Assembly (NCBI RefSeq): GCF_021278025.1
Contig: NZ_JAIBHJ010000002.1
Span: 195,043-259,042 of the forward strand
DNA: 64,000 nucleotides
Reading direction: 5' to 3'
DNA from: Motilimonas sp. E26
GTDB lineage: Bacteria; Pseudomonadota; Gammaproteobacteria; Enterobacterales; CBDFNC01
This document shows, in pieces, positions 1-64,000 of the stretch (its first letter is position 1; the number at the start of each line of letters is the position of its first letter). Below the pieces are notes generated by a model. The model searched no databases, was not told the DNA's origin, and saw nothing but the letters and a program-made list of their open reading frames with translations. The position numbers were made by a program, and so were the translations under genes.

Positions 1-480
1 ACGTTCAAACAAAGCTTCGAACAAGGTGCCTAACAACATAGCATCAGTGATATCAGAAACAAAAAACTCGTCAAAGCAAATCACTCTTGCTTCAGCAGAT
101 AACTTATCAGCAATAATAAGCAAAGGATCTTCTTGGTTTTTTAACAAACCTAGCTCTTGATGCACTCGGTGCATAAAGCGGTGAAAATGCACTCGCATTT
201 TTTGCGAAAACGGCAAGCAATCAAAAAATGTATCGACCAAATAAGTTTTTCCGCGGCCAACTCCCCCCCAAAAATACAACCCCTTAATGGTTTCAACAGG
301 CTCAGGGGGCTGAAACTTTTGCTTAATCTTATCTAACCAGCTTGTTGATTTTACACTTGGCGCAGGCTTAACTAAATCTTGATAAAGGCGCTCAAGAGCA
401 AACACGGCTTGCTCTTGCGCCGCATCATAGAAAAAATCATCTTGTTTTAGGTCGCTTTGGTACTTGAGTAATGGCGTCAC
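1..480 (-). CDS. zapE: Cell division protein ZapE (AFG1-like ATPase), C-terminal part cut by window edge
   Basis: The first 160 codons of an AFG1/ZapE-type P-loop ATPase are present; the gene runs off the left edge (the family is about 370 aa). The Walker A motif GGVGRGKT is at residues 72-79 and a Walker B-like stretch (VICFDEF) follows near residue 130, then a stretch typical of the family (VSDITDAMLLGTLFEAL). ZapE is a cytoplasmic ATPase that associates with the FtsZ ring late in division. I chose the GTG start at 478-480 because it gives the family N-terminus (VTPLLKYQSDL); an in-frame stop lies about 19 codons upstream and there is no in-frame ATG. No strong ribosome binding site is visible. 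It is divergent from zapG, as in enterobacteria. Confidence 0.9.
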   Translation of the reverse strand, partial: MTPLLKYQSDLKQDDFFYDAAQEQAVFALERLYQDLVKPAPSVKSTSWLDKIKQKFQPPEPVETIKGLYFWGGVGRGKTYLVDTFFDCLPFSQKMRVHFHRFMHRVHQELGLLKNQEDPLLIIADKLSAEARVICFDEFFVSDITDAMLLGTLFEALFER

Positions 481-584
481 AGGCTTTATTAATATCCATA
501 CAGGTTTATCAGGTATAAACTTGCACTTTGCATCCTAATGGGTTGCAAGCACTATATAACAATATTGCAACAGTTTAGGTTGCT

Positions 585-611
585 TTGTATATACCCAAGT
601 CATGCTAAAAT
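585..611 (+). promoter_or_regulatory. Putative extended -10 promoter for zapG
   Basis: An extended -10 element (TG-C-TAAAAT, 603-611) lies about 65 bp upstream of zapG. The best -35 candidate is TTGTAT at 585-590 with a short 15 bp spacer; a TG-extended -10 tolerates a weak -35. Assigned by motif only. Confidence 0.35.
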
Positions 612-675
612 CCCATGCCGTGCGTTTTGTGGTATATCAATGGTGTACCCTTATTTTCAGTGAGTTGGAGTAGAT

Positions 676-1242
676 ATGACAGAAATTACATTAATCAGTA
701 CTTTTATTTTTGCCCTTATTATTGGCTTTATGATTGGCCGTCGCTTCCCGAGTAATAAACAAGCCGCCCAATTTGAGAAACAGGTTACTTCACAGCAACA
801 AAAAATGAATGACTACCAACATCAGTTGGATAAATGCCAAGCGCAAATAAAACAACAAACAAACGATCAAAGCAAATATCAGCAACAAGTATCGACCCAC
901 TTTGCGAAAACAGCCGATTTAATGGATAGCATCGCAAATCAATATCAAACCTTGTATCAGTACATGGCACAGCAATCAGAACAACTGTTACCTGAAGCAG
1001 AAGCCAACCGTAACATTTCAATTTTTAGACGTAACAAACGCGTCGATGACACAACTTCAACCGACTCCCAAGAGCTTGAGACAAAAGCCACTGAACTAAA
1101 CACACAGCAAGATGACGCATCTACTCAACATTCAGATAACGCTGATATCAAAAATCCCCTCGCGGTGAACCTTGAAAACCCCCAAACCGACCCTAGTCTA
1201 GTTGAGAAAGTAACACCGAAGTCGCCTGAAAAAGTGTCGTAG
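676..1242 (+). CDS. zapG: ZapG/YhcB family inner-membrane division protein (DUF1043)
   Basis: This 188 aa protein has one N-terminal transmembrane segment (about residues 5-22, ending IGFMIGRRF) and then a long Gln- and Lys-rich helix (about 28-100) likely to form a coiled coil. The conserved stretch FAKTADLMDSIANQYQTLY matches the YhcB/DUF1043 family, recently renamed ZapG or LapD. The family is tied to coordinating cell-wall growth and division, probably through contacts with elongasome and divisome proteins. The tail (about 120-188) is Thr-, Asp- and Glu-rich and looks disordered. The position between zapE and degQ matches E. coli. The family call is firm; the biochemical role is known only from homologues. 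Confidence 0.85.
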   Translation: MTEITLISTFIFALIIGFMIGRRFPSNKQAAQFEKQVTSQQQKMNDYQHQLDKCQAQIKQQTNDQSKYQQQVSTHFAKTADLMDSIANQYQTLYQYMAQQSEQLLPEAEANRNISIFRRNKRVDDTTSTDSQELETKATELNTQQDDASTQHSDNADIKNPLAVNLENPQTDPSLVEKVTPKSPEKVS

Positions 1243-1362
1243 AAGTGCCTTACAGTGAAGCAATGTCAACTTGGGTAAAGTACTGTAAAGAGCTGAACAG
1301 ATTGTTAATTTTAGACTCTATTAAAGGTATAAATTGAGTAACTTTGACTCTAGGAGAGCAAG

Positions 1363-2724
1363 ATGAAAAAACCGATTTCTATTTTTACTGCTGTTGCCCT
1401 TTCAACTGCCTTAGCCTTAGGTAGTTTACCAGCACAAGCCGCTCACCCAGTGGCGATACAAGGGCAAGAATTGCCCAGCCTGGCACCATTACTTGAAGAA
1501 GTCAGCCCTGCGGTGGTTAATATTTCTGTTGCTGGTACCAAAGTTTCGCGGCAAAACATCCCTGAGCCTTTCCGTCATTTTTTCGGACCTGACGCCTTAG
1601 CTGAAGGAGCTAAACAACCGTTTAGGGGGTTAGGATCTGGCGTTATTATCGATGCCAAAAAAGGATACGTGATCACTAACTATCATGTGATCCACCAAGC
1701 TGATGAAATTAAGGTTACGTTAAACAACGGCAAAGAGTACACCGCAAAGAAAATTGGTGAAGATCAGCAAACCGATATTGCATTGTTACAAATTGATGCC
1801 AAAAACCTGACCGCCATTAAGCTGGCCAACTCAGATGAACTGCGCGTGGGTGACTTTACCATAGCTATTGGTAACCCTTTTGGCTTAGGTCAAACCGTCA
1901 CCTCTGGCATCGTTAGCGCACTGGGTCGCAGTGGCTTAAATATCGAAAACTATGAGAACTTCATCCAAACCGACGCTGCAATTAATAGCGGTAACTCCGG
2001 CGGTGCACTGCTCAACCTACGCGGTGAGTTAATTGGTATTAATACCGCCATCTTAGGCCCTAATGGCGGTAACATCGGCATCGGTTTTGCCATCCCAGTG
2101 AACATGGTGAAAAACCTGTCGGCACAAATTTTAGAGTTTGGTGAGGTTCGCCGAGGCCTATTAGGCATTACAGGTGGCGAGCTGACCCCCGAGCTTGCCG
2201 AAGCCTTTGGTTATGACACCCAACACGGTGCTTTTGTTAACCAAGTCATGGCCGATTCAGCTGCCGAGGAGGCAGGGCTACAAGCCGGTGACATCATCAT
2301 TAAACTTAACCAACAAAAAATACGTTCATTTAATGAGCTTCGCGCAAAAGTAGCCACCTTGGGTGCAGGTAAAGAAATCAACCTTACCGTTGTTCGTGAC
2401 GGCAAAGAAAAAGATTTCAAAGTCATACTGCAAGAAGCTAAAGAATCCAATATCGCCGCTAATTCATTACATCCGGCCCTTGAAGGTGCCACGTTAAGCA
2501 GCACCGCACCCGGCGAGAAAGTACAAGGGGTATTAATCAGTAAGATAGTGCCTAACTCTCCTGCCGCGTTAGCAGGTTTAGAAGAAGGAGATATCATTTT
2601 GGGTATTAACCGCTTACGCACTAAAGATATGGCAGACTTACGTAAAATAATTGAAGATAAACCTTCGGTTCTCGCCCTCAATATCAAACGTGGCAACGCC
2701 TCTTTGTACCGCGTGATCCGTTAA
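1363..2724 (+). CDS. degQ: Periplasmic serine endoprotease DegQ (HtrA family)
   Basis: This 453 aa HtrA protease degrades and chaperones misfolded envelope proteins. A signal peptide ends near residue 26 (LPAQA). The trypsin-like domain carries the triad His108 (TNYHVI), Asp138 (TDIALL) and Ser212 (GNSGGA). Two PDZ domains follow, at about 260-350 and 375-450. The short loop near the active site and the adjacency to degS favour DegQ over DegP. A good ribosome binding site (AGGAGAG) lies about 5 nt before the ATG. It is separated from degS by a strong terminator, so degS is probably transcribed mainly on its own. Confidence 0.95.
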   Translation: MKKPISIFTAVALSTALALGSLPAQAAHPVAIQGQELPSLAPLLEEVSPAVVNISVAGTKVSRQNIPEPFRHFFGPDALAEGAKQPFRGLGSGVIIDAKKGYVITNYHVIHQADEIKVTLNNGKEYTAKKIGEDQQTDIALLQIDAKNLTAIKLANSDELRVGDFTIAIGNPFGLGQTVTSGIVSALGRSGLNIENYENFIQTDAAINSGNSGGALLNLRGELIGINTAILGPNGGNIGIGFAIPVNMVKNLSAQILEFGEVRRGLLGITGGELTPELAEAFGYDTQHGAFVNQVMADSAAEEAGLQAGDIIIKLNQQKIRSFNELRAKVATLGAGKEINLTVVRDGKEKDFKVILQEAKESNIAANSLHPALEGATLSSTAPGEKVQGVLISKIVPNSPAALAGLEEGDIILGINRLRTKDMADLRKIIEDKPSVLALNIKRGNASLYRVIR

Positions 2725-2815
2725 TTCATTGAAGTGAGGAGGTAAGCTCTTAATATAAAACGCGGCAATTTCCTTTCGTTATCGCGAAATCCGCTAAATA
2801 TAGCTACCTCTGTCA

Positions 2816-2843
2816 AACGCCCGCAACGCGGGCGTTTTTTTTT
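2816..2843 (+). terminator. Rho-independent terminator after degQ
   Basis: A perfect 9 bp GC-rich stem (2816-2824 with 2828-2836, 3 nt loop) is followed by a run of nine T in total, a textbook intrinsic terminator between degQ and degS. Confidence 0.95.
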
Positions 2844-2891
2844 GCTACATTTTTGTTATTCTGCTCCTTTATCTTAATGTAAATATTTAAC

Positions 2892-3971
2892 ATGCCTTCT
2901 GCTCTCAGCTATTTAATAAAATCTATCAGTATTGGTGTTCTCATTGCCGTATTTTTACTGATTTTCTTCCCTCCCCTGCGCAATAATCACGAACTGCCAT
3001 TTGCGGAACAAATTGAAACTTACAGCAGCCAAGTCGAAAGCTACAGTAGTGCAGTGCGAAGAGCGGCACCTGCTGTCGTTAACATCTATTCTCAGGATTA
3101 TCAGCGCTCCAATATAAATAGTCAGCCAGAACTTAGACCGACCGGCCTTGGCTCCGGTATTATCATGAGTGACAAAGGCTATATTTTAACCAATATGCAC
3201 GTGGTCGAAAAAGCAGATCAGGTACTCGTCGCTTTGCAAGATGGCCGCCTACTTACCGCTCAGATGATCGGTAGTGACGCCGTTACTGATTTAGCCGTAT
3301 TACAAATAAAAGCAGAAAACCTCCCTGTGATCCCACAAAACTCCGCCTATTTACCTAAAGTGGGCGATGTCGTTCTCGCCATCGGTAATCCATACAACAT
3401 AGGTCAAACGGTAACTCAAGGGATTATAAGCGCCACTGGCCGAACAGGCATAAGCTCCACAGGACGGCAAGACTTTTTACAGACCGATGCCGCCATCAAT
3501 AGAGGCAACTCGGGCGGAGCCCTAATTAATAGTCGTGGTGAGATGGTAGGTATTAACACATCAGCATTTCATGTCACGCAAAGCTTAGACAGTTATGGTA
3601 TTAGCTTTGCCGTGCCTTATTTATTAGCCGAAAGGATCATGGCTAACTTAATCCGTGATGGTCGAGTAATACGAGGCTCAATTGGTGTCGTCGGTGGGCC
3701 AGTAAACCCTGTTATGGCACGATTATGGGGAATTGAGGCACAAAAAGGCATAATGATCACGAGTGTGATGGATGGTGGTCCGGCAAGTTTAGCAGGGGTA
3801 AAACCCTCTGACGTAATGCTAGCTATTAATCAAATACCAGTCACCGGTGTTACAGACGTATTAGACCGCGTAGCAGAAGTGCGTCCAGGCGAAGAAATAC
3901 AAGTTAAGCTTTTAAGAGAGGGGAAAGAGATTAAGCTAACCATCGAAGTGGCTGATTACGACGAGCTCTAA
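2892..3971 (+). CDS. degS: Site-1 serine protease DegS (sigma-E activation)
   Basis: This 359 aa membrane-anchored HtrA protease has an uncleaved N-terminal transmembrane helix at about residues 8-28, a protease domain with His103 (TNMHVV), Asp133 (TDLAVL) and Ser207 (GNSGGA), and a single C-terminal PDZ domain (about 255-350). In homologues the PDZ domain senses the C-termini of unfolded outer-membrane porins, and DegS then makes the first cut in the anti-sigma factor RseA, releasing sigma-E. Having one PDZ and a membrane anchor separates it from DegQ upstream. The start has no strong Shine-Dalgarno sequence, but the N-terminus matches the family. Confidence 0.95.
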   Translation: MPSALSYLIKSISIGVLIAVFLLIFFPPLRNNHELPFAEQIETYSSQVESYSSAVRRAAPAVVNIYSQDYQRSNINSQPELRPTGLGSGIIMSDKGYILTNMHVVEKADQVLVALQDGRLLTAQMIGSDAVTDLAVLQIKAENLPVIPQNSAYLPKVGDVVLAIGNPYNIGQTVTQGIISATGRTGISSTGRQDFLQTDAAINRGNSGGALINSRGEMVGINTSAFHVTQSLDSYGISFAVPYLLAERIMANLIRDGRVIRGSIGVVGGPVNPVMARLWGIEAQKGIMITSVMDGGPASLAGVKPSDVMLAINQIPVTGVTDVLDRVAEVRPGEEIQVKLLREGKEIKLTIEVADYDEL

Positions 3972-3994
3972 TAACCTGAGTTGAACGTTAACAT

Positions 3995-4038
3995 GAAACA
4001 TTAAAACGGCCACAATAAAGCGGCCATTTTAATGTTTC
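3995..4038. terminator. Bidirectional terminator between degS and murA
   Basis: A long inverted repeat (3995-4011 with 4022-4038, one mismatch, 10 nt loop) has an A-rich left arm and a T-rich right arm. It sits between two convergent genes, so it can end transcription on both strands. Confidence 0.85.
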
Positions 4039-4049
4039 AAGAGCAATAA

Positions 4050-5303
<1,254 letters not shown>

Positions 5304-5315
5304 TCATACCTCGAT

Positions 5316-5573
5316 TCAGGACGGCTGATTAAATATTTTTTCTTTTTGCCATTGCTGCGGCGTAAAAGCTTTAATGCTTAAAGCATGGATCGTGTTGGCA
5401 GCAATTTCTTCCATCAAGGGAGCATAGATGGCTTGCTGTTTTTTTACGCGACTCATGTCTGCAAACATGTCAGAAACAGCGATCACTTGAAAGTGACTGC
5501 CTTCACCTTTGACATAACATGCCTCTAGTGGCAATGCGGCTAATAACTTCGCCTCTATTTCTTTTGGATCCAT
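5316..5573 (-). CDS. ibaG: BolA-family protein IbaG
   Basis: This 85 aa BolA-like protein has the family core, including GEGSHFQVIAVS and the motif around HALSIKAFTPQQW. Homologues of this subgroup (IbaG, formerly YrbA) bind monothiol glutaredoxins and 2Fe-2S clusters and respond to acid stress. The position directly before murA and after the mla genes is the conserved location of ibaG, which separates it from bolA itself. The gap to mlaB (173 bp) is unusually long for this operon and contains a hairpin. A Shine-Dalgarno-like AGGA precedes the ATG by about 7 nt. Confidence 0.9.
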   Translation of the reverse strand: MDPKEIEAKLLAALPLEACYVKGEGSHFQVIAVSDMFADMSRVKKQQAIYAPLMEEIAANTIHALSIKAFTPQQWQKEKIFNQPS

Positions 5574-5699
5574 AGTAAAATCCTACTTTTATTCAGAAAA
5601 AATACGTGAAACTTTGGCTCGCTGACGGGAGATATCAGTCTGACAGGCCATAAAAGTCAGCTGTTTTATCACCAATTGCGTCTAAGTTAAACCGCTAAG

Positions 5700-5733
5700 G
5701 CGTGATTATTCTGGTTTTTGTTAACAATCACGC
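5700..5733 (-). promoter_or_regulatory. Hairpin in the mlaB-ibaG gap
   Basis: A perfect 8 bp inverted repeat (5700-5707 with 5726-5733) encloses an 18 nt loop, just after the mlaB stop on the transcribed strand. No T-run follows it on the minus strand, so it is not a normal intrinsic terminator. It may stabilise or process the mRNA between the mla genes and ibaG-murA. Confidence 0.35.
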
Positions 5734-5746
5734 TTTTATCGATAGC

Positions 5747-6007
5747 TTACGCTGGCTCAAATAAGGGGGTTAATCCATATAAATCAGCAAGCTTACGTAA
5801 GCTTGAAGGTAAATTGATAAATTCACAGCCTAGGGGAGCATAAAACGTGACTAACCAAGCTAAGCCCGCTGAGTCAAAGTCACAGACACCTGATAAATCA
5901 ATCTTTTCAAAATCGGCTGTGACACTAGGGGCAAGCCCAGCCACTTGTTCAGTGACTAAGGCGCCTGTAATAGAAAGGGTTTGCTGGTTTAATGTAAAAT
6001 CTAACAT
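5747..6007 (-). CDS. mlaB: STAS-domain protein MlaB
   Basis: This 86 aa single STAS-domain protein has the STAS core (KIDLSGVCDFDSAGLAWLV) with the conserved DSAG turn. In the Mla system MlaB binds the ATPase MlaF on the cytoplasmic face and supports assembly and activity of the MlaFEDB transporter. It begins immediately after the mlaC stop codon, which suggests translational coupling. The length is slightly below the E. coli protein (97 aa), with no sign of truncation. Confidence 0.9.
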   Translation of the reverse strand: MLDFTLNQQTLSITGALVTEQVAGLAPSVTADFEKIDLSGVCDFDSAGLAWLVTFYAPLGCEFINLPSSLRKLADLYGLTPLFEPA

Positions 6008-6628
6008 TTACTTGTTTTCATTATTTTTAGCAATAAGTTGTGCGGTCACACTGTCGATGCCATCTTTACGAATTAAGCTGCCTAACTCAGACTGCTTGGT
6101 TGATAACAAGCTTACACCTTCCGCAACGACATCAAACACCCGCCATGATTGAGTCTTCTTATCTAAACGCAGCTTAAATGACACATTGATGTCTGGAGAG
6201 CCCGCTTGCACAAAGCGCACTGGCACGGTGACAATTTTTTTACCAGCAAAGCTTTCTCGCTTATCAAACTGTAACACTTGCTGATCATATTTAAACAACA
6301 CGGTTGAGTAAGTTTTCACCATGTGTTCTTTAAATGCCGCGACAAAATTTTCTCTTTGTGCTGGCGTGGTATTTTTTAGCTCCGGCCCAACGACCTTATA
6401 TGCCGAGTACTTTGAATCAACATAAAATAGTAACTCTTCACGAACAATATCCTCAGCATGGGCGGGATCTTTTTCCATTAAAGCTTTTTCATTTTTAACC
6501 CGATCAAATGCTTTACCCGCTACCTCTTCAATGAGTTGATAAGGGTCTTGGTATTCTTTCAGAGTGGCAGCAACCGCCATATTGCTAGAAAGCAGTAAAC
6601 ATAATGGCAACAAAAAGCGCAATAGCAT
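6008..6628 (-). CDS. mlaC: Periplasmic phospholipid-binding protein MlaC
   Basis: This 206 aa protein has a signal peptide (cut near residue 20, MAVAA) and the Tol-tol/Ttg2 fold. MlaC shuttles phospholipids through the periplasm between the outer-membrane MlaA complex and the inner-membrane MlaFEDB transporter. Family-typical stretches include the DPYQLIEEVAGKAF region near the N-terminus and the LRLDKKTQSWRVFDVVAEGVS region near residue 160. It lies 3 bp after mlaD. No mlaA is present in this window, as is usual because it maps elsewhere. Confidence 0.93.
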   Translation of the reverse strand: MLLRFLLPLCLLLSSNMAVAATLKEYQDPYQLIEEVAGKAFDRVKNEKALMEKDPAHAEDIVREELLFYVDSKYSAYKVVGPELKNTTPAQRENFVAAFKEHMVKTYSTVLFKYDQQVLQFDKRESFAGKKIVTVPVRFVQAGSPDINVSFKLRLDKKTQSWRVFDVVAEGVSLLSTKQSELGSLIRKDGIDSVTAQLIAKNNENK

Positions 6629-6631
6629 GTT

Positions 6632-7108
6632 TTATTCCTTACTGTTGTCTTGAATTGAAAATAAAAATTGTCCGATTAAATCTTCGAGCACCAGTGCAGA
6701 TTTGGTGTCATCAATAAAATCACCTTCACCGAGTAACTCTATGTCATCATCCATAAAACCAGGACGCAAGCCAATAAATTGCTCTCCCAACAACCCTGCC
6801 GTCAAAATCGCAAGGGAGCTCGTCTCTGGATAAAATCCATATTGCTGGTCCATTCTTAATGTCACAACAGGCGTATAACTTTTGGCATCAAGGGAGATAG
6901 CCTCAACACGCCCAACCACAACCCCGCCTAACTTAACTGGTGAGCGAACCTTTAAGCCACCAATATTGTCAAACTTCGCCTTCAAGGTATAAGAGCCTTG
7001 GTCTTGAGTAAAGGAAAAACCAGCCACTTGTACCACGAGTAAAACCAAAGCAAAGCAGCCCGCTAAGACAAAACTGCCAACCGCTAAATGTAATTTTTTT
7101 TCTGTCAT
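6632..7108 (-). CDS. mlaD: MCE-domain protein MlaD
   Basis: This 158 aa protein has an N-terminal transmembrane helix (about residues 8-30) and one MCE domain (about 38-117), including the family stretch IGGLKVRSPVKLGGVVVGRV. MlaD forms a hexameric ring in the periplasm on top of the MlaFE transporter and makes a hydrophobic tunnel for lipid passage. The C-terminal segment LLGEQFIGLRPG is well conserved. The gene lies between mlaE and mlaC with a short spacer. Confidence 0.95.
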   Translation of the reverse strand: MTEKKLHLAVGSFVLAGCFALVLLVVQVAGFSFTQDQGSYTLKAKFDNIGGLKVRSPVKLGGVVVGRVEAISLDAKSYTPVVTLRMDQQYGFYPETSSLAILTAGLLGEQFIGLRPGFMDDDIELLGEGDFIDDTKSALVLEDLIGQFLFSIQDNSKE

Positions 7109-7123
7109 TTTTGTTCCCTAACC

Positions 7124-7897
7124 TTAACCATACATCAAGATGGTTAATATAAAATCCAGCGCCAACACCAATAAAGATGCATTAACCACGGTTCGCGTTG
7201 TCGCCTCACTGATGCCTGCTGACGAAGGCTTAGCATAGTAGCCGTTGTATAAAGCCACCCATACAATTACAAAAGCAAATACGGTACTTTTAATAAAGCC
7301 GTAAAAAATATCTTGATGAACATCAACACTGGCTTGCATTACCGACCAAAAGCCACCGCTATCGATGCCTTTCCAATCAACGCCGACAAAACTACCGCCC
7401 CAAATGGCAATCAAAGAAAACATAAAAGCCAGTACGGGCATTGATAACACTCCGGCCCAAAAACGTGGCGCAATAATGCGTTTAAACGGGTCCACCGCCA
7501 TCATTTCCATACTCGATATTTGCTCAGTGGCCTTCATTAGGCCAACCTCGGCGGTTAATGCCGAGCCCGCTCGGCCAGCAAACAATAATGCCGTCACTAC
7601 AGGGCCGAGCTCGCGCAGTAAAGATAATGCGACCATAGTACCGAGGCTTTGTTCTGCCCCATAACTCACCAGCACATTATAGCCTTGCAGGCCTAACACC
7701 ATACCGATAAACAACCCTGCCACCAGAATAATAGGTAACGAAAGTACGCCCAAGTTGTGAACTTGCCGACCGACTAAACGTAAAAATTTCCAATTTGGTT
7801 TGCTAAATAATGCACTCATCAGCATTAAACCGGCGACCCCAAGCTGGGTAACAAAGTTGACACTTCGCTCCCCTATTCGTTGAATTTGATTAATCAC
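7124..7897 (-). CDS. mlaE: ABC transporter permease MlaE
   Basis: This 257 aa multi-spanning permease belongs to the MlaE family. It has an N-terminal amphipathic region and about five membrane helices. Conserved stretches include the [19 protein letters not shown] loop and the [13 protein letters not shown] coupling region that contacts the ATPase. It forms the inner-membrane core of the Mla lipid transporter as a dimer. The start codon overlaps the end of mlaF by 4 nt, a translational coupling arrangement. Confidence 0.95.
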
Positions 7898-8688
7898 TGC
7901 GTGGCTAAATCCTTTAAAAAATCGCTAGCGGGATAATGGAAGGGCACCGGCCCATTAGGCAATCCATTAATAAATTGAACCAGCCTCGGGTCTTGATTAG
8001 ACTTAATTTCATCAGCTGTTCCTTGGGCAATAATAGTTTTATCGGCTAGCACATAAACATAATCGGCAATCTCCAGTACTTCTGTCACGTCGTGACTGAC
8101 CACAATAGAAGTTAGCCCTAAGCTTTGGTTTAAATCACGGATCAGTTTTAACAACACGCCCATAGAAATCGGGTCTTGCCCTGCAAACGGCTCATCATAC
8201 ATCATTAGCTCAGGATCAAGCGCTGTTGCCCTTGCTAACGCAACTCGCCGCCCCATACCACCAGAGAGTTCCGTGGCCATTAACTGCTCTGCACCACGTA
8301 AACCAACTGATTCCAACTTCATTCTAACTAACGTTTGTAACACAGGCTCTGTCAGCTGTGTGTGTTCACGAAGCGGAAATGCCACATTCTCAAACACCGT
8401 TAACTCAGGGAACAAGGCGCCACTTTGAAATAATAACCCCATTTTACGCCGCATTTGATATAGCTGAGCGCGCTTAGCACGACAGACACTTTCACCGGAA
8501 AATAAAATATCCCCCGAAGATGGCGTTAATTGCCCACCGATTAATTTTAGCAACGTGGTTTTACCTATACCACTGGGACCTAAAATGGCCGTAATTTTAC
8601 CTTGTGCGATATCCAAATTGAGGTTATCGAACAATATCCGCTGCTCTCGAGCAAAACTCATATCACGGATCTGAACTAGCTGTCCCAT
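7894..8688 (-). CDS. mlaF: ABC transporter ATP-binding protein MlaF
   Basis: This ATPase subunit of the Mla lipid transporter has Walker A GPSGIGKT (about residues 37-44), signature LSGGMGRR and Walker [14 protein letters not shown] followed by the H-loop VVSHD. I chose the ATG at 8686-8688 (265 aa) over a GTG four codons upstream (8700), because AAGGTG lies about 9 nt before the ATG and the protein then starts MGQLVQIRD. It is the first gene of mlaFEDCB-ibaG-murA, with a good promoter just upstream. Confidence 0.95.
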
Positions 8689-8718
8689 TATATATTTCAC
8701 CTTAAAATACAGCTCACT

Positions 8719-8747
8719 ATTTTATGCTTAATAATAAACATACTCAA
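8719..8747 (-). promoter_or_regulatory. Sigma-70-type promoter of the mla operon
   Basis: On the minus strand, -35 TTGAGT (8742-8747) is followed by a 17 bp spacer and -10 TAAAAT (8719-8724), about 30 bp upstream of the mlaF start. Spacing is optimal, and both hexamers are close to consensus. Confidence 0.65.
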
Positions 8748-8813
8748 ACGCTTCACATTTGAGACCAGAAACGGGAAAATACCTTTTTCGGATCACACTT
8801 TTAGAAAGGAACT

Positions 8814-9791
8814 ATGGAAGCGAATATCCTTTGGCTTAATGTCTTAATACTCGTTGTTAGCCTAGCAGCATTAGTATGGAGCGCCGACAAATTTGTCTTT
8901 GGTGCCGCCGCCATCGCACGAAACTTAGGCATATCTCCTCTTATCATAGGCTTAACCATAGTCGCAATGGGATCATCTGCGCCAGAAATGATGGTGGCTG
9001 CGAGTGCTAGTTTAAATGGCGCTCCTAACACAGCCATTGGCAATGCCATTGGCTCCAACATTACCAATATTACCTTAGTATTAGGCTTAACCGCACTATT
9101 GCGGCCAATGCTAGTCGCATCTTCCACCATGCGTCGTGAGTTGCCTATGGTCATGGTGACTAGCCTATTGGCGGCGTGGTTATTATGGGATCTAGAGTTA
9201 ACGCGCGGTGAAGGAACGGTGTTAATTATTGGCTTTTTTGCGACGATTGGCGGCTTAACTTGGATGGCGTTAAAAAATCCAAACACCAATGATCCACTTG
9301 TTGAAGAGCTAGAAGATGAGATTCCCTCTGATATACCGTTTTGGAAAGCGGCATTTTGGTTGGTGTTTGGCTTAGGCTTATTAATATACAGCTCTAATGA
9401 ACTCGTGGGTTCAGCGGTCGTTATCGCGAAACATTTTGGCATATCAGATTTGGTCATCGGCTTAACTATTATTGCCATTGGTACCAGCTTGCCAGAGCTA
9501 GCCGCTTGTATTGCCAGCGTATTGAAGAAAGAAGGCGATCTTGCATTAGGAAACATTGTCGGTTCAAATATTTTTAATATCTTAGCTGTGTTAGCTATCC
9601 CAGGTATTTTAGCACCAGGAACCATAGACGCTAGCGCAGCGGGGCGTGATATGTATTACATGTTAGGCGTCACCGTTTTATTATTAATAGTGGCAGGTAA
9701 CGGTAAAATAAAAGAAATTACCCGCGTTGAAGGCGGATTATTATTAGCCTGCTTTATCGCGTACCAAGTTTTATTGTTTTACACTATGTAA
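8814..9791 (+). CDS. yrbG: YrbG family calcium/sodium antiporter
   Basis: This 325 aa integral membrane protein belongs to the Na+/Ca2+ exchanger superfamily. The two inverted alpha-repeats are plain: GSSAPEMMVAA...AIGNAIGSNITNI near residues 56-84 and GTSLPELAACI...ALGNIVGSNIFNI near residues 224-255. They form the ion-binding centre. About ten hydrophobic helices are present, with an acidic cytoplasmic loop (EELEDEIPSD) between the halves. It is divergent from mlaF, as in E. coli, and heads the kdsC-lpt cluster. AGAAAGGA precedes the ATG. Ion specificity cannot be read from the sequence. Confidence 0.85.
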   Translation: MEANILWLNVLILVVSLAALVWSADKFVFGAAAIARNLGISPLIIGLTIVAMGSSAPEMMVAASASLNGAPNTAIGNAIGSNITNITLVLGLTALLRPMLVASSTMRRELPMVMVTSLLAAWLLWDLELTRGEGTVLIIGFFATIGGLTWMALKNPNTNDPLVEELEDEIPSDIPFWKAAFWLVFGLGLLIYSSNELVGSAVVIAKHFGISDLVIGLTIIAIGTSLPELAACIASVLKKEGDLALGNIVGSNIFNILAVLAIPGILAPGTIDASAAGRDMYYMLGVTVLLLIVAGNGKIKEITRVEGGLLLACFIAYQVLLFYTM

Positions 9792-9823
9792 TTTTATTCA
9801 AACTTATGTAATTAGGGCTTTTT

Positions 9824-10372
9824 ATGCTAAACACCCCATATGGCACCATTACCGCACAGCAACATCAGCAGCTGGTTCATACTAAGCTGCTTATTTGCGA
9901 TATTGATGGGGTGTTCTCTGATGGCCGAATTTACATGGGCAACAACGGCGAGGAGCTCAAAGCATTTCACACCCGAGATGGCTTCGGTATCAAGGCCGTG
10001 CTTCATGCTGGTATAGAAGTAGCGGTGATCACCGGACGAAAGTCCACCATTGTTAACAACCGAATGAACGCTCTGGGCGTTTCTCATATTTTTCAAGGCC
10101 AAGATAATAAGCTTATTGCTTTCCAGCAATTACTCACGCAGTTAAACCTTAATCCGGATGAAGTCGCTTATATCGGTGATGACGTGATTGATTTACCCGT
10201 GATGAACCAGGTTGGCTTAGCAGTAGCCGTAGCGGATGCACACCCAATAGTGCAGCAACAAGCTGACTATGTTACAACAATAAAAGGCGGCTTTGGTGCT
10301 GTGCGCGAGCTTTGCGATCTACTATTGCACGCTCGTGGAGAGTTGGCTCATGCACAAGGTACCAGTGTATGA
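9824..10372 (+). CDS. kdsC: 3-deoxy-D-manno-octulosonate 8-phosphate phosphatase KdsC
   Basis: This 182 aa HAD-superfamily phosphatase makes free Kdo for LPS inner core synthesis. HAD motif I is DIDGVFSDG, with nucleophile and acid-base residues Asp26 and Asp28; motif II is VITGRKS; motif IV is YIGDDVIDLPVM. As expected for C0-type KdsC it lacks a cap domain and acts as a tetramer. In E. coli kdsD lies between yrbG and kdsC; here only 32 bp separate them and kdsD is at 62974-63936. The stop overlaps the lptC start (ATGA). Confidence 0.95.
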   Translation: MLNTPYGTITAQQHQQLVHTKLLICDIDGVFSDGRIYMGNNGEELKAFHTRDGFGIKAVLHAGIEVAVITGRKSTIVNNRMNALGVSHIFQGQDNKLIAFQQLLTQLNLNPDEVAYIGDDVIDLPVMNQVGLAVAVADAHPIVQQQADYVTTIKGGFGAVRELCDLLLHARGELAHAQGTSV

Positions 10373-10923
10373 AAAAGCTCAACATCTGGTTATCCGTACT
10401 ATTTATGGTTTCTCTTGGCGCTTGGCAGTTTTTTAAACACACTGAAGCGCCTATTGCTGAGCGCGATCCTTCTGAAGCTTACTTTATCGCTAATGAAGTC
10501 AAAGGAGCTGTCTTTACCCAAGCAGGAAAAATTGACTACCGGCTTTTTGCCACCCAAATGCATTATTACCAACAAGACTTAAAGACTGTATTTGCGAAAC
10601 CTGTTTTATTACTTTTTCGCAATGAAGATCAAACTCAGTGGCAAATTACCGGAGACGACGGCATTCTGTTCGACCAGCACACCTTTGAACTAAATAACAA
10701 CGTTACCATCACTAATTTGACCCATGACCAACACATAAATCTGATCACCACCGACAAGCTCACCCTAGATTTAATAAAGAATGAAATCCATTCAGATGAC
10801 TTAGTCACCCTATATGGAGAGCAAATGCAACAAACAGGCACGGGATTATTTGGTCAACTATCAGGTAAAACCATCAGTTTATTAAACCAAGTAACGGCGA
10901 CTTATTTAAATGAAAAACCTTAA
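10369..10923 (+). CDS. lptC: LPS export protein LptC
   Basis: This 184 aa bitopic protein of the LPS transenvelope bridge has an N-terminal transmembrane helix (about residues 5-22) and a periplasmic beta-jellyroll. It receives LPS from the LptB2FG extractor and hands it to LptA. I chose the ATG at 10369, which overlaps the kdsC stop and gives MKKLNIWLSVLF; an upstream in-frame extension to 10312 lies inside kdsC and has no membrane signal. The 3' end overlaps lptA by 14 nt. Confidence 0.92.
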   Translation: MKKLNIWLSVLFMVSLGAWQFFKHTEAPIAERDPSEAYFIANEVKGAVFTQAGKIDYRLFATQMHYYQQDLKTVFAKPVLLLFRNEDQTQWQITGDDGILFDQHTFELNNNVTITNLTHDQHINLITTDKLTLDLIKNEIHSDDLVTLYGEQMQQTGTGLFGQLSGKTISLLNQVTATYLNEKP

Positions 10924-11455
10924 ATTATTACTAGCATCACTGGTATTACTAAGTGCTCCTACTTACGCGCTTAAGTCTGACTCAGAGCAAGAAATTGTTA
11001 TCCGAGCCAATTCCAATACAGCCGACCTAGACAGTAACACCACCACTTTTTTAGGTAACGTCGTGGTGACACAAGGAACAATTAAGCTCACCGCCAATAA
11101 ATTGGTTGGCATCCGCCATAAGCCCGGCGAAGAAGAAATGATTGCGACTGGCAATCCAGCGACTTTTTATCAAATGATGGATGATGGTAAACCAGTAGAA
11201 GCAAAGGCAAAAAAAATTCGTTACCTCAAAAAAAATAACCAGATAATCTTGAGCCAAAATGCCTCTTTGAAGCAGTTAGACAGTAACTACACCGCTGAAA
11301 CTATCACCTACAACATTGAGACACGCCAGATTGAAGGTAAAAAAGGCGAGACTCAAACCCGAACCGTATTTTTACCCGCTCAAGTCGATAGCAAGAAAAA
11401 CTCAAAGTCATCAGATAAATCAATAGATAAATCAACAGATAAAGCGGCGCAATAA
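10910..11455 (+). CDS. lptA: LPS periplasmic bridge protein LptA
   Basis: This 181 aa OstA-fold protein has a cleavable signal peptide (ends near residue 20, APTYA). It polymerises through beta-jellyroll domains into the periplasmic bridge that carries LPS from LptC to LptD. Family features include [21 protein letters not shown] and the later [14 protein letters not shown] region. The last about 20 residues are a low-complexity Lys/Ser/Asp tail ([14 protein letters not shown]) not needed for the fold. It overlaps lptC and shares one base with the lptB start. Confidence 0.93.
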
Positions 11456-12180
11456 TGGCATTACTCCAAGCAAAAGACTTAGCGAAAAGTTATAAGAATC
11501 GTCGTGTAGTGAATGGCGTTAGTTTACAAGTGAACACGGGGCAAATTGTTGGTTTACTCGGCCCCAATGGTGCAGGTAAAACGACAACATTTTACATGGT
11601 AGTCGGTTTAGTAAAGCGCGATGAAGGCCAGATATTTATTGATGATGAAGAAATTTCTAGCCAACCAATGCACGTGCGCGCGCAGAAGGGAATTGGCTAC
11701 TTGCCACAAGAAGCTTCTATTTTTCGTCGCCTTACGGTCGCGCAAAATATCATGGCAATCCTAGAAGTTCGAGATGAGCTATCCACGGAACAAAAACAAG
11801 ATAGACTGAACGAGTTACTTGAAGAATTTCATATTACCCATATAAAAAATAGTAAAGGGATGTCCCTTTCTGGCGGCGAAAGACGCCGCGTTGAAATCGC
11901 CAGAGCACTCGCAGCAGATCCTCAATTCATCTTACTTGATGAGCCATTTGCTGGGGTTGATCCTATCTCTGTAATAGATATAAAAAAAATCATAGAACAC
12001 TTACGAGACAGAGGCTTAGGCGTATTAATCACTGACCATAATGTGAGGGAAACACTAGATGTATGTGAATATTCCTATATAGTGAGTCATGGAGAAATGA
12101 TTGCCGCTGGCAAGCCAGAAGACATTTTACAAAACGAACAAGTAAAACGAGTCTACCTAGGCGATCAATTCAAGCTATAG
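11455..12180 (+). CDS. lptB: LPS export ATP-binding protein LptB
   Basis: This 241 aa cytoplasmic ATPase powers LPS extraction by the LptB2FGC complex. Walker A is GPNGAGKTT (about residues 36-44), signature LSGGERRR, Walker [14 protein letters not shown], and switch His in LITDHNV. The lptF and lptG permease genes are not in this window, which is normal as they form their own locus. Its start overlaps the lptA stop, so it is probably translationally coupled. Confidence 0.96.
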
Positions 12181-12231
12181 TTTTTATAGGTAACAACCGT
12201 TATCTAAAGATTTATATCTAACAGGAATTTA

Positions 12232-13683
12232 ATGAAGCCAACCCTACAGTTGCGTTTAGGTCAGCAGTTAACCATGACCCCTCAGCTACAACAAGCTATT
12301 CGCTTGTTGCAGCTTTCTACATTAGATTTACAGCAAGAAATTCAAGAAGCCCTTGAGTCAAATCCGCTGTTAGAAGTAGAAGAAAACGACCACGGTAACG
12401 AAGAGCAAAGCTACGATAACGACACATCTAGCCAACTCGAAACGTCGGAGGCCATGGCGCAGAATGACATTCCTGATGATCTTCCCACAGACTCAACATG
12501 GGATGACACCTTTACCACGGGCACAGGTTCAAGCACTTCAGGTGTCGGCTCAGGTGGCGATGATGCCGATTTTATTTATCAAGGTGAAACCTCAGCTAAC
12601 CTACATGATCACCTCATCTGGCAAATGGAGTTAACCCCCTTTAGTGAAACTGATCGCGCTATCGCCTTTGCCATTATCGATGCCATTGACGAATCTGGTT
12701 ATTTGACTGTCTCTAGCGAAGATATATTAGATAGTGTCTCCTCTGACTTTCTTGATGTTGAGCTCGACGAAGTTGAAGCCGTACTTAAACGATTGCAGCA
12801 TTTTGATCCTCTCGGCGTTGGTGCTCGTTCCGCGCAAGAATGCATGTTAATCCAGCTGAATCAAATCGAAAAAGGCACTCTCTGGTTAGAAGAAGCCATA
12901 ATGGTGATCAACGAGCATATGGATTTACTCGCTAACCGTGACTTTCGTACTCTAAGCCGTAAAACTAAGCTAAAAGAAGACGATCTACGCGAAGTCATGC
13001 GCCTGATCCATACCTTAGAGCCAAGACCAGGCAATGCGATTGTTGAAATGGACGCTCAATATATAGTTCCAGATGTCTCTGTACAGAAAAAATCCGGTCG
13101 CTGGATCGTCGAACTAAACCCAGATTGCATGCCCAAAATTCGCGTTAATGATCAATACGCTTCTTTTGCCAAACAAACTAAAAACACCGATGACAGTCAG
13201 TTTATTCGTTCACATTTACAAGAAGCCAAATGGTTTATTAAAAGCTTAGAAAGCCGTAATGACACCTTATTAAAAGTGGCCAACTGTATCGTACAGCATC
13301 AAGTTGCTTTTTTTGAATACGGCGATGAAGCAATGAAACCCATGGTATTAAACGATGTCGCGGAAGCCGTGGAAATGCACGAGTCCACTATTTCGCGTGT
13401 CACCACGCAAAAGTTCATGCACACGCCGCGTGGCATCTTTGAGTTGAAGTATTTCTTCTCTAGCCATGTTGCAACAGAAAGTGGTGGCGAATGTTCATCC
13501 ACCGCCATTAGGGCCTTAATTAAAAAATTAGTGGCAGCAGAAACCCCTGCTAAGCCCCTAAGTGACAGTAAAATTACTCAACTGCTTGCTGACCAAGGCA
13601 TAAAGGTTGCGCGAAGAACCATCGCTAAATATCGCGAGTCTTTGAACATCCCGCCTTCCAACCAACGTAAGAGCCTACTTTAG
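12232..13683 (+). CDS. rpoN: RNA polymerase sigma-54 factor RpoN
   Basis: This 483 aa sigma-54 factor has the Gln/Leu-rich activator-interacting region I at the N-terminus ([20 protein letters not shown]), a variable acidic region II (about 55-115), the core-binding domain, and the C-terminal helix-turn-helix and RpoN box ([10 protein letters not shown], about residues 462-471) that reads the -24 element. Sigma-54 transcription needs AAA+ enhancer-binding proteins and usually controls nitrogen, motility or attachment genes. AGGAA lies a few nt before the ATG. The rpoN-hpf-ptsN-rapZ-npr order is the standard gammaproteobacterial one. Confidence 0.97.
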
Positions 13684-13703
13684 GCTGCAACAGGAGAATG
13701 TTT

Positions 13704-13991
13704 ATGCAAATTAATCTATCTGGCCACCATATCGACATCACCGATTCAATGCGCAGTTACGTTGAAACTAAGTTCTCTAAATTAGAGCGTCATTTTGATA
13801 GCATTAACTCAGCACAAGTGATATTAAACGTCGAAAAGTTGAATCAAATAGCTGAAGCCAAGTTACACCTGTCAGGCGGAGAAGTATTTGCTAACTCCCA
13901 AGACACAGATATGTATGCCGCGATTGATTCGTTAGTTGACAAACTTGATCGCCAAGTGATCAAACACAAGGAAAAGCTGAAACAGTCTTAA
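13704..13991 (+). CDS. hpf: Ribosome hibernation promoting factor HPF (short form)
   Basis: This 95 aa short-form HPF binds the 30S subunit near the decoding centre and, with RMF where present, promotes 100S dimers in stationary phase. The protein starts MQINLSGHHIDITDSM, which aligns with E. coli HPF and gives the same length. I chose the ATG at 13704 over one two codons upstream (13698) because AGGAG is 7 nt from the second and only about 1 nt from the first. It sits between rpoN and ptsN, as in E. coli. Confidence 0.93.
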   Translation: MQINLSGHHIDITDSMRSYVETKFSKLERHFDSINSAQVILNVEKLNQIAEAKLHLSGGEVFANSQDTDMYAAIDSLVDKLDRQVIKHKEKLKQS

Positions 13992-13999
13992 ATTTAAAT

Positions 14000-14446
14000 A
14001 TGGATATAAAAGAATTATTAGCCCCAGACTGCACCTTGAGTGCAGTCTCTTGTTCAAGCAAGAAAAAAGCACTGGAAATCATCAGTGAGTTAGCAGGACA
14101 AAAACTCAATATTGACCCTAAAGTAGTGTTTGAAAACCTACTAACACGTGAGCGCCTTGGCACCACAGGTGTTGGAGCAGGTATTGCGATCCCCCACGCT
14201 CGTATCAGTGATGATTACCCTGTTACCGGCGTTTTCATCCAATGTGAGACCGCGATAGACTTTAGTGCCATCGACAATCAACCCGTTGATTTATTGTTCG
14301 CCGTTCTCGTCCCAGAAAGCCAGTGTAGCCAACATTTAAAAACCTTGTCACTTATCGCTGGTAAACTTTCTGATAAACAAATTTGTCGCCAACTTCGCGC
14401 GGCTAAAACAGATGCGGAGTTATTCGAACTCATTTGCGTGTCATAA
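14000..14446 (+). CDS. ptsN: Nitrogen-regulatory PTS enzyme IIA (IIA-Ntr)
   Basis: This 148 aa PTS EIIA type-2 domain protein has the phospho-acceptor His66 in [16 protein letters not shown]-Ntr is the end of the regulatory phosphotransfer chain PtsP-NPr-IIA-Ntr and in homologues tunes potassium transport and phosphate and nitrogen signalling. It starts 8 bp after hpf. The partner NPr is encoded two genes downstream; ptsP is not in the window. Confidence 0.95.
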
Positions 14447-14456
14447 CGGGAGCAAT

Positions 14457-15302
14457 ATGAAACTCACCATCGTCAGTGGCCGCTCCGGATCAGGCAAAAC
14501 CGTTGCCTTAAGAGTATTGGAAGACCTAGGCTATTACTGCGTCGATAACCTGCCATTACCCTTACTACCCGATTTAATTACTAGTCTTAAAGATAATTAC
14601 GATGCCGTGGCGGTTAGCATCGATGTGCGCAACCTGCCCCTTGACCAAAATGAATTACACCACGTCATTAAGGATCTCAAAGCATCGGTTGATCTCACCA
14701 CCTTATTTCTTGATGCCAGTAGCAGTATTTTGGTACGTCGCTACAGTGAAACCAGGCGTTTACATCCACTAGCAAAAATGCAGCTATCGCTATCTCAAGC
14801 GATAGATCAAGAAACCACCTTGCTCGAGCCTATCTCTGAGTCGGCCGATTTACGTATTGATACCAGTGATATGTCAATCCATGAGCTGAGTGAGTTGGTA
14901 AAACAACGAGTACTCGGCCAAAAAAGTCATGAATTGGTATTAGTCATTGAATCATTTGGTTTTAAAAATGGCTTACCAAAAGATGCAGACTATGTGTTTG
15001 ATGCGCGCTTTCTACCTAATCCTCATTGGATCCCCGAGCTTAAACCACAAACCGGACTCGATGCCGAAGTTCAACACTACTTAACAGAGCAGCCATTAGT
15101 GATGAAGTTTATCTGGCAAATAGAGAATTTGATTGGCACTTGGCTGCCTCATCTTGAACGCAATAACCGCAGCTATGTCACTATCGCTATCGGTTGCACG
15201 GGCGGCCAACACAGATCGGTATTTATCGCCGAGAAAATCGCCGAATTTTTTCGCCACGAACAACAAGTGCAAGTTCGTCATCGCACCTTGGAAAAACGCT
15301 AA
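14457..15302 (+). CDS. rapZ: RNase adapter protein RapZ
   Basis: This 281 aa RapZ/YvcJ family P-loop protein has Walker A GRSGSGKT at residues 8-15. Its C-terminal domain carries the family signature [17 protein letters not shown]. In enterobacteria RapZ delivers the sRNA GlmZ to RNase E and so links glucosamine-6-phosphate supply to GlmS synthesis. I chose the ATG at 14457 (CGGGAG 4 nt upstream) rather than an upstream in-frame start at 14412 inside ptsN. Whether GlmY/GlmZ exist here cannot be told from this window. Confidence 0.94.
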
Positions 15303-15578
15303 ATGTTACAGCTAGAGCAACATATCACCATAAAGAACAAATTGGGCTTACATGCACGAGCGGCTGTAAAACTGGCAGAGTTAGCGCTAAAATTTGACGC
15401 GACAGTTACCTTAGTCCACGGCGATAAATCCGCCTCTGCAGCCAGTGTGATGGGCTTACTCATGCTAGAAACCTGTCAAGGCCAACAAATCGTCATTCAA
15501 GCCGAAGGGGCCGATGCCAAATGCGCATTAGAAGCAGTAAGACAACTGATAGAAGATAAATTTGAAGAAGAAGAATAA
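15303..15578 (+). CDS. ptsO: Phosphocarrier protein NPr
   Basis: This 91 aa HPr-like protein has the phosphorylated His17 in [13 protein letters not shown] and the conserved Ser region near residues 45-50 ([13 protein letters not shown]). NPr passes phosphate from PtsP to IIA-Ntr. It starts directly after the rapZ stop. The C-terminus is acidic (EDKFEEEE). Confidence 0.95.
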
Positions 15579-15634
15579 TAAATAAAATTAATTAGTTATC
15601 GCCTATTGATAACGGCAAACAAGGGGAAAAGCGG

Positions 15635-16996
15635 ATGCTAGATAATCTAGTCAACTTGAGCACACATGAGCGCCTAGTCGAAGTTAACAAAGCGTTAAGC
15701 AGTGGTATGTTTGTTCATGTTCGCCGCATGTTACAGCAACTCCCCCCTGAAGATATTGCCTTACTACTTGAATCCTGCCCCCACGCTGAGCGTAAAAATA
15801 TTTGGCAACTCACCGACTCAGAGCAGCAAGGTGAGATCCTAGAAGAGCTAAACGAAGATGCTCGAGACAGTATCCTCGCCCTAATGGATACGGAAAACCT
15901 GGTTGCCGCAACCGAAGGCATGGACACCGACGATCTTGCCTACGTTCTTAGTGGTCTAAATGACTCGGCCTATCAAGACGTACTATCGCAAATGGATGCG
16001 CAAGACCGACATCGTCTAGAACAAGCCTTAGGCTATCCTGAAGATACAGCAGGTAGCGTGATGAACACCGACACCATCACACTCAGACCTGATGTCACTA
16101 TCGATGTGGTGTTACGCTATTTACGTTTGAAAGGTGAGCTACCAGAGGCCACCGATGCCCTCTATGTGGTCAATAAACACGATAAGCTCATTGGTGAAGT
16201 TGCATTAGCCACCTTGCTCACGGTGGATCCCGCATCCACCGTAATGGACGTGATGGATAACAGTCGTAAAAGCATCCCCGTTGCCATGGCAGAAATCGAA
16301 GTGGCCAAAATATTTGAACGCCGAGATTTAATCAGTGCGCCCGTGGTCGATCAAGATGATCGCCTACTTGGACGTATCACTATCGATGACGTGGTCGATA
16401 TTATCCGTGAAGACGCCGACCACAAAATGATGGGGATGGCGGGGATGGATGATGATGAGGATACCTTTGCGCCTATTTTAAAAAGTACCAAGCGCCGCAC
16501 CATTTGGTTAACCGTTAATTTAGGCGCGGCATTACTGGCCTCGTCTGTGTCTAATATGTTTGAAGCCACCTTATCTGAAATCGCCACCCTAGCCGTGTTA
16601 ATGACCATCGTCCCCAGCATGGGCGGTATCGCCGGCAATCAAACCTTGGCACTGGTTATTCGCGGCATGGCGGTTGGCCACATCGGTGACTCGAACGCCC
16701 GCACTTTGATTATGAAAGAAGCCGCCATCGGTTTATTAAATGGCTTAATTTGGGCGCTACTTGTGGCTGTGGCGGTAGTTATTTGGAAAGGCGATGTGAA
16801 TATTGGTTACGTGATCGCAGGAGCCATGTTCATCAACTTATCGGTAGCAGGCTTGGCCGGCGTTTGTATTCCACTGATCATGAACAAACTTAAAATAGAC
16901 CCTGCCCTTGCGGGCGGTATGGCGCTCACTACGGTAACCGATGTCGTCGGACTGTTTTCATTTTTAGGCATGGCGACGATCTTTTTACGAGCCTAG
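15635..16996 (+). CDS. mgtE: Magnesium transporter MgtE
   Basis: This 453 aa MgtE/SLC41-type Mg2+ channel has a cytoplasmic superhelical N domain (about 1-130), two CBS domains (about 135-255, with AGSVMNTDTITLRPD and DDVVDIIRED) and five C-terminal membrane helices (about 285-450), including the selectivity region GGIAGNQTLALVIRGMA. In homologues Mg2+ bound between the N and CBS domains closes the channel. It follows npr by 56 bp, which includes a small inverted repeat (15595-15600 with 15608-15613), and is followed by a terminator. The length is typical. Confidence 0.94.
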   Translation: MLDNLVNLSTHERLVEVNKALSSGMFVHVRRMLQQLPPEDIALLLESCPHAERKNIWQLTDSEQQGEILEELNEDARDSILALMDTENLVAATEGMDTDDLAYVLSGLNDSAYQDVLSQMDAQDRHRLEQALGYPEDTAGSVMNTDTITLRPDVTIDVVLRYLRLKGELPEATDALYVVNKHDKLIGEVALATLLTVDPASTVMDVMDNSRKSIPVAMAEIEVAKIFERRDLISAPVVDQDDRLLGRITIDDVVDIIREDADHKMMGMAGMDDDEDTFAPILKSTKRRTIWLTVNLGAALLASSVSNMFEATLSEIATLAVLMTIVPSMGGIAGNQTLALVIRGMAVGHIGDSNARTLIMKEAAIGLLNGLIWALLVAVAVVIWKGDVNIGYVIAGAMFINLSVAGLAGVCIPLIMNKLKIDPALAGGMALTTVTDVVGLFSFLGMATIFLRA

Positions 16997-17018
16997 AATT
17001 CAACCTCTCCTGTAAATA

Positions 17019-17051
17019 AAAAGGCCGTCACGAGTAACGCCACGGCCTTTT
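17019..17051. terminator. Bidirectional terminator between mgtE and pmbA
   Basis: A perfect 10 bp stem (17019-17028 with 17042-17051) has AAAA on its left side and TTTT on its right, with a 13 nt loop, between convergent genes. Confidence 0.85.
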
Positions 17052-17124
17052 AATCTCAACCCAGTATAAATCTGAGGATGTTGTTCAGTTTTATTTACGC
17101 TTCATTCAAGGCGAGCGATAACAA

Positions 17125-18468
17125 TTAACTGCCCGCGATCTTCATATTATCAATCAACACCGAGCCTGTTTGTAGGCTGCTGCGCGTATCGATATCACTG
17201 CCAACGGCCTGAATCCCCATAAACATGTCTTTCAAGTTACCTGCAATAGTGATTTCATGAACCGGGAAAGCCAGTTCACCGTTTTCAACCCAAAAGCCCG
17301 CTGCGCCACGAGAGTAATCACCCGATACAGCGTTAACCCCTTGCCCCATTAGCTCAGTCACATACAAACCCGTGCCTAACTGGCGCAACATGTCTTTAAA
17401 GTCACCTTGGTTACTTTGTACAAACCAGTTATGAATACCACCGGCATGGCCAGTCGTCGTCATGCCAAGTTTACGAGCGGAATAACTGGTTAGCAGGTAA
17501 GTATTTAAATCGCCATCAGAGATAATCTCACGATCTTGAGTTTTTACCCCTTCAGCATCAAACGGTGAGCTAGCAAGGCCTGATTTAATATGAGGACGCT
17601 CGCTGATATTAAACCAACTTGGAAATACCTGCGTGCCTAAGCTATCTAATAAAAACGACGATTGGCGATAAAGGCTACCACCACTAATGGCATTAACTAA
17701 ATGGCCAAACAAGCTTACAGCACTATCGGCAGAAAATAGCACCGGACAGTTACAGGTGTCGATTTTCCGTGCTCCTAAGCGCGCCACTGTACGTTCAACG
17801 GCTTCTTGTGCGACCCGTTCTGGACGCCACATATCAGCAATATTACGGGTCATGGTGTAACTATAATCTCGTTGCATTTCATCGCCTTGTTGCGCGATTA
17901 ACATACAACTTAAACTATGACGGCTAGACAAATAGCTTTGTACGTAGTCATGACTATTACCATAGACTTTAATGCCTAAATGGCTGCTAAAACTGGCGCC
18001 ATCAGAATTAACAATGCGGCTATCTGCCGCCAGCGCGAATTCTTCACACTGCTTAGCAAGGGCTAAGCCTGATTCGGGATCGAGTGAAGCAGGATGAAAC
18101 AAGTCTAAATCTTGCGGTTGACGTTCAAGTAAATCGGCATCAGCCAACCCTGAAAAGGGGTCTTGGCTGGTATGTTTAGCAATGTCAATTGCCGCCTCAA
18201 CGGCACGCGCTATTGATTCCTTGCTGATATCTGAAGTGGATGAATTACCTTTACGACCATCGACATAAACACTAATGCCCAGTGCGCCATCATGGTTAAA
18301 TTCAATGTTTTCCACTTCTGCCATTCGGGTATTGACCGATATTCCCGTTTGACGACTAACTGCGACCTCTGCTTGGTCTGCCCCGAGTTTTTTTGCCATC
18401 AAGACCGCGTCAGCAACTGCTTGTTCTAACTGGTCTTGTTCTTGTGCAATCAGACTTGTTGGCTCCAT
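17125..18468 (-). CDS. pmbA: Metalloprotease PmbA/TldE
   Basis: This protein (447 aa from the chosen start) is the catalytically inactive-looking partner in the TldD/TldE heterodimer. No HExxxH motif is present, in contrast to TldD at 19222-20667. In E. coli the pair matures microcin B17 and degrades the CcdA antitoxin. Family features include the N-terminal AVADAVLMAKKLGADQAEV and the Gly-rich C-terminal stretch VNAVSGDYSRGAAGFWVENG. The ATG at 18468 gives a start like E. coli PmbA (450 aa); an in-frame ATG 21 codons upstream (18531) is less likely. It is divergent from darP. Confidence 0.93.
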   Translation of the reverse strand: MEPTSLIAQEQDQLEQAVADAVLMAKKLGADQAEVAVSRQTGISVNTRMAEVENIEFNHDGALGISVYVDGRKGNSSTSDISKESIARAVEAAIDIAKHTSQDPFSGLADADLLERQPQDLDLFHPASLDPESGLALAKQCEEFALAADSRIVNSDGASFSSHLGIKVYGNSHDYVQSYLSSRHSLSCMLIAQQGDEMQRDYSYTMTRNIADMWRPERVAQEAVERTVARLGARKIDTCNCPVLFSADSAVSLFGHLVNAISGGSLYRQSSFLLDSLGTQVFPSWFNISERPHIKSGLASSPFDAEGVKTQDREIISDGDLNTYLLTSYSARKLGMTTTGHAGGIHNWFVQSNQGDFKDMLRQLGTGLYVTELMGQGVNAVSGDYSRGAAGFWVENGELAFPVHEITIAGNLKDMFMGIQAVGSDIDTRSSLQTGSVLIDNMKIAGS

Positions 18469-18576
18469 GTTATTTCTTCTACTCCGATACATTTCTGCCA
18501 AGCATATCATGACATGAGGAGCTTGCGACAATTTGCTGGTAAGATAGTCATATCAAACCTACAAGAATGAACCAAT

Positions 18577-19086
18577 ATGCATCCAGAAGACGAAAACGAC
18601 ATCATCAGTAAAACGCAACTTAAGCAAGAAAGTGAAGCACTGCAAAAGCTCGGGGCCCGCTTGGTTAGCTTGAGCCCGAGTCAACTCAAAAACATTCCAT
18701 TGTCTGATAATCTATCTGACGCTATCAAGCTGGCACATAAAATCAGTAATAAACACGAAGCATTGCGCCGCCAATTACAATACATTGGTAAGTTAATGCG
18801 CTCAGAAGATCCGGAGCCTATCGAAGCAGCGCTAGACGTATTAACCAATAAACACCAAGCTGCAACTCACGCTTTTCATCAACTTGAATTGCTGCGCGAT
18901 GAATTAATCAGTGAAGGTGATGAGGCTATCTCGCGTTTAATGGAGCAGCAACCTAGCTTTGAGCGTCAAAAGTTACGCCAGCTAGTGCGCCAAGCCAACA
19001 AAGAAGCGGCGGGTAATAAACCACCAAAATCCTCACGTGAATTATTTAAATACTTGCGTGAAATTATGGTCGATAAGCAGGGCTAA
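18577..19086 (+). CDS. darP: Ribosome biogenesis factor DarP (YjgA, DUF615)
   Basis: This 169 aa all-helical protein of the YjgA/DUF615 family associates with the 50S subunit late in assembly and helps shape the peptidyl transferase centre. Family stretches are SKTQLKQESEALQKLGARL and the C-terminal ARQ/KEAAGNKPPKSSRELFKYLRE-like region near residues 145-163. It is divergent from pmbA, as in E. coli. Confidence 0.92.
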   Translation: MHPEDENDIISKTQLKQESEALQKLGARLVSLSPSQLKNIPLSDNLSDAIKLAHKISNKHEALRRQLQYIGKLMRSEDPEPIEAALDVLTNKHQAATHAFHQLELLRDELISEGDEAISRLMEQQPSFERQKLRQLVRQANKEAAGNKPPKSSRELFKYLREIMVDKQG

Positions 19087-19136
19087 ATCGTTTAATGGCA
19101 ACATAGACACTGGTTAAATGGTTTAAAGAAAGCGCT

Positions 19137-19170
19137 ACACAACAAAAAGCAGTAATGCTTTTTGTTGTGT
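19137..19170. terminator. Bidirectional terminator between darP and tldD
   Basis: A perfect 15 bp stem (19137-19151 with 19156-19170) has a GTAA loop between two convergent genes. The arms are themselves A-rich and T-rich. Confidence 0.85.
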
Positions 19171-19221
19171 TACTTTAATTTTCTCAGTTAGTAACTACCT
19201 AATTAAAAATAGCTTTCTCTG

Positions 19222-20667
19222 CTAGTTAGTGCCACCAATGGTTAATTCATCTAATTTCAATGACGGCTGCCCAACCCCCACAGGCACACTTTGGCCATCT
19301 TTGCCGCACACGCCAACACCGGGATCTAACGCTAAGTTATTCCCTACCATCGACACTTTCGACATCGCTTCTGGGCCATTACCAATCAAGGTTGCCCCTT
19401 TGATCGGTGTAGTCACTTTACCATTCTCGATTAAGTAAGCTTCAGATGCGGTGAATACAAACTTACCTGAGGTGATATCTACCTGACCACCACCAAAATT
19501 AGGCGCGTAAATACCTTTTTTCACACTGGCAATCAATTCATCGTGCTCATACTTGCCTGGCAGCATATAAGTATTAGTCATGCGTGGCATTGGTAGGTGC
19601 GCATAAGACTCACGGCGACCATTGCCGGTTGGCGCAACCCCCATTAAGCGCGCATTGAGCTTGTCTTGCATATAACCTTTTAAAATACCGTTTTCGATTA
19701 ATACTGTGTATTGCCCCTCGGTACCTTCATCGTCAACACTTAACGAGCCTCGACGATTAGCAAGGGTAGCATCATCAACGATAGTACAATGTTCAGAAGC
19801 AACCTTTTCACCAATGCGACCAGAGAAAGCCGATGCACCTTTACGGTTAAAGTCACCTTCTAATCCATGGCCAACGGCCTCATGAAGTAACACGCCGGGC
19901 CAACCTGAGCCCAATACCACAGGCATCGCGCCGGCGGGAGCATCAACCGCTTCTAAATTGACCAAGGCTTGACGTACCGCTTCTTTAGCATAACCAAACG
20001 CGCGCGCTTGGCCTTCAACTTGCTCGGTAAAGTACACCATGCTGTAGCGACCGCCGCCGCCAGCACTGCCGCGCTCACGGCGGCCATTTTTTTCGGCTAA
20101 TACTGAGCAATTAAAACGGATTAAAGGTCGTACATCCGAGGCAAAAGTACCATCGCTAGCCGCCACTAACATTTCTTCATACACCGCAGCCATACTCACA
20201 ATCACTTGCGTGACGGCAGGATCTAAACTACGTGCATAAGCATCTACCGATTTCAGCAAGTTGATTTTGGCTTCTTTTTCAAGACAAGCAAGGGGATCTA
20301 ATTCTGGATAAATAATCTTGCCGTGAGTGGGGGTTAAAATTTTAACTTTACCCGATTGGCCCGCGCCGGCAATGCCTCGTGCGGCATTAGCTGCTTGTTG
20401 CAAAGCGGCAAAACTCAGTTGATCTGAATAAGCGAAACCGGTTTTTTCACCACTAACAGCACGCACGCCCACGCCCTTTTCAATGTTAAAACTACCTTCT
20501 TTGACAATACCGTCTTCAAGCACCCAACTTTCATGGCGACTTGATTGAAAGAACAAATCAGCGTAATCCAAATCGTGCTGATACATACTCGCCAATACTG
20601 CTTCTAATTTGTCGCTATTTAATTCGGTTGGCCCTAACAAATGCTGGCAAACGGTTTCAAAGCTCAT
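19222..20667 (-). CDS. tldD: Zinc metalloprotease TldD
   Basis: This 481 aa protease subunit has the HExxxH zinc motif at residues 262-267 (HEAVGH, then [10 protein letters not shown]). It works with PmbA/TldE, encoded nearby at 17125-18468. Substrates enter a closed chamber in the heterodimer as unfolded peptides. The length matches E. coli TldD (481). It is the last gene of maf-rng-yhdP-nit-tldD, 2 bp after the nitrilase gene. The split arrangement around darP is common in this group. Confidence 0.96.
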
Positions 20668-20669
20668 TC

Positions 20670-21503
20670 TTAATCCTTTTCGTTGAGTCTTTGCCCAACT
20701 ATACGTTGATGTTCCATAACAGGCATACGACGGCGAATATCATCCAGTTTAGTCAGGTCAACAGCGGCGCTTAGCACCCCTTCACCTAGCTCTAATTGAT
20801 CAACTATTTCACCCCAGGGGTCAATAATACAGGAATGACCCCAAGTTTGTCGCTCCTTGCTATGATCGCCACCTTGGTTGGCAGCAACAATATAACACTG
20901 AGTTTCTATCGCCCGAGCCTGTAACAGAGGCAACCAATGCGCTTTACCCGTAACATAAGTGAACGCCGCTGGGACAAATATCACTTGTGCTCCCGCCTGC
21001 CTTAGCTGCTGAAACAAAGCTGGAAAACGTAAATCGTAACAGATAGTCAGGCCAAGGGTTAGGCCGTTTTCATTAAGGTAAGCCAGCTTGTTACCAGGTT
21101 TGAAAGTAGCAGATTCTTGATAACTGCCTTTGCCATCAGCCACTTGAGCATCAAACAAATGCAATTTATGGTAATGCTTAATGAGCAGCCCTTGCGGCGA
21201 AAAAACTAAACTTGAGGTGTAAACTCGATCCGCTTCCTCACTCTCTATCGGAAAGCTGCCGCAAACTAAATAAATATTAAAACGCTGAGCAAGCTTTGCT
21301 AAAGCACCTTGTAACGGCCCATCGCCTAACTTTTCTCTGGCAGCTAAATAGTCTTGTTTAACACCGAAAATAATCGCATTTTCGGGGAGTAACACCCATT
21401 GTTTCGGTTTAGGCGCTAATTGATATAAGAGTTGTTCAATCCGAGCGAGGTTATCAGCGGATTTGCTGCAGCTTATCAACTGAATCAGTGATACGTTGTT
21501 CAT
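20670..21503 (-). CDS. Nitrilase-superfamily carbon-nitrogen hydrolase (Nit-like amidase)
   Basis: This 277 aa protein has the Glu-Lys-Cys triad of the nitrilase superfamily: Glu41 (LLPENAII), Lys113 (YHKLHLFD) and Cys155 (TICYDLRFP). The pattern resembles the Nit1/NitB branch, whose characterised members remove damaged glutathione (deaminated GSH amidase) or act as omega-amidase; I infer a metabolite-repair amidase without a defined substrate. The start overlaps the yhdP 3' end by 50 nt, but AAGGAG lies 5 nt before the ATG and the N-terminus (VSLIQLISC) matches the family. Vibrio-type genomes keep such a gene between yhdP and tldD. Confidence 0.85.
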
Positions 21504-24500
21504 AAGACTCCTTAATTTCTTTCGGTAACTCTACCACCCCTTTTTCACGACCAATCTCGCTAATTTCAGGATTAGAAATGTCTCCTTTAAGGCTAAAATT
21601 GACCTCTGCGATAACATCGACCACAGGTTCAAAAATTTTCGATAGCAGCAATACATACAATCCTGTTACCGGCGTTAATGTGAAAGCCGCGAGCACCGGT
21701 AAGCTTGAGGTTACGTCAGGGTAAAATGACATCCGATAATCCATTTGCCAACGATTAAGATCAAGCTGACCTTTTCCTTGTAATCGCCCAGCCGCAGCAT
21801 CTAAGGTAAAATCATCACTGTTCACTAAGCCATTGGTGATATTTGCGGTGGTTTTAATCGAGTCAAAATATAAACCATCAACAAATACGTCACGAAAATC
21901 CAAGTTCAACTTTCGACGAATGGAATCTAGGCTCAACAAGCTAAATAGCCGTGCACCTTTGTCACTCACATCAGCAATATAGCCCGTGTTAGTTGCAAGC
22001 TTAACCTTGCCATTTAAGCTCTCAGTATTAAACATATTTGGACTGCCTAGCCAACTCAACTCAAAGTCAGCTACGCCAGAAGTCTCTTTCATTGGGCTAT
22101 CATAGCCCTGCGTTTGTGCAAAGCGAGCAATATTCTGACTCTGTATGGCAATATTTAATTGCGTTTTCTGCTGGGATTCCCCCGACCAGTCGCCAGTCAT
22201 GTGTACATCTGAATGACCATATAACAAGCTCAAGTTATCGAGCTTAATGCCCTTGCTATGACGGGTAAACTGCCCTTGCACCTGACCTAAGTTAATATTG
22301 CCTATTTGACACTTTTGGCAACTCAGTTGCGTGTTTTTCAGGTGTTGCCAAGACCAAGGTGATGGCGGATCATTTTTTCCCGCGCTAGGCACCACCAAAT
22401 CAGGTAAATAAAGACGCTGTAAATCTACCAAAAGTAAATTGGGCGTATCGACTATTTTGCCCTTGCCTTTATCGGATGCCAGAGTTAACGACCACTGCTG
22501 TTGATCACGACGCGCACTTAGCGACAAACCATGTATAGCTTGTTGCCAAAACTGCATCTCATTGATGTTCACTTTAATAAAATCAGGTATCCAATCGCTC
22601 TGCGATGTGCCCGATTGAGGCCAATTTTGTTGCTGTGCCCAAGCTAACCAAGGATCTAAATCAAGTTGATTCAATGCCACACTCACAGCTTTAGCACGCT
22701 CAGGCATTTGGCTCGGTAGCGTTTGGCCTAGGTGTAACCACCAGCGACTTTCTGTTGCATTTTTTGCATTCACCGAGGCGCGGATAAAGAGCTTACTATC
22801 TAACTCAGCGTCTAACTCTGTACCTTTCTCACTACCTGCTAGGTTAATCGACAAAGGCCAGCCTCGGAGGCTGTTTTTATTCATTGGTGCAGGTAATCCA
22901 ATCCCTAAACCTAGGGTGTCCGAAGACAACTGTAAATCGTAGCGATAACCACCTTGCGTAAAGCTTTGATAATTGAGGTTAGCTTGCCAGCTCAACTTGC
23001 CACTTAAATCCAGTTGCTGTAACGCAGGCCATTGCTTATCCAGCTTATTAGCAGGCCAGTCGGCAAGTACATTAACCTTTGCGAGATAAGTATCGGCTTG
23101 CTCTTCACCGCTAAAACGCACTGTTACTGGTTGCTGTTGCCAATTTGCCTTAAAAGAGCCGTTATTCAAGTTCCCTTGATCAAATTCAAATTGTCCGGTC
23201 ACTTGGCTAAGTGACAAAACGGTTTCGGCGTCGGCACTTAATGGAATATTTACCTTATTGTCATTTAATGCTATCGCGCCAGCTACCTTAGCGGGGTCTC
23301 CATTAAGAGGGATTTCAAGCTTGAGTTCGCCAGTAATCGGCCCTGCAACAACTACTTTCTTTAATGCAGCGCCCACTGAATCAGCTAAGGGAGACGCTTG
23401 TAGGTATTCACTAATATCACGACTAAACCCTTGTACTTTTGCGTTAATGGTTAAATTGGCATCCGGTGCAAAGCGCGTTATGGCACCAGTGATCTGATTA
23501 GAGCGCGCCTTCATTAACGTTGCATCAGAGCTTTCAAGAAATAGGCCCGCGTTTTGAAAGAGTAAATTAATCTTCATTTCACTTAAGGGTGGCCAGCCAG
23601 GGTAAAAGTGAAACTCCGTATTGGTTAATGGCACCCAGGCTTGAAACACTCCTTCACCTTTCTCATAAGGATATTGATCGAGCCGACCATGCCAAAGTAT
23701 TTTAGCGGTTTCTACCTCACCAGCAGCAATCGTGGGTTGTAAATAGTCATACACATTTTCCCCCATCAGTTGGATCGGAAAGTATTTATCAGCCTCACTG
23801 GCTCGCTTGAGATTGGCCTCACTGTATAAAGATAAATAGGGTGAGCCGCCATCAGACCAGTCCAGCTTGAACCGTCCCTGCCAAGCTAGGTCTTGGTTAC
23901 TGAATAGCGCACTATCACTGCTTAATATTGGGCCGTTAACACCATACGTCCAACGCAACGGCACGCTTATGCGGCCAACTTGGATTGGTGCTTGAAATTG
24001 CTGCGCAAAATCGAGTTGGGTATCGGCCAGTGACAATGAAAGACGGCCACCTAACTCTGACCCCAACAGTTGCACTGTCGCGTCTTGTAAGCTGGGCAAG
24101 CCAGCATTCGCTTTTAGGTTAATATCAGAAATAAGACTATGGGCGAGATACTGATTGGATTTCATTTGGTATAAGACTTGAGAGCTTGTCGCTTTCGCCA
24201 TCGGCTGAGCATTAACCCACCAATTATCCCGAGTGGATATAGAATCAGCAAATAGCGAGCCCAAGGTTAAAAACGGGGCAAACTCAATCTCACCTAATGA
24301 CCCAACTAAAAAGTCATCATGTTGATAAAGCTGAAAATTGAACCTGGAATTAAGTAAACTTGATGTATCTTTTAGCGGCGTAGCGCTTATTTCGCTTTCG
24401 GTAGCGTTGTCGCGCGGCGCAGCCATGGATGAGACACTAAACTCACTGCCGTCTATTTGCCAGCCAGCTGCTGTTGGCCACCATTTGATGACACCAGAGT

Positions 24501-25374
24501 TAACCGTTAGCTGGTGCGCTTGTTGCTGACTTTGCCACAATAATTGCGAAGGTTGGATATGTAATTGAGCGCTGTTTATGCCTTTAAATGAAAAATCAGC
24601 CCAGCCTTTAAAGTTAACATTAGCAGCAAGCAACTCACTATGCTCTGCCACCCTACCCGCTAACAGCGGCACTAAATTCAGCTGTTCGCCTTCCACAAAC
24701 AGCTGCCCCAACCAATCACTAAACAAAGGAGACGACGTCTCTTTTATGTCGAGAATAAAATTAAACGAACTATTTTCTCCAGCCTCACCTATTCGCCCTT
24801 TTCCCACTCCTTGATGGCGCTCCCCGAGATTAAGCCAACTCAGCTGCGCGATGTTAAAAACGGTGCTGGGGGAAAGCTCAGAGTGTAAGACGACTTGGCT
24901 ATCCAAAATAACAAAGTCTTGAATTTTCTCTAACAGAACAGATTGCCAAACTTGGCTATTTAAAGGGGCAGGTGAAGAGTCAGTTGCACCTAGGCGATCA
25001 AGGTATAAGTTTAGTTTTACGCCAGAAAGAGCAATTCTGCTAAAAACCCATTGCTTTTGTTGCACACTTTTCAGCAAATCCACTCGAATGCGAGTTTGTG
25101 CGATAGTGACATCAAAAGGCTCATCAGATGTCGGTAACCAAGTGGTATCCAGCACCACTAAAGCGGGGCCATAATTGTCCCAAGTGGCATCAAGGCTATC
25201 GAGTTGGATATTAAGTTGGTGCTCAGTCAGAAGCCAAGCACTCAAATCGTCTTTGTAGCTGTTGAGCATGGGCAACATGGCCCGAAATAAACTGATGGCA
25301 ATGGTAAAGAGCACAAGAACAATGGCAAACCCCAGCCAAAAGCGGCGCAACCAACGTAAGCTAAACTGCCTCAC
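21454..25374 (-). CDS. yhdP: AsmA-like outer-membrane lipid transport protein YhdP
   Basis: This 1306 aa protein has an N-terminal membrane anchor (about residues 12-34) and a very long beta-rich periplasmic part ending in an AsmA-like C-terminal region (GARLFSLLSLDSIRRKLNLDF, then GRLQGKGQLDLNRWQMDYRM). YhdP is one of three partly redundant bridge-like proteins (with TamB and YdbH) that carry phospholipids to the outer membrane. YdbH is also in this window (55254-57164). It starts 8 bp after rng and is likely co-transcribed with it. Confidence 0.93.
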   Translation of the reverse strand: MRQFSLRWLRRFWLGFAIVLVLFTIAISLFRAMLPMLNSYKDDLSAWLLTEHQLNIQLDSLDATWDNYGPALVVLDTTWLPTSDEPFDVTIAQTRIRVDLLKSVQQKQWVFSRIALSGVKLNLYLDRLGATDSSPAPLNSQVWQSVLLEKIQDFVILDSQVVLHSELSPSTVFNIAQLSWLNLGERHQGVGKGRIGEAGENSSFNFILDIKETSSPLFSDWLGQLFVEGEQLNLVPLLAGRVAEHSELLAANVNFKGWADFSFKGINSAQLHIQPSQLLWQSQQQAHQLTVNSGVIKWWPTAAGWQIDGSEFSVSSMAAPRDNATESEISATPLKDTSSLLNSRFNFQLYQHDDFLVGSLGEIEFAPFLTLGSLFADSISTRDNWWVNAQPMAKATSSQVLYQMKSNQYLAHSLISDINLKANAGLPSLQDATVQLLGSELGGRLSLSLADTQLDFAQQFQAPIQVGRISVPLRWTYGVNGPILSSDSALFSNQDLAWQGRFKLDWSDGGSPYLSLYSEANLKRASEADKYFPIQLMGENVYDYLQPTIAAGEVETAKILWHGRLDQYPYEKGEGVFQAWVPLTNTEFHFYPGWPPLSEMKINLLFQNAGLFLESSDATLMKARSNQITGAITRFAPDANLTINAKVQGFSRDISEYLQASPLADSVGAALKKVVVAGPITGELKLEIPLNGDPAKVAGAIALNDNKVNIPLSADAETVLSLSQVTGQFEFDQGNLNNGSFKANWQQQPVTVRFSGEEQADTYLAKVNVLADWPANKLDKQWPALQQLDLSGKLSWQANLNYQSFTQGGYRYDLQLSSDTLGLGIGLPAPMNKNSLRGWPLSINLAGSEKGTELDAELDSKLFIRASVNAKNATESRWWLHLGQTLPSQMPERAKAVSVALNQLDLDPWLAWAQQQNWPQSGTSQSDWIPDFIKVNINEMQFWQQAIHGLSLSARRDQQQWSLTLASDKGKGKIVDTPNLLLVDLQRLYLPDLVVPSAGKNDPPSPWSWQHLKNTQLSCQKCQIGNINLGQVQGQFTRHSKGIKLDNLSLLYGHSDVHMTGDWSGESQQKTQLNIAIQSQNIARFAQTQGYDSPMKETSGVADFELSWLGSPNMFNTESLNGKVKLATNTGYIADVSDKGARLFSLLSLDSIRRKLNLDFRDVFVDGLYFDSIKTTANITNGLVNSDDFTLDAAAGRLQGKGQLDLNRWQMDYRMSFYPDVTSSLPVLAAFTLTPVTGLYVLLLSKIFEPVVDVIAEVNFSLKGDISNPEISEIGREKGVVELPKEIKESYEQRITDSVDKLQQIR

Positions 25375-25382
25375 TCCTGCAC

Positions 25383-26852
25383 CTACATCATCACTACGTC
25401 AAACTGCTCTTGAGCATAAAGTAGCTCAGGACGAACTTTAACCTGCTTGCCAATAAAGACCTCTAGCTCTGCTAAGCTATGAGACTCATCACCGAGTAAA
25501 CTTTCGGCAACCGCACTTGAGGCATACACCAAAAACCGATCTGAATCATAAGCCCGATTAACCCGCATGATCTCGCGTAAAATTTCATAGCTAACGGTTT
25601 CTACTGTTTTCACCCTGCCTCGGCCGTTACATTCAGGGCACTCTGAACACAAAATATGCTCTAAGCTCTCACGTGTGCGTTTACGCGTCATTTCAACTAA
25701 ACCAAGCTGAGAGAAGCCACTAATATTGGTTTTAGCGCGATCTTTTGCTAGCGCTTGCTCTAAGCTATGTAATACACGACGCTGATGCTCTTCTGACTGC
25801 ATGTCGATAAAATCAATAATGATAATACCGCCTAAATTACGCAACCTAAGCTGACGGGCGATGGCCTGAGTCGCTTCGGTATTGGTATTAAAAATAGTTT
25901 CTTCTAGGTTTCGATGGCCAACAAAAGCACCAGTATTAATATCTATGGTGGTCATCGCCTCTGTTTGATCAATAATCAAATAGCCACCAGATTTAAGCTC
26001 GACTTTGCGATCGAGGGCGCGTTGCGTTTCATTTTCAACATCGAAAATATCAAAGATTGGCCGATCGCCGGGATAGTACTCTAGTCGCGTGGTGAGTTCT
26101 GGGACAAATTCACGGGTGAATAAGGTTAACTCATCAAAGGTTTGTTTTGAATCGATGCGAATACGCTCGATTGCCGTGCCGACAAAATCGCGTAATACAC
26201 GAAATGCCAAGCCTAAATCTTCATATAAAATGCTGCAGGCTTTATGACTGCTTTTACGGCTTAAAATTTTACGCCACAAACGTTGTAAAAACTCGGCATC
26301 TTGTCTTAACTCTTCTGCGCCCGCCCCCTCAGCGGCGGTGCGGATGATAAAACCGCCGAGTTCGTTAACATGACTGGATGTAAGCTCTTTTAAGCGCTCA
26401 CGCTCCGTTTCACTTTCAATGCGCTGTGACACACCAACATGCGCACTGCCGGGCATAAATACTAAATAACGAGAAGGAAGAGTGATATCTGTGGTTAACC
26501 TAGCGCCTTTAGTGCCAAGGGGATCTTTTACCACTTGCACCATAATGTCTTGGCCTTGACGCACTAACTCAGCAATATTGCCAGCTTGGAAGTGTTCCTT
26601 TTCTACCTTAGCGACACACTCAGTATGAGGGACTATATCAGAAGCATGTAAAAAAGCCGCTTTATCTAAGCCAATATCGACAAAAGCAGCCTGCATACCG
26701 GGCAAGACGCGACTCACTTTGCCTTTATAGATATTACCAACGATGCCTAACTTAGCTTGGCGCTCAATATGCATTTCTTGCAAGATGCCACTTTCAACAA
26801 TGGCGACGCGGGTTTCACTTGGGGTCACATTGATTAATAATTCAACATTCAT
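25383..26852 (-). CDS. rng: Ribonuclease G
   Basis: This endoribonuclease of the RNase E/G family (489 aa from the chosen ATG, the same as E. coli) matures the 16S rRNA 5' end and decays some mRNAs. The N-terminal S1 domain (GNIYKGKVSRVLPGMQAAFVDIG) is followed by the RNase H-like and DNase I-like catalytic regions (IIIIDFIDM contains the acidic metal site) and the zinc-link-like CSECPECNGRGR near the C-terminus. I chose the ATG at 26852 over one four codons upstream because MNVELLINVTPSETRVA matches the family N-terminus. Confidence 0.95.
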   Translation of the reverse strand: MNVELLINVTPSETRVAIVESGILQEMHIERQAKLGIVGNIYKGKVSRVLPGMQAAFVDIGLDKAAFLHASDIVPHTECVAKVEKEHFQAGNIAELVRQGQDIMVQVVKDPLGTKGARLTTDITLPSRYLVFMPGSAHVGVSQRIESETERERLKELTSSHVNELGGFIIRTAAEGAGAEELRQDAEFLQRLWRKILSRKSSHKACSILYEDLGLAFRVLRDFVGTAIERIRIDSKQTFDELTLFTREFVPELTTRLEYYPGDRPIFDIFDVENETQRALDRKVELKSGGYLIIDQTEAMTTIDINTGAFVGHRNLEETIFNTNTEATQAIARQLRLRNLGGIIIIDFIDMQSEEHQRRVLHSLEQALAKDRAKTNISGFSQLGLVEMTRKRTRESLEHILCSECPECNGRGRVKTVETVSYEILREIMRVNRAYDSDRFLVYASSAVAESLLGDESHSLAELEVFIGKQVKVRPELLYAQEQFDVVMM

Positions 26853-27096
26853 AAGGCATTCCATGGTCTGGTCATCACAGTCAATGTCACCCCAGCTCGG
26901 TTAAAAAAATTAAAATCGGCTCAAAATCTAATACCAATCAAGGTCAATATTCTATTCATCATACTGGTTGCCAGCCTGTTTATATTGTCATCAACATGGC
27001 GATTACTGGCACAATCGCAACCATCGCAATTAAAACCTAGCGGGCGATATTTTGCCTGCATAACAAGCTAAATTGTCATTTTTAGATTGGTTTAAG

Positions 27097-27660
27097 CTAT
27101 TGAATAAACTGTTTAATTAAAGCCTTTGTTTGGTGCAAAGGCAAGCCAACAACGGCACTGTAACTGCCATTAATGGCCACCACAAATTGGCCACCTAGCC
27201 CTTGAATGCCATAAGCACCGGCTTTGTCTTGGGGCTCTCCAGAATGCCAATATTGCTGCATATCTGATTCCGATAAGTGCGCAAATTCTACTTCAGTTAT
27301 CACGCAAACAACTTGTTCAAGATCACCGTGAACTAAAGCAACAGCTGTCATAACCTGATGTTTTTGACCAGACAACTGACGCCAGATTCGACATGCATCA
27401 TTAAAATCGAGGGGTTTTTCTAGTACATTTCCCCCCATCACGACTATGGTATCTGAGCCTAATACGGGCTTATCACCGGCCGTTAATGCCTCGCCAGCGC
27501 GAGCCTTAGCCAATGCTAAGCGTCTAACATACTGCTCAGGATCTTCACTGCCTAAGCGCTGCTCAGGAATGTTAGGCAATACTAATTCATAGCTCACTCC
27601 AAGTTGAGTCAACAACTCGGCGCGACGTGGCGATGCCGAAGCAAGATAAACCTGTGCCAT
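27097..27660 (-). CDS. Maf-family nucleoside triphosphate pyrophosphatase (YhdE type)
   Basis: This 187 aa Maf protein hydrolyses non-canonical or excess nucleotides (dTTP/UTP pyrophosphatase in the YhdE subgroup) and can slow septation when overproduced. The N-terminal signature is LASASPRRAELL, and GSDTIVVMGG holds the conserved Asp. I chose the ATG at 27660, which shares its A with the mreD stop (TAATG) and gives the family N-terminus; the longer in-frame opening to 27792 is inside mreD. A 244 bp gap with no convincing gene separates it from rng. Confidence 0.92.
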   Translation of the reverse strand: MAQVYLASASPRRAELLTQLGVSYELVLPNIPEQRLGSEDPEQYVRRLALAKARAGEALTAGDKPVLGSDTIVVMGGNVLEKPLDFNDACRIWRQLSGQKHQVMTAVALVHGDLEQVVCVITEVEFAHLSESDMQQYWHSGEPQDKAGAYGIQGLGGQFVVAINGSYSAVVGLPLHQTKALIKQFIQ

Positions 27661-28142
27661 TAACTCACCCCAAAGTGGCGTCGTGTACGCCGTAAAATCA
27701 AAAATACCCAAGGCCAAATTAACATGGTTGAAATAATCGACCAAAAGTATTGTGGTACCAGAATAATGTCTGATACTAAATGCTCTGCCCAAAAGATCAA
27801 CAACTTACAACTCACCGTCAATACGCCAATCACCACAGCTTGTTGCCAAACAGAAAAGTTACGGATCAATTGATAATTCATGGCGCAAACATAAGTGATC
27901 ACCGCCAAGCCTAATGCGCGCACGCCCAAGGTTGAACCTAATAAAATATCTAAGATAAGCCCCGCCACCCAAGCAGTGCCAACATTAACCCGATGGGGTA
28001 ATGCCAGTACCCAATACAGAATAACCAAGGTTAACCAATCCGGTCTAAACGCATCAAGCTGGGCTGGTAGTGGTAAAATCGCTAGCATCATGGCAACAAT
28101 GATTGATAAATAAATCATGCCGCGGCTGTTTGCTCTATCCAT
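27660..28142 (-). CDS. mreD: Rod shape-determining protein MreD
   Basis: This 160 aa integral membrane protein (E. coli 162) has five or six hydrophobic helices and the family pattern DWLTLVILYWVLALPHRVNVGTAW. MreD links the MreB filament to the cell-wall elongation machinery with MreC, RodA and PBP2. I chose the ATG at 28142, which overlaps the mreC 3' end by 8 nt and has GAGG 6 nt upstream; an earlier in-frame start (28169) lies deeper in mreC. Confidence 0.93.
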   Translation of the reverse strand: MDRANSRGMIYLSIIVAMMLAILPLPAQLDAFRPDWLTLVILYWVLALPHRVNVGTAWVAGLILDILLGSTLGVRALGLAVITYVCAMNYQLIRNFSVWQQAVVIGVLTVSCKLLIFWAEHLVSDIILVPQYFWSIISTMLIWPWVFLILRRTRRHFGVS

Positions 28143-29040
28143 TGGTAGCCTCCGATTTAGCTGGCGCATTATCTGGCTCAGGCGATACAGCGGGTTCAGG
28201 GGTTACAACTGGATCTGGCGACTCACTGGGCCACAGCAGCAGCAAATAGCGAATTCGGTCAAGGGATACGACTGGTTTGGCATCCACACGCGCATAAGGC
28301 ATGCCTTCATCGTACTCAAAGCGGTCAATCACAGCGATAGGGTAACCTTCAGGAAAACGCCCACCTAAGCCTGACGTCACCAACATGTCGCCTTCCTTAA
28401 TATCAGTACTATGTGGGATAAATGGAATATCTAAACGTTCTAAGTCACCGGTGCCGTTGGCTAAAGCGCGAATATCATTACGCTGGAAGCGAACCGGAAT
28501 ACCGTGACTGTTATCGGTAATCAGCAGTACTCGACTAGTGGTACTGCCCACCCGTAATACTTGACCAACCACCCCTTGATCATTAACCACAGGCTGGCCT
28601 TCAAACACGCCGTTTAACGAACCTTTATCGATCACCACTTGATGGGTAAAAGGGTCTGAATCCACTTCCATGATTTCAGCCACCATTTTGCGCGCATCTT
28701 GACGCACGGGAGAGCCTAATAATTGACGCAAGCGATTGTTTTCTTCTTTCAAGTTTTCCATCTGCAGCAAATCACTGCGGATCAAAAACACTTGCTGCTC
28801 TAATTCTTGGTTTTTTGCTTGCAGTTGCTCACGACTGATCACCTTTCCAGCCACAGTATCAAATAGCTGACTTGGCGCGTTGGCCATGTACTGCAGTGGA
28901 CTAACCAAAGAATTGAGAAAAACTCGATAGGGGGAGAATAGATCTAATTTACTGTCCAGAAAGATCAACGAAACGGATGCTACTACCGCGAGTAGCAACC
29001 TAAGTTGTAGAGATGGCCCTCGGCCAAACATAGGTTTCAT
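28135..29040 (-). CDS. mreC: Rod shape-determining protein MreC
   Basis: This 301 aa bitopic protein has an N-terminal transmembrane helix (about residues 10-27, after MKPMFGRGPSLQLRLLL), a periplasmic coiled coil (about 68-108) and two beta-barrel domains. MreC activates PBP2-RodA in the elongasome. The C-terminal tail (about 275-301) is a Pro/Glu/Ser-rich low-complexity stretch. It is separated from mreB by 251 bp with a hairpin, unlike the tight mreC-mreD-maf linkage. Confidence 0.95.
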   Translation of the reverse strand: MKPMFGRGPSLQLRLLLAVVASVSLIFLDSKLDLFSPYRVFLNSLVSPLQYMANAPSQLFDTVAGKVISREQLQAKNQELEQQVFLIRSDLLQMENLKEENNRLRQLLGSPVRQDARKMVAEIMEVDSDPFTHQVVIDKGSLNGVFEGQPVVNDQGVVGQVLRVGSTTSRVLLITDNSHGIPVRFQRNDIRALANGTGDLERLDIPFIPHSTDIKEGDMLVTSGLGGRFPEGYPIAVIDRFEYDEGMPYARVDAKPVVSLDRIRYLLLLWPSESPDPVVTPEPAVSPEPDNAPAKSEATNG

Positions 29041-29230
29041 GAATTATCGCTAAAAAACAAGGTCGCTCCAAAATACACGAAGAGATCGCGACACGAAAAA
29101 AAAGGGTAAATCATCATCGCAGCATTGAAGACAAAAAAGATAGCCGCGCACTAATGCATTACCTAACTTGTTTTGATTTAAGGCGTTCCAATCACCTGCA
29201 CCATTTTGTCAAACTAAGTTGACACATTAA

Positions 29231-29251
29231 CGAGGAACGTCCTGTTCCTCG
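29231..29251 (-). terminator. Possible leaky terminator or attenuator hairpin between mreB and mreC
   Basis: A perfect 8 bp stem (29231-29238 with 29244-29251, 5 nt loop) lies 40 bp after the mreB stop. On the minus strand it is followed by only TTAATG, a poor T-tract, so it may cut transcription partly. This would fit MreB being needed in large excess over MreC and MreD. Confidence 0.4.
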
Positions 29252-29291
29252 GATTTACAGCAATGTTAATGGTGAATCACAGCTTTATAGT

Positions 29292-30401
<1,110 letters not shown>

Positions 30402-30552
30402 GCGCCGTATCGTCTATCTTTGGTGATAGTGTGAGTAATTACCCATTAAGTTGATTTTGAATTAATAAAACCCCTATTAAGGCCGTGTAAAAGATAGAAA
30501 ATATGACTTTTTAATGCTTTTTGTTAATTATTCTTCATAAAGCTTCAAAAGG

Positions 30553-33500
30553 TTAATTATTCACTTCTAAGCGATAAATAATGCGATCGTTCCCACGATA
30601 CAAACCAAAGGTCACTTCACCCCTTGCACAATCATTAGATCGCGCAGAGGTAACACCACTGATCATCTCGTCAGAACAGCTATTGCTATTCCCAATGCCA
30701 CAGCTATTGGTTATTTCACCTGAGCCACTCCAATCGAATCTCAGCCAGCACAAAGAATTGCCAGACGCAGGGTTAAGATCTATGGCATAAGAGAATTGTC
30801 CACGCGCCAACGGCGCGCCAAATAACATATTCATCTCGCCATTGACTCCTTGGGCATTTAGCATCTTTATTGCGCTGCTTTTGCTAGCGATGGGGATCGG
30901 TGTTTCATTGCCGCCCTGATTTAATGAACCATCATCATTACTATCAACCGCCCAATTGAACTCAGCCACCGGAATGGAAGCGGCTGGCTGATAAGTTAAC
31001 GCAGTACAACTGTCTAGGGTATTAGGCTCAAATTGACTACCGTTGTACCGTTCAAGCACCAAAGGCACCCGTAAATCTGCCAATTCACTGCCATGGCGCG
31101 ACTGGGCCGCAAGACGGCCATAATAAATACTACCTAAATTGCCTAATTCGCACACGCCTGCTGCGCCGCCATTATTGCAAAGGGTATTAGCATCTTGTTG
31201 CAGCTGCTCACCGTCTTTACCCATCACCGCCAACTGCAACGCCGCTTGCGAAAAAGGCGCTTCGCTAACAAACGGCCCGTCAACGCCATGAGGATTCAGC
31301 TTAGCCAAGCCAATCGGCTCAGCGGATAGTCTGAACTGACCGGACAGCCACTCAAACGGATGTGAGTTGATCATTAAACGTGAGCTTGAATCAGCTTGAA
31401 CCAGCATACCTGCGTTATTGGCAACCGACCAATCCCAGTTTTGATTGGTATCGCTCGCAGTCGGATAACCTTTAGCCGTGTCATAATTACTGACCACATT
31501 CGGGCTTACACCTTGGTTATAAGCACTTAAAGTGAGGCTAAGGGCGATGGCTTGTTGATCAAGGTAGCTAAACCCACCAGCTTGGCAAGCCGGCAGCGCC
31601 AACATGCTATCCGCCAGTAAAAAAGCAGGATAAAAGCGCCCAATTTGCTGTGTTGCAGCTGTAATTGGGGTAGCTAATTGCGCTAAAGAATCGTTTAAAT
31701 ATACTTTTGCATCTACCTGCAATGACAAGTTCCCCACCTCACTCCATGCCAAGTGCTGAATATGCGCCGAGCCTCGCTCTGCAGGCTGCATAGAATAACG
31801 CTCAGTACTGATATTACGCCCACTGAGTGTCACCTCGCCAAGCAATGGCGAGGTCGGGGAAATGACGTCATGAGAGAGTTGTAAGTCATGATAAAAACTG
31901 CGTGCAATCGGCTGAGTAGCACAATGATTATTTGGATCATCACTGCAATCAATTAACGCATCCACTTTCAGTTCAAAAGTGTCATAACTACGTTGCGTGG
32001 TAAAATCGATTCCGTCTGGTGGCAAAGCCGCGCGAATAAAGCCATCATCCGTTGCTACACCATTGGCCACGCTGGTTTCACCGCTACCATCACGTAAATA
32101 ACCAATGACCGAGTCAGTTTTAACCCTAAGCTGCCTTGGGCTAAAGGTGAACAGCTGACCGCCTTGAATAATTTCATCATCAACACCAATGGTCGGCGCG
32201 CCCAATCCCACATCATCTCGTGCCGACAGTAATATTCGCCCAGCATCAGGATAATTGACCGTAATAGGTGCACTCACTCCTGAGCTAAAATTAATGGTTT
32301 GTTCAACCGCAGTTTGCGCATCTTTGGCGATAGCTTGTTGGTTAATTTCAACACTGGTGCCAGCCACTTGGGCAGGCGCATCGTAACTAGACCAAAGCTT
32401 AACCTGCTGGTCGCCAGTGTACTCTGCAATTACCCCACAACTGCCAGTATTAGGGTCTTTCCCCACGGCAGTTAAGGTCACTTGAAAAGGTTTATTACTG
32501 TAATGATATTGGCCCGCACCGGGCCCAGAGCTGTCAACAGCATCAATTTGATAGCCATAAGGCCTAAAGTCAACATTAGCACTGGCTAGGGTGCCATTAC
32601 TGATATTCTCAGCAGTGACTGTAATGCTGCCACCTTGTTGATGGAAAAGACTTAATTCCACCTCGCCACTATCCCCCGTGACAAACTGATAACTGGCTAA
32701 GCCGTTATCTAAGGTAGGATTGGGTAACAAAGTCCCCGCCCCACTGACCAACTGCCAGCGGCCTAAACCACTGCTGGTGCTTAACTGCACCCCCCCCGTA
32801 TACAAAGTATCTAAACGGCCATCTTTTAACGCGCGAATTTTTATACTATGCGCTTCACAAGTTAACCCGTCCACCTCGGTAATCATTTCTAAGGTCTCAT
32901 TCTCAACTGGCGTCGTATTAGTGATCGCAAAGTAGGAAAATGTTTCTTGATAGTGAATGCGCTCAACATCGCGATATTGATCCTCATCCACGACTATAGC
33001 AAACTGATTGCGGCTAATATCACAGCGTCTTGCCCAGCCCCCATCACCGTTATTACGAGTACGCTTGTTCGCCACAAACAACGGAGGGGTAATATAATCT
33101 TGCTTTAAATCGTTAAAGTTACGACATTGCTGCGTTAAGTTAATACCTCCAGAGCCGGAATTATGGTTAACACCAAAACCAAATTCATAGCGGATCTCCT
33201 CGCCGCCTTGCATAAAACTGCCCATCCCAGTACCTGCCAGCCAATGAATATCTTCTAACTGTAAATTCGCGATGTTATTACCACCGGGAACACATGTGCT
33301 CGCCCCGCCAGGGTTATAAACTTCTGACACCTCAAGGGCAACCTCAAATGACGATAATTGATTTGAACTCGGCACTTGTCCTGTGGCAGTTAGCCAACAA
33401 TTATTATTAAAACTATGGCGCTGCAATAACACCGATGGGTTTTCAGTAAAACCAGCACTGCTTAAATCTAAGACATGCCAATTGCCCCCGCGCTGGCCAC

Positions 33501-35205
33501 GCTGTGAAGCATTAGTGGACACAGTGCCAGCGTAGATTTTATTGCCGTCAGGCAAGGTTGTTACACCAGGCAACACTGCAACAAAATCGACTTTTTCCAT
33601 TGGCCGTATCACACCACCATAATTATTCGGTGGTGCAATTTGTGTGACGGTGAACCCTGTTGCGGTCACATTCGTCACTTGCACTGAAGAGGGTCCATCA
33701 GCATCAGGGTCGCTCGGGTCTAAATTTGGCATCGCAAAAACCAACGGCACAGCACTAAACGGGGTATCAAAAGTCACCGCTCCCAGCGCCACTTGCCCAT
33801 ACTGAATTTCTTGCTGAACTGCTGGTGGCGCATTGCGACACATACCATTAAAGTCGGTGTTAGCAATCGCATCAGGGCGATAGTTCACCGTGCCGTTATT
33901 ACTTATTTGGCCAGCAGCGGCAATGGCACCGTTAACTACCGCGCCCGGTGCAATACTGATGGTCCCTTCCGCAAATATAAAACCATTTACCGTGGTACCG
34001 GCACCAATCTCAACGTTAGCCTTAGTCGCTATTAATAGATTTTCTGTCAAGTTGCTATTGTTTAAAACGATGGTGCCATTGGAGGCAAAAGTGGAGAAAT
34101 TACTATTAAACAACATCCGCGTAGTCGCACTGTTATTCGCTAGTTGATAACTATCGTTTACAAATTGAACAAAGCCATCAATGTAGAAATAATCTCGAGC
34201 GGCCAACGTTTCATCAGCAGCCCCCGTTAAGCGCTGAAATTGACCGTCTGAACCATTATTTGGAGGTATATATAACAGATCTGAACTGGTGGCATTAACG
34301 GCGCCATTAAACACATCTTCACATAAAGGTAAGGTGGAAATTCGGCTAGTAAAATCGATGACAATGTCATCCCAAGAAATATCAAATCCATTAAGCGCAT
34401 TGATACGCAACACATATTGGCCGGAAGCAAAATCTAAACTACTTAATACTGGATTGGTTGCCACCACATCACCATTACCAGAGATATAACCAATTTGGTG
34501 AGAAGTGCCATTTGGCTCAATCAACAGCAGTTCTGCTTGCGTATTATCAGGGTTACGTAAATTGTATAAGGTGATACTGGTGAAGTTAGACACTGTGGTT
34601 AATGCAAAGCTAACATCCAATGGATTAGCTGAGCCAGCATTAGGAAATAAGGAGTTACCGGTATAGCCATCGTTATTATTGGTCGAGCCAATATGCTGAC
34701 GCTGAATTAACGCAACGTCATCTGACAACGCCCCGACAAGCTCAATATTGCGGTAAGACAGCTCATCCCAATCGTTACAATTCCTACTGAATTCGCTACC
34801 TTGCCCCTGCAAGCATTGGCCCCAAGCAAACAGCTGATAATCTCCCGGCGCTAAAGTTAAGCCAGAAATATTAAATGTGTGATGGCCTAAGTTAGCGATA
34901 CCTCGATACAGCTGGTTACCCGATGCATCCCATATCACCAATACCGCCGGGTCAATGGTTGCACTGGCATTTAATAACTTCACTTGGGAAATAGGCGAGG
35001 CAGCAGTTATTTTAAAGTGAATGGGATTATTGGCCTGATAAGTAGGCGAAATACCGCCATTGCTCTGGGACACCGCCACATTTGGAGCGATGGCACCGTT
35101 GCCATCACCAACTGTCACGCCGCCATAAAGGGTAGTATCGGCCCAAACCTGAGACTGCATCAGCAAAAAAGAAAAATAAACCAAGTACCTGAGCCACCAC
35201 CGCAT
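30553..35205 (-). CDS. mshQ: MSHA pilus adhesin-like protein MshQ
   Basis: This 1550 aa secreted protein is the last gene of the msh operon, starting right after mshP. A signal peptide ends near residue 22 (SQVWA). An N-terminal region (about 30-300) has beta-sandwich-like repeats. A short Gly/Asn/Ile-rich stretch (about 385-435, NGFIFAEGTISIAPGAVVNG) resembles bactofilin or beta-helix repeats. A region with HSFNNNCWLTATG (about 595-610) recalls H-type lectin folds. The C-terminal third matches the MshQ-type domain (DUF6701) with many Cys. I infer a pilus-tip or surface adhesin; domain borders are rough. It is very Asn/Ser/Gly-rich, typical of surface proteins. Confidence 0.85.
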   Translation of the reverse strand: MRWWLRYLVYFSFLLMQSQVWADTTLYGGVTVGDGNGAIAPNVAVSQSNGGISPTYQANNPIHFKITAASPISQVKLLNASATIDPAVLVIWDASGNQLYRGIANLGHHTFNISGLTLAPGDYQLFAWGQCLQGQGSEFSRNCNDWDELSYRNIELVGALSDDVALIQRQHIGSTNNNDGYTGNSLFPNAGSANPLDVSFALTTVSNFTSITLYNLRNPDNTQAELLLIEPNGTSHQIGYISGNGDVVATNPVLSSLDFASGQYVLRINALNGFDISWDDIVIDFTSRISTLPLCEDVFNGAVNATSSDLLYIPPNNGSDGQFQRLTGAADETLAARDYFYIDGFVQFVNDSYQLANNSATTRMLFNSNFSTFASNGTIVLNNSNLTENLLIATKANVEIGAGTTVNGFIFAEGTISIAPGAVVNGAIAAAGQISNNGTVNYRPDAIANTDFNGMCRNAPPAVQQEIQYGQVALGAVTFDTPFSAVPLVFAMPNLDPSDPDADGPSSVQVTNVTATGFTVTQIAPPNNYGGVIRPMEKVDFVAVLPGVTTLPDGNKIYAGTVSTNASQRGQRGGNWHVLDLSSAGFTENPSVLLQRHSFNNNCWLTATGQVPSSNQLSSFEVALEVSEVYNPGGASTCVPGGNNIANLQLEDIHWLAGTGMGSFMQGGEEIRYEFGFGVNHNSGSGGINLTQQCRNFNDLKQDYITPPLFVANKRTRNNGDGGWARRCDISRNQFAIVVDEDQYRDVERIHYQETFSYFAITNTTPVENETLEMITEVDGLTCEAHSIKIRALKDGRLDTLYTGGVQLSTSSGLGRWQLVSGAGTLLPNPTLDNGLASYQFVTGDSGEVELSLFHQQGGSITVTAENISNGTLASANVDFRPYGYQIDAVDSSGPGAGQYHYSNKPFQVTLTAVGKDPNTGSCGVIAEYTGDQQVKLWSSYDAPAQVAGTSVEINQQAIAKDAQTAVEQTINFSSGVSAPITVNYPDAGRILLSARDDVGLGAPTIGVDDEIIQGGQLFTFSPRQLRVKTDSVIGYLRDGSGETSVANGVATDDGFIRAALPPDGIDFTTQRSYDTFELKVDALIDCSDDPNNHCATQPIARSFYHDLQLSHDVISPTSPLLGEVTLSGRNISTERYSMQPAERGSAHIQHLAWSEVGNLSLQVDAKVYLNDSLAQLATPITAATQQIGRFYPAFLLADSMLALPACQAGGFSYLDQQAIALSLTLSAYNQGVSPNVVSNYDTAKGYPTASDTNQNWDWSVANNAGMLVQADSSSRLMINSHPFEWLSGQFRLSAEPIGLAKLNPHGVDGPFVSEAPFSQAALQLAVMGKDGEQLQQDANTLCNNGGAAGVCELGNLGSIYYGRLAAQSRHGSELADLRVPLVLERYNGSQFEPNTLDSCTALTYQPAASIPVAEFNWAVDSNDDGSLNQGGNETPIPIASKSSAIKMLNAQGVNGEMNMLFGAPLARGQFSYAIDLNPASGNSLCWLRFDWSGSGEITNSCGIGNSNSCSDEMISGVTSARSNDCARGEVTFGLYRGNDRIIYRLEVNN

Positions 35206-35640
35206 CTAAATCTCCTTCGCTTGCGCTTGGATTTTACGTCGAGTGACAAACTCACCGGCATCACATTCGGCCACGCTGTCAATTTGATATAGCTTACGCG
35301 AGCTATCTGCTAATGTTTGGCACTCATAAGTCACTACACAACCATGAAAAGCAGTTTGGCTGGATAAATCCAGTGAAGTAATAACGGGAGGATCATCAGG
35401 ATCCGCACAAAAGCTGCCCACCCCGCCGCCTAACGGAAATAAACGAATAAACGCTTGCTCTATCCCAGCGTTAGCCGCTAAATAGGCACGGGTGCCATAC
35501 ACTTCATAGCCAATACCTTGTTGTGAATCTTGCAACATGCGGGTTAAGGCGGCGGCTAATAACGACATCACCACAATAATAAACACCGCGATCACTATCG
35601 CGCTGCCTTGCTGGCGTGATGCTTGCGCACTAAGGTACAT
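35206..35640 (-). CDS. mshP: MSHA minor pseudopilin MshP
   Basis: This is a minor pilin-like protein (144 aa from the chosen ATG). The start at 35640 gives MYLSAQASRQQGSAIVIAVF, a short leader then a hydrophobic helix. There is no Glu at position +5 of the presumed mature protein, like the GspK-type tip pseudopilins and unlike the other msh pilins. Another ATG six codons upstream (35658) is possible. It overlaps the mshO end by 11 nt. Cys residues (about 75, 97, 104, 126) may form disulphides. Confidence 0.8.
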   Translation of the reverse strand: MYLSAQASRQQGSAIVIAVFIIVVMSLLAAALTRMLQDSQQGIGYEVYGTRAYLAANAGIEQAFIRLFPLGGGVGSFCADPDDPPVITSLDLSSQTAFHGCVVTYECQTLADSSRKLYQIDSVAECDAGEFVTRRKIQAQAKEI

Positions 35641-36466
35641 TTTGGATATGAATAGCATGATGAAACACCAAAGACTCTGCGCCATTGTCGCGGCTAAAAT
35701 TCAAAAACAACTTAACCACACTATTACGGCTTAAGGTGGCCTCGGTAACAGCAAACGGCGGCTGATAATCCGCAGCAGTAGCCGGTAATAACCTTATGCC
35801 CTGCGCCATTAAACTGGAGTTGATGATTTGCTCGGGCGGCGTTTCACTGGCCCAGCGCATTTCTTCACGCTGTAAATCACCATTACTGAGCACACAATAA
35901 CGCACTGGACGCGACACAATATAAATGCGCTGTGAAGGTGACGGTAAAGGCCAAAGTGAGGCCGCAGCAAGTGCTAACTCATCTACATCACTGCCCGATA
36001 CAGCGCGAGCATAACCCGTCATGGGCAATACCGTGCTTGAGCTTGCGCTGTAGATATCATCACTACTTAAGGCATAAACAGCAGCCTTGTGCTCAGCACT
36101 AAAAGAATATTGGTCAAATGCAAACACCTTGGCCACCGCCGCTGGCGCATCAGGGCTGACAGGCAGCTCAAGATAACTGCTGCTGGCCACGACCGGAACA
36201 AAACGTAAGCAGTTGCCATTGTTGCTAATTTGCTGACTGTTAGGTAAAGAGCCTCGGATCTCTCGGTTTAATCGCTCCATAGCAAATCGAGCGCTATTAA
36301 GGATTTTCTCTCGCTCTGCGACATCGCGATACAGCTCAGTGCCAAAGCCAAGGTAATTAGTGACCGCAATACCCAAGGCGGCAAGAATGATCATAACAAT
36401 CACCAACTCAACCAAGGTAAAACCACGCTGAGTGCCATAAAGGGCTCGTTGCCATTGACTCCTCAT
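35630..36466 (-). CDS. mshO: MSHA minor pseudopilin MshO
   Basis: This 278 aa type IV pilin-like protein has a class III leader peptide cut before Phe in QRGFTLVELVIV and the conserved Glu+5. Its length and position match MshO, a GspJ-like minor pseudopilin thought to prime or cap the pilus. It begins on the last base of the mshD stop and overlaps mshP by 11 nt, so translation is probably coupled along mshD-O-P-Q. Confidence 0.88.
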   Translation of the reverse strand: MRSQWQRALYGTQRGFTLVELVIVMIILAALGIAVTNYLGFGTELYRDVAEREKILNSARFAMERLNREIRGSLPNSQQISNNGNCLRFVPVVASSSYLELPVSPDAPAAVAKVFAFDQYSFSAEHKAAVYALSSDDIYSASSSTVLPMTGYARAVSGSDVDELALAAASLWPLPSPSQRIYIVSRPVRYCVLSNGDLQREEMRWASETPPEQIINSSLMAQGIRLLPATAADYQPPFAVTEATLSRNSVVKLFLNFSRDNGAESLVFHHAIHIQNVP

Positions 36467-37113
36467 TAGTAATTCCCCCGATAAGCACTAAATAACTGTT
36501 CGTTGCCACTGGGGGTCAAAATGGTTAAATCAATCCGCTTTGCTGTATCGGGCCCCCCACCAAAGCTGGGAGCGAGCACTACGTCGATTTTCAGCTGGAA
36601 GTTTTGGTATACGCCATTGAGTGGCTGACCTAAAGTATCGCCAAAACTGACAGCATCTACATAAGGGGTAATGTAATCATCCACGTCATTAAAGGTGTTT
36701 TCACCGCCGCCCCGCACTTCACCAGTTTCAGGCCCTAAACTTGTTGAACATAATACGATTTGTGCATTTGGATCTGCGTCCCACGCCACCCAACCTTGAT
36801 TCGCTTGATCAAACCAGCTGCTGCCACTGACATTGGCATCACCTTGCCACCAAATTTCACCGCAACGATATAAGCCACCGTTATGATCTGAATACTGGTC
36901 ATACGAGCGCGACACGATTTCATTTAAAATACTTTGCCCTAACTCCGCCGCGCGCATTTGATGCAAGGGATCGATACTGTCTCTCGATTGCGTTACCAAT
37001 AGAGTAGTAATAATTGTGAAAGCCACCGCCATCACCACAATGCCAACCACCAGCTCGACCAAGGTAAAGCCCAGTTGAGTGATTGATCGAATTAATGCTG
37101 GCTTAGGGCACAT
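36466..37113 (-). CDS. mshD: MSHA minor pseudopilin MshD
   Basis: This protein (215 aa from the chosen ATG) has a pilin leader TQLGFTLVELVVGIVV with Glu+5. I chose the ATG at 37113, with CAGGGA about 8 nt upstream, over a TTG seven codons earlier. The protein overlaps the mshC 3' end by 11 nt. It is a GspI-like minor pilin of the MSHA system by position and length. The C-terminal part is beta-rich with two Cys (near residues 61 and 99). Confidence 0.87.
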   Translation of the reverse strand: MCPKPALIRSITQLGFTLVELVVGIVVMAVAFTIITTLLVTQSRDSIDPLHQMRAAELGQSILNEIVSRSYDQYSDHNGGLYRCGEIWWQGDANVSGSSWFDQANQGWVAWDADPNAQIVLCSTSLGPETGEVRGGGENTFNDVDDYITPYVDAVSFGDTLGQPLNGVYQNFQLKIDVVLAPSFGGGPDTAKRIDLTILTPSGNEQLFSAYRGNY

Positions 37114-37654
37114 GAATATATCCCTGCTGTTCAATGCGAATGCTTAAGTGATTACCTGAGTTAATGCTGATATCACAAGGAAAACTATTGCCACAACCCA
37201 CCTGCTCAATGCCGTGATAATCGAATAGGTAATTGGCTGGGCTAATAGTCACCGTGCTAGAAAAGCCCACCAAATCGTAAGGATCGCCTTGATGCTCAGG
37301 CGCACTAGCATCACATGAAATACTTGCAGCAGGGGCTGTACAACTCGCACCGCTACGTGCCGTTTCGAGGGAATAAATACAGCGCTCCGCAGCAGACACT
37401 TGCACCACGGTCCAGTAACAGGCATTAACCGCCGCGTTAAGACTGGGATCGGCATTCATATTTTGTAATTGGGAAATACGTAAACGAGAGACAAGTTGGT
37501 CGCGCACGGTATAATCTTCAAAACTGCCAGAGGACAGCAGTTTAGGTAAAGCAAAGGCCGCCAAAGCGCCAATTAAAATAATCACTATCACCAGCTCTAC
37601 CAAAGTAAAGCCAGTGGTTTTAGAGGTTAAAATAAATCGCCCTTGGCTGGCCAT
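37103..37654 (-). CDS. mshC: MSHA minor pseudopilin MshC
   Basis: This 183 aa pilin-like protein has a leader ending in TTGFTLVELVIVIILIGAL with Glu+5. It lies 11 bp after the major pilin mshA. The C-terminal domain has several Cys (about residues 78, 92, 105, 114 and two near 155-160) able to form disulphides. By family it is a GspH-like minor pilin. Confidence 0.87.
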   Translation of the reverse strand: MASQGRFILTSKTTGFTLVELVIVIILIGALAAFALPKLLSSGSFEDYTVRDQLVSRLRISQLQNMNADPSLNAAVNACYWTVVQVSAAERCIYSLETARSGASCTAPAASISCDASAPEHQGDPYDLVGFSSTVTISPANYLFDYHGIEQVGCGNSFPCDISINSGNHLSIRIEQQGYIHVP

Positions 37655-37665
37655 GGCATGGCTAA

Positions 37666-38142
37666 TTAGCAGCCTGAGCCATTAACAGTAATAGTTGGAC
37701 GCTGACCTTCAGTATCTGTCTGCTCATAAGTCACTTGGCAATCAGTTGAAACTCCACCGCTGGCAAAAATCCCAATAGATGCAGGAGTACCACTAGGTGA
37801 AGTAAAAGCCCAATCCCCTTCACTTAATTCAATCACTTTTTTCAAGTTAGCTTCATCTGCAACTGGGTAACCAAAAATTGCTTGAACTGTATCAGTTGTA
37901 CTAATGGCAACTGATACTGCTGCTGATGACTTTTCTAGCCCTGCAATCGCTGCTTTGCTATAGGTTAATGTTGCACCACCTTCTAGCGCTGCTTTCACAC
38001 CACTTAGCGCAGAACGCTTAGCATCCGACTGCAAATCAATAAACTTAGGTGCAGCGGTTGCTGCCAAAATACCTAATACAATAATCACAATCACTAATTC
38101 AATCAGTGTAAAACCAGACTGCTTGGTTAAGTTCTTTTTCAT
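37666..38142 (-). CDS. mshA: Major MSHA pilin MshA
   Basis: This 158 aa type IVa/b-like major pilin has leader MKKNLTKQSG, cut before FTLIELVIVIIVLGILAATAAPKF, with Glu+5 and the helix break at Pro22 of the mature protein. Two Cys near the C-terminus (residues about 135 and 158) probably form the D-loop disulphide. MSHA pili mediate surface attachment, early biofilm formation and haemagglutination. A strong Shine-Dalgarno-like AAGGGGTTAC lies just before the ATG, consistent with high expression. It sits between mshB and mshC in the order found in Vibrio and Shewanella. Confidence 0.92.
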   Translation of the reverse strand: MKKNLTKQSGFTLIELVIVIIVLGILAATAAPKFIDLQSDAKRSALSGVKAALEGGATLTYSKAAIAGLEKSSAAVSVAISTTDTVQAIFGYPVADEANLKKVIELSEGDWAFTSPSGTPASIGIFASGGVSTDCQVTYEQTDTEGQRPTITVNGSGC

Positions 38143-38170
38143 AGTAACCCCTTATTTCAAAAATATGTTC

Positions 38171-38788
38171 TTAATTAATGTTGGCCGCTACCTGACCCGT
38201 TGCCGGTTTATAGGTAAAGTTCTTAAATTTTCCGGTATCCGAGCCGGGATCCGTATATAGGCCATCCGAGCCTTTATCCAAGCTATTTACTAAATAGAAT
38301 AAACAGCTGGTATCCGTACCACCATTGGTTGTAGTGACATAGAATTTGTAAAAATCACCTTGCCCGCTAACATCGCTAAAGCTACTGGCGATACGTGGCG
38401 GGTTTTGTAAAATAGAATTCCAAATCGATTCACATTTAGCAGGTGTGAGTGAAGCAGGTGTCACATCTTCATTTTGATTGGTCATCGGATAACCTGGTGA
38501 AACCGTACCTGCGGTAACTTCGGCATTGGTCGGCGTGGTTAAATAGAGCTTAGTACCATCATAAATAACGACATTCTTCGCAGCTTCTTTCGAACGACCG
38601 ATGGCTTCCCACTGGGCACGCGTTAAAGACACGCCTGTAGCAAACCCACCAGCAACCCCTTCAACACTGGCGTTTTTCGCTTCTTCAGTCACATCTAAAA
38701 AACGCGGTAAAGCAGTAACGGCTAAAATACCTAGCACAACCACCACAATCACCAACTCAATAAGGGAAAAACCCGAATGTTTAGTCAT
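38171..38788 (-). CDS. mshB: MSHA pilin-like protein MshB
   Basis: This 205 aa pilin-like protein has leader MTKHSG, cut before FSLIELVIVVVVLGILAVTALPRFLDV. It is the paralogue of MshA at its N-terminal half, with the shared FLDV/FIDL motif after the helix. Two Cys (about 105 and 150) fit a pilin disulphide. MshB is usually a low-abundance pilin encoded just before mshA. It lies 50 bp after mshF and 28 bp before mshA. Confidence 0.9.
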   Translation of the reverse strand: MTKHSGFSLIELVIVVVVLGILAVTALPRFLDVTEEAKNASVEGVAGGFATGVSLTRAQWEAIGRSKEAAKNVVIYDGTKLYLTTPTNAEVTAGTVSPGYPMTNQNEDVTPASLTPAKCESIWNSILQNPPRIASSFSDVSGQGDFYKFYVTTTNGGTDTSCLFYLVNSLDKGSDGLYTDPGSDTGKFKNFTYKPATGQVAANIN

Positions 38789-38838
38789 TTAAACCCCAAA
38801 GTTAGAAATAAAAACATTTTAGAACAAAAATAACGTTA

Positions 38839-39330
38839 TTACAGTGTTTTATCTATTAACCTTTGCTTAATCAACCCTGTTTTAGCCCAATACTCAAAAC
38901 CACTTTGCTCTGGTAAATAATACAAGCAGCCACTATCACGGCCATTAATATCACCTAATACTTTTACCTGTATCGGCTCGTTATTAATCAGCATATCTGT
39001 ATCTAATAGCCCTTGCCATAATAATGCACAGTTTAAGCCATTTTTGTTAGCTGCGATTGATTCTGGCCAACCATGGGAGTTAACAAATACCGTTTTACTT
39101 CGCCAATTCAGTTGTTTGGGTTTACCCTCTCGGAGCCATTGCAAGTGAACTTCTGCACTCGTTTGCGCAAACAAATTAGCACTAAGGGCAAAACTGGTTT
39201 CATTAATAGCGCTTTGCTGTTGTTGAGAAAAGTATATAAAACAACTAACTAATAGCAGCATGATAGCAATCATCAACTCTTTAAAACCAAAGCCTCGTAA
39301 TAATTGCTCTAAAACCTCTTTATTCTTCAT
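38839..39330 (-). CDS. mshF: MSHA biogenesis protein MshF
   Basis: This is a 163 aa single-span protein between mshG and mshB, the conserved place for MshF. I chose the ATG at 39330, with GGGGCGAGG just upstream, over 39384. It has one N-terminal membrane helix (about residues 18-36) and a periplasmic domain with two Cys (near 97 and 130). Its N-terminus LLRGFGFKELMIAIMLLLV looks like a class III pilin signal: Arg-Gly, then Phe+1 and Glu+5. The function is not established; see findings. Confidence 0.82.
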   Translation of the reverse strand: MKNKEVLEQLLRGFGFKELMIAIMLLLVSCFIYFSQQQQSAINETSFALSANLFAQTSAEVHLQWLREGKPKQLNWRSKTVFVNSHGWPESIAANKNGLNCALLWQGLLDTDMLINNEPIQVKVLGDINGRDSGCLYYLPEQSGFEYWAKTGLIKQRLIDKTL

Positions 39331-39395
39331 GCCTCGCCCCTTAAAGGTTAACGATCCTATTAACCAAGCCCAAATATTAAGCAACTCGACAGATC

Positions 39396-40613
39396 TTACC
39401 CTCCTTTAAATGCGCGCATCATGTCCCACATAGGAGTAAAGATACCGAGAGCTAGAATTAAAACCATACCCGCAACTATCGCAATTAATATTGGCTCAAT
39501 TTTGGCGGTTAGGCTTTTTAAGTCATAATCCACTTCACGCTCATAAAACTCTGCAGCTTCTTGTAACAGCTCATCCACTTGGCCTGTTTCTTCACCAACA
39601 GCAATCATTTGCAGCACCAATGGCGTAAACAACCCACTGGCGTTTGAGGTGCGCAGCAGACTTTCACCGCGCTCAATACCTGCCCGCATGCCCAGCACCT
39701 GCTGTTCCATATAAGCATTATCGGTTGCCTTCGCCACATAACTGAGCGCGGAATTTAGGGGGACGCCAGCTGTCAGCATCATCGAGAAGCTACGTGCGTA
39801 ACGTGCCAATAGGGTTCGGTTAATAATGTCGCCAACAATCGGCAAACGTAGCTTATAGCGGTCCCACACTAAGCGTCCTTTAGTAGTGTTATACCAAGCT
39901 TTAATGGCAAAATACGTGGCGATAATCGCCATTAGCATATAAGGCCAATAGTTAACGAAAAATGCCGATGTCCCCATTAAGACTCGCGTAGACCAAGGCA
40001 ACTCCACACCAAATTTACCGAACATACCGGCAAAAGTCGGGATCACAAATATATTCAAAATAACCATGGCTGCAGCCAGTGCCATCAGCACAAAACTGGG
40101 ATAACGCATTGCCGCTTTAACGCGTTTTTGCGTTTCTTGTTCCAATTCCATGTATTGCGATAATTGTAAAAAAGCCTTATCTAATTGGCCTGTGTTCTCG
40201 CCCACATTGACAATAGAGAGAAACAACGAGTTAAACACCTTGGGATGGGCTTGCATGGCCACCGACATCGGCCGACCATTACGCATTTGTTCAGACACAT
40301 CCTGCAACGTGCGCCGCAACAGTTTACTGTGGGTAGAGTCCGCCAAACCATTAATAGCACGAATAATTGGAATGCCAGCCTTGGTTAGCGAGTACATTTG
40401 CCGGGTAAAAATCACCATTTGATCCATCGGGATCGAACGCTCTAGCCATAAGCTTAAATCAAAGTCTGACTCTGCTTTTGCCGCCTTTATGGTTAGCGGC
40501 ATCACACCACGGCGCAATAAAATATCAGCAGCGGTGGTTTCATCGTTGGCTTCAAGTCGCCCAGTGATCGGGCTGCCTTGGGCATCACGTCCTTTATATT
40601 CAAAAGTGGCCAT
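39396..40613 (-). CDS. mshG: MSHA platform protein MshG (GspF/PilC family)
   Basis: This 405 aa inner-membrane platform protein has two repeated T2SF domains (about 65-190 and 270-395), each with FTRQMYSLTKAGIPIIRAI- or ARSFSMMLTAGVPLNSAL-type signatures, and three membrane helices (about 168-192, 215-238, 375-398). It couples the ATPase MshE to the growing pilus in the periplasm. It begins 19 bp after mshE. Confidence 0.94.
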   Translation of the reverse strand: MATFEYKGRDAQGSPITGRLEANDETTAADILLRRGVMPLTIKAAKAESDFDLSLWLERSIPMDQMVIFTRQMYSLTKAGIPIIRAINGLADSTHSKLLRRTLQDVSEQMRNGRPMSVAMQAHPKVFNSLFLSIVNVGENTGQLDKAFLQLSQYMELEQETQKRVKAAMRYPSFVLMALAAAMVILNIFVIPTFAGMFGKFGVELPWSTRVLMGTSAFFVNYWPYMLMAIIATYFAIKAWYNTTKGRLVWDRYKLRLPIVGDIINRTLLARYARSFSMMLTAGVPLNSALSYVAKATDNAYMEQQVLGMRAGIERGESLLRTSNASGLFTPLVLQMIAVGEETGQVDELLQEAAEFYEREVDYDLKSLTAKIEPILIAIVAGMVLILALGIFTPMWDMMRAFKGG

Positions 40614-40632
40614 GGCTATTTACCCATTTTCA

Positions 40633-42363
40633 TCATTCACCGTCCTGCCAGAGATCCACTTGCTCCACTAAACGCAGCACCTCATCTAACGACGTAATAC
40701 CTTGAATAGCATAATCTAATGCCGAAAAAGCCAAGGGACGATAATGCGCACTTTGTTTAGCGGCTTGAGAAAACGCTTCCGGATCATCACGCCTTAATGC
40801 TTCCATCATCGGCTCATCTAGTTCGAGCATTTCGAACACCCCTAAACGCCCTTTGTAACCCGTGTAGTTACAGTTCTGGCAACCTGTTCCTTGGTATAAC
40901 TGCACTTCTGCTAGCGACTGCTGGGAAAGGTTTTCTAACCAAACCCGCTCACGGGTTTCTGTGTCATGAGGCTTTTTACAGTTGAGGCACAATTTTCTAA
41001 TCAATCGCTGCGCGACAATGGCGCGCAGAGAGCTTGCCACCAAATAGCCCGGTGCTCCCATATCAATTAAACGTAGCGCACTGGTAATGGCATCATTGGT
41101 ATGTAAAGTAGATAACACTAAGTGACCAGTTAATGCGCCCCGCAACCCTATTTCCACCGTTTCATGGTCGCGCATCTCCCCCACCAACAGAATGTCAGGA
41201 TCTTGTCGTAAGGTAGTGCGCAACACGTTGGAAAAGTCTAAACCAATCTTAGAGTTAACTTGAACTTGGTTGATCCGTGGTAAACGATATTCCACTGGAT
41301 CTTCGACCGTGATGATCTTTTTACCCGGCTCATTAAGCTCAGACAAAGCGCCATATAAAGTCGTCGTTTTACCGCTCCCCGTTGGCCCGGTAACTAAAAT
41401 CATGCCATGAGGACGTTGTAATTGACGACGAAACCGAGGCAATAATTCAGCCGGCATCCCGGTTTCCTCGAGGGATAAGATACCTGCACTTTGGTCCAGT
41501 AAACGCATCACCACCGATTCACCAAACTGCACTGGCATGGTGGATACCCGCACATCGATGCTGTGGCCGCGAATCGACATATTAAAGCGACCATCTTGCG
41601 GTAAACGCTTTTCGGAGATATCCATGCCCGCCATCAGTTTTAGCCGCAGCACTAACGCACTAACAATACTGACTTCATTTAATACGCTTTCTTGTAGCAC
41701 GCCGTCTACCCGCTGACGAATACGCAGCAACTTTTCTTCAGGCTCAATATGCACATCCGACGCGCCAACTTGTACCGCATCTTCAAACAAAGACTGCAGC
41801 AGTTTAACCACGGTGGCTTCAGAGCCATCTCCGTCTAACCCTGACAAACCAATATCGAGTTCAAGCTTATCTTCGCCATGCTCTTCTTGCAGTTTTTCGG
41901 CAAAGGAGGCGATCTCTTTGGTGCGGCGATATAAACGGTCGAATGACTCTATTAATTGCGATTCACGAGCAACAGCTAGCTTGACATCACGGTTAGCAAG
42001 TAAGCCCATAATCGTGTCTAGGGCGCGTAAATCTGCTGGGTCAGACATCGCTACCGTGACACTTTTACCATCATCATGTACCACTAAAGCACGTAAACGG
42101 CGCGCATGCACTTCAGGTAATAAAGCCACCACCTGACTGTCGATTCGCAGTTGGTTTATATCAATCAGCGGAATCCCCAGTTGGCGCGATAAAAACTCCA
42201 ACATATCGTCTTCGCTGATAGAGCCGAGGCTTTGTAAGGTTGCGCCTAATTTACGGCCACTTTTACGTTGCTCAGCTAAAGCTTGCATCAGTTGCTCTTC
42301 GGTAATGATGCCATCTTCAACTAATAAATCACCTAAACGCTTTTTTAACTTGGGTTGTGCCAT
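40633..42363 (-). CDS. mshE: MSHA assembly ATPase MshE, cyclic-di-GMP-responsive
   Basis: This 576 aa GspE/PilB-type hexameric ATPase extends the MSHA pilus. The N-terminal MshEN domain has two tandem 24-residue c-di-GMP-binding motifs: residues 9-32 match the published pattern (RLG, Gly18, Leu and the final Gln), and residues 38-61 match with Lys for the first Arg. Walker A GPTGSGKT is at 326-333; Asp box and Walker B (ILLVGEMRD) and two CxxC pairs (CLNC, CQNC) follow. So pilus extension is predicted to be driven by c-di-GMP. No mshD-type retraction ATPase (PilT) lies in the window. Confidence 0.95.
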   Translation of the reverse strand: MAQPKLKKRLGDLLVEDGIITEEQLMQALAEQRKSGRKLGATLQSLGSISEDDMLEFLSRQLGIPLIDINQLRIDSQVVALLPEVHARRLRALVVHDDGKSVTVAMSDPADLRALDTIMGLLANRDVKLAVARESQLIESFDRLYRRTKEIASFAEKLQEEHGEDKLELDIGLSGLDGDGSEATVVKLLQSLFEDAVQVGASDVHIEPEEKLLRIRQRVDGVLQESVLNEVSIVSALVLRLKLMAGMDISEKRLPQDGRFNMSIRGHSIDVRVSTMPVQFGESVVMRLLDQSAGILSLEETGMPAELLPRFRRQLQRPHGMILVTGPTGSGKTTTLYGALSELNEPGKKIITVEDPVEYRLPRINQVQVNSKIGLDFSNVLRTTLRQDPDILLVGEMRDHETVEIGLRGALTGHLVLSTLHTNDAITSALRLIDMGAPGYLVASSLRAIVAQRLIRKLCLNCKKPHDTETRERVWLENLSQQSLAEVQLYQGTGCQNCNYTGYKGRLGVFEMLELDEPMMEALRRDDPEAFSQAAKQSAHYRPLAFSALDYAIQGITSLDEVLRLVEQVDLWQDGE

Positions 42364-42397
42364 ATTTGATGCAACTCCTTGACTCGACTATGCCCGA

Positions 42398-43930
42398 TTA
42401 CTGTAAAAACTCGATACGAGTTCGCACATAATCCATGGAGGCCAAAGATAGCCCACCGATTAACTCTGCCTGCTGATAACTGCGCAAGGCGTCTGTAGAA
42501 TAGCCTAGTTTTTCCTGACTGATACCCAAACCAAGCCACCATTTAGCTTGTTTTGGCTGCTGCTTTGCTAAAGCAAGATACGCCGTCAACGCTTTTTCAT
42601 CTTGATTTAATTGCTGCGCTAATGCCGCCTTGGTGGCATAAAAATCTTGATTACTTTTCACATCCGGCTTAATTCCATCTAATGCCTGAAAAGCTTGCTG
42701 GCGCTGTTGTGACGCTAAATAGATTCGTGCTTGCATCAGGCGAAAGTCTGCATTATTTGGCGATATTTTCACGCCCTGATTAAGCAATGCCATGGCTTTT
42801 TCACTATTACCACGGCCATAGATAATAGACACAAGATCTTTGCGCACCTGTTGATTTGCAGGGGCGATAGCCAGCGCTTTTTCCAGCCTGACTTGCGCTC
42901 CAGCCAAATCACCTTTACTTTTTGCAGTGCTTGCTTGTTTTCGGTACAGCGAAATTAATTCTTCATCGCTGAGCTGAGATTGAGTGATAGTTAATGAGCT
43001 AGGTCCCGCCGGAGTAGGTTTGACCACTTCTTTAGCAATCGACCTCTCCATAGGCTCCGCAGCCGCCTTATCCGGTTGCGGTTTCACCACTGGTGCGACA
43101 TTGATAATTTCTATCGCTTGGTTTTCTGTTGCTTTCGCAGCGAGCTCATTATTATTCGATGGGACAAGCGCTGGCGATACGACTGGCTGTTGCTCCTTAG
43201 TCACTGCAAGTTCACTGGAAGGTGTAGTTTGCCCAGCAAGCATTGGCTTTGCGGCAGAAGAAGGAGCTGGTGTTATAAAAACTGTTTCTACCGGAAAGGT
43301 TTCCACCTGACTTGCCTCGGTTTGAGCAGTCTCGGACCCATTAGATATAACTTGAACTTTCTCTTCTAACGAATCAACAAGCGCTTGTTGCTGCTCACTT
43401 TGTACCGCTATGGCCGGCTTATTCTTACCACTAGGCTCTGCACTCACCAAAGCATCTTCAGAGAGCGCTAATTCAGATAAAAATACCACTTGGGTATCGA
43501 GCACCTTGATTCTGGCATCATTACTTTTGACCGAAATGGCTTGGACAAGCGGTTTTGTTTCACTGTTTTCAACCGAGGCAAGTTTTTCAACATCTGCGCG
43601 GGACTCATTACCCACTCTTTGATCGTCGTTTTTTGCTGTCGCAGCCACTGTTGGTTGCAGAGGTTGCGAAACGGGCGATGCGACAACTGCTACTTCATGC
43701 TGAACTAACGCCGCCTCAGTAGCCTGAGAAGTTACACGAGGCGAGGAAAACCAGGCAAACGCGGCGGTAATGGTAAGACCAAATAACACCACAAGCCCCA
43801 GCCCTTTTAGTGTGCTGTGACGACTAAACCAAGGGGCTGACGTTAACACTGGACTCACGTTATTATGCTCAGAATGCTCGCCACTCTGACGCTTGGCCAA
43901 GTCCCGTTTCATTTGGTTTATCACGCTCAT
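42398..43930 (-). CDS. mshN: MSHA biogenesis protein MshN (TPR protein)
   Basis: This 510 aa protein has a short cytoplasmic head, one membrane helix (about residues 42-62, LGLVVLFGLTITAAFAWF), a long Ala/Gln/Glu/Ser/Val-rich low-complexity linker (about 70-310), and TPR repeats (about 330-505, with GDLAGAQVRLEKALAIAP and EKALTAYLALAKQ). I chose the ATG at 43930, which overlaps the mshM stop (ATGA). TPR proteins at this position help assembly or stability of the secretin MshL. The linker composition is unlike its neighbours. Confidence 0.88.
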   Translation of the reverse strand: MSVINQMKRDLAKRQSGEHSEHNNVSPVLTSAPWFSRHSTLKGLGLVVLFGLTITAAFAWFSSPRVTSQATEAALVQHEVAVVASPVSQPLQPTVAATAKNDDQRVGNESRADVEKLASVENSETKPLVQAISVKSNDARIKVLDTQVVFLSELALSEDALVSAEPSGKNKPAIAVQSEQQQALVDSLEEKVQVISNGSETAQTEASQVETFPVETVFITPAPSSAAKPMLAGQTTPSSELAVTKEQQPVVSPALVPSNNNELAAKATENQAIEIINVAPVVKPQPDKAAAEPMERSIAKEVVKPTPAGPSSLTITQSQLSDEELISLYRKQASTAKSKGDLAGAQVRLEKALAIAPANQQVRKDLVSIIYGRGNSEKAMALLNQGVKISPNNADFRLMQARIYLASQQRQQAFQALDGIKPDVKSNQDFYATKAALAQQLNQDEKALTAYLALAKQQPKQAKWWLGLGISQEKLGYSTDALRSYQQAELIGGLSLASMDYVRTRIEFLQ

Positions 43931-44832
43931 ACCGCGCCCCTCAACCAACTAAAAATCACATAACATTCAAAGAGCACTAGAGGGATCAAGAAATACAGCC
44001 ACTTTGGCCAAACGGGATACTGACTGACATTATCCGTGTCTGCGATGGCACTTTGTACGCTAGCTATCGAGATCAAGGGATCACCTTTACCATAACTAAC
44101 AATCAAGGCTTTATGACATAATATATTGAGCAGACGGGGAATACCGCGACTAGCCCGCCAGATTAACTTAACCGTTTTAGCATTAAAAAGCGGCTCACCT
44201 TGATAACCAGACATCTTCAAACGGTGTTGAATATACAATTTAGCTTCAGCGAAGGTTAATGGCCGCAGCTGATAACTGAATACCACGCGCTGTTGTAACT
44301 GTCTTAACTTACTTTGCCTAAGACGCATATCCAGCTCAGGCTGACCAAACAGCACGACTTGAATAAGCTTATCTTTTTCCGTTTCTATATTGGTAAATAA
44401 ACGAATCGCTTCTAGCGTTTCATCAGGCAGGGCTTGAGCTTCATCAATAAACACCACCAACTTTTTCCCCTGCTCATTCAATCTCATTAAACTACGCTCA
44501 ATGGCTTGAGTTAAGCTTGCTTGATTAACTTCGCTGTCTATTTTGATTTTTAAGCATGTGGCAATGGCGTGACGGATTTCATGAGCACTGACATAAGGGT
44601 TTGGCAAAAACAAACCGACATACTGTGGTGCTAGCTGATTCATCATCTTACGACATAATAAGGTTTTACCTGTGCCAACTTCACCTATTACCTTGATGAT
44701 GCCTTCACCACCATCTAATGCCGCGACAAGAACCTCTAACGCCTCGGCGTGCGGCGTCAGCTCATAAAAATAATGAGTATCAGGGGTTAGCGTAAAAGGC
44801 AGCGCTGCTAAGCCGTAATGCTCCAAATACAT
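43927..44832 (-). CDS. mshM: MSHA biogenesis ATPase MshM (ExeA-like AAA)
   Basis: This 301 aa AAA ATPase has Walker A GEVGTGKT at residues 50-57 and Walker B KLVVFIDEAQ (near 125-134), then a C-terminal membrane helix (about 278-298). It resembles ExeA/GspA, which helps the secretin pass or anchor through peptidoglycan, but lacks the ExeA peptidoglycan-binding domain. One base separates it from the mshL stop. Confidence 0.9.
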   Translation of the reverse strand: MYLEHYGLAALPFTLTPDTHYFYELTPHAEALEVLVAALDGGEGIIKVIGEVGTGKTLLCRKMMNQLAPQYVGLFLPNPYVSAHEIRHAIATCLKIKIDSEVNQASLTQAIERSLMRLNEQGKKLVVFIDEAQALPDETLEAIRLFTNIETEKDKLIQVVLFGQPELDMRLRQSKLRQLQQRVVFSYQLRPLTFAEAKLYIQHRLKMSGYQGEPLFNAKTVKLIWRASRGIPRLLNILCHKALIVSYGKGDPLISIASVQSAIADTDNVSQYPVWPKWLYFLIPLVLFECYVIFSWLRGAV

Positions 44833-44833
44833 A

Positions 44834-46519
44834 TTATTCTACTGGGTACCATTTCTCTAACAAGGTAGAAGAGCGCTCTAACTCTTGCTGCCAAGTGCCA
44901 TCCACCACAACCGTTGGCTTCAGTAAGATCACCAGCTCGGTTTTAAACGTTTGTTTGCTGCGATTAGTAAATAACTCTCCAACCCAAGGAATATCACCTA
45001 ATAGTGGTGTTTTTGAAACCAAATCTTTGGTTAAGGTTTTCATTAAACCGCCAATCACGATGACGTCATTTGATTGCGCTTTAACGATGGTATCCGATTC
45101 TCGCACTTCGCTTTTTGCCACAGGAATAACTAAGCCATCCTCTGAACCAATGGTGGCATCACCAGCACTGGTGGAACGAAAGCTAATTTTCTTTTGTTGC
45201 TCTTCAATATCGATAATCGATGGATGCACATGCAATAACACCCCACCTTGTTCGTCAATTTGTGGCGTGACGTCCAATGAGATCCCAGAAAAAAACGGGG
45301 TTAACTCAACATTTGGTGTCGAGGTAGTCGCATTACCTGTCACTGTCGTGGTTGAAACATCCGTAACAAAGTACTCATCATTACCGACTTTAATAACGGC
45401 TTTTTGATTATTAATCGCGGTGATTCGTGGTTTAGACAACACATTCACATCGCCTTGGGTATCAAGCAAAGATACCACTGCACTAAAATCCCCGTTGCTA
45501 ATAGTAAGAGCTCCGCCACCGCCAATGGTATTTCGAATCACGTTTTCAGCCACCTTAGAAACACTATCAAAGGCGAGATCCGTCGTGTTAGCATTGTTGG
45601 CAAAATCCCAAGTGATACCTTGTTGATAATTATCATCAAGCACAACTTCAATAATTTGCGTTTCTAAAATCACTTGACGATGCAAACGGCTTTCCGCTTT
45701 TTTAATAAAGTCCCCCACCATTTTAAGCTCATCAGGGTAAGCTCTTACGGTGACTAAGCCAGCCATCGGGTTTGTTACCACTTTTCGCCCTTCGCCACTA
45801 CCAATTAAGCCAACTAAAGCCTCTTCCAAAGATTGCCAATAAGTGGTGTTCGTTCGAGTAATAATTTGTGTGCCATTGGTATTACCACTATTAGAACCAC
45901 TTGAACTATTGGAGCCACCTAAGCTATCCGTTGAGCTGCTACCTGAGTCAAAATTATTTGAATCGTTATTACTGTTTTGATCCGCTAAGTGCCCAGTCGC
46001 AACAGTTGTCTTTGTCGCGCCGTCTCGATCCATCAGCAAATAGTTCATGGAAAAGGTTTCAACCCGCATCCCCGATGGGTAGATATGGTAAATGCGCCCT
46101 TTGCGCTGAATATCATAGCCGTACATATCTTTTGTTACCGATAGCACTTCATCCAAGGTCACATCTTTTAGATTCAAAGAGATATAACCTTCCACACCGG
46201 GGTGGATTGCCATACTAAAGGGGGTATCCTGCACTAATGAGCCAAAAAACTGGTTAGCTTCCACGTTATTAGCCGCCACCTGAAAGCGTTTTTCATACAC
46301 CCGCTGTTGGCTAGCATTAAGGTCGGTTTCCGGAAGTAGCTCATTTAATACCGTATCGGGGATCGCTATCGGTTGCGGCGCTTTAGCTGCCACTTGTTGT
46401 TGCTGATTATTGTCAATGGATTGGTTAATGGCTTCCTTTTGATCTTTCGCGTCTAAAGTTGCGGTTGTTTTACAACCGGCTAAGGCCAATATACAGATCA
46501 TTAATACGGCATTTTTCAT
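44834..46519 (-). CDS. mshL: MSHA outer-membrane secretin MshL
   Basis: This is a 561 aa lipoprotein secretin. I chose the ATG at 46519, giving MKNAVLMICILALAGC with the lipobox Cys at about residue 16. N-domains (about 80-300) hold a Ser/Asn/Gly-rich loop (residues about 180-215), and the secretin core (about 310-550) contains VLSKPRITAINNQKAVIKVG and VIVIGGLMKT, both secretin signatures. It forms the outer-membrane gate for the pilus. An upstream in-frame start at 46543 is less likely. Confidence 0.93.
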   Translation of the reverse strand: MKNAVLMICILALAGCKTTATLDAKDQKEAINQSIDNNQQQQVAAKAPQPIAIPDTVLNELLPETDLNASQQRVYEKRFQVAANNVEANQFFGSLVQDTPFSMAIHPGVEGYISLNLKDVTLDEVLSVTKDMYGYDIQRKGRIYHIYPSGMRVETFSMNYLLMDRDGATKTTVATGHLADQNSNNDSNNFDSGSSSTDSLGGSNSSSGSNSGNTNGTQIITRTNTTYWQSLEEALVGLIGSGEGRKVVTNPMAGLVTVRAYPDELKMVGDFIKKAESRLHRQVILETQIIEVVLDDNYQQGITWDFANNANTTDLAFDSVSKVAENVIRNTIGGGGALTISNGDFSAVVSLLDTQGDVNVLSKPRITAINNQKAVIKVGNDEYFVTDVSTTTVTGNATTSTPNVELTPFFSGISLDVTPQIDEQGGVLLHVHPSIIDIEEQQKKISFRSTSAGDATIGSEDGLVIPVAKSEVRESDTIVKAQSNDVIVIGGLMKTLTKDLVSKTPLLGDIPWVGELFTNRSKQTFKTELVILLKPTVVVDGTWQQELERSSTLLEKWYPVE

Positions 46520-46549
46520 TCTTCTTTCCCTGCAATAGCGCATCGTTTG

Positions 46550-46870
46550 CTATTTGATAAAGTCAGCATTGAACAGTGATAACTTGATGGTTTTACCATT
46601 ACGCTTTAATAAGACGTGACTGGCTTGAATACTCAAGACCCGGTAGCCTGATACCATTTCACCAACCCGATAAGCCTGATTGTTAATGACCGCAGACTGA
46701 TGATCTTGTTGATATAAAATACTTTGTAATTGAGGTAACACTTGCTCTGTTTGCAATGACGGCGCGACGACCAACTCCCCTTGCTTGGGCGCCGTTGGAT
46801 CGACTAAATCTTCACCCCAAGCAAAACCTGACAAGCTAGCGATAAAGAACAAATATTTACCATTAACCAC
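46550..46870 (-). CDS. mshK: MSHA biogenesis protein MshK (PilP-like)
   Basis: This 106 aa protein has a signal peptide (about 1-18, ending SGFAWGE) and a small beta domain with DLVDPTAPKQG and YRVGEMVSGYRVLSIQASHVLLKRNG, like the homology region of GspC and PilP. It should bridge the inner-membrane complex MshI-I2-J and secretin MshL. It overlaps mshJ by 8 nt. Confidence 0.85.
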   Translation of the reverse strand: MVNGKYLFFIASLSGFAWGEDLVDPTAPKQGELVVAPSLQTEQVLPQLQSILYQQDHQSAVINNQAYRVGEMVSGYRVLSIQASHVLLKRNGKTIKLSLFNADFIK

Positions 46871-47522
46871 GTATAAAATCCTTATTGGTACTTAAGGTAT
46901 AAATTTTCAATACAACTTGTGCATTGGGGTGCTGCTCCACTTGGTAATGAATGGATTGCCAATAGAACTTATCCGGCAACTGCTCCAATGCCGCTAAAAA
47001 ATCTTTAATCGCAAAAAAGCTACCATTGAAAGTTAAGGTTAAGCCATGGCGAAACAAATTGATTTCTTGATTAAATTCACCATCCATAGGCAACAGAGGA
47101 ACAGGGGCGATGGATTCAGCTCTCTCTAACGTTAACTTTTGGCTGTTACTTAATAATTGCTCTAACAACTGCGCCATTTTTTGCGCAGAAATAAGATCTA
47201 ATGTGCCCGCTGCGAGCTGCTTATCCAATTCCGCCACTGCTTGCTTTAATATCTGCAGTTCTTTTTTTGCTGGGCCATCAGGATCTCGCGCTAACAAGAT
47301 GTTGGCAATGTCAACTTCACCACGTAGCAGATCTATTTGTTGCTGATTTTGCTGATGCAGTTTTTCATTAGACAAACTAGATTGATAAATAGGAGCTAGC
47401 CAATAGGTGTAACAAGGGAAAACTAAAATAATAATCCCTGCGCTAAACATCATCAGCCGCTCGCGCATCGACAAGCTAATGACTTTCTCTTTTACTTGCG
47501 TCCATTGCGCCCCTAAACTCAT
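46863..47522 (-). CDS. mshJ: MSHA biogenesis protein MshJ (PilO-like)
   Basis: This 219 aa protein has an N-terminal membrane helix (about residues 25-43), a coiled coil (about 48-115) and a C-terminal ferredoxin-like fold, the GspM/PilO plan. It pairs with the PilN-like MshI2. It overlaps mshI2 by 4 nt (ATGA) and mshK by 8 nt. Confidence 0.87.
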   Translation of the reverse strand: MSLGAQWTQVKEKVISLSMRERLMMFSAGIIILVFPCYTYWLAPIYQSSLSNEKLHQQNQQQIDLLRGEVDIANILLARDPDGPAKKELQILKQAVAELDKQLAAGTLDLISAQKMAQLLEQLLSNSQKLTLERAESIAPVPLLPMDGEFNQEINLFRHGLTLTFNGSFFAIKDFLAALEQLPDKFYWQSIHYQVEQHPNAQVVLKIYTLSTNKDFIRG

Positions 47523-48121
47523 GGTGACACCTCAGATTTTTTCGCCGCAGCAACTAACTCAAAAACCATCTCTTGTTGCTCATTGCGAACAACTTTTAAC
47601 TCAGCGAATTCTTGCCCAGCTAAGGTTTGTGTACCCTTAAAACGACCAATCCAACGCGGCACCGCACTATTGCTGTAACTGATCCCCCCTAAGCTTATTT
47701 GTCCGTCTGCCACTTTAATTTCAGTAACACGAATATCGGGATCGTTAACTCGCGCCAAATCAGTTAACACACCTGCAAAACCAGCATTTTTAAAGGTTTC
47801 ATTGCGCCCCACTGCGGCCAATAATTTTTGCTTAACACTGAGCTCAGCTTGCTGCTGTTGTAATAATTTTTGCAGTCTAGGTGATGACTTATGCTGCGCT
47901 AGCTTAGCTTGTAAAGCACTTAACTGAGTTTGCTGCAGGGTGAGATCCGCAGTGCTTTGCCGTGCTAGCGCTTGCATCTCTTGTAGACGATAGTTTAGCC
48001 ATGTAGAGCTCAATAAGATAAGGAGTAAAATAAGCGCCCAGACTGACACCATTTGCGGCAAGGATAACCATACTCGTTGTGGTACAAATTCTTGTGTATA
48101 AAGATTAATCCTGGTCTTCAT
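47519..48121 (-). CDS. mshI2: MSHA biogenesis protein MshI2 (PilN-like)
   Basis: This 200 aa protein starts with the PilN signature MKTRINLYTQEFVP, which in PilN binds PilM, here MshI. A membrane helix (about residues 25-46), a coiled coil (about 50-100) and a periplasmic domain follow. It overlaps both neighbours by 4 nt. Together MshI, I2, J and K form the alignment subcomplex of the pilus machine. Confidence 0.88.
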   Translation of the reverse strand: MKTRINLYTQEFVPQRVWLSLPQMVSVWALILLLILLSSTWLNYRLQEMQALARQSTADLTLQQTQLSALQAKLAQHKSSPRLQKLLQQQQAELSVKQKLLAAVGRNETFKNAGFAGVLTDLARVNDPDIRVTEIKVADGQISLGGISYSNSAVPRWIGRFKGTQTLAGQEFAELKVVRNEQQEMVFELVAAAKKSEVSP

Positions 48122-49023
48122 TCCGCCACCTCAACTGAGGTTAAATTCAGCTTTTCGACAAAAGGCAACGCCGCCATCGCAGGTAGCGCATCGCTTTGTT
48201 CAGGCGTATCAGGCATCTGTATCGCTATTACTTTTCGGCCTAAGGCTTCACCAATTTGTTCAGCAATTTCATTGGCATGGGGACTAGGCAAGGATAGTTT
48301 AATACGACTGACATCAGCTATTTTTAACTGCGCCACGACATAATCCAGCGAACGCTGTATTTCAAGACCTAAACCTTCCAGTAAAAAGGTATCCATCTGT
48401 TTGGTTTGTTGACAGAGGGACTGGAATCCCCGCAAATGCCGAGAAAAATATAACGCATTATCACGCACCACAGAAACCAGTACATCGTCGGCGCTATGTT
48501 GATAGATTAGCATTTGTGTTTCTGCTTTCGAGGTTAACAGATTCGCCAACGCCAACTCTACAATACCGATATGCTCTAAAGTCAGCCCCGCCATTGCAAC
48601 GCTTTTTACTACTCGCTTGATCACCGACTTCTGGCTATAAATCACATTTAAGCGTTCAGCCATCATCGGCACTGAGGGCACTTGATAGTAGTCCAACACT
48701 AACTCATGGACAGGCTCAGATACTAATTCTTTTATGGCAAAGGGCAGTGACTGGTTTAATTCGTCATCAGCGACATTAGGGCGTTCTATTTGCAGTTGTT
48801 GATAGAAATGCTGAGATAGCACTGCATAAACTCGGCCTTTTTTGAGCTGATGTTTCGAGACTATTTCAGACAATGCTTGAGGCCAAAGCTCAGAAGAAGT
48901 GACAGGCTGGGTATGAAGCTGCTGCAAGCCTGACTTATTCATCACTACCACGGCGACCATATCAGGTCGAAAATATATCCCGATAGAATGACTTGTTTTA
49001 GTTTGCCACAGCTTTGTAAACAT
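48118..49023 (-). CDS. mshI: MSHA biogenesis protein MshI (PilM-like)
   Basis: This 301 aa cytoplasmic actin-like PilM/GspL-type protein should bind the PilN-like N-terminus of MshI2. No membrane helix is visible. The N-terminal IGIYFRPDMVAVVVMNKSGLQQL resembles the phosphate-1 strand of actin-like folds. It is the first gene of the msh operon in transcription order. No convincing Shine-Dalgarno sequence is seen near its ATG, suggesting low translation. Confidence 0.86.
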   Translation of the reverse strand: MFTKLWQTKTSHSIGIYFRPDMVAVVVMNKSGLQQLHTQPVTSSELWPQALSEIVSKHQLKKGRVYAVLSQHFYQQLQIERPNVADDELNQSLPFAIKELVSEPVHELVLDYYQVPSVPMMAERLNVIYSQKSVIKRVVKSVAMAGLTLEHIGIVELALANLLTSKAETQMLIYQHSADDVLVSVVRDNALYFSRHLRGFQSLCQQTKQMDTFLLEGLGLEIQRSLDYVVAQLKIADVSRIKLSLPSPHANEIAEQIGEALGRKVIAIQMPDTPEQSDALPAMAALPFVEKLNLTSVEVAE

Positions 49024-49096
49024 TTATAACTAACTACCTGTAATAAAGGTTATCTATATGCTAGATGAAAGCCCAATTAATGAAATTAAAAAGTCA

Positions 49097-49132
49097 TTGA
49101 TATACTTAAAAAATGTGATATCAATTCCATTC
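49097..49132 (-). promoter_or_regulatory. Candidate operator upstream of the msh operon
   Basis: A 7 bp inverted repeat (TTGATAT at 49097-49103, ATATCAA at 49118-49124) lies about 75-100 bp before mshI. The overlapping 49111-49132 resembles a CRP site: its left half AAATGTGA is perfect and its right half matches in 5 of 8 positions. A second palindrome, CTTGTG-ACA-CACAAG, lies at 49163-49177. No strong promoter hexamers could be fixed. Confidence 0.3.
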
Positions 49133-49255
49133 AGGCTAATCCTTTAACCTAGGGATAATTATCTTGTGACACACAAGGTGGCGTATTTAATGGCAACTGG
49201 TCTTATCTAAACAGCTAAAAACGATGGCCTACCAAAAGATACTGAACTGTCTATA

Positions 49256-51163
49256 CTAAATCACTTGCTTAGGTGGTGCAAAATAGTAACCCTGCCCAGC
49301 ATTAACGCCAATACGTTTTAAAAAATCCCATTCTGCAGCATTTTCCACTCCAACAGCAATCACTTCAACCTGACTGTCAGCGCAACCACCAATAAGACTC
49401 CTGATGGCGACCTGATTCATCGGACGAATATGGATATCTCGCACTAAACTTGGGTGTAACTTGAGAATATCTATGTCACAGTCCTTGATGTATTGCATGC
49501 TGATTACATCCTGCCCTGCATGATCGACCGCCAGTCGGCAACCCAGCCCTTTTAATGCACGTAGAGACGGCATTAAACGCGCTTGGTGCTTGGCAATATC
49601 CTCTTCGGGCAATTCGATGATTAGCTTATTTAAAAGCTGCTTCGGCAGTTGCATTAATTCATAACGTAACCACTGCTGAAAACTTGCTTCCGCCACAGTA
49701 TTAGCACATAAGTTCAAACTCAAAGGTGAGCTAAGTTCACCACGCTGGCGCAATAAACCTAAGGTTTTTTCAGTCATCGCTCGGTCTATCTCGATGGTCA
49801 TGCCAACTTTAGCCGCCATGGGTAAAAACTCACCCGCATTGACAATTTTACCTTTTTCATCACGCAACCTAGCCATCACTTCATGGCCTGATTCTCGACC
49901 ATCCACAGCGCTATAAATAGGTTGTAAAAACAATAACATGCTGCGATTATCTAAAGTGTTTCGCAAAATAGAGCGCCAGCGAATACTGCCTTTAGCCATA
50001 TCGGGAGCCGCTTGCGAGGGTTCAAACATATACCAACCACTGGCACCTTCTAACCGCGCCGCTCGAACGGCTTTATCAACGTCGTCCATCACTAAGGTTG
50101 ATTTATTACCAATGAAATAGTTACTCACCCCTACATAATAAAAATCATTTGCTTCAATGATGCTGGGCAAATGAACTTTATTAAGCATTTTACAGAGCTG
50201 ATTGGCAATATCTTGTGTTTCTTTCAAAGAGACCTGGGGAAACAATAAGGCAAATTGCGCCCCCGCATAACGGGCATAAAATGCACCATTAAAGCGTAAG
50301 CCAAATGTCTTTATCACGCCGGCCACTTCTATTAAGATATCATCACCTTGCAGCGCGCCTATGGTGTGGTTAATTTCCCCCAAGCCCGCTAACTCAACCA
50401 ACATCACCGCCCCTGCCGCGAAACTATCATCACGCAGCGCGGCATCTAAACGGTTTTCAAACGCTAAACGATTGGCTAAGCCCGTTTTATCATCAACAAA
50501 AGCATTGGCACGAATATAAGTATCAAAGCGACTGCGCTCTTGCTTGGCATCATTTAGCTGCACTAATAAACTATCAATCACTTTAGCAGCACTACTTGGC
50601 CACTCTTCTAAATCTCGATGCGCATTTTTTTTGACTTGACCGAGAGCAATGAGACGCGCTCTTTTTTCCAATTTTTCTGCGCCAGAAAACTGCTGTTTAA
50701 GCCAACGAATACATACGATTATAGCGATAAATACAGTAATAAAAGCGATTAACAAACCTAAATAAGATTTATAGCCATAATCTAATAAACGAAATGGCTG
50801 CTGCACCCAAATGGCAACATAGAAGCGTGGATGCGCTTGCAGGTAATACTTATAAAACACGAATTCATCTTGCGACAACTTACTCACACTTTTAAATCGA
50901 TAAACAATACCATCATCATTAGCGACCTCGACCTTAGAAATACCGTGGGCACGGAGTAGATTAGGTAACCAAGAGGCAAATTCAGGACTACCTTGACGCG
51001 ATGCCAGCTGCTTGTCTATCACTTCGATCACTGCACCAATTTGGATTTCTTGCTGCTTATAAACCAGTTGCCGGAAACTAAAGGCTCCTCCAACTACAAC
51101 ACTGGCAGCTGAAGCGATAATGCACAAACAAATAAAGATGATATATCGATTGGTAAACTTCAT
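49256..51163 (-). CDS. csrD: RNase E specificity factor CsrD (MshH)
   Basis: This 635 aa membrane protein has two N-terminal helices (about 8-28 and 132-152) flanking a periplasmic sensor, a HAMP-like region, then GGDEF and EAL domains. Both catalytic sites are degenerate: the GGDEF loop reads AGAQF near residue 300 and the EAL motif reads EVM (in GHEVMARL near residue 430), so neither c-di-GMP synthesis nor hydrolysis is expected. E. coli CsrD (HRSDF, ELM) targets CsrB and CsrC RNAs for RNase E decay. The position at the head of the msh locus matches Vibrio mshH. Confidence 0.92.
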   Translation of the reverse strand: MKFTNRYIIFICLCIIASAASVVVGGAFSFRQLVYKQQEIQIGAVIEVIDKQLASRQGSPEFASWLPNLLRAHGISKVEVANDDGIVYRFKSVSKLSQDEFVFYKYYLQAHPRFYVAIWVQQPFRLLDYGYKSYLGLLIAFITVFIAIIVCIRWLKQQFSGAEKLEKRARLIALGQVKKNAHRDLEEWPSSAAKVIDSLLVQLNDAKQERSRFDTYIRANAFVDDKTGLANRLAFENRLDAALRDDSFAAGAVMLVELAGLGEINHTIGALQGDDILIEVAGVIKTFGLRFNGAFYARYAGAQFALLFPQVSLKETQDIANQLCKMLNKVHLPSIIEANDFYYVGVSNYFIGNKSTLVMDDVDKAVRAARLEGASGWYMFEPSQAAPDMAKGSIRWRSILRNTLDNRSMLLFLQPIYSAVDGRESGHEVMARLRDEKGKIVNAGEFLPMAAKVGMTIEIDRAMTEKTLGLLRQRGELSSPLSLNLCANTVAEASFQQWLRYELMQLPKQLLNKLIIELPEEDIAKHQARLMPSLRALKGLGCRLAVDHAGQDVISMQYIKDCDIDILKLHPSLVRDIHIRPMNQVAIRSLIGGCADSQVEVIAVGVENAAEWDFLKRIGVNAGQGYYFAPPKQVI

Positions 51164-51352
51164 ACATCCCTGAATATCGCGCCCATCAAAGCGCGTTAAT
51201 TAGCTATTTTTCCCACAGCTAATGTAACATGCAGCAGAGTTCGGACTATTCAGTTTTATATAAAAATGCGACACCGTAAGTCATTTCATTTATCCACAAC
51301 GACGTAACACAATAATTTGATGGTTGACGATGAAAAAATCCGTAACGCAGAC

Positions 51353-51388
51353 AAAGAAAAAGGGGCGATGCTGTCACATCACCCCCTT
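51353..51388 (-). terminator. Intrinsic terminator of the candidate RNA
   Basis: On the minus strand a stem of 6 GC-rich bp (51383-51388 with 51360-51365) plus 4 inner bp (51377-51380 with 51367-51370) is followed by TTTTTCTTT. It ends any transcript coming from 51.6 kb, about 190 bp before the csrD start. Confidence 0.75.
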
Positions 51389-51570
51389 GTCTAATGGGTC
51401 ACAGCATATCATCCGTGATAAAAACCCGCTCCATGCAATTCCTTGACCCTTACCCTTATCCCTAAGGTAATTGGTGTTAATTATTCCAAGTATCCAATCA
51501 AAAGCAGTATTTCACCACAAGCCATTAGACCCGCTATTCGCATTAACCATTCCGATAGCGTGAAACCCGA
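51353..51570 (-). ncRNA. Candidate CsrB/RsmZ-like regulatory RNA (or structured csrD leader)
   Basis: About 218 nt between a perfect -10 box and an intrinsic terminator. Seven GGA triplets occur before the terminator. Predicted hairpins by eye: 51533-51538 with 51555-51560 (GGA in loop), 51470-51474 with 51495-51499 (GGA in or next to loop), 51450-51458 with 51463-51470 (GGGA tetraloop, one bulge), 51396-51401 with 51444-51449, and inside it 51408-51411 with 51416-51419 (CGGA tetraloop). GGA in hairpin loops is the hallmark of CsrA-binding RNAs. It lies directly upstream of csrD on the same strand. Random GGA count in such sequence would be about 4-5, so the count alone is modest; loop placement is the stronger argument. 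Confidence 0.5.
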
Positions 51571-51576
51571 AATATC

Positions 51577-51607
51577 ATTATAACGACTTAACTATACACC
51601 GGAACAA
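51577..51607 (-). promoter_or_regulatory. Promoter of the candidate RNA upstream of csrD
   Basis: A perfect -10 TATAAT (minus strand, 51577-51582) has a -35-like TTGTTC at 51602-51607 with a 19 bp spacer (or TGTTCC with 18). The start would be near 51570. Two direct TGTAAG half-sites on the minus strand (51652-51657 and 51663-51668, 11 bp period) lie about 80-100 bp upstream of the start; TGTAAG is the left half of GacA/UvrY/VarA binding boxes. Confidence 0.5.
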
Positions 51608-52020
51608 ACATCAAAAAAATATAACAATTGCAATTAAACCACACCCCTTAACTTACATCTCACTTACATTTACGAAGGATCCTACTGATACTAAAGAGTT
51701 ACCCGTTAAAATATGTAAAGAATCAATAATAAAGGAGCTTTACCTACAAAAATAACAGCCAATATCTCACAAACAAAACAAACAATATCCTCACCCTAGG
51801 TTATTAATTAATGACTTCATTGCTCAACTATAAAAGCTGCTTAACCAGTTGCATTTATTATTTTGCCCACACAATGCACATGTTATTTCGAGAGTTTATA
51901 GCACTAGTTTGCTAACTATCAGCTACCTTAGTCAGCTCGTTTTAACATCAAACGTCATTAAGCTGTCATCTCAGCGGCTCATAATCTTACCGCCTAAAGG
52001 TATTTATCACAGAGGAAACT
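51608..52020. other. AT-rich intergenic stretch without a convincing gene
   Basis: This 413 bp stretch is AT-rich and holds no ORF I can support. It contains the 11-bp-spaced CTTACA repeat (51652-51668 on the plus strand) and a GGAG (51733-51738 region) that is not followed by a usable start codon. An 88-codon opening at 51849-52115 lacks a ribosome binding site and overlaps the better-supported small ORF at 52021, so I do not call it. Confidence 0.5.
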
Positions 52021-52209
52021 ATGGGATATCAACAGAATTCGAAATCATTAGAAGGCCAAAGACCACTATTAAACGCAATGCTTACCGGCCACTGTCACGC
52101 CAATATAATTTCTAATTTAGAGCCTAATGAGCGGGCCGCTAATTACTTTGATATTCACGCACATCAATTGCTCGATCCCATGGAAGTCATCATCTACTCA
52201 GACCATTAA
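52021..52209 (+). CDS. Small hypothetical protein (62 aa)
   Basis: I do not recognise this 62 aa product. It has a good ribosome binding site (GAGG, 6 nt before ATG) and no signal peptide or membrane helix. The middle is NERAANYFDIHAHQLLDP, and the protein has five His and an acidic C-terminal half. It lies 67 bp before the Hpt-like gene on the same strand, so they may be co-transcribed. No homologue can be named from the sequence alone, and a chance ORF is possible. Confidence 0.4.
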   Translation: MGYQQNSKSLEGQRPLLNAMLTGHCHANIISNLEPNERAANYFDIHAHQLLDPMEVIIYSDH

Positions 52210-52276
52210 GTGCACTTTCATCTTCAGTAAAAAATCGTTACTCTGATTAACTTGAATGATTAAGTTAAGGGTTTGC

Positions 52277-52594
52277 ATGAAGTTTACTGTGTTAGATGTT
52301 GCCATGTTGGAATTCAAACTGAGTAATCAAGCTTTACGCCAGCAACTGCTGCAAGATTACTTATGCCATGCAAGCGGTGATTTAGAAGCTCTTGCGAGCG
52401 CTTATCAAAGCCAAAATAGTGCTGATATAAAGCAGCAATTAACTATCCTGCAAGGCACGGCTAGCTTAGTTTGCGCGAAACCATTAGAGCGCGCCCTCAG
52501 CGCATTCAAACAGCAACAAAATACACAAACTTGGTCTAATGTTGAGTCATTACAAGTTCGTCTCAACGAAGAAATTAGCGCTTACTTAGCTTAG
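52277..52594 (+). CDS. Hpt-domain-like protein lacking the phospho-histidine
   Basis: This 105 aa helical protein has a pattern that fits an Hpt four-helix bundle: LLQDYLCHASGDLEALASAY, then IKQQLTILQGTASLVCAKPLE where Hpt proteins have the AHxLKG(S/T)A motif. The Gly-Thr-Ala and following hydrophobic spacing fit, but the histidine position is Thr56 and the Lys is Gln59. I chose the ATG at 52277 (AAGGG 5 nt upstream) rather than 52256. If Hpt-like, it cannot carry phosphate on His and might act as a decoy or structural adaptor. Its 3' end overlaps the convergent ptrB by 9 nt. Confidence 0.6.
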   Translation: MKFTVLDVAMLEFKLSNQALRQQLLQDYLCHASGDLEALASAYQSQNSADIKQQLTILQGTASLVCAKPLERALSAFKQQQNTQTWSNVESLQVRLNEEISAYLA

Positions 52595-54658
52595 GGGCTG
52601 TTGCTCAGCCAACCAAAGCAAAAAAGCATATTCCCTAGCGGTATCATAGTATTGCTTAAAGCGCCCCGACTTCCCGCCATGTCCCGCGTCTAAATCCGTA
52701 TGCAGCAGTAGCAAGGTATCGCCTTGTTTATACTCTCTAAGTTTAGCCACCCACTTAGCAGGCTCCCAGTATTGCACTTGTGAGTCATGTAAACCTGTCA
52801 CTACCAATAAATGTGGATAAACTTGAGCCTTTACTTGATCATATGGGCTATAAGATTTAATACGCTGATAATCTTGATACAAGTTTGGATTTCCCCATTC
52901 CTCATACTCCCCCGTCGTTAAAGGTAGGGACTCATCAAGCATTGTTGTCAGCACATCGACAAACGGCACTTGTGCAACCACACCATGGTAAAGCGTCGGG
53001 GCTAGATTAATCACTCCTCCCATCAGTAAACCACCCGCACTGCCACCCATAGCGTAAACTCGCTTTGGATCACCGAACCCTTGTTTAATTAACGCCTCAG
53101 TTACATCAATAAAGTCATAAAAACTATTATGCTTGTTGCCTAGCTTGCCGGATTCATACCATTGCCTGCCAAGCTCTTCACCACCACGCACATGGGCAAT
53201 GGCATACACAAATCCCCGGTCGAGTAGTGACAACAGATCACTGCTAAACATAGCATCCTCTGATAAACCATAGGCGCCATAGCCATATACCAATAGCGGG
53301 TTATTGCCATGACGCTTAAATAAATGTCGCTTATAAACAAGTGAAACGGGTACCTTTACACCATCACGCGCAACTGCCCAGACACGCTCACTTTGGTAGT
53401 CCTGTGCGTTAAAATCGCCCATCACTTGCTGCTGCTTTAAGGTTTTTTGCTGACCACTAGTCAAGTCAACCTCTAGGGTGCTGGCTGGCGTGGTTAGGCT
53501 TGAATAACAAAACCTTAATAAGGAAGTATTGGGCTCAGGGTTAATAGCTAACCAAGCGGTGTAGGTAGGATCATTAAATTCAATACACTGATACTGTTGA
53601 TGCTGCCAATGGCGATAGCGTAATTTCACCAAGCCATTGCAACGCTCTTCAATCACAATAAAATCATTAAATAATTCATAACCTTGCAATAACACATCAG
53701 ACTTGTGCTCAACAATGACCGGCCACTGAGTAAAAGGTAATGAGATTACATGGTTAGACTGTTCCGGGGCTGCTATTAACGCAAAATTTTTGCCCAAAGC
53801 ATTGGTTTTAACAAAGAACTGTCCAGCGAAGTGCTCTAACTCATATTCAATATTTTTCTCACGAGCGTTAAATAATTGCGGTTGGGCATCAATGTTATTG
53901 GCATCTAAGTAAAGCGCTTCACTGGTTGTACTGGCATAAGCACCAATAACGATCATCTGCTCAGAGCGTGTTTTATGTAAGCTAATATAGAAGCTGTCGT
54001 CAGCTTCTTCATAAACTAATTGGTCTAGTGAACTTGGCACACCAAGCTGATGACGATAAACCTGATAGGGTACTAAAGTAACAGGGTGCTTTTTTACGTA
54101 ATAAAAATATCGGCTGTCATTACCCCAAACCACCTCGCCTGAAGTATCATCAACGCAATGTTCAGCTATCTGGCCAGTGGCTAAATCCTTGATCTTTATC
54201 TGGTACAAGCGGCGTCCCAAACAATCTTCAGAAAAAGCTAGCTGCTGCTGGTTAGGGCTCACCTTTGCCTCTGCTAAATCATAGTATTCAAACCCTTCAG
54301 CCTGTTCATTTAAATCAAGTAAGCACTCTTCTGGCGCACTCAAATGCTGTTTATTTCGCACTAACATTGGAAATTCACAATCAGGCTCAAAGCGTTGTTG
54401 ATACCAATAGCCATTTTTAAAATAGGGCACGCTTTGATCGCTAGGCTTTAGCCTCGCGGTCATTTCTTGGTAAAGGGTTTGCTGCAACGCTGCTGTGGGG
54501 GCGAGTTGATGTTCGCAATACTGATTCTCAGCAGTTAAGTATTCAAGTACTTCTGGATCACTGCGCTGCTCGTCACGTAGCCAATAAAAATCATCACGAC
54601 GCAGATCTTGATGATGCTTAATAGAAAATGGCTTCTTCATTGCTTTAGGTGGCCGCAC
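52586..54658 (-). CDS. ptrB: Oligopeptidase B (S9A serine peptidase)
   Basis: This 690 aa prolyl-oligopeptidase-family enzyme cuts short peptides after Arg or Lys in the cytoplasm. An N-terminal beta-propeller (about 75-410) covers an alpha/beta-hydrolase domain (about 415-690) with nucleophile Ser in GGSAGGLLMGG and the catalytic His in DAGHGGKSGR; the DSQVQYWEPAKW region holds the Asp. The GTG start at 54658 has AAGGA 8 nt upstream and gives the family N-terminus; an ATG six codons later is possible. It is separated from ydbL by a terminator. Cys and metal features are not notable. Confidence 0.92.
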   Translation of the reverse strand: MRPPKAMKKPFSIKHHQDLRRDDFYWLRDEQRSDPEVLEYLTAENQYCEHQLAPTAALQQTLYQEMTARLKPSDQSVPYFKNGYWYQQRFEPDCEFPMLVRNKQHLSAPEECLLDLNEQAEGFEYYDLAEAKVSPNQQQLAFSEDCLGRRLYQIKIKDLATGQIAEHCVDDTSGEVVWGNDSRYFYYVKKHPVTLVPYQVYRHQLGVPSSLDQLVYEEADDSFYISLHKTRSEQMIVIGAYASTTSEALYLDANNIDAQPQLFNAREKNIEYELEHFAGQFFVKTNALGKNFALIAAPEQSNHVISLPFTQWPVIVEHKSDVLLQGYELFNDFIVIEERCNGLVKLRYRHWQHQQYQCIEFNDPTYTAWLAINPEPNTSLLRFCYSSLTTPASTLEVDLTSGQQKTLKQQQVMGDFNAQDYQSERVWAVARDGVKVPVSLVYKRHLFKRHGNNPLLVYGYGAYGLSEDAMFSSDLLSLLDRGFVYAIAHVRGGEELGRQWYESGKLGNKHNSFYDFIDVTEALIKQGFGDPKRVYAMGGSAGGLLMGGVINLAPTLYHGVVAQVPFVDVLTTMLDESLPLTTGEYEEWGNPNLYQDYQRIKSYSPYDQVKAQVYPHLLVVTGLHDSQVQYWEPAKWVAKLREYKQGDTLLLLHTDLDAGHGGKSGRFKQYYDTAREYAFLLWLAEQQPLS

Positions 54659-54680
54659 AGATTTAATCCTTCATTAGTAA

Positions 54681-54710
54681 AAAACCGACTAGGTTACCCG
54701 AGTCGGTTTT
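54681..54710 (-). terminator. Terminator after ydbH-ynbE-ydbL
   Basis: A perfect 10 bp stem (54681-54690 with 54701-54710) on the minus strand ends in GGTTTTTT. It lies between ydbL and ptrB and separates their transcripts. The same arms could also work on the plus strand. Confidence 0.85.
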
Positions 54711-54746
54711 ATGGCTGTAAAATGGTTGAACGTCAAAAAAGAATGG

Positions 54747-55061
54747 TTATTTTTTCACCCACTGACCAGAGCCATTTAAAATATATTGTCCTGAAGGCGT
54801 TTTTTGCAGGGCTTTTTCACCCGCCAGTATTGCCACCTGATCGGTAGTCATACCATTTTTAGCAGCAATTTTTTTATAGGCATCAACGCGTTGGGCGTTA
54901 ATGCTCGCCACTATCTTATTCACTTCTGGGGATGCTTGTACTGCACCAATCATGCCATCAGGGCGCTCGCCAATTAAACCTTGCTCTTTAGCTTGTTGCA
55001 AATCTAACGCCATCACATTAAAGCTTAGCGCGGTAAACAAAAGTAGTATCCACTTTTTCAT
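54747..55061 (-). CDS. ydbL: YdbL family protein (DUF1318)
   Basis: This 104 aa exported protein has a signal peptide (about 1-17, ending NVMA) and the DUF1318 core: LDLQQAKEQGLIGERPDGMIG and VNKIVASINAQRVDAYKKIA. It belongs to the ydbH-ynbE-ydbL set; recent work on E. coli homologues gives YdbL a chaperone-like role in YdbH-YnbE assembly. I chose the ATG at 55061 (AAGGAG 6 nt upstream); an adjacent ATG one codon earlier is equally possible. Confidence 0.88.
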   Translation of the reverse strand: MKKWILLLFTALSFNVMALDLQQAKEQGLIGERPDGMIGAVQASPEVNKIVASINAQRVDAYKKIAAKNGMTTDQVAILAGEKALQKTPSGQYILNGSGQWVKK

Positions 55062-55071
55062 CATTAACTCC

Positions 55072-55257
55072 TTAGAACAGCCCGCTATCATCACTGAAGA
55101 TTTGCTCTAGATCTTTGTCCACCTTGACTCGGATTTCGTGATCTATTTTAACATTTAAATTCACCGTGATCGGCTTATCTGGTACAGCCACTTCCACTCG
55201 TGGAGTGCACGCTAATAAAATCACACTGAAGCACAAAGGTGCCAGTATCCTTATCAT
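55072..55257 (-). CDS. ynbE: YnbE family outer-membrane lipoprotein
   Basis: This 61 aa lipoprotein has the lipobox LLAC (lipid Cys at about residue 17) and the short family stretch PDKPITVNLNVKIDHEIRVKVD. In E. coli YnbE forms beta-strand oligomers that extend the YdbH bridge to the outer membrane. It overlaps the ydbH stop by 4 nt. Confidence 0.88.
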   Translation of the reverse strand: MIRILAPLCFSVILLACTPRVEVAVPDKPITVNLNVKIDHEIRVKVDKDLEQIFSDDSGLF

Positions 55258-57164
55258 AAATATTTATCCTCAATTTTTCTTTCCAACTCATTGGAAAAGC
55301 GCAAACTGCGCAACAATTGTATCAGGTTTTCTTGGTGCGAATAATTAAACTCAATTGGCCGCGTTTTACTCACCTGAGGGCTAAGCCCTTTAATCAACAC
55401 TTCAATGCCCATTTCGCCATCGGGTTTATAGTTAAGCTTACCCGCTAAATCAGAATAACGTAAATCCTGTAAAACCTTAAATATAAACTCAACACCTATG
55501 TTGGTTGCCGCGAGATTTTGTACCACATCAGAATCCGGTATCATGATTTGTCCACCAGGTGCACGAGCAAACACTTCCCCATTGTAAATATGAAAACCAT
55601 CGGCTTCCTTATACAGCGGAATGTTGGCATCAATTAACCCCGTTGCACTGGCACCAGGTAATTGCCCGTAAGCGAGTAACCCTGATAACTGCACCCCTTT
55701 TACCTTCACATCAGTGCGGCCTATTGCGAGCGGCTTAAAGCGCTGTACCCTTAATTCACCGCCTAAGACAAACCCTTTAAAATCAATTATTTCAGGTTGA
55801 TTGATATCAGCTTTAAAAGCTAAATCAATGGCGCTTAGTGGAACACCTATATCCAACAAATCGATACTTAAGTGGTTATTATCTTTGACCGATAAAAGTT
55901 TATTTCGTTCAATTTTATAGCCTTGCTCAACCTTGAGGATGGCATTTTCCAATATATAATCTTGCACTAAGCCCGATACATTGACCGCATTCAAAGAAAG
56001 GCCAAGTTGACCTGCTTGCTTACCAAAATGGTAATTTCCTGCCCCATTAAGCTCTATCGTGCCTGAGGTAAGCTGCGTTTTATCTAAAAACTTTAACCCT
56101 TGCCCAGCTTTATTAGCCTCAGCTAAGGTTAATTTACTCGGTAAAATTTGCCAATTTACCCGCTGCTTATCCAAACTAACTTGCGCACTAATAATTTGCT
56201 GCAAAGTTGAAAAATCAAACTTGGCCGATAGGTGATGAGTAAGGGGAATATAATTCAGCTCACTGGCCAACCTAAAATCAGGTAATTTGTGCTTGCGCCA
56301 GCGCGCTTTTTTGGCCGCCATTTCAAAGGTTAATTCTGCTTTTTTAAGAGACAGCTTGGCGGGTTTAGTTAATACCCATTCAACGTCACCAGCATTAAAA
56401 TCACCTTGTTTGATTGCCCCCTTCACCTTAAACGCTGAAATAGATAACTGCTGGCGTGCTAGATCTAAATGGGCCTTAGCGACCACTAAGCCTTTTGATA
56501 GCTGCGGCTTAACGGTAACAAGAGAACTAAGCTCCATTGACAACTGGGTAAAACTATCCAGCTTGCCGCGTAAACTAAACTTAGGAGAGAGAGCAACATG
56601 AGTGGGTAAATTAAGTAAAGAAGCTTGCACCCCACCTGGCGATAACTCGCCATTAATAACAAATGCTTGGTTTTGCCTATTGATATTAAGCGCGAGCTGA
56701 TCTTGCTTATTAACTAGTTTAACAGTGACCCCCGCCTCCGTTACTTGCCCTGTCAATCGCCAAGGGGACGCCAAAGGTTTGCCACCTTGGTACAGCGTAA
56801 GGGATTGTATCTCGACAGAGAGCAAAGGTAACTGCGCAACCCACTCAACCATATTCAATTGAGCTAAGGTTTGATTGAGTGTCGCTAGCACCTGTTCAGG
56901 TGTTTGTTTTTTGCTGGAATTAGGCTGGCTAGGACAATCTAGGTCCCAGCGGAGTAACTCAACTTTTAGTATTACTTCTCCTTCATCATTGCGTTCGAGC
57001 TCAACCCCTTGCAAAACATTTTTTGGGCACGCCTTATCAAGGCTGACCCGTGCTAACTCAACACTAGAATAGGATAACCAATTTAGATCTATGCTCCAGC
57101 CAAGAGATGGCTGCATAACCCAAGTACAACATGTCAGTAGCAATGACTTAATTATTCTATTCAT
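55254..57164 (-). CDS. ydbH: AsmA-like intermembrane lipid transport protein YdbH
   Basis: This protein (636 aa from the chosen ATG) has a signal or anchor at the N-terminus (MNRIIKSLLLTCCTWVM) and a long beta-rich groove region. The C-terminal part, with GGQIMIPDSDVVQNL, LQDLRYSDLAGKLNY and GEMGIEVLIKGLSP, is the DUF2950/YdbH signature region. It works with YnbE and YdbL to move phospholipids to the outer membrane and is redundant with TamB and YhdP in E. coli. It is shorter than the E. coli protein (879 aa). The start at 57164 is chosen over 57179; neither has a strong ribosome binding site. Confidence 0.88.
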   Translation of the reverse strand: MNRIIKSLLLTCCTWVMQPSLGWSIDLNWLSYSSVELARVSLDKACPKNVLQGVELERNDEGEVILKVELLRWDLDCPSQPNSSKKQTPEQVLATLNQTLAQLNMVEWVAQLPLLSVEIQSLTLYQGGKPLASPWRLTGQVTEAGVTVKLVNKQDQLALNINRQNQAFVINGELSPGGVQASLLNLPTHVALSPKFSLRGKLDSFTQLSMELSSLVTVKPQLSKGLVVAKAHLDLARQQLSISAFKVKGAIKQGDFNAGDVEWVLTKPAKLSLKKAELTFEMAAKKARWRKHKLPDFRLASELNYIPLTHHLSAKFDFSTLQQIISAQVSLDKQRVNWQILPSKLTLAEANKAGQGLKFLDKTQLTSGTIELNGAGNYHFGKQAGQLGLSLNAVNVSGLVQDYILENAILKVEQGYKIERNKLLSVKDNNHLSIDLLDIGVPLSAIDLAFKADINQPEIIDFKGFVLGGELRVQRFKPLAIGRTDVKVKGVQLSGLLAYGQLPGASATGLIDANIPLYKEADGFHIYNGEVFARAPGGQIMIPDSDVVQNLAATNIGVEFIFKVLQDLRYSDLAGKLNYKPDGEMGIEVLIKGLSPQVSKTRPIEFNYSHQENLIQLLRSLRFSNELERKIEDKYL

Positions 57165-57266
57165 CGTCTCAAGAAGCATGATAGGGAAAACAAACTAGAT
57201 CAAAGCACATTATTTCAATGAATATCAAATAAATAAAAATCCTTAACCATAGGAGTAAGATTAACA

Positions 57267-57295
57267 CTGACAAAAAACTAATTATTTTGTAAAAT
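57267..57295 (+). promoter_or_regulatory. Promoter upstream of the 197 aa membrane protein
   Basis: CTGACA (57267-57272), a 17 bp spacer and TAAAAT (57290-57295) lie about 38 bp before the ATG at 57333. The -35 and -10 are both near consensus. ACCATAGGAG occurs twice around it (57246-57255 and 57301-57310). Confidence 0.6.
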
Positions 57296-57332
57296 CGCCG
57301 ACCATAGGAGCCTGCAGCTATGGAGTTAAAAT

Positions 57333-57926
57333 ATGCCTAAAACACTGCCAATTAAAACGGCGGTCAAAAAGCTCGATAACTCCGACTTAATAAAAACGGG
57401 TTTCTGGGTAGGCCAAGTGTTTATGCTGATAGCCACCATGCTGGGGGTTTATTTAGCCTCCCAAGAAGGGATGTCGCAGGCCATGACTTTCAATGACATT
57501 AATACCCTACAAGATAACTATCATTTGCGCCGCTCTCTGAGAGATGAGTTTAGCGATAACATAGATAAGCTAGATGAAACCATTGCTTTTTTACGTCAAG
57601 GGCACACTTATTTTGCCGAAAAGGATCAACCTAAATTTGACACTTACGTATGGCAGGCAATGCGCTTCTCTCCTCGCACCATGGAAACCCCTGCACCGAT
57701 CCTGACGGGCGTAAGGCGTTTTCACAGCGAAGTAGATGACTTACTGATGCGTTTAGATAAAAAATTCCTCGATAGGTCCTTAATTACAGAGCGGCTCGAA
57801 GCCGTATCAAAACAAGCAAGAGAAGAAACCCTTGCTTACTTAGAAGCAGACTTAATAAATATCAAGCAAGTACTACTTAGCTACAACGTAGATGTTAATC
57901 AAGTACTTTCTTACCAAGCCAAATAA
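57333..57926 (+). CDS. Membrane-anchored protein of unknown function (197 aa)
   Basis: I do not recognise this family. It has a short cytoplasmic N-terminus, one membrane helix (about residues 23-42, GFWVGQVFMLIATMLGVYLA) and an all-helical remainder (about 55-195), with coiled-coil-like stretches near 63-93 and 128-185. There are no Cys and no catalytic motif visible. GGAG lies 7 nt before the ATG. It is 11 bp before the rhomboid gene and surely co-transcribed with it, so it may be its substrate, adaptor or regulator; that is inference from context only. Confidence 0.75.
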   Translation: MPKTLPIKTAVKKLDNSDLIKTGFWVGQVFMLIATMLGVYLASQEGMSQAMTFNDINTLQDNYHLRRSLRDEFSDNIDKLDETIAFLRQGHTYFAEKDQPKFDTYVWQAMRFSPRTMETPAPILTGVRRFHSEVDDLLMRLDKKFLDRSLITERLEAVSKQAREETLAYLEADLINIKQVLLSYNVDVNQVLSYQAK

Positions 57927-57937
57927 CAAGGTTCACT

Positions 57938-59026
57938 ATGCCTAATTCAACTTTTTATAAGCAGTGTCCTTGCTGCAAAAACCAGCCATTAAAGCAAACA
58001 CAATACCAACATCAAGAAGTCGACGTGTGCACTGACTGTGGCGGGCTATGGTTTGAGGGTGGTGAGCTAGAAGCCTCTTATGCCGACCAGCAACAACAGC
58101 ATAGCTTGAAAGGTAATATCGGGGATTATGTGGGTTGCAGTGACCGCTCATGCCCTGACTGTCAACACCCTTTGGAGACTTTCAAAATCATTGACAATTT
58201 TGATGTCGAGATCGATTTATGTACCCAATGCAACGGAGTTTGGATTGATAAAGATGAGCTCAAAGAGGTAGAGCGCACACCTCACCTAAGAAGTGCGATG
58301 ATTGAATTAAATAAAACCAACAATTTTGCCAGTTACATTTTTCAATTTATTACCCAAATGCCTGTAGAGTACAATATCAAGCCACGTAACTTTCCTATTG
58401 TCACCGTGTCTCTTATTGTACTGAATTTATGCATTTTTTTCGTCACCCTCTCTGGCGTGATTGACGAAGAAACCCTTTCCAAATCCTTAGTCATGGATCC
58501 AATATACTTTGCCGATGCACCTTGGACGCTGATCAGCTATCAATTTCTTCATGGCAGCTGGCTGCATATTCTCGGCAACATGTACTTTCTCTATGTCATC
58601 GGTGACAACTTAGAAGACGCGCTGGGTAAAACCACTTACTTACTGCTGTATTTGTTCTTCGGCATAGTCGGGGGCCTCGCTTTTTATGCTATCCATTTAG
58701 GAGAAATGGCGCCTATGGTCGGTGCTAGTGGCGCGATTGCCGGCCTGTTCGGTGTTTATCTAATGTTATTTAAAAAAGCCAAATTAAGCTTTATGTTTAT
58801 CGTATACCAAGCTAGGTTACCGGCTTGGGCTTATTTTTTAATTTGGCTTGGCATTAATGTTTATGGCTTTGTCGCCAGCTCAGAAGGCGTCGCTTGGTCT
58901 GCCCATATTGGCGGCTTCATCGCAGGTTTAATTGCTGGCAAAATATATTACTCAAAAGTAATGAAAAACAATCCAGTTATAGCCTTTATAAATGACAATG
59001 AAATCAATTTAGCAAGTAATAAATAA
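57938..59026 (+). CDS. Rhomboid-family intramembrane protease with two N-terminal zinc ribbons
   Basis: This 362 aa protein has two zf-TFIIB-like ribbons (C10/C13 with C31/C34, and C72/C75 with C95/C98; each second pair is followed by Gly/Asn-Gly-x-Trp) fused to a rhomboid domain (about 150-340). The rhomboid catalytic Ser264 lies in GASGAIAG, His323 in SAHIGGF, and Asn214 in HILGNMYF. Six or more membrane helices fit. Rhomboids cut substrates within membrane helices. The ribbons are cytoplasmic by the expected topology and could recognise a partner or sense metal or redox state. The substrate is unknown. Confidence 0.85.
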   Translation: MPNSTFYKQCPCCKNQPLKQTQYQHQEVDVCTDCGGLWFEGGELEASYADQQQQHSLKGNIGDYVGCSDRSCPDCQHPLETFKIIDNFDVEIDLCTQCNGVWIDKDELKEVERTPHLRSAMIELNKTNNFASYIFQFITQMPVEYNIKPRNFPIVTVSLIVLNLCIFFVTLSGVIDEETLSKSLVMDPIYFADAPWTLISYQFLHGSWLHILGNMYFLYVIGDNLEDALGKTTYLLLYLFFGIVGGLAFYAIHLGEMAPMVGASGAIAGLFGVYLMLFKKAKLSFMFIVYQARLPAWAYFLIWLGINVYGFVASSEGVAWSAHIGGFIAGLIAGKIYYSKVMKNNPVIAFINDNEINLASNK

Positions 59027-59092
59027 CCCATCAATAAACAGCGCGCTCAACGAAGCAGCGCGAGTTAACAAGTTTAATCAAAAAACCACCAG

Positions 59093-59116
59093 CAGCCTGT
59101 TTTTTAGCAGGCTGTT
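59093..59116 (+). terminator. Likely terminator after the rhomboid gene
   Basis: A 7 bp stem (59093-59099 with 59108-59114) has an 8 nt loop rich in T, followed by TTCTAA. A second 6 bp hairpin lies just upstream (59042-59047 with 59057-59062). The T-tract is weak. Confidence 0.45.
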
Positions 59117-59137
59117 CTAATATATTCATGCACTTAG

Positions 59138-59160
59138 TTTGCTCTAACCACGAGAGCAAA
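59138..59160 (+). promoter_or_regulatory. Hairpin in the leader of the first chemoreceptor gene
   Basis: A perfect 8 bp stem (TTTGCTCT at 59138-59145 with AGAGCAAA at 59153-59160, 7 nt loop) sits 31 nt before the ATG, upstream of the AGAAGG ribosome binding site. It could affect mRNA stability or translation, or be an operator; no T-run follows. Confidence 0.35.
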
Positions 59161-59191
59161 GAAATCTCATGTTGTTAGAAGGTTTCGGCTT

Positions 59192-61027
59192 ATGAATATC
59201 AAACAAAAAATGCTCACCAATACACTCATCACCGGGTTAGGGTTATTAGCGTTATTGCTTTTACTGCTACAAGAATCAGCAATTTTAAAAGATTTAAGCA
59301 TTCGCGTTAGTCAAGCCGAACAATTAACCAGCCATATATTAAGTTTACGCAAATATGAAAAAGATTTTTTAGCGCGAAAAGATTTAACGTATAAGGATAA
59401 GTTTGATCAAGAAGCACTGCAAACAATCAACACCTTAGAGCAACTACAAGCCTTCTATCAAAGCATCAACCAAAACAGCGCACAATTAGACCAGCTCAGC
59501 GAACAAGTAAAGCTATACCAGCAAGACTTTGATCAGCTTGTTATGCTCAACCAAACCCTAGGGCTTGACCATAAAAGCGGCCTTCATGGCAAATTACGAG
59601 ACTCCGCTCATGAGCTAGAAAAGCACATTATCGAGCTTAATAATGATAAGCTACTAGCGGCATATTTAATGGTACGCCGCAGCGAGAAAGACTTTATCCA
59701 GCGTCATGATATGAAATATGCTGACACCCTAAATAAACAAGTTCAAGCGCTCCATTCCCAACTCCTCCCCGACGATGCTGCGGTATTATCGCGCTTTCAA
59801 TCGCAATTTAATCAATACGTGACCACCTTGAATCAGTTTGGCTTAGATCACAGCCAAGGATTATTAGGGCAGATGCGCCAAACGATTAAGCAAACCGAAG
59901 ATGTGCTGGTGGCGGTAGAGCTCAACCTGCATCAAATATTGGCACAACGCGTTGATGAAATAACACAGCAAGCGTTGTTCTTGTTCATTGCAATTATGAT
60001 ACTGGTAATTGGTATTGGGGCTTATATTAGTCGCTCAGTGCTTAACCCAATTAATAGCTTGGTTAATGTTATTCAAAACATACAACAAAGTAATAACTTA
60101 AGCCTAAGAGTGGAGCAGTCTGGTAAAGATGAATTAAGCCAACTAGGCAGAAGCTTTAACCTGATGCTGAGTAACTTTCAAAGTATCATTAAAGGCGTCA
60201 ATACCGCAGTAAGCGAGCTATCAGAATCGTCGGAACAATTATCGGTTAATGCTAATAACAATAAAGCTCAAATCAGTAAGCAGCTTGAAGAAACCGATCA
60301 AGTCGCTACAGCCGTTACCGAAATGGGCTCAACCATAGAAGAGATTGCCAAGAATACCGAAATGGCCGCCCAAGTAGCGGAGCAAACCAATCGCAATGCC
60401 TTACTCGGTAAGCAAAGCGTTGAAGATACGATAAATAAGATTGAGCAATTATCCGCGGCACTTAATAGCTCTTCACAAGCTGTTTCTGTGCTTGCAGAAG
60501 AAAGCCAAACGATCGATCAAGTGCTAGACGTCATTAAAAGCATTGCAGAGCAAACGAATCTACTTGCCCTTAACGCTGCGATTGAAGCAGCAAGAGCAGG
60601 AGAGCAAGGCCGCGGCTTTGCTGTTGTCGCAGACGAAGTGCGTAATTTAGCCATGCGAACCCAAGATTCGACCCTTGAAATAAGCCAGATTATTGATTCA
60701 TTGCAACAACGCACTCAAGGTATTGTTAATCTGATTAGCTCTTGTCACCAGCAAGGTAAAGATAGTTCCGATCAAGCCCAGCAAGCAGGCGAACTTCTGA
60801 CTCAAATTACCAAAGATGTTAGCCACATATCAGATATGAGTACCCAAGTGGCCGCCGCGATTGAAGAGCAAAGCTTAGTATCAGCAGAAGTTAATCGGAA
60901 TATCATCAATATTAAAGACAGTGCCGAGCACAATAGCGCCTCAGCTCTCAGCAGCGTTCACGCCAGTGATAAAGTGCTGGAGCAAGCAACAGTTTTGCAT
61001 AACGCAGTGAAACAATTCAATTTGTAA
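59192..61027 (+). CDS. Methyl-accepting chemotaxis protein with HBM-type sensor (copy 1)
   Basis: This 611 aa transmembrane chemoreceptor has TM1 at about residues 10-26, a periplasmic helical bimodular-like sensor (about 30-255) with two repeats of the RxxEKDF motif ([10 protein letters not shown] at 53-62, [10 protein letters not shown] at 162-171), TM2 at about 260-282, HAMP (about 283-336) and a signalling domain with the conserved hairpin tip [19 protein letters not shown]. No C-terminal CheR-binding pentapeptide is present. HBM receptors often sense organic acids; the ligand here is unknown. It is the paralogue of the next gene, with the same length. Confidence 0.92.
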
Positions 61028-61045
61028 CTGAATTATTAAAATCAA

Positions 61046-61072
61046 AGTCAAGTCAATTTTATTGTCTTGACT
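61046..61072 (+). other. Perfectly symmetric hairpin between the two chemoreceptor genes
   Basis: The arms AGTCAAG-T-CAAT (61046-61057) and ATTG-T-CTTGACT (61061-61072) pair with a single T-T mismatch around a TTT loop. It starts 19 bp after the first receptor stop. The following CTTTCCCTCTCC is a poor T-tract, so it may be a weak terminator or a processing signal. Confidence 0.45.
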
Positions 61073-61133
61073 CTTTCCCTCTCCAAAAACACAACTACAA
61101 TTGAAGCAAGCCTGACAACGCAATAGGACTTGC

Positions 61134-62969
61134 ATGTTAATTAAACACAAATTCATCGCCAATAGCTTAGTCATTACAGTAGGTTTATTTTTACTATTTT
61201 CACTGTTGATTATTAAAATTAGCGAGTTAGAAAAACTTTCTAAAACGGCTTTAGTAGCTGAGTCACTCAAAACCGACATGTTAATGTTACGTCGCCATGA
61301 GAAGGATTTCTTGGCGCGTAAAGATCTTAAATACCAACAAAAATTTAATGATAGTTTTGCAAATACCAGCGAACATCTGGCAGCAATACGCCAATTTTAT
61401 CAAGAGACCAACTTACCCAGTACCGAAATAGACATAACCATTAAAGCCATGGAACAATATCAGGTGATGTTTAATCAGCTTGTTGAGTTACAAATTAGTG
61501 CGGGCTTAGACCATGAATCCGGCTTAAATGGTGCGCTGCGCGACAGTGCTCATGCTGCTGAACAGCTTTACAAAAATGTTAGTGACTTTGAGTCCTTGAG
61601 CAACTATCTGATGCTAAGACGCTTTGAAAAAGATTTCATGTTACGCCTCGATCTTAAGTACTTAGATCGATTTAATAAGCTGATCACTACCATGATTGAA
61701 GGTAATCAGGGTGAAGTAAAGCAAAGCCTGATCGATTATCACGCAAGGTTTAATAAATACGTTAAGCAAGAGCAGGCCATTGGCCTTAATTCTAACGAAG
61801 GGCTGTTAAGTAAATTAAGATCGACCATACATCAAACTGAAGATGCCCTCGATACCGTAGAACAGCAGATAAAAAGCATCATCACAGAATCGATTGATAA
61901 TACCAAAAACCAAGCTATGTTAATTTTTGGTATTATCATCCTTGCAATTATTGCGTTTAGTATCGCTCTCTCTCGCAGTATTCTAGCCCCCCTAACCCGA
62001 CTGTCCGATACCATGAGTGACATCAACCACAATAAGGACTTGAGCAAAAGAGCAAATATCACAGGCAGTGATGAAATTGCTAGTGTTGGGCAGAATTTTG
62101 ATGAAATGCTCGCCACTTTTCAGGACCTAATTCAAGATGTTAACCACGCTGTGGATACTTTATCCAGTGCCGCTGAAGAGCTTTCCCTCAATGCATCAGA
62201 AACTCGCCAAGGCATAGCCAACCAACTACATGAAACAGACATGGTTGCAACAGCTGTCACCGAGATGGGTAGCACCATTGACGATATAGCAAGGAATACA
62301 GAAGCCGCAGCTCATCGCGCCGGCGATACGAATAATAATGCTATTAAGGGCCGCCAAAGTGTCGACCAAACCATAGATAAAATAAACAACTTGGCAAACA
62401 GCCTCACTCTTTCATCAAAAGCAGTAGAGGAGCTAGAACAAGAGAGTCAAACTATCGGCCAAGTATTAGAAGTAATACGCGGTATTGCCGAACAAACCAA
62501 CCTGCTAGCATTGAATGCAGCGATTGAGGCCGCTCGCGCCGGCGAACAAGGGCGTGGTTTTGCCGTAGTCGCTGATGAAGTGCGCAGCTTAGCGCAACGT
62601 ACGCAAAATTCGACTCAAGAAATCAGTAATATCATTTCTTCATTGCAAGGCAAAACAAGCAGCATTGTCGACCTGATTAAAAACTGTCATGGTCAAGGCC
62701 AAGAAAGTACCGAACAAGCAGAATTAGCGGGTGAGTTACTCGAGCAAATTACGCGCGACGTGACCAATATTTCTGAAACTAGCACACAAATTGCCGCTGC
62801 AATCGAGGAGCAAAGTACCGTTGCTGCTGAGGTCAACCGCAATATTGTCAATATTCGTGATATTGCAGAAACCTCGAATCAAGCTGCATCGCACACCTCA
62901 CAAGCCAGTGAGGAAATACTTAATCAAGCGAACGTACTCACTCAGTCAGTTCGCCGATTTAAACTTTAA
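61134..62969 (+). CDS. Methyl-accepting chemotaxis protein with HBM-type sensor (copy 2)
   Basis: This 611 aa receptor has the same plan as copy 1 and lines up with it without a length change: TM1 at about 11-28, [10 protein letters not shown] at 53-62 and [10 protein letters not shown] in the second module, TM2 near 260-282, HAMP and a signalling domain with [23 protein letters not shown]. The signalling halves are near-identical at the tip while sensor halves have diverged, which suggests tandem duplication and change of ligand. It ends 4 bp from the convergent kdsD. No CheR-binding pentapeptide is seen. Confidence 0.92.
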
Positions 62970-62973
62970 GCGC

Positions 62974-63936
62974 TTACTGACTCCACTCCAAAATGCCCGA
63001 CACACGTTGTTGGGCATTGGTGACCACCAACCATTTAATGTGTTTTTCGCGCATTAACTCTTCCGCCTCTGCCAACATACATGTCTCATCAACTGTTCTT
63101 GGCGAGCGCGTCATCATATCTTGAGCAACACCCGATGTTACTTGATGCCCGGCCAATAAGTAACGACGCACATCACCATCTGTAATCACCCCTAATAGGG
63201 CATCATCTTGCATCACTAAAGCCAAACCGGTACGTGTTTGCGTCATCACCATTAACGCATCAGTGATCGGCGTATCTGCGCTAACCGTTGGCAACTGTTC
63301 GCTGCGCATCACATCTTTTACTCGGGTCAATAAACGTCGGCCCAAACTACCGCCGGGGTGATACTTAGCAAAATCCATCGGGCTAAATTGGGTTTCTAGC
63401 GCTAAGGTTGCGGCTAATGCATCACCAATTGCTAATGCGACCGTCGTTGACGTAGTAGGGGCTAAATTATTCGGGCAGGCTTCTTTCTCAATACTGGCAT
63501 CTAAAACTAAATCGGCATTTTTAGCTAAGCTAGATTCTAAACCACCAGTAATAGCAATGATCTTATTACCGAAGTGTTTAAGTGAAGGGATTATTTTTAA
63601 TACCTCATCAGTCTCACCGCTATATGATAGCAGCAGCAACACATCACCAGGCTGCACCATGCCTAAGTCACCATGAAAGGCTTCACCGGGATGCATAAAA
63701 AAAGCAGGCTGACCTAAAGAGGCAAAACTAGCCGCTATTTTTTTACCAATCAGGCCTGACTTGCCCATGCCACAAACAACAATTCGCCCTTGGCAATGCT
63801 TAAGCAAACGAATAGCATCAATATAACGCTGATCAGCGGTCTCAGCTAAGCGCTTTAATGCATCAGACTCCACTTGAAAAACTTCTCGAACGGCATGCAT
63901 TAATGCATCATTTGACAAATATAACGGTTCAGACAT
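62974..63936 (-). CDS. kdsD: Arabinose-5-phosphate isomerase KdsD
   Basis: This 320 aa KpsF/GutQ-family enzyme interconverts ribulose 5-phosphate and arabinose 5-phosphate, the first step toward Kdo. The SIS domain (about 35-185) has GMGKSGLIGKKIAAS, SYSGETDE and EKEACPNNLAPTTS, and two CBS domains follow (about 205-260 and 270-318). It is normally between yrbG and kdsC in enterobacteria; here those two are adjacent at 8814-10372 and this copy is about 52 kb away. It could be a second paralogue (GutQ- or KpsF-like) but no sugar-alcohol or capsule genes are near it. Confidence 0.9.
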   Translation of the reverse strand: MSEPLYLSNDALMHAVREVFQVESDALKRLAETADQRYIDAIRLLKHCQGRIVVCGMGKSGLIGKKIAASFASLGQPAFFMHPGEAFHGDLGMVQPGDVLLLLSYSGETDEVLKIIPSLKHFGNKIIAITGGLESSLAKNADLVLDASIEKEACPNNLAPTTSTTVALAIGDALAATLALETQFSPMDFAKYHPGGSLGRRLLTRVKDVMRSEQLPTVSADTPITDALMVMTQTRTGLALVMQDDALLGVITDGDVRRYLLAGHQVTSGVAQDMMTRSPRTVDETCMLAEAEELMREKHIKWLVVTNAQQRVSGILEWSQ

Positions 63937-64000
63937 CGGCTTAGCCTATAGTGACAAAATATGCTGCATTCTACTGAAAACAACAGATTTAGTAAAAAAA

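Follow-up and report, generated by a model that had tools for sequence, protein, structure and literature searches.

Organization of the csrD locus in Motilimonas

The window analysed here is a 64-kb stretch of the genome of Motilimonas sp. E26, a member of a marine genus (NZ_JAIBHJ010000002.1, 195,043-259,042; genome G000). It contains, on the minus strand, the csrD (mshH) gene (49256-51163), whose product has the GAPES4-GGDEF-EAL architecture in Pfam and matches the CsrD family NF008281 best and over its full length (627.9 bits, residues 3-634, short of the curated cut-off of 663; the second-ranking family reached 211.6 bits). Pilus genes, including mshL, come after csrD. On csrD's strand, 190 nt upstream of it, we located the predicted gene of a miniature CsrB RNA (51353-51583, minus strand, 231 nt) with a promoter, a 3′ module and a terminator.

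The same arrangement, including the distance to csrD, was found in all four Motilimonas genomes compared: E26, M. cestriensis (G002), M. eburnea (G001) and G003. Among 59 relatives searched, the stretch was matched by these four only, and a plasmid collection searched with the locus gave no match. The csrD proteins of M. cestriensis and M. eburnea share 97% and 77% identity with that of E26. Each genome has one csrA and one UvrY ortholog over the cut-off. Between the terminator and csrD lies the element CATTTTTATATAAAACTG (51251-51268, minus strand), which has a similar CATTTTT(A/T)TAT stretch as counterpart in every one of the genomes. Upstream of the RNA's promoter a small divergent open reading frame of 62 codons (52021-52209, plus strand) gave no family match; by eye, M. 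eburnea has a similar reading frame.

Predicted promoter, transcript and terminator

The preliminary description had derived the transcript from a perfect TATAAT on the minus strand. This hexamer is present (51582-51577, 189 bp from the activator box described below), and an RNA starting from it would be about 217 nt long. The hexamer TATAGT (51596-51591, minus strand), which had been overlooked, is 175 bp from the box and is the likelier -10 element. The 5′ end given above was placed according to the spacing in csrB genes; by this one rule the predicted RNAs have 231 nt in E26, 227 nt in M. cestriensis, 187 nt in M. eburnea and 143 nt in G003. The promoter block, T7GAT...GTAT, is recognisable in the four genomes.

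The gene ends in an intrinsic terminator with a T run (51353-51388, minus strand). Its strong stem of 13 pairs (51388-51359) bears out the earlier description, the folding z-score of the terminator stretch (51394-51353) being -6.0, and a terminator is present in all four genomes. Folding of the whole RNA gave z -4.2, which rose to -1.85 upon removal of the terminator; low folding energy comes mostly from the terminator and was dropped as evidence for a Csr-type RNA. The 3′ module folded alone was not unusually stable (z -1.04).

A predicted csrB-type activator box far upstream of the promoter

In E. coli the UvrY site of csrB, TGTGAGAGATCTCTTACA, is centred at -183/-182 and is followed 5 bp downstream by TGTAGGAGA (PMC4682653). 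A predicted box of this UvrY/VarA/GacA type lies far upstream of the miniature gene: the inverted repeat TGTGAGATATTGGCTGTT (51754-51771, minus strand), the right half of which is degenerate. Five bp downstream of it stands TGTAGG (51743-51748, minus strand), occupying the position that the additional TGTAGGAGA element has at E. coli csrB; M. cestriensis has TGTAGT there, and neither M. eburnea nor G003 has kept the element. The preliminary description had missed this region (51772-51743) and had pointed instead to two TGTAAG half-sites 11 bp apart (51652-51668, minus strand; 51668-51663 and 51657-51652). The half-sites do exist, but they are not the csrB box; they read TGTAAC twice in M. eburnea and are absent in G003.

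The box was scored with a matrix trained on csrB genes only, namely on the boxes of 18 of the genus's 19 csrB genes, found within the stretch examined; the nineteenth gene has a box further upstream than that stretch. On both strands of the 64-kb window the 19-mer starting at 51772 (minus strand) scored highest with 20.7 bits, followed by a match of 13.3 bits, and 4 Mb of random sequence (one strand) reached at most 19.8 bits. The homologous boxes of the other three Motilimonas genomes scored 23.6-25.6 bits, inside the range of the training boxes (22.0-27.2 bits), whereas the box in the window falls slightly below it. A box pattern allowing at most one mismatch, drawn partly from the candidates themselves, occurred at nine places in G001-G003, all of them upstream of a csrB gene or of the miniature RNA.

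At the miniature locus of the four genomes 175, 175, 174 and 165 bp separate the box from the -10 element. For the 18 csrB genes the values are 174-175, 187 or 197-199 bp, and in two of them a second TATATT stands 153-156 bp from the box. The steps between the box to -10 distances are near one helical turn, and 165 bp falls one such step short of the csrB range.

Homology of the 3′ module to CsrB

The likeness to CsrB and RsmZ proposed in the preliminary description was examined with Rfam, which at the gathering threshold has no match at the locus. RsmZ/PrrB likeness found no support: RF00166 scored 15.9 bits against a gathering cut-off of 44, and no RF00166 match over the cut-off occurs in the four Motilimonas genomes. 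RatA, DapZ, PrrB_RsmZ, TtnuCD31 and ST7-OT3_4, which appeared at relaxed thresholds, are all far below their cut-offs. CsrB itself (RF00018) has four members each in G000, G001 and G002 and seven in G003, all 19 over the cut-off. The miniature RNA stays below the RF00018 gathering cut-off of 71 bits, and a whole-genome search down to E 1 returned only the 19 canonical copies.

Two covariance models were then built from the 19 csrB genes only, R1 comprising the 3′ module and the terminator, R2 the module without the terminator. R1 found the locus in all four genomes with 36.2-44.6 bits (E 2e-4 to 2e-6 per genome), ranking it directly after the csrB genes. Part of this score is due to the terminator, since opposite-strand matches at csrB terminators reach 28.7 bits, and the 44.6 bits of G003 lean on it. 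With R2 only the true csrB genes outscored the locus in G000 (41.4 bits, E 1.0e-6), G001 (36.3 bits, E 2.2e-5) and G002 (32.2 bits, E 2.8e-4); the next-best matches had 19.6 bits in G001 and 18.0 bits in G002, and none followed in G000 up to E 10. In a search space of 73 kb the 41.4 bits of the E26 locus correspond to E 1.5e-8. In G003 R2 gave 18.9 bits, which is not significant (E 0.86), so homology to the bona fide CsrB RNAs of the genus is clear in three of the four genomes and for the 3′ module only. In G003 the case for a relationship lies in the AGGGA hairpin together with the box, promoter block and terminator.

The homologous module (51395-51471, minus strand) consists of the AGGGA hairpin, the GGTCA/TGACC closing helix, GCAUGGAGC and AUCACGGAUGAU. 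With csrB it has in common the AGGGA hairpin, GTCA..GGA, GCANGGAGC, AUCACGGA and the closing GTCA/TGAC helix. In M. eburnea and M. cestriensis the GGGAG/UGGAG hairpin has one broken pair; the CGGA hairpin has three in M. eburnea, and the G003 match lacks both inner hairpins.

Compensatory changes were counted in an alignment of 27 matches (23 distinct), which was fitted to the structure and leans towards it; 92.5% of its pair cells are paired. The number of cells changed on both sides (19) exceeded that in shuffles (5.0; 0/500 as high), whereas neither the pairs changed on both sides (5 vs 3.2; 64/500) nor the further pair types (16 vs 14.4; 86/500) were exceptional. In 16 distinct csrB rows, as in G003, the closing helix has an A-U outer pair. 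The remaining three candidates have G-C at this place, and three csrB rows leave it unpaired; the G-C of the three candidates may represent one inherited change.

GGA triplets and their structural context

Seven GGA triplets had been counted on the minus strand, and the count is right (first bases 51553, 51495, 51487, 51461, 51442, 51432 and 51414), but the number is what chance gives: 6.6 in dinucleotide shuffles and 4.5 in mononucleotide shuffles (p 0.13). In none of the four genomes does the number exceed chance (7, 8, 4 and 3 vs 6.6, 6.5, 4.1 and 2.6 in shuffles), and GGA enrichment was rejected as an argument for CsrB identity. Within the stretches matched by Rfam, the 19 csrB genes have 13-25 GGAs. 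The motif ANGGA, which is closer to the preference of CsrA, occurs 4, 4, 4 and 1 times vs 1.6, 1.7, 1.0 and 0.9 in shuffles (p 0.06, 0.07, 0.009 and 0.63), an excess that is a hint at most.

Of the three GGAs previously assigned to hairpin loops, the one in the GGGA loop is robust, with an unpaired probability of 1.0 in E26 and 0.98-1.0 in the other three genomes; the other two loops are weaker (0.48 at 51553 and 0.65 at 51414). The AGGGA hairpin is conserved and open in all four genomes; the CGGA and (G/U)GGAG sites are found in three and have weaker stems.

Other csrB genes and other genera

Several canonical csrB genes of the genus have features of their own. Tandem pairs about 0.7 kb apart occur at L013/L016 in G001 (contig C19) and at L044 in G003 (contig C117). 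In the L046 gene on the latter contig (~203974-204816) some 540 bp separate the activator box from the Rfam match downstream of it. This interval holds 3.3 tandem copies of a 54-nt unit (92% matches) with several GGAs, by which CsrA sites have apparently been multiplied; a -10 element of the usual form was not found at the usual distance. In L022, L023 and L025 the predicted start is 50-173 nt upstream of the Rfam match, yielding RNAs of 372-474 nt with 26-27 GGAs.

Outside the genus, csrD was identified by its protein (E 1e-30) in 105 of 148 genomes searched, Motilimonas included. Searched with R1 up to E 10, the best 26 csrD loci of other genera gave no match; this model, having been trained on Motilimonas alone, could overlook an RNA that has diverged. 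Rfam, run on 19 sources of which three belonged to Motilimonas itself, found nothing in the 16 that were among these loci, and the best match of the csrB-only box matrix in the 26 had 12.7 bits. In 45 genomes of other genera, searched partly with stricter filters, the nearest canonical csrB on the same contig as csrD was about 12 kb away (by eye, among the matches listed); in draft assemblies the two genes are often on different contigs. Canonical csrB and csrD appear loosely linked by eye, on one contig, in three g25 genomes (12-14 kb) and five g35 genomes (18-46 kb).

Among the titles and abstract openings listed from the open-licence literature we found no description of a csrB-type gene adjoining csrD, and a term search of the main text of PMC13182010, on Motilimonas genomes, did not return csrA, csrB or csrD. 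Such searches have a trap in the nomenclature of Vibrio cholerae, where CsrD is one of the small RNAs and the decay factor is called MshH (PMC7858070).

A probable shortened CsrB paralogue beside csrD

The homology of the module in three of the four genomes, the predicted box and its spacing, the terminator and the conservation of the locus, all established computationally, point to the gene of a shortened, UvrY-activated CsrB paralogue with few CsrA sites and with a terminator before csrD, and this is probably what the locus is. The RNA looks derived from the CsrB family. Because it stays below the Rfam cut-off and is not rich in GGAs, we file it as a shortened CsrB variant rather than a plain member. 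The earlier proposal of a Csr-antagonist RNA beside csrD holds in so far as a Csr-type RNA is supported by the module homology, the predicted box and conservation in four of four genomes; most of the grounds originally given for it proved weak.

By analogy with csrB, phosphorylated UvrY, bound to the box some 180 bp ahead of the start, would activate transcription of the miniature RNA together with that of the full csrB genes. Transcription would stop 190 nt short of csrD, at the terminator of the RNA gene. CsrA would be bound in the loop of the AGGGA hairpin and, in the genomes other than G003, at three GGAs close by. Sequestering a few CsrA dimers, the RNA may act as a small extra CsrA antagonist under UvrY control. 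Its share of bulk CsrA titration would be small, because the full CsrBs of G000 carry 68 GGAs vs 7 in the miniature. RNase E initiates the decay of CsrB in E. coli by cutting immediately ahead of the terminator; CsrA blocks this step, and CsrD with EIIAGlc relieves the block (PMC7652899). As this end of CsrB is kept, the miniature should likewise be a substrate of CsrD and RNase E.

The location beside csrD may reflect a chance landing, feedback on csrD or a decoy in decay. The preliminary description had offered, as a second option, a CsrA-responsive leader and attenuator of csrD. With a leader acting in cis, UvrY-driven transcription would pass the terminator in part and enter csrD, the read-through would be set by CsrA or by folding, and Csr output would feed back on CsrD. 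The RNA does lie on csrD's strand, 190 nt upstream, in four of four genomes, and CsrA represses csrD expression in E. coli and Salmonella (PMC7652899); no positive evidence beyond the position was found. The strong 13-pair terminator speaks against read-through, and the A/T-rich CATTTTTATATAAAACTG element downstream of it is possibly csrD's own promoter. The module is, moreover, shared with the CsrB genes at other places in the genome. A single long pairing, GTCTAATGG/CCATTAGAC, was examined for a role as a switch; it is not conserved, since M. cestriensis has no counterpart of its 5′ partner. We therefore regard a leader as unlikely. There is likewise a slim chance that the miniature owes its retention to being the decay-entry piece of CsrB next to csrD rather than to bulk CsrA titration. 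It would then be a decoy or gauge under UvrY control which, by occupying CsrD/RNase E or by reporting free CsrA locally, would set the rate at which the full CsrBs decay.

Selection on the locus was judged from global alignments with M. cestriensis, M. eburnea and G003, given here in this order; the G003 box, though present, is unaligned in them. Identical positions numbered 38/40, 34/40 and 17/31 in the promoter block, 68/76, 61/73 and 44/60 in the 3′ module (17 positions being missing in G003), 38/40, 28/40 and 21/42 in the terminator stretch and 79/104, 47/77 and 44/103 in the 5′ half of the RNA. The spacer between box and promoter had 81/115, 62/114 and 35/79, and the stretch between terminator and csrD 147/188, 58/148 and 54/140. 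Four-fold sites of csrD were identical at 120/237, 54/188 and 48/166 positions. This yardstick is generous, because against M. cestriensis the spacers, too, exceed the four-fold sites; the contrast with the spacers is therefore the fairer one. In the comparison with M. eburnea, in which silent sites approach saturation, the promoter block (85%) and the 3′ module (84%) are the best-kept parts, the spacers having 39-54% and the four-fold sites 29%.

A functionless, decaying csrB duplicate would explain why the RNA is shorter, has fewer GGAs, is weakest in G003 and changes faster in its 5′ half. Since the promoter and the module are better kept than spacers and four-fold sites in M. eburnea, the gene is hardly a decaying copy; the counts of both parts against M. 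cestriensis and the presence of box and terminator in all four genomes speak in the same sense, and we consider decay very improbable. Just as improbable is a UvrY-activated small RNA now outside the Csr system, acting for instance by base-pairing. The chance-level GGA number and the lineage-specific 5′ half, by eye unlike CsrB, would agree with it; against it, the best-conserved transcribed part besides the terminator is the CsrB 3′ module, and the AGGGA hairpin is open in four of four genomes.

Why full CsrBs carry so many CsrA sites is hard to test. From a naturally short, conserved copy with 3-8 GGAs beside the gene of the decay factor one would learn what part of CsrB deserves to be retained, and also whether the supply of CsrB is coupled to its CsrD-driven decay. 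Genes of this sort can escape notice when only Rfam cut-offs and GGA counts are used.

Comparison with known systems

RNAs of the RsmZ/PrrB type (RF00166) combine GGA hairpins with a terminator, and the miniature RNA shares this general idea with them. With the genus's own CsrB RNAs (RF00018) it shares the 3′ module, the UvrY-type box, a similar distance from box to -10 element and the terminator. It differs from them in length (143-231 nt vs 283-474 nt in 18 of the 19 csrB genes), in the number of GGAs (3-8 vs 13-27), in a 5′ half that by eye is unlike CsrB, in adjoining csrD and in having no Rfam match at the cut-off. The predicted promoter region resembles that of E. coli csrB (PMC4682653) in its TGTGAGA-type 18-nt box, centred at about -180, and in the TGTAGG 5 bp downstream of the box; unlike there, the Motilimonas box has a degenerate right half. 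In Vibrio tasmaniensis csrB has been duplicated (PMC6262261), and there, as in Motilimonas, extra copies stand at new places with a VarA site upstream; CsrB3 and CsrB4 of V. tasmaniensis are described as conserved in sequence and structure, whereas the Motilimonas copy is shortened and lies beside csrD.
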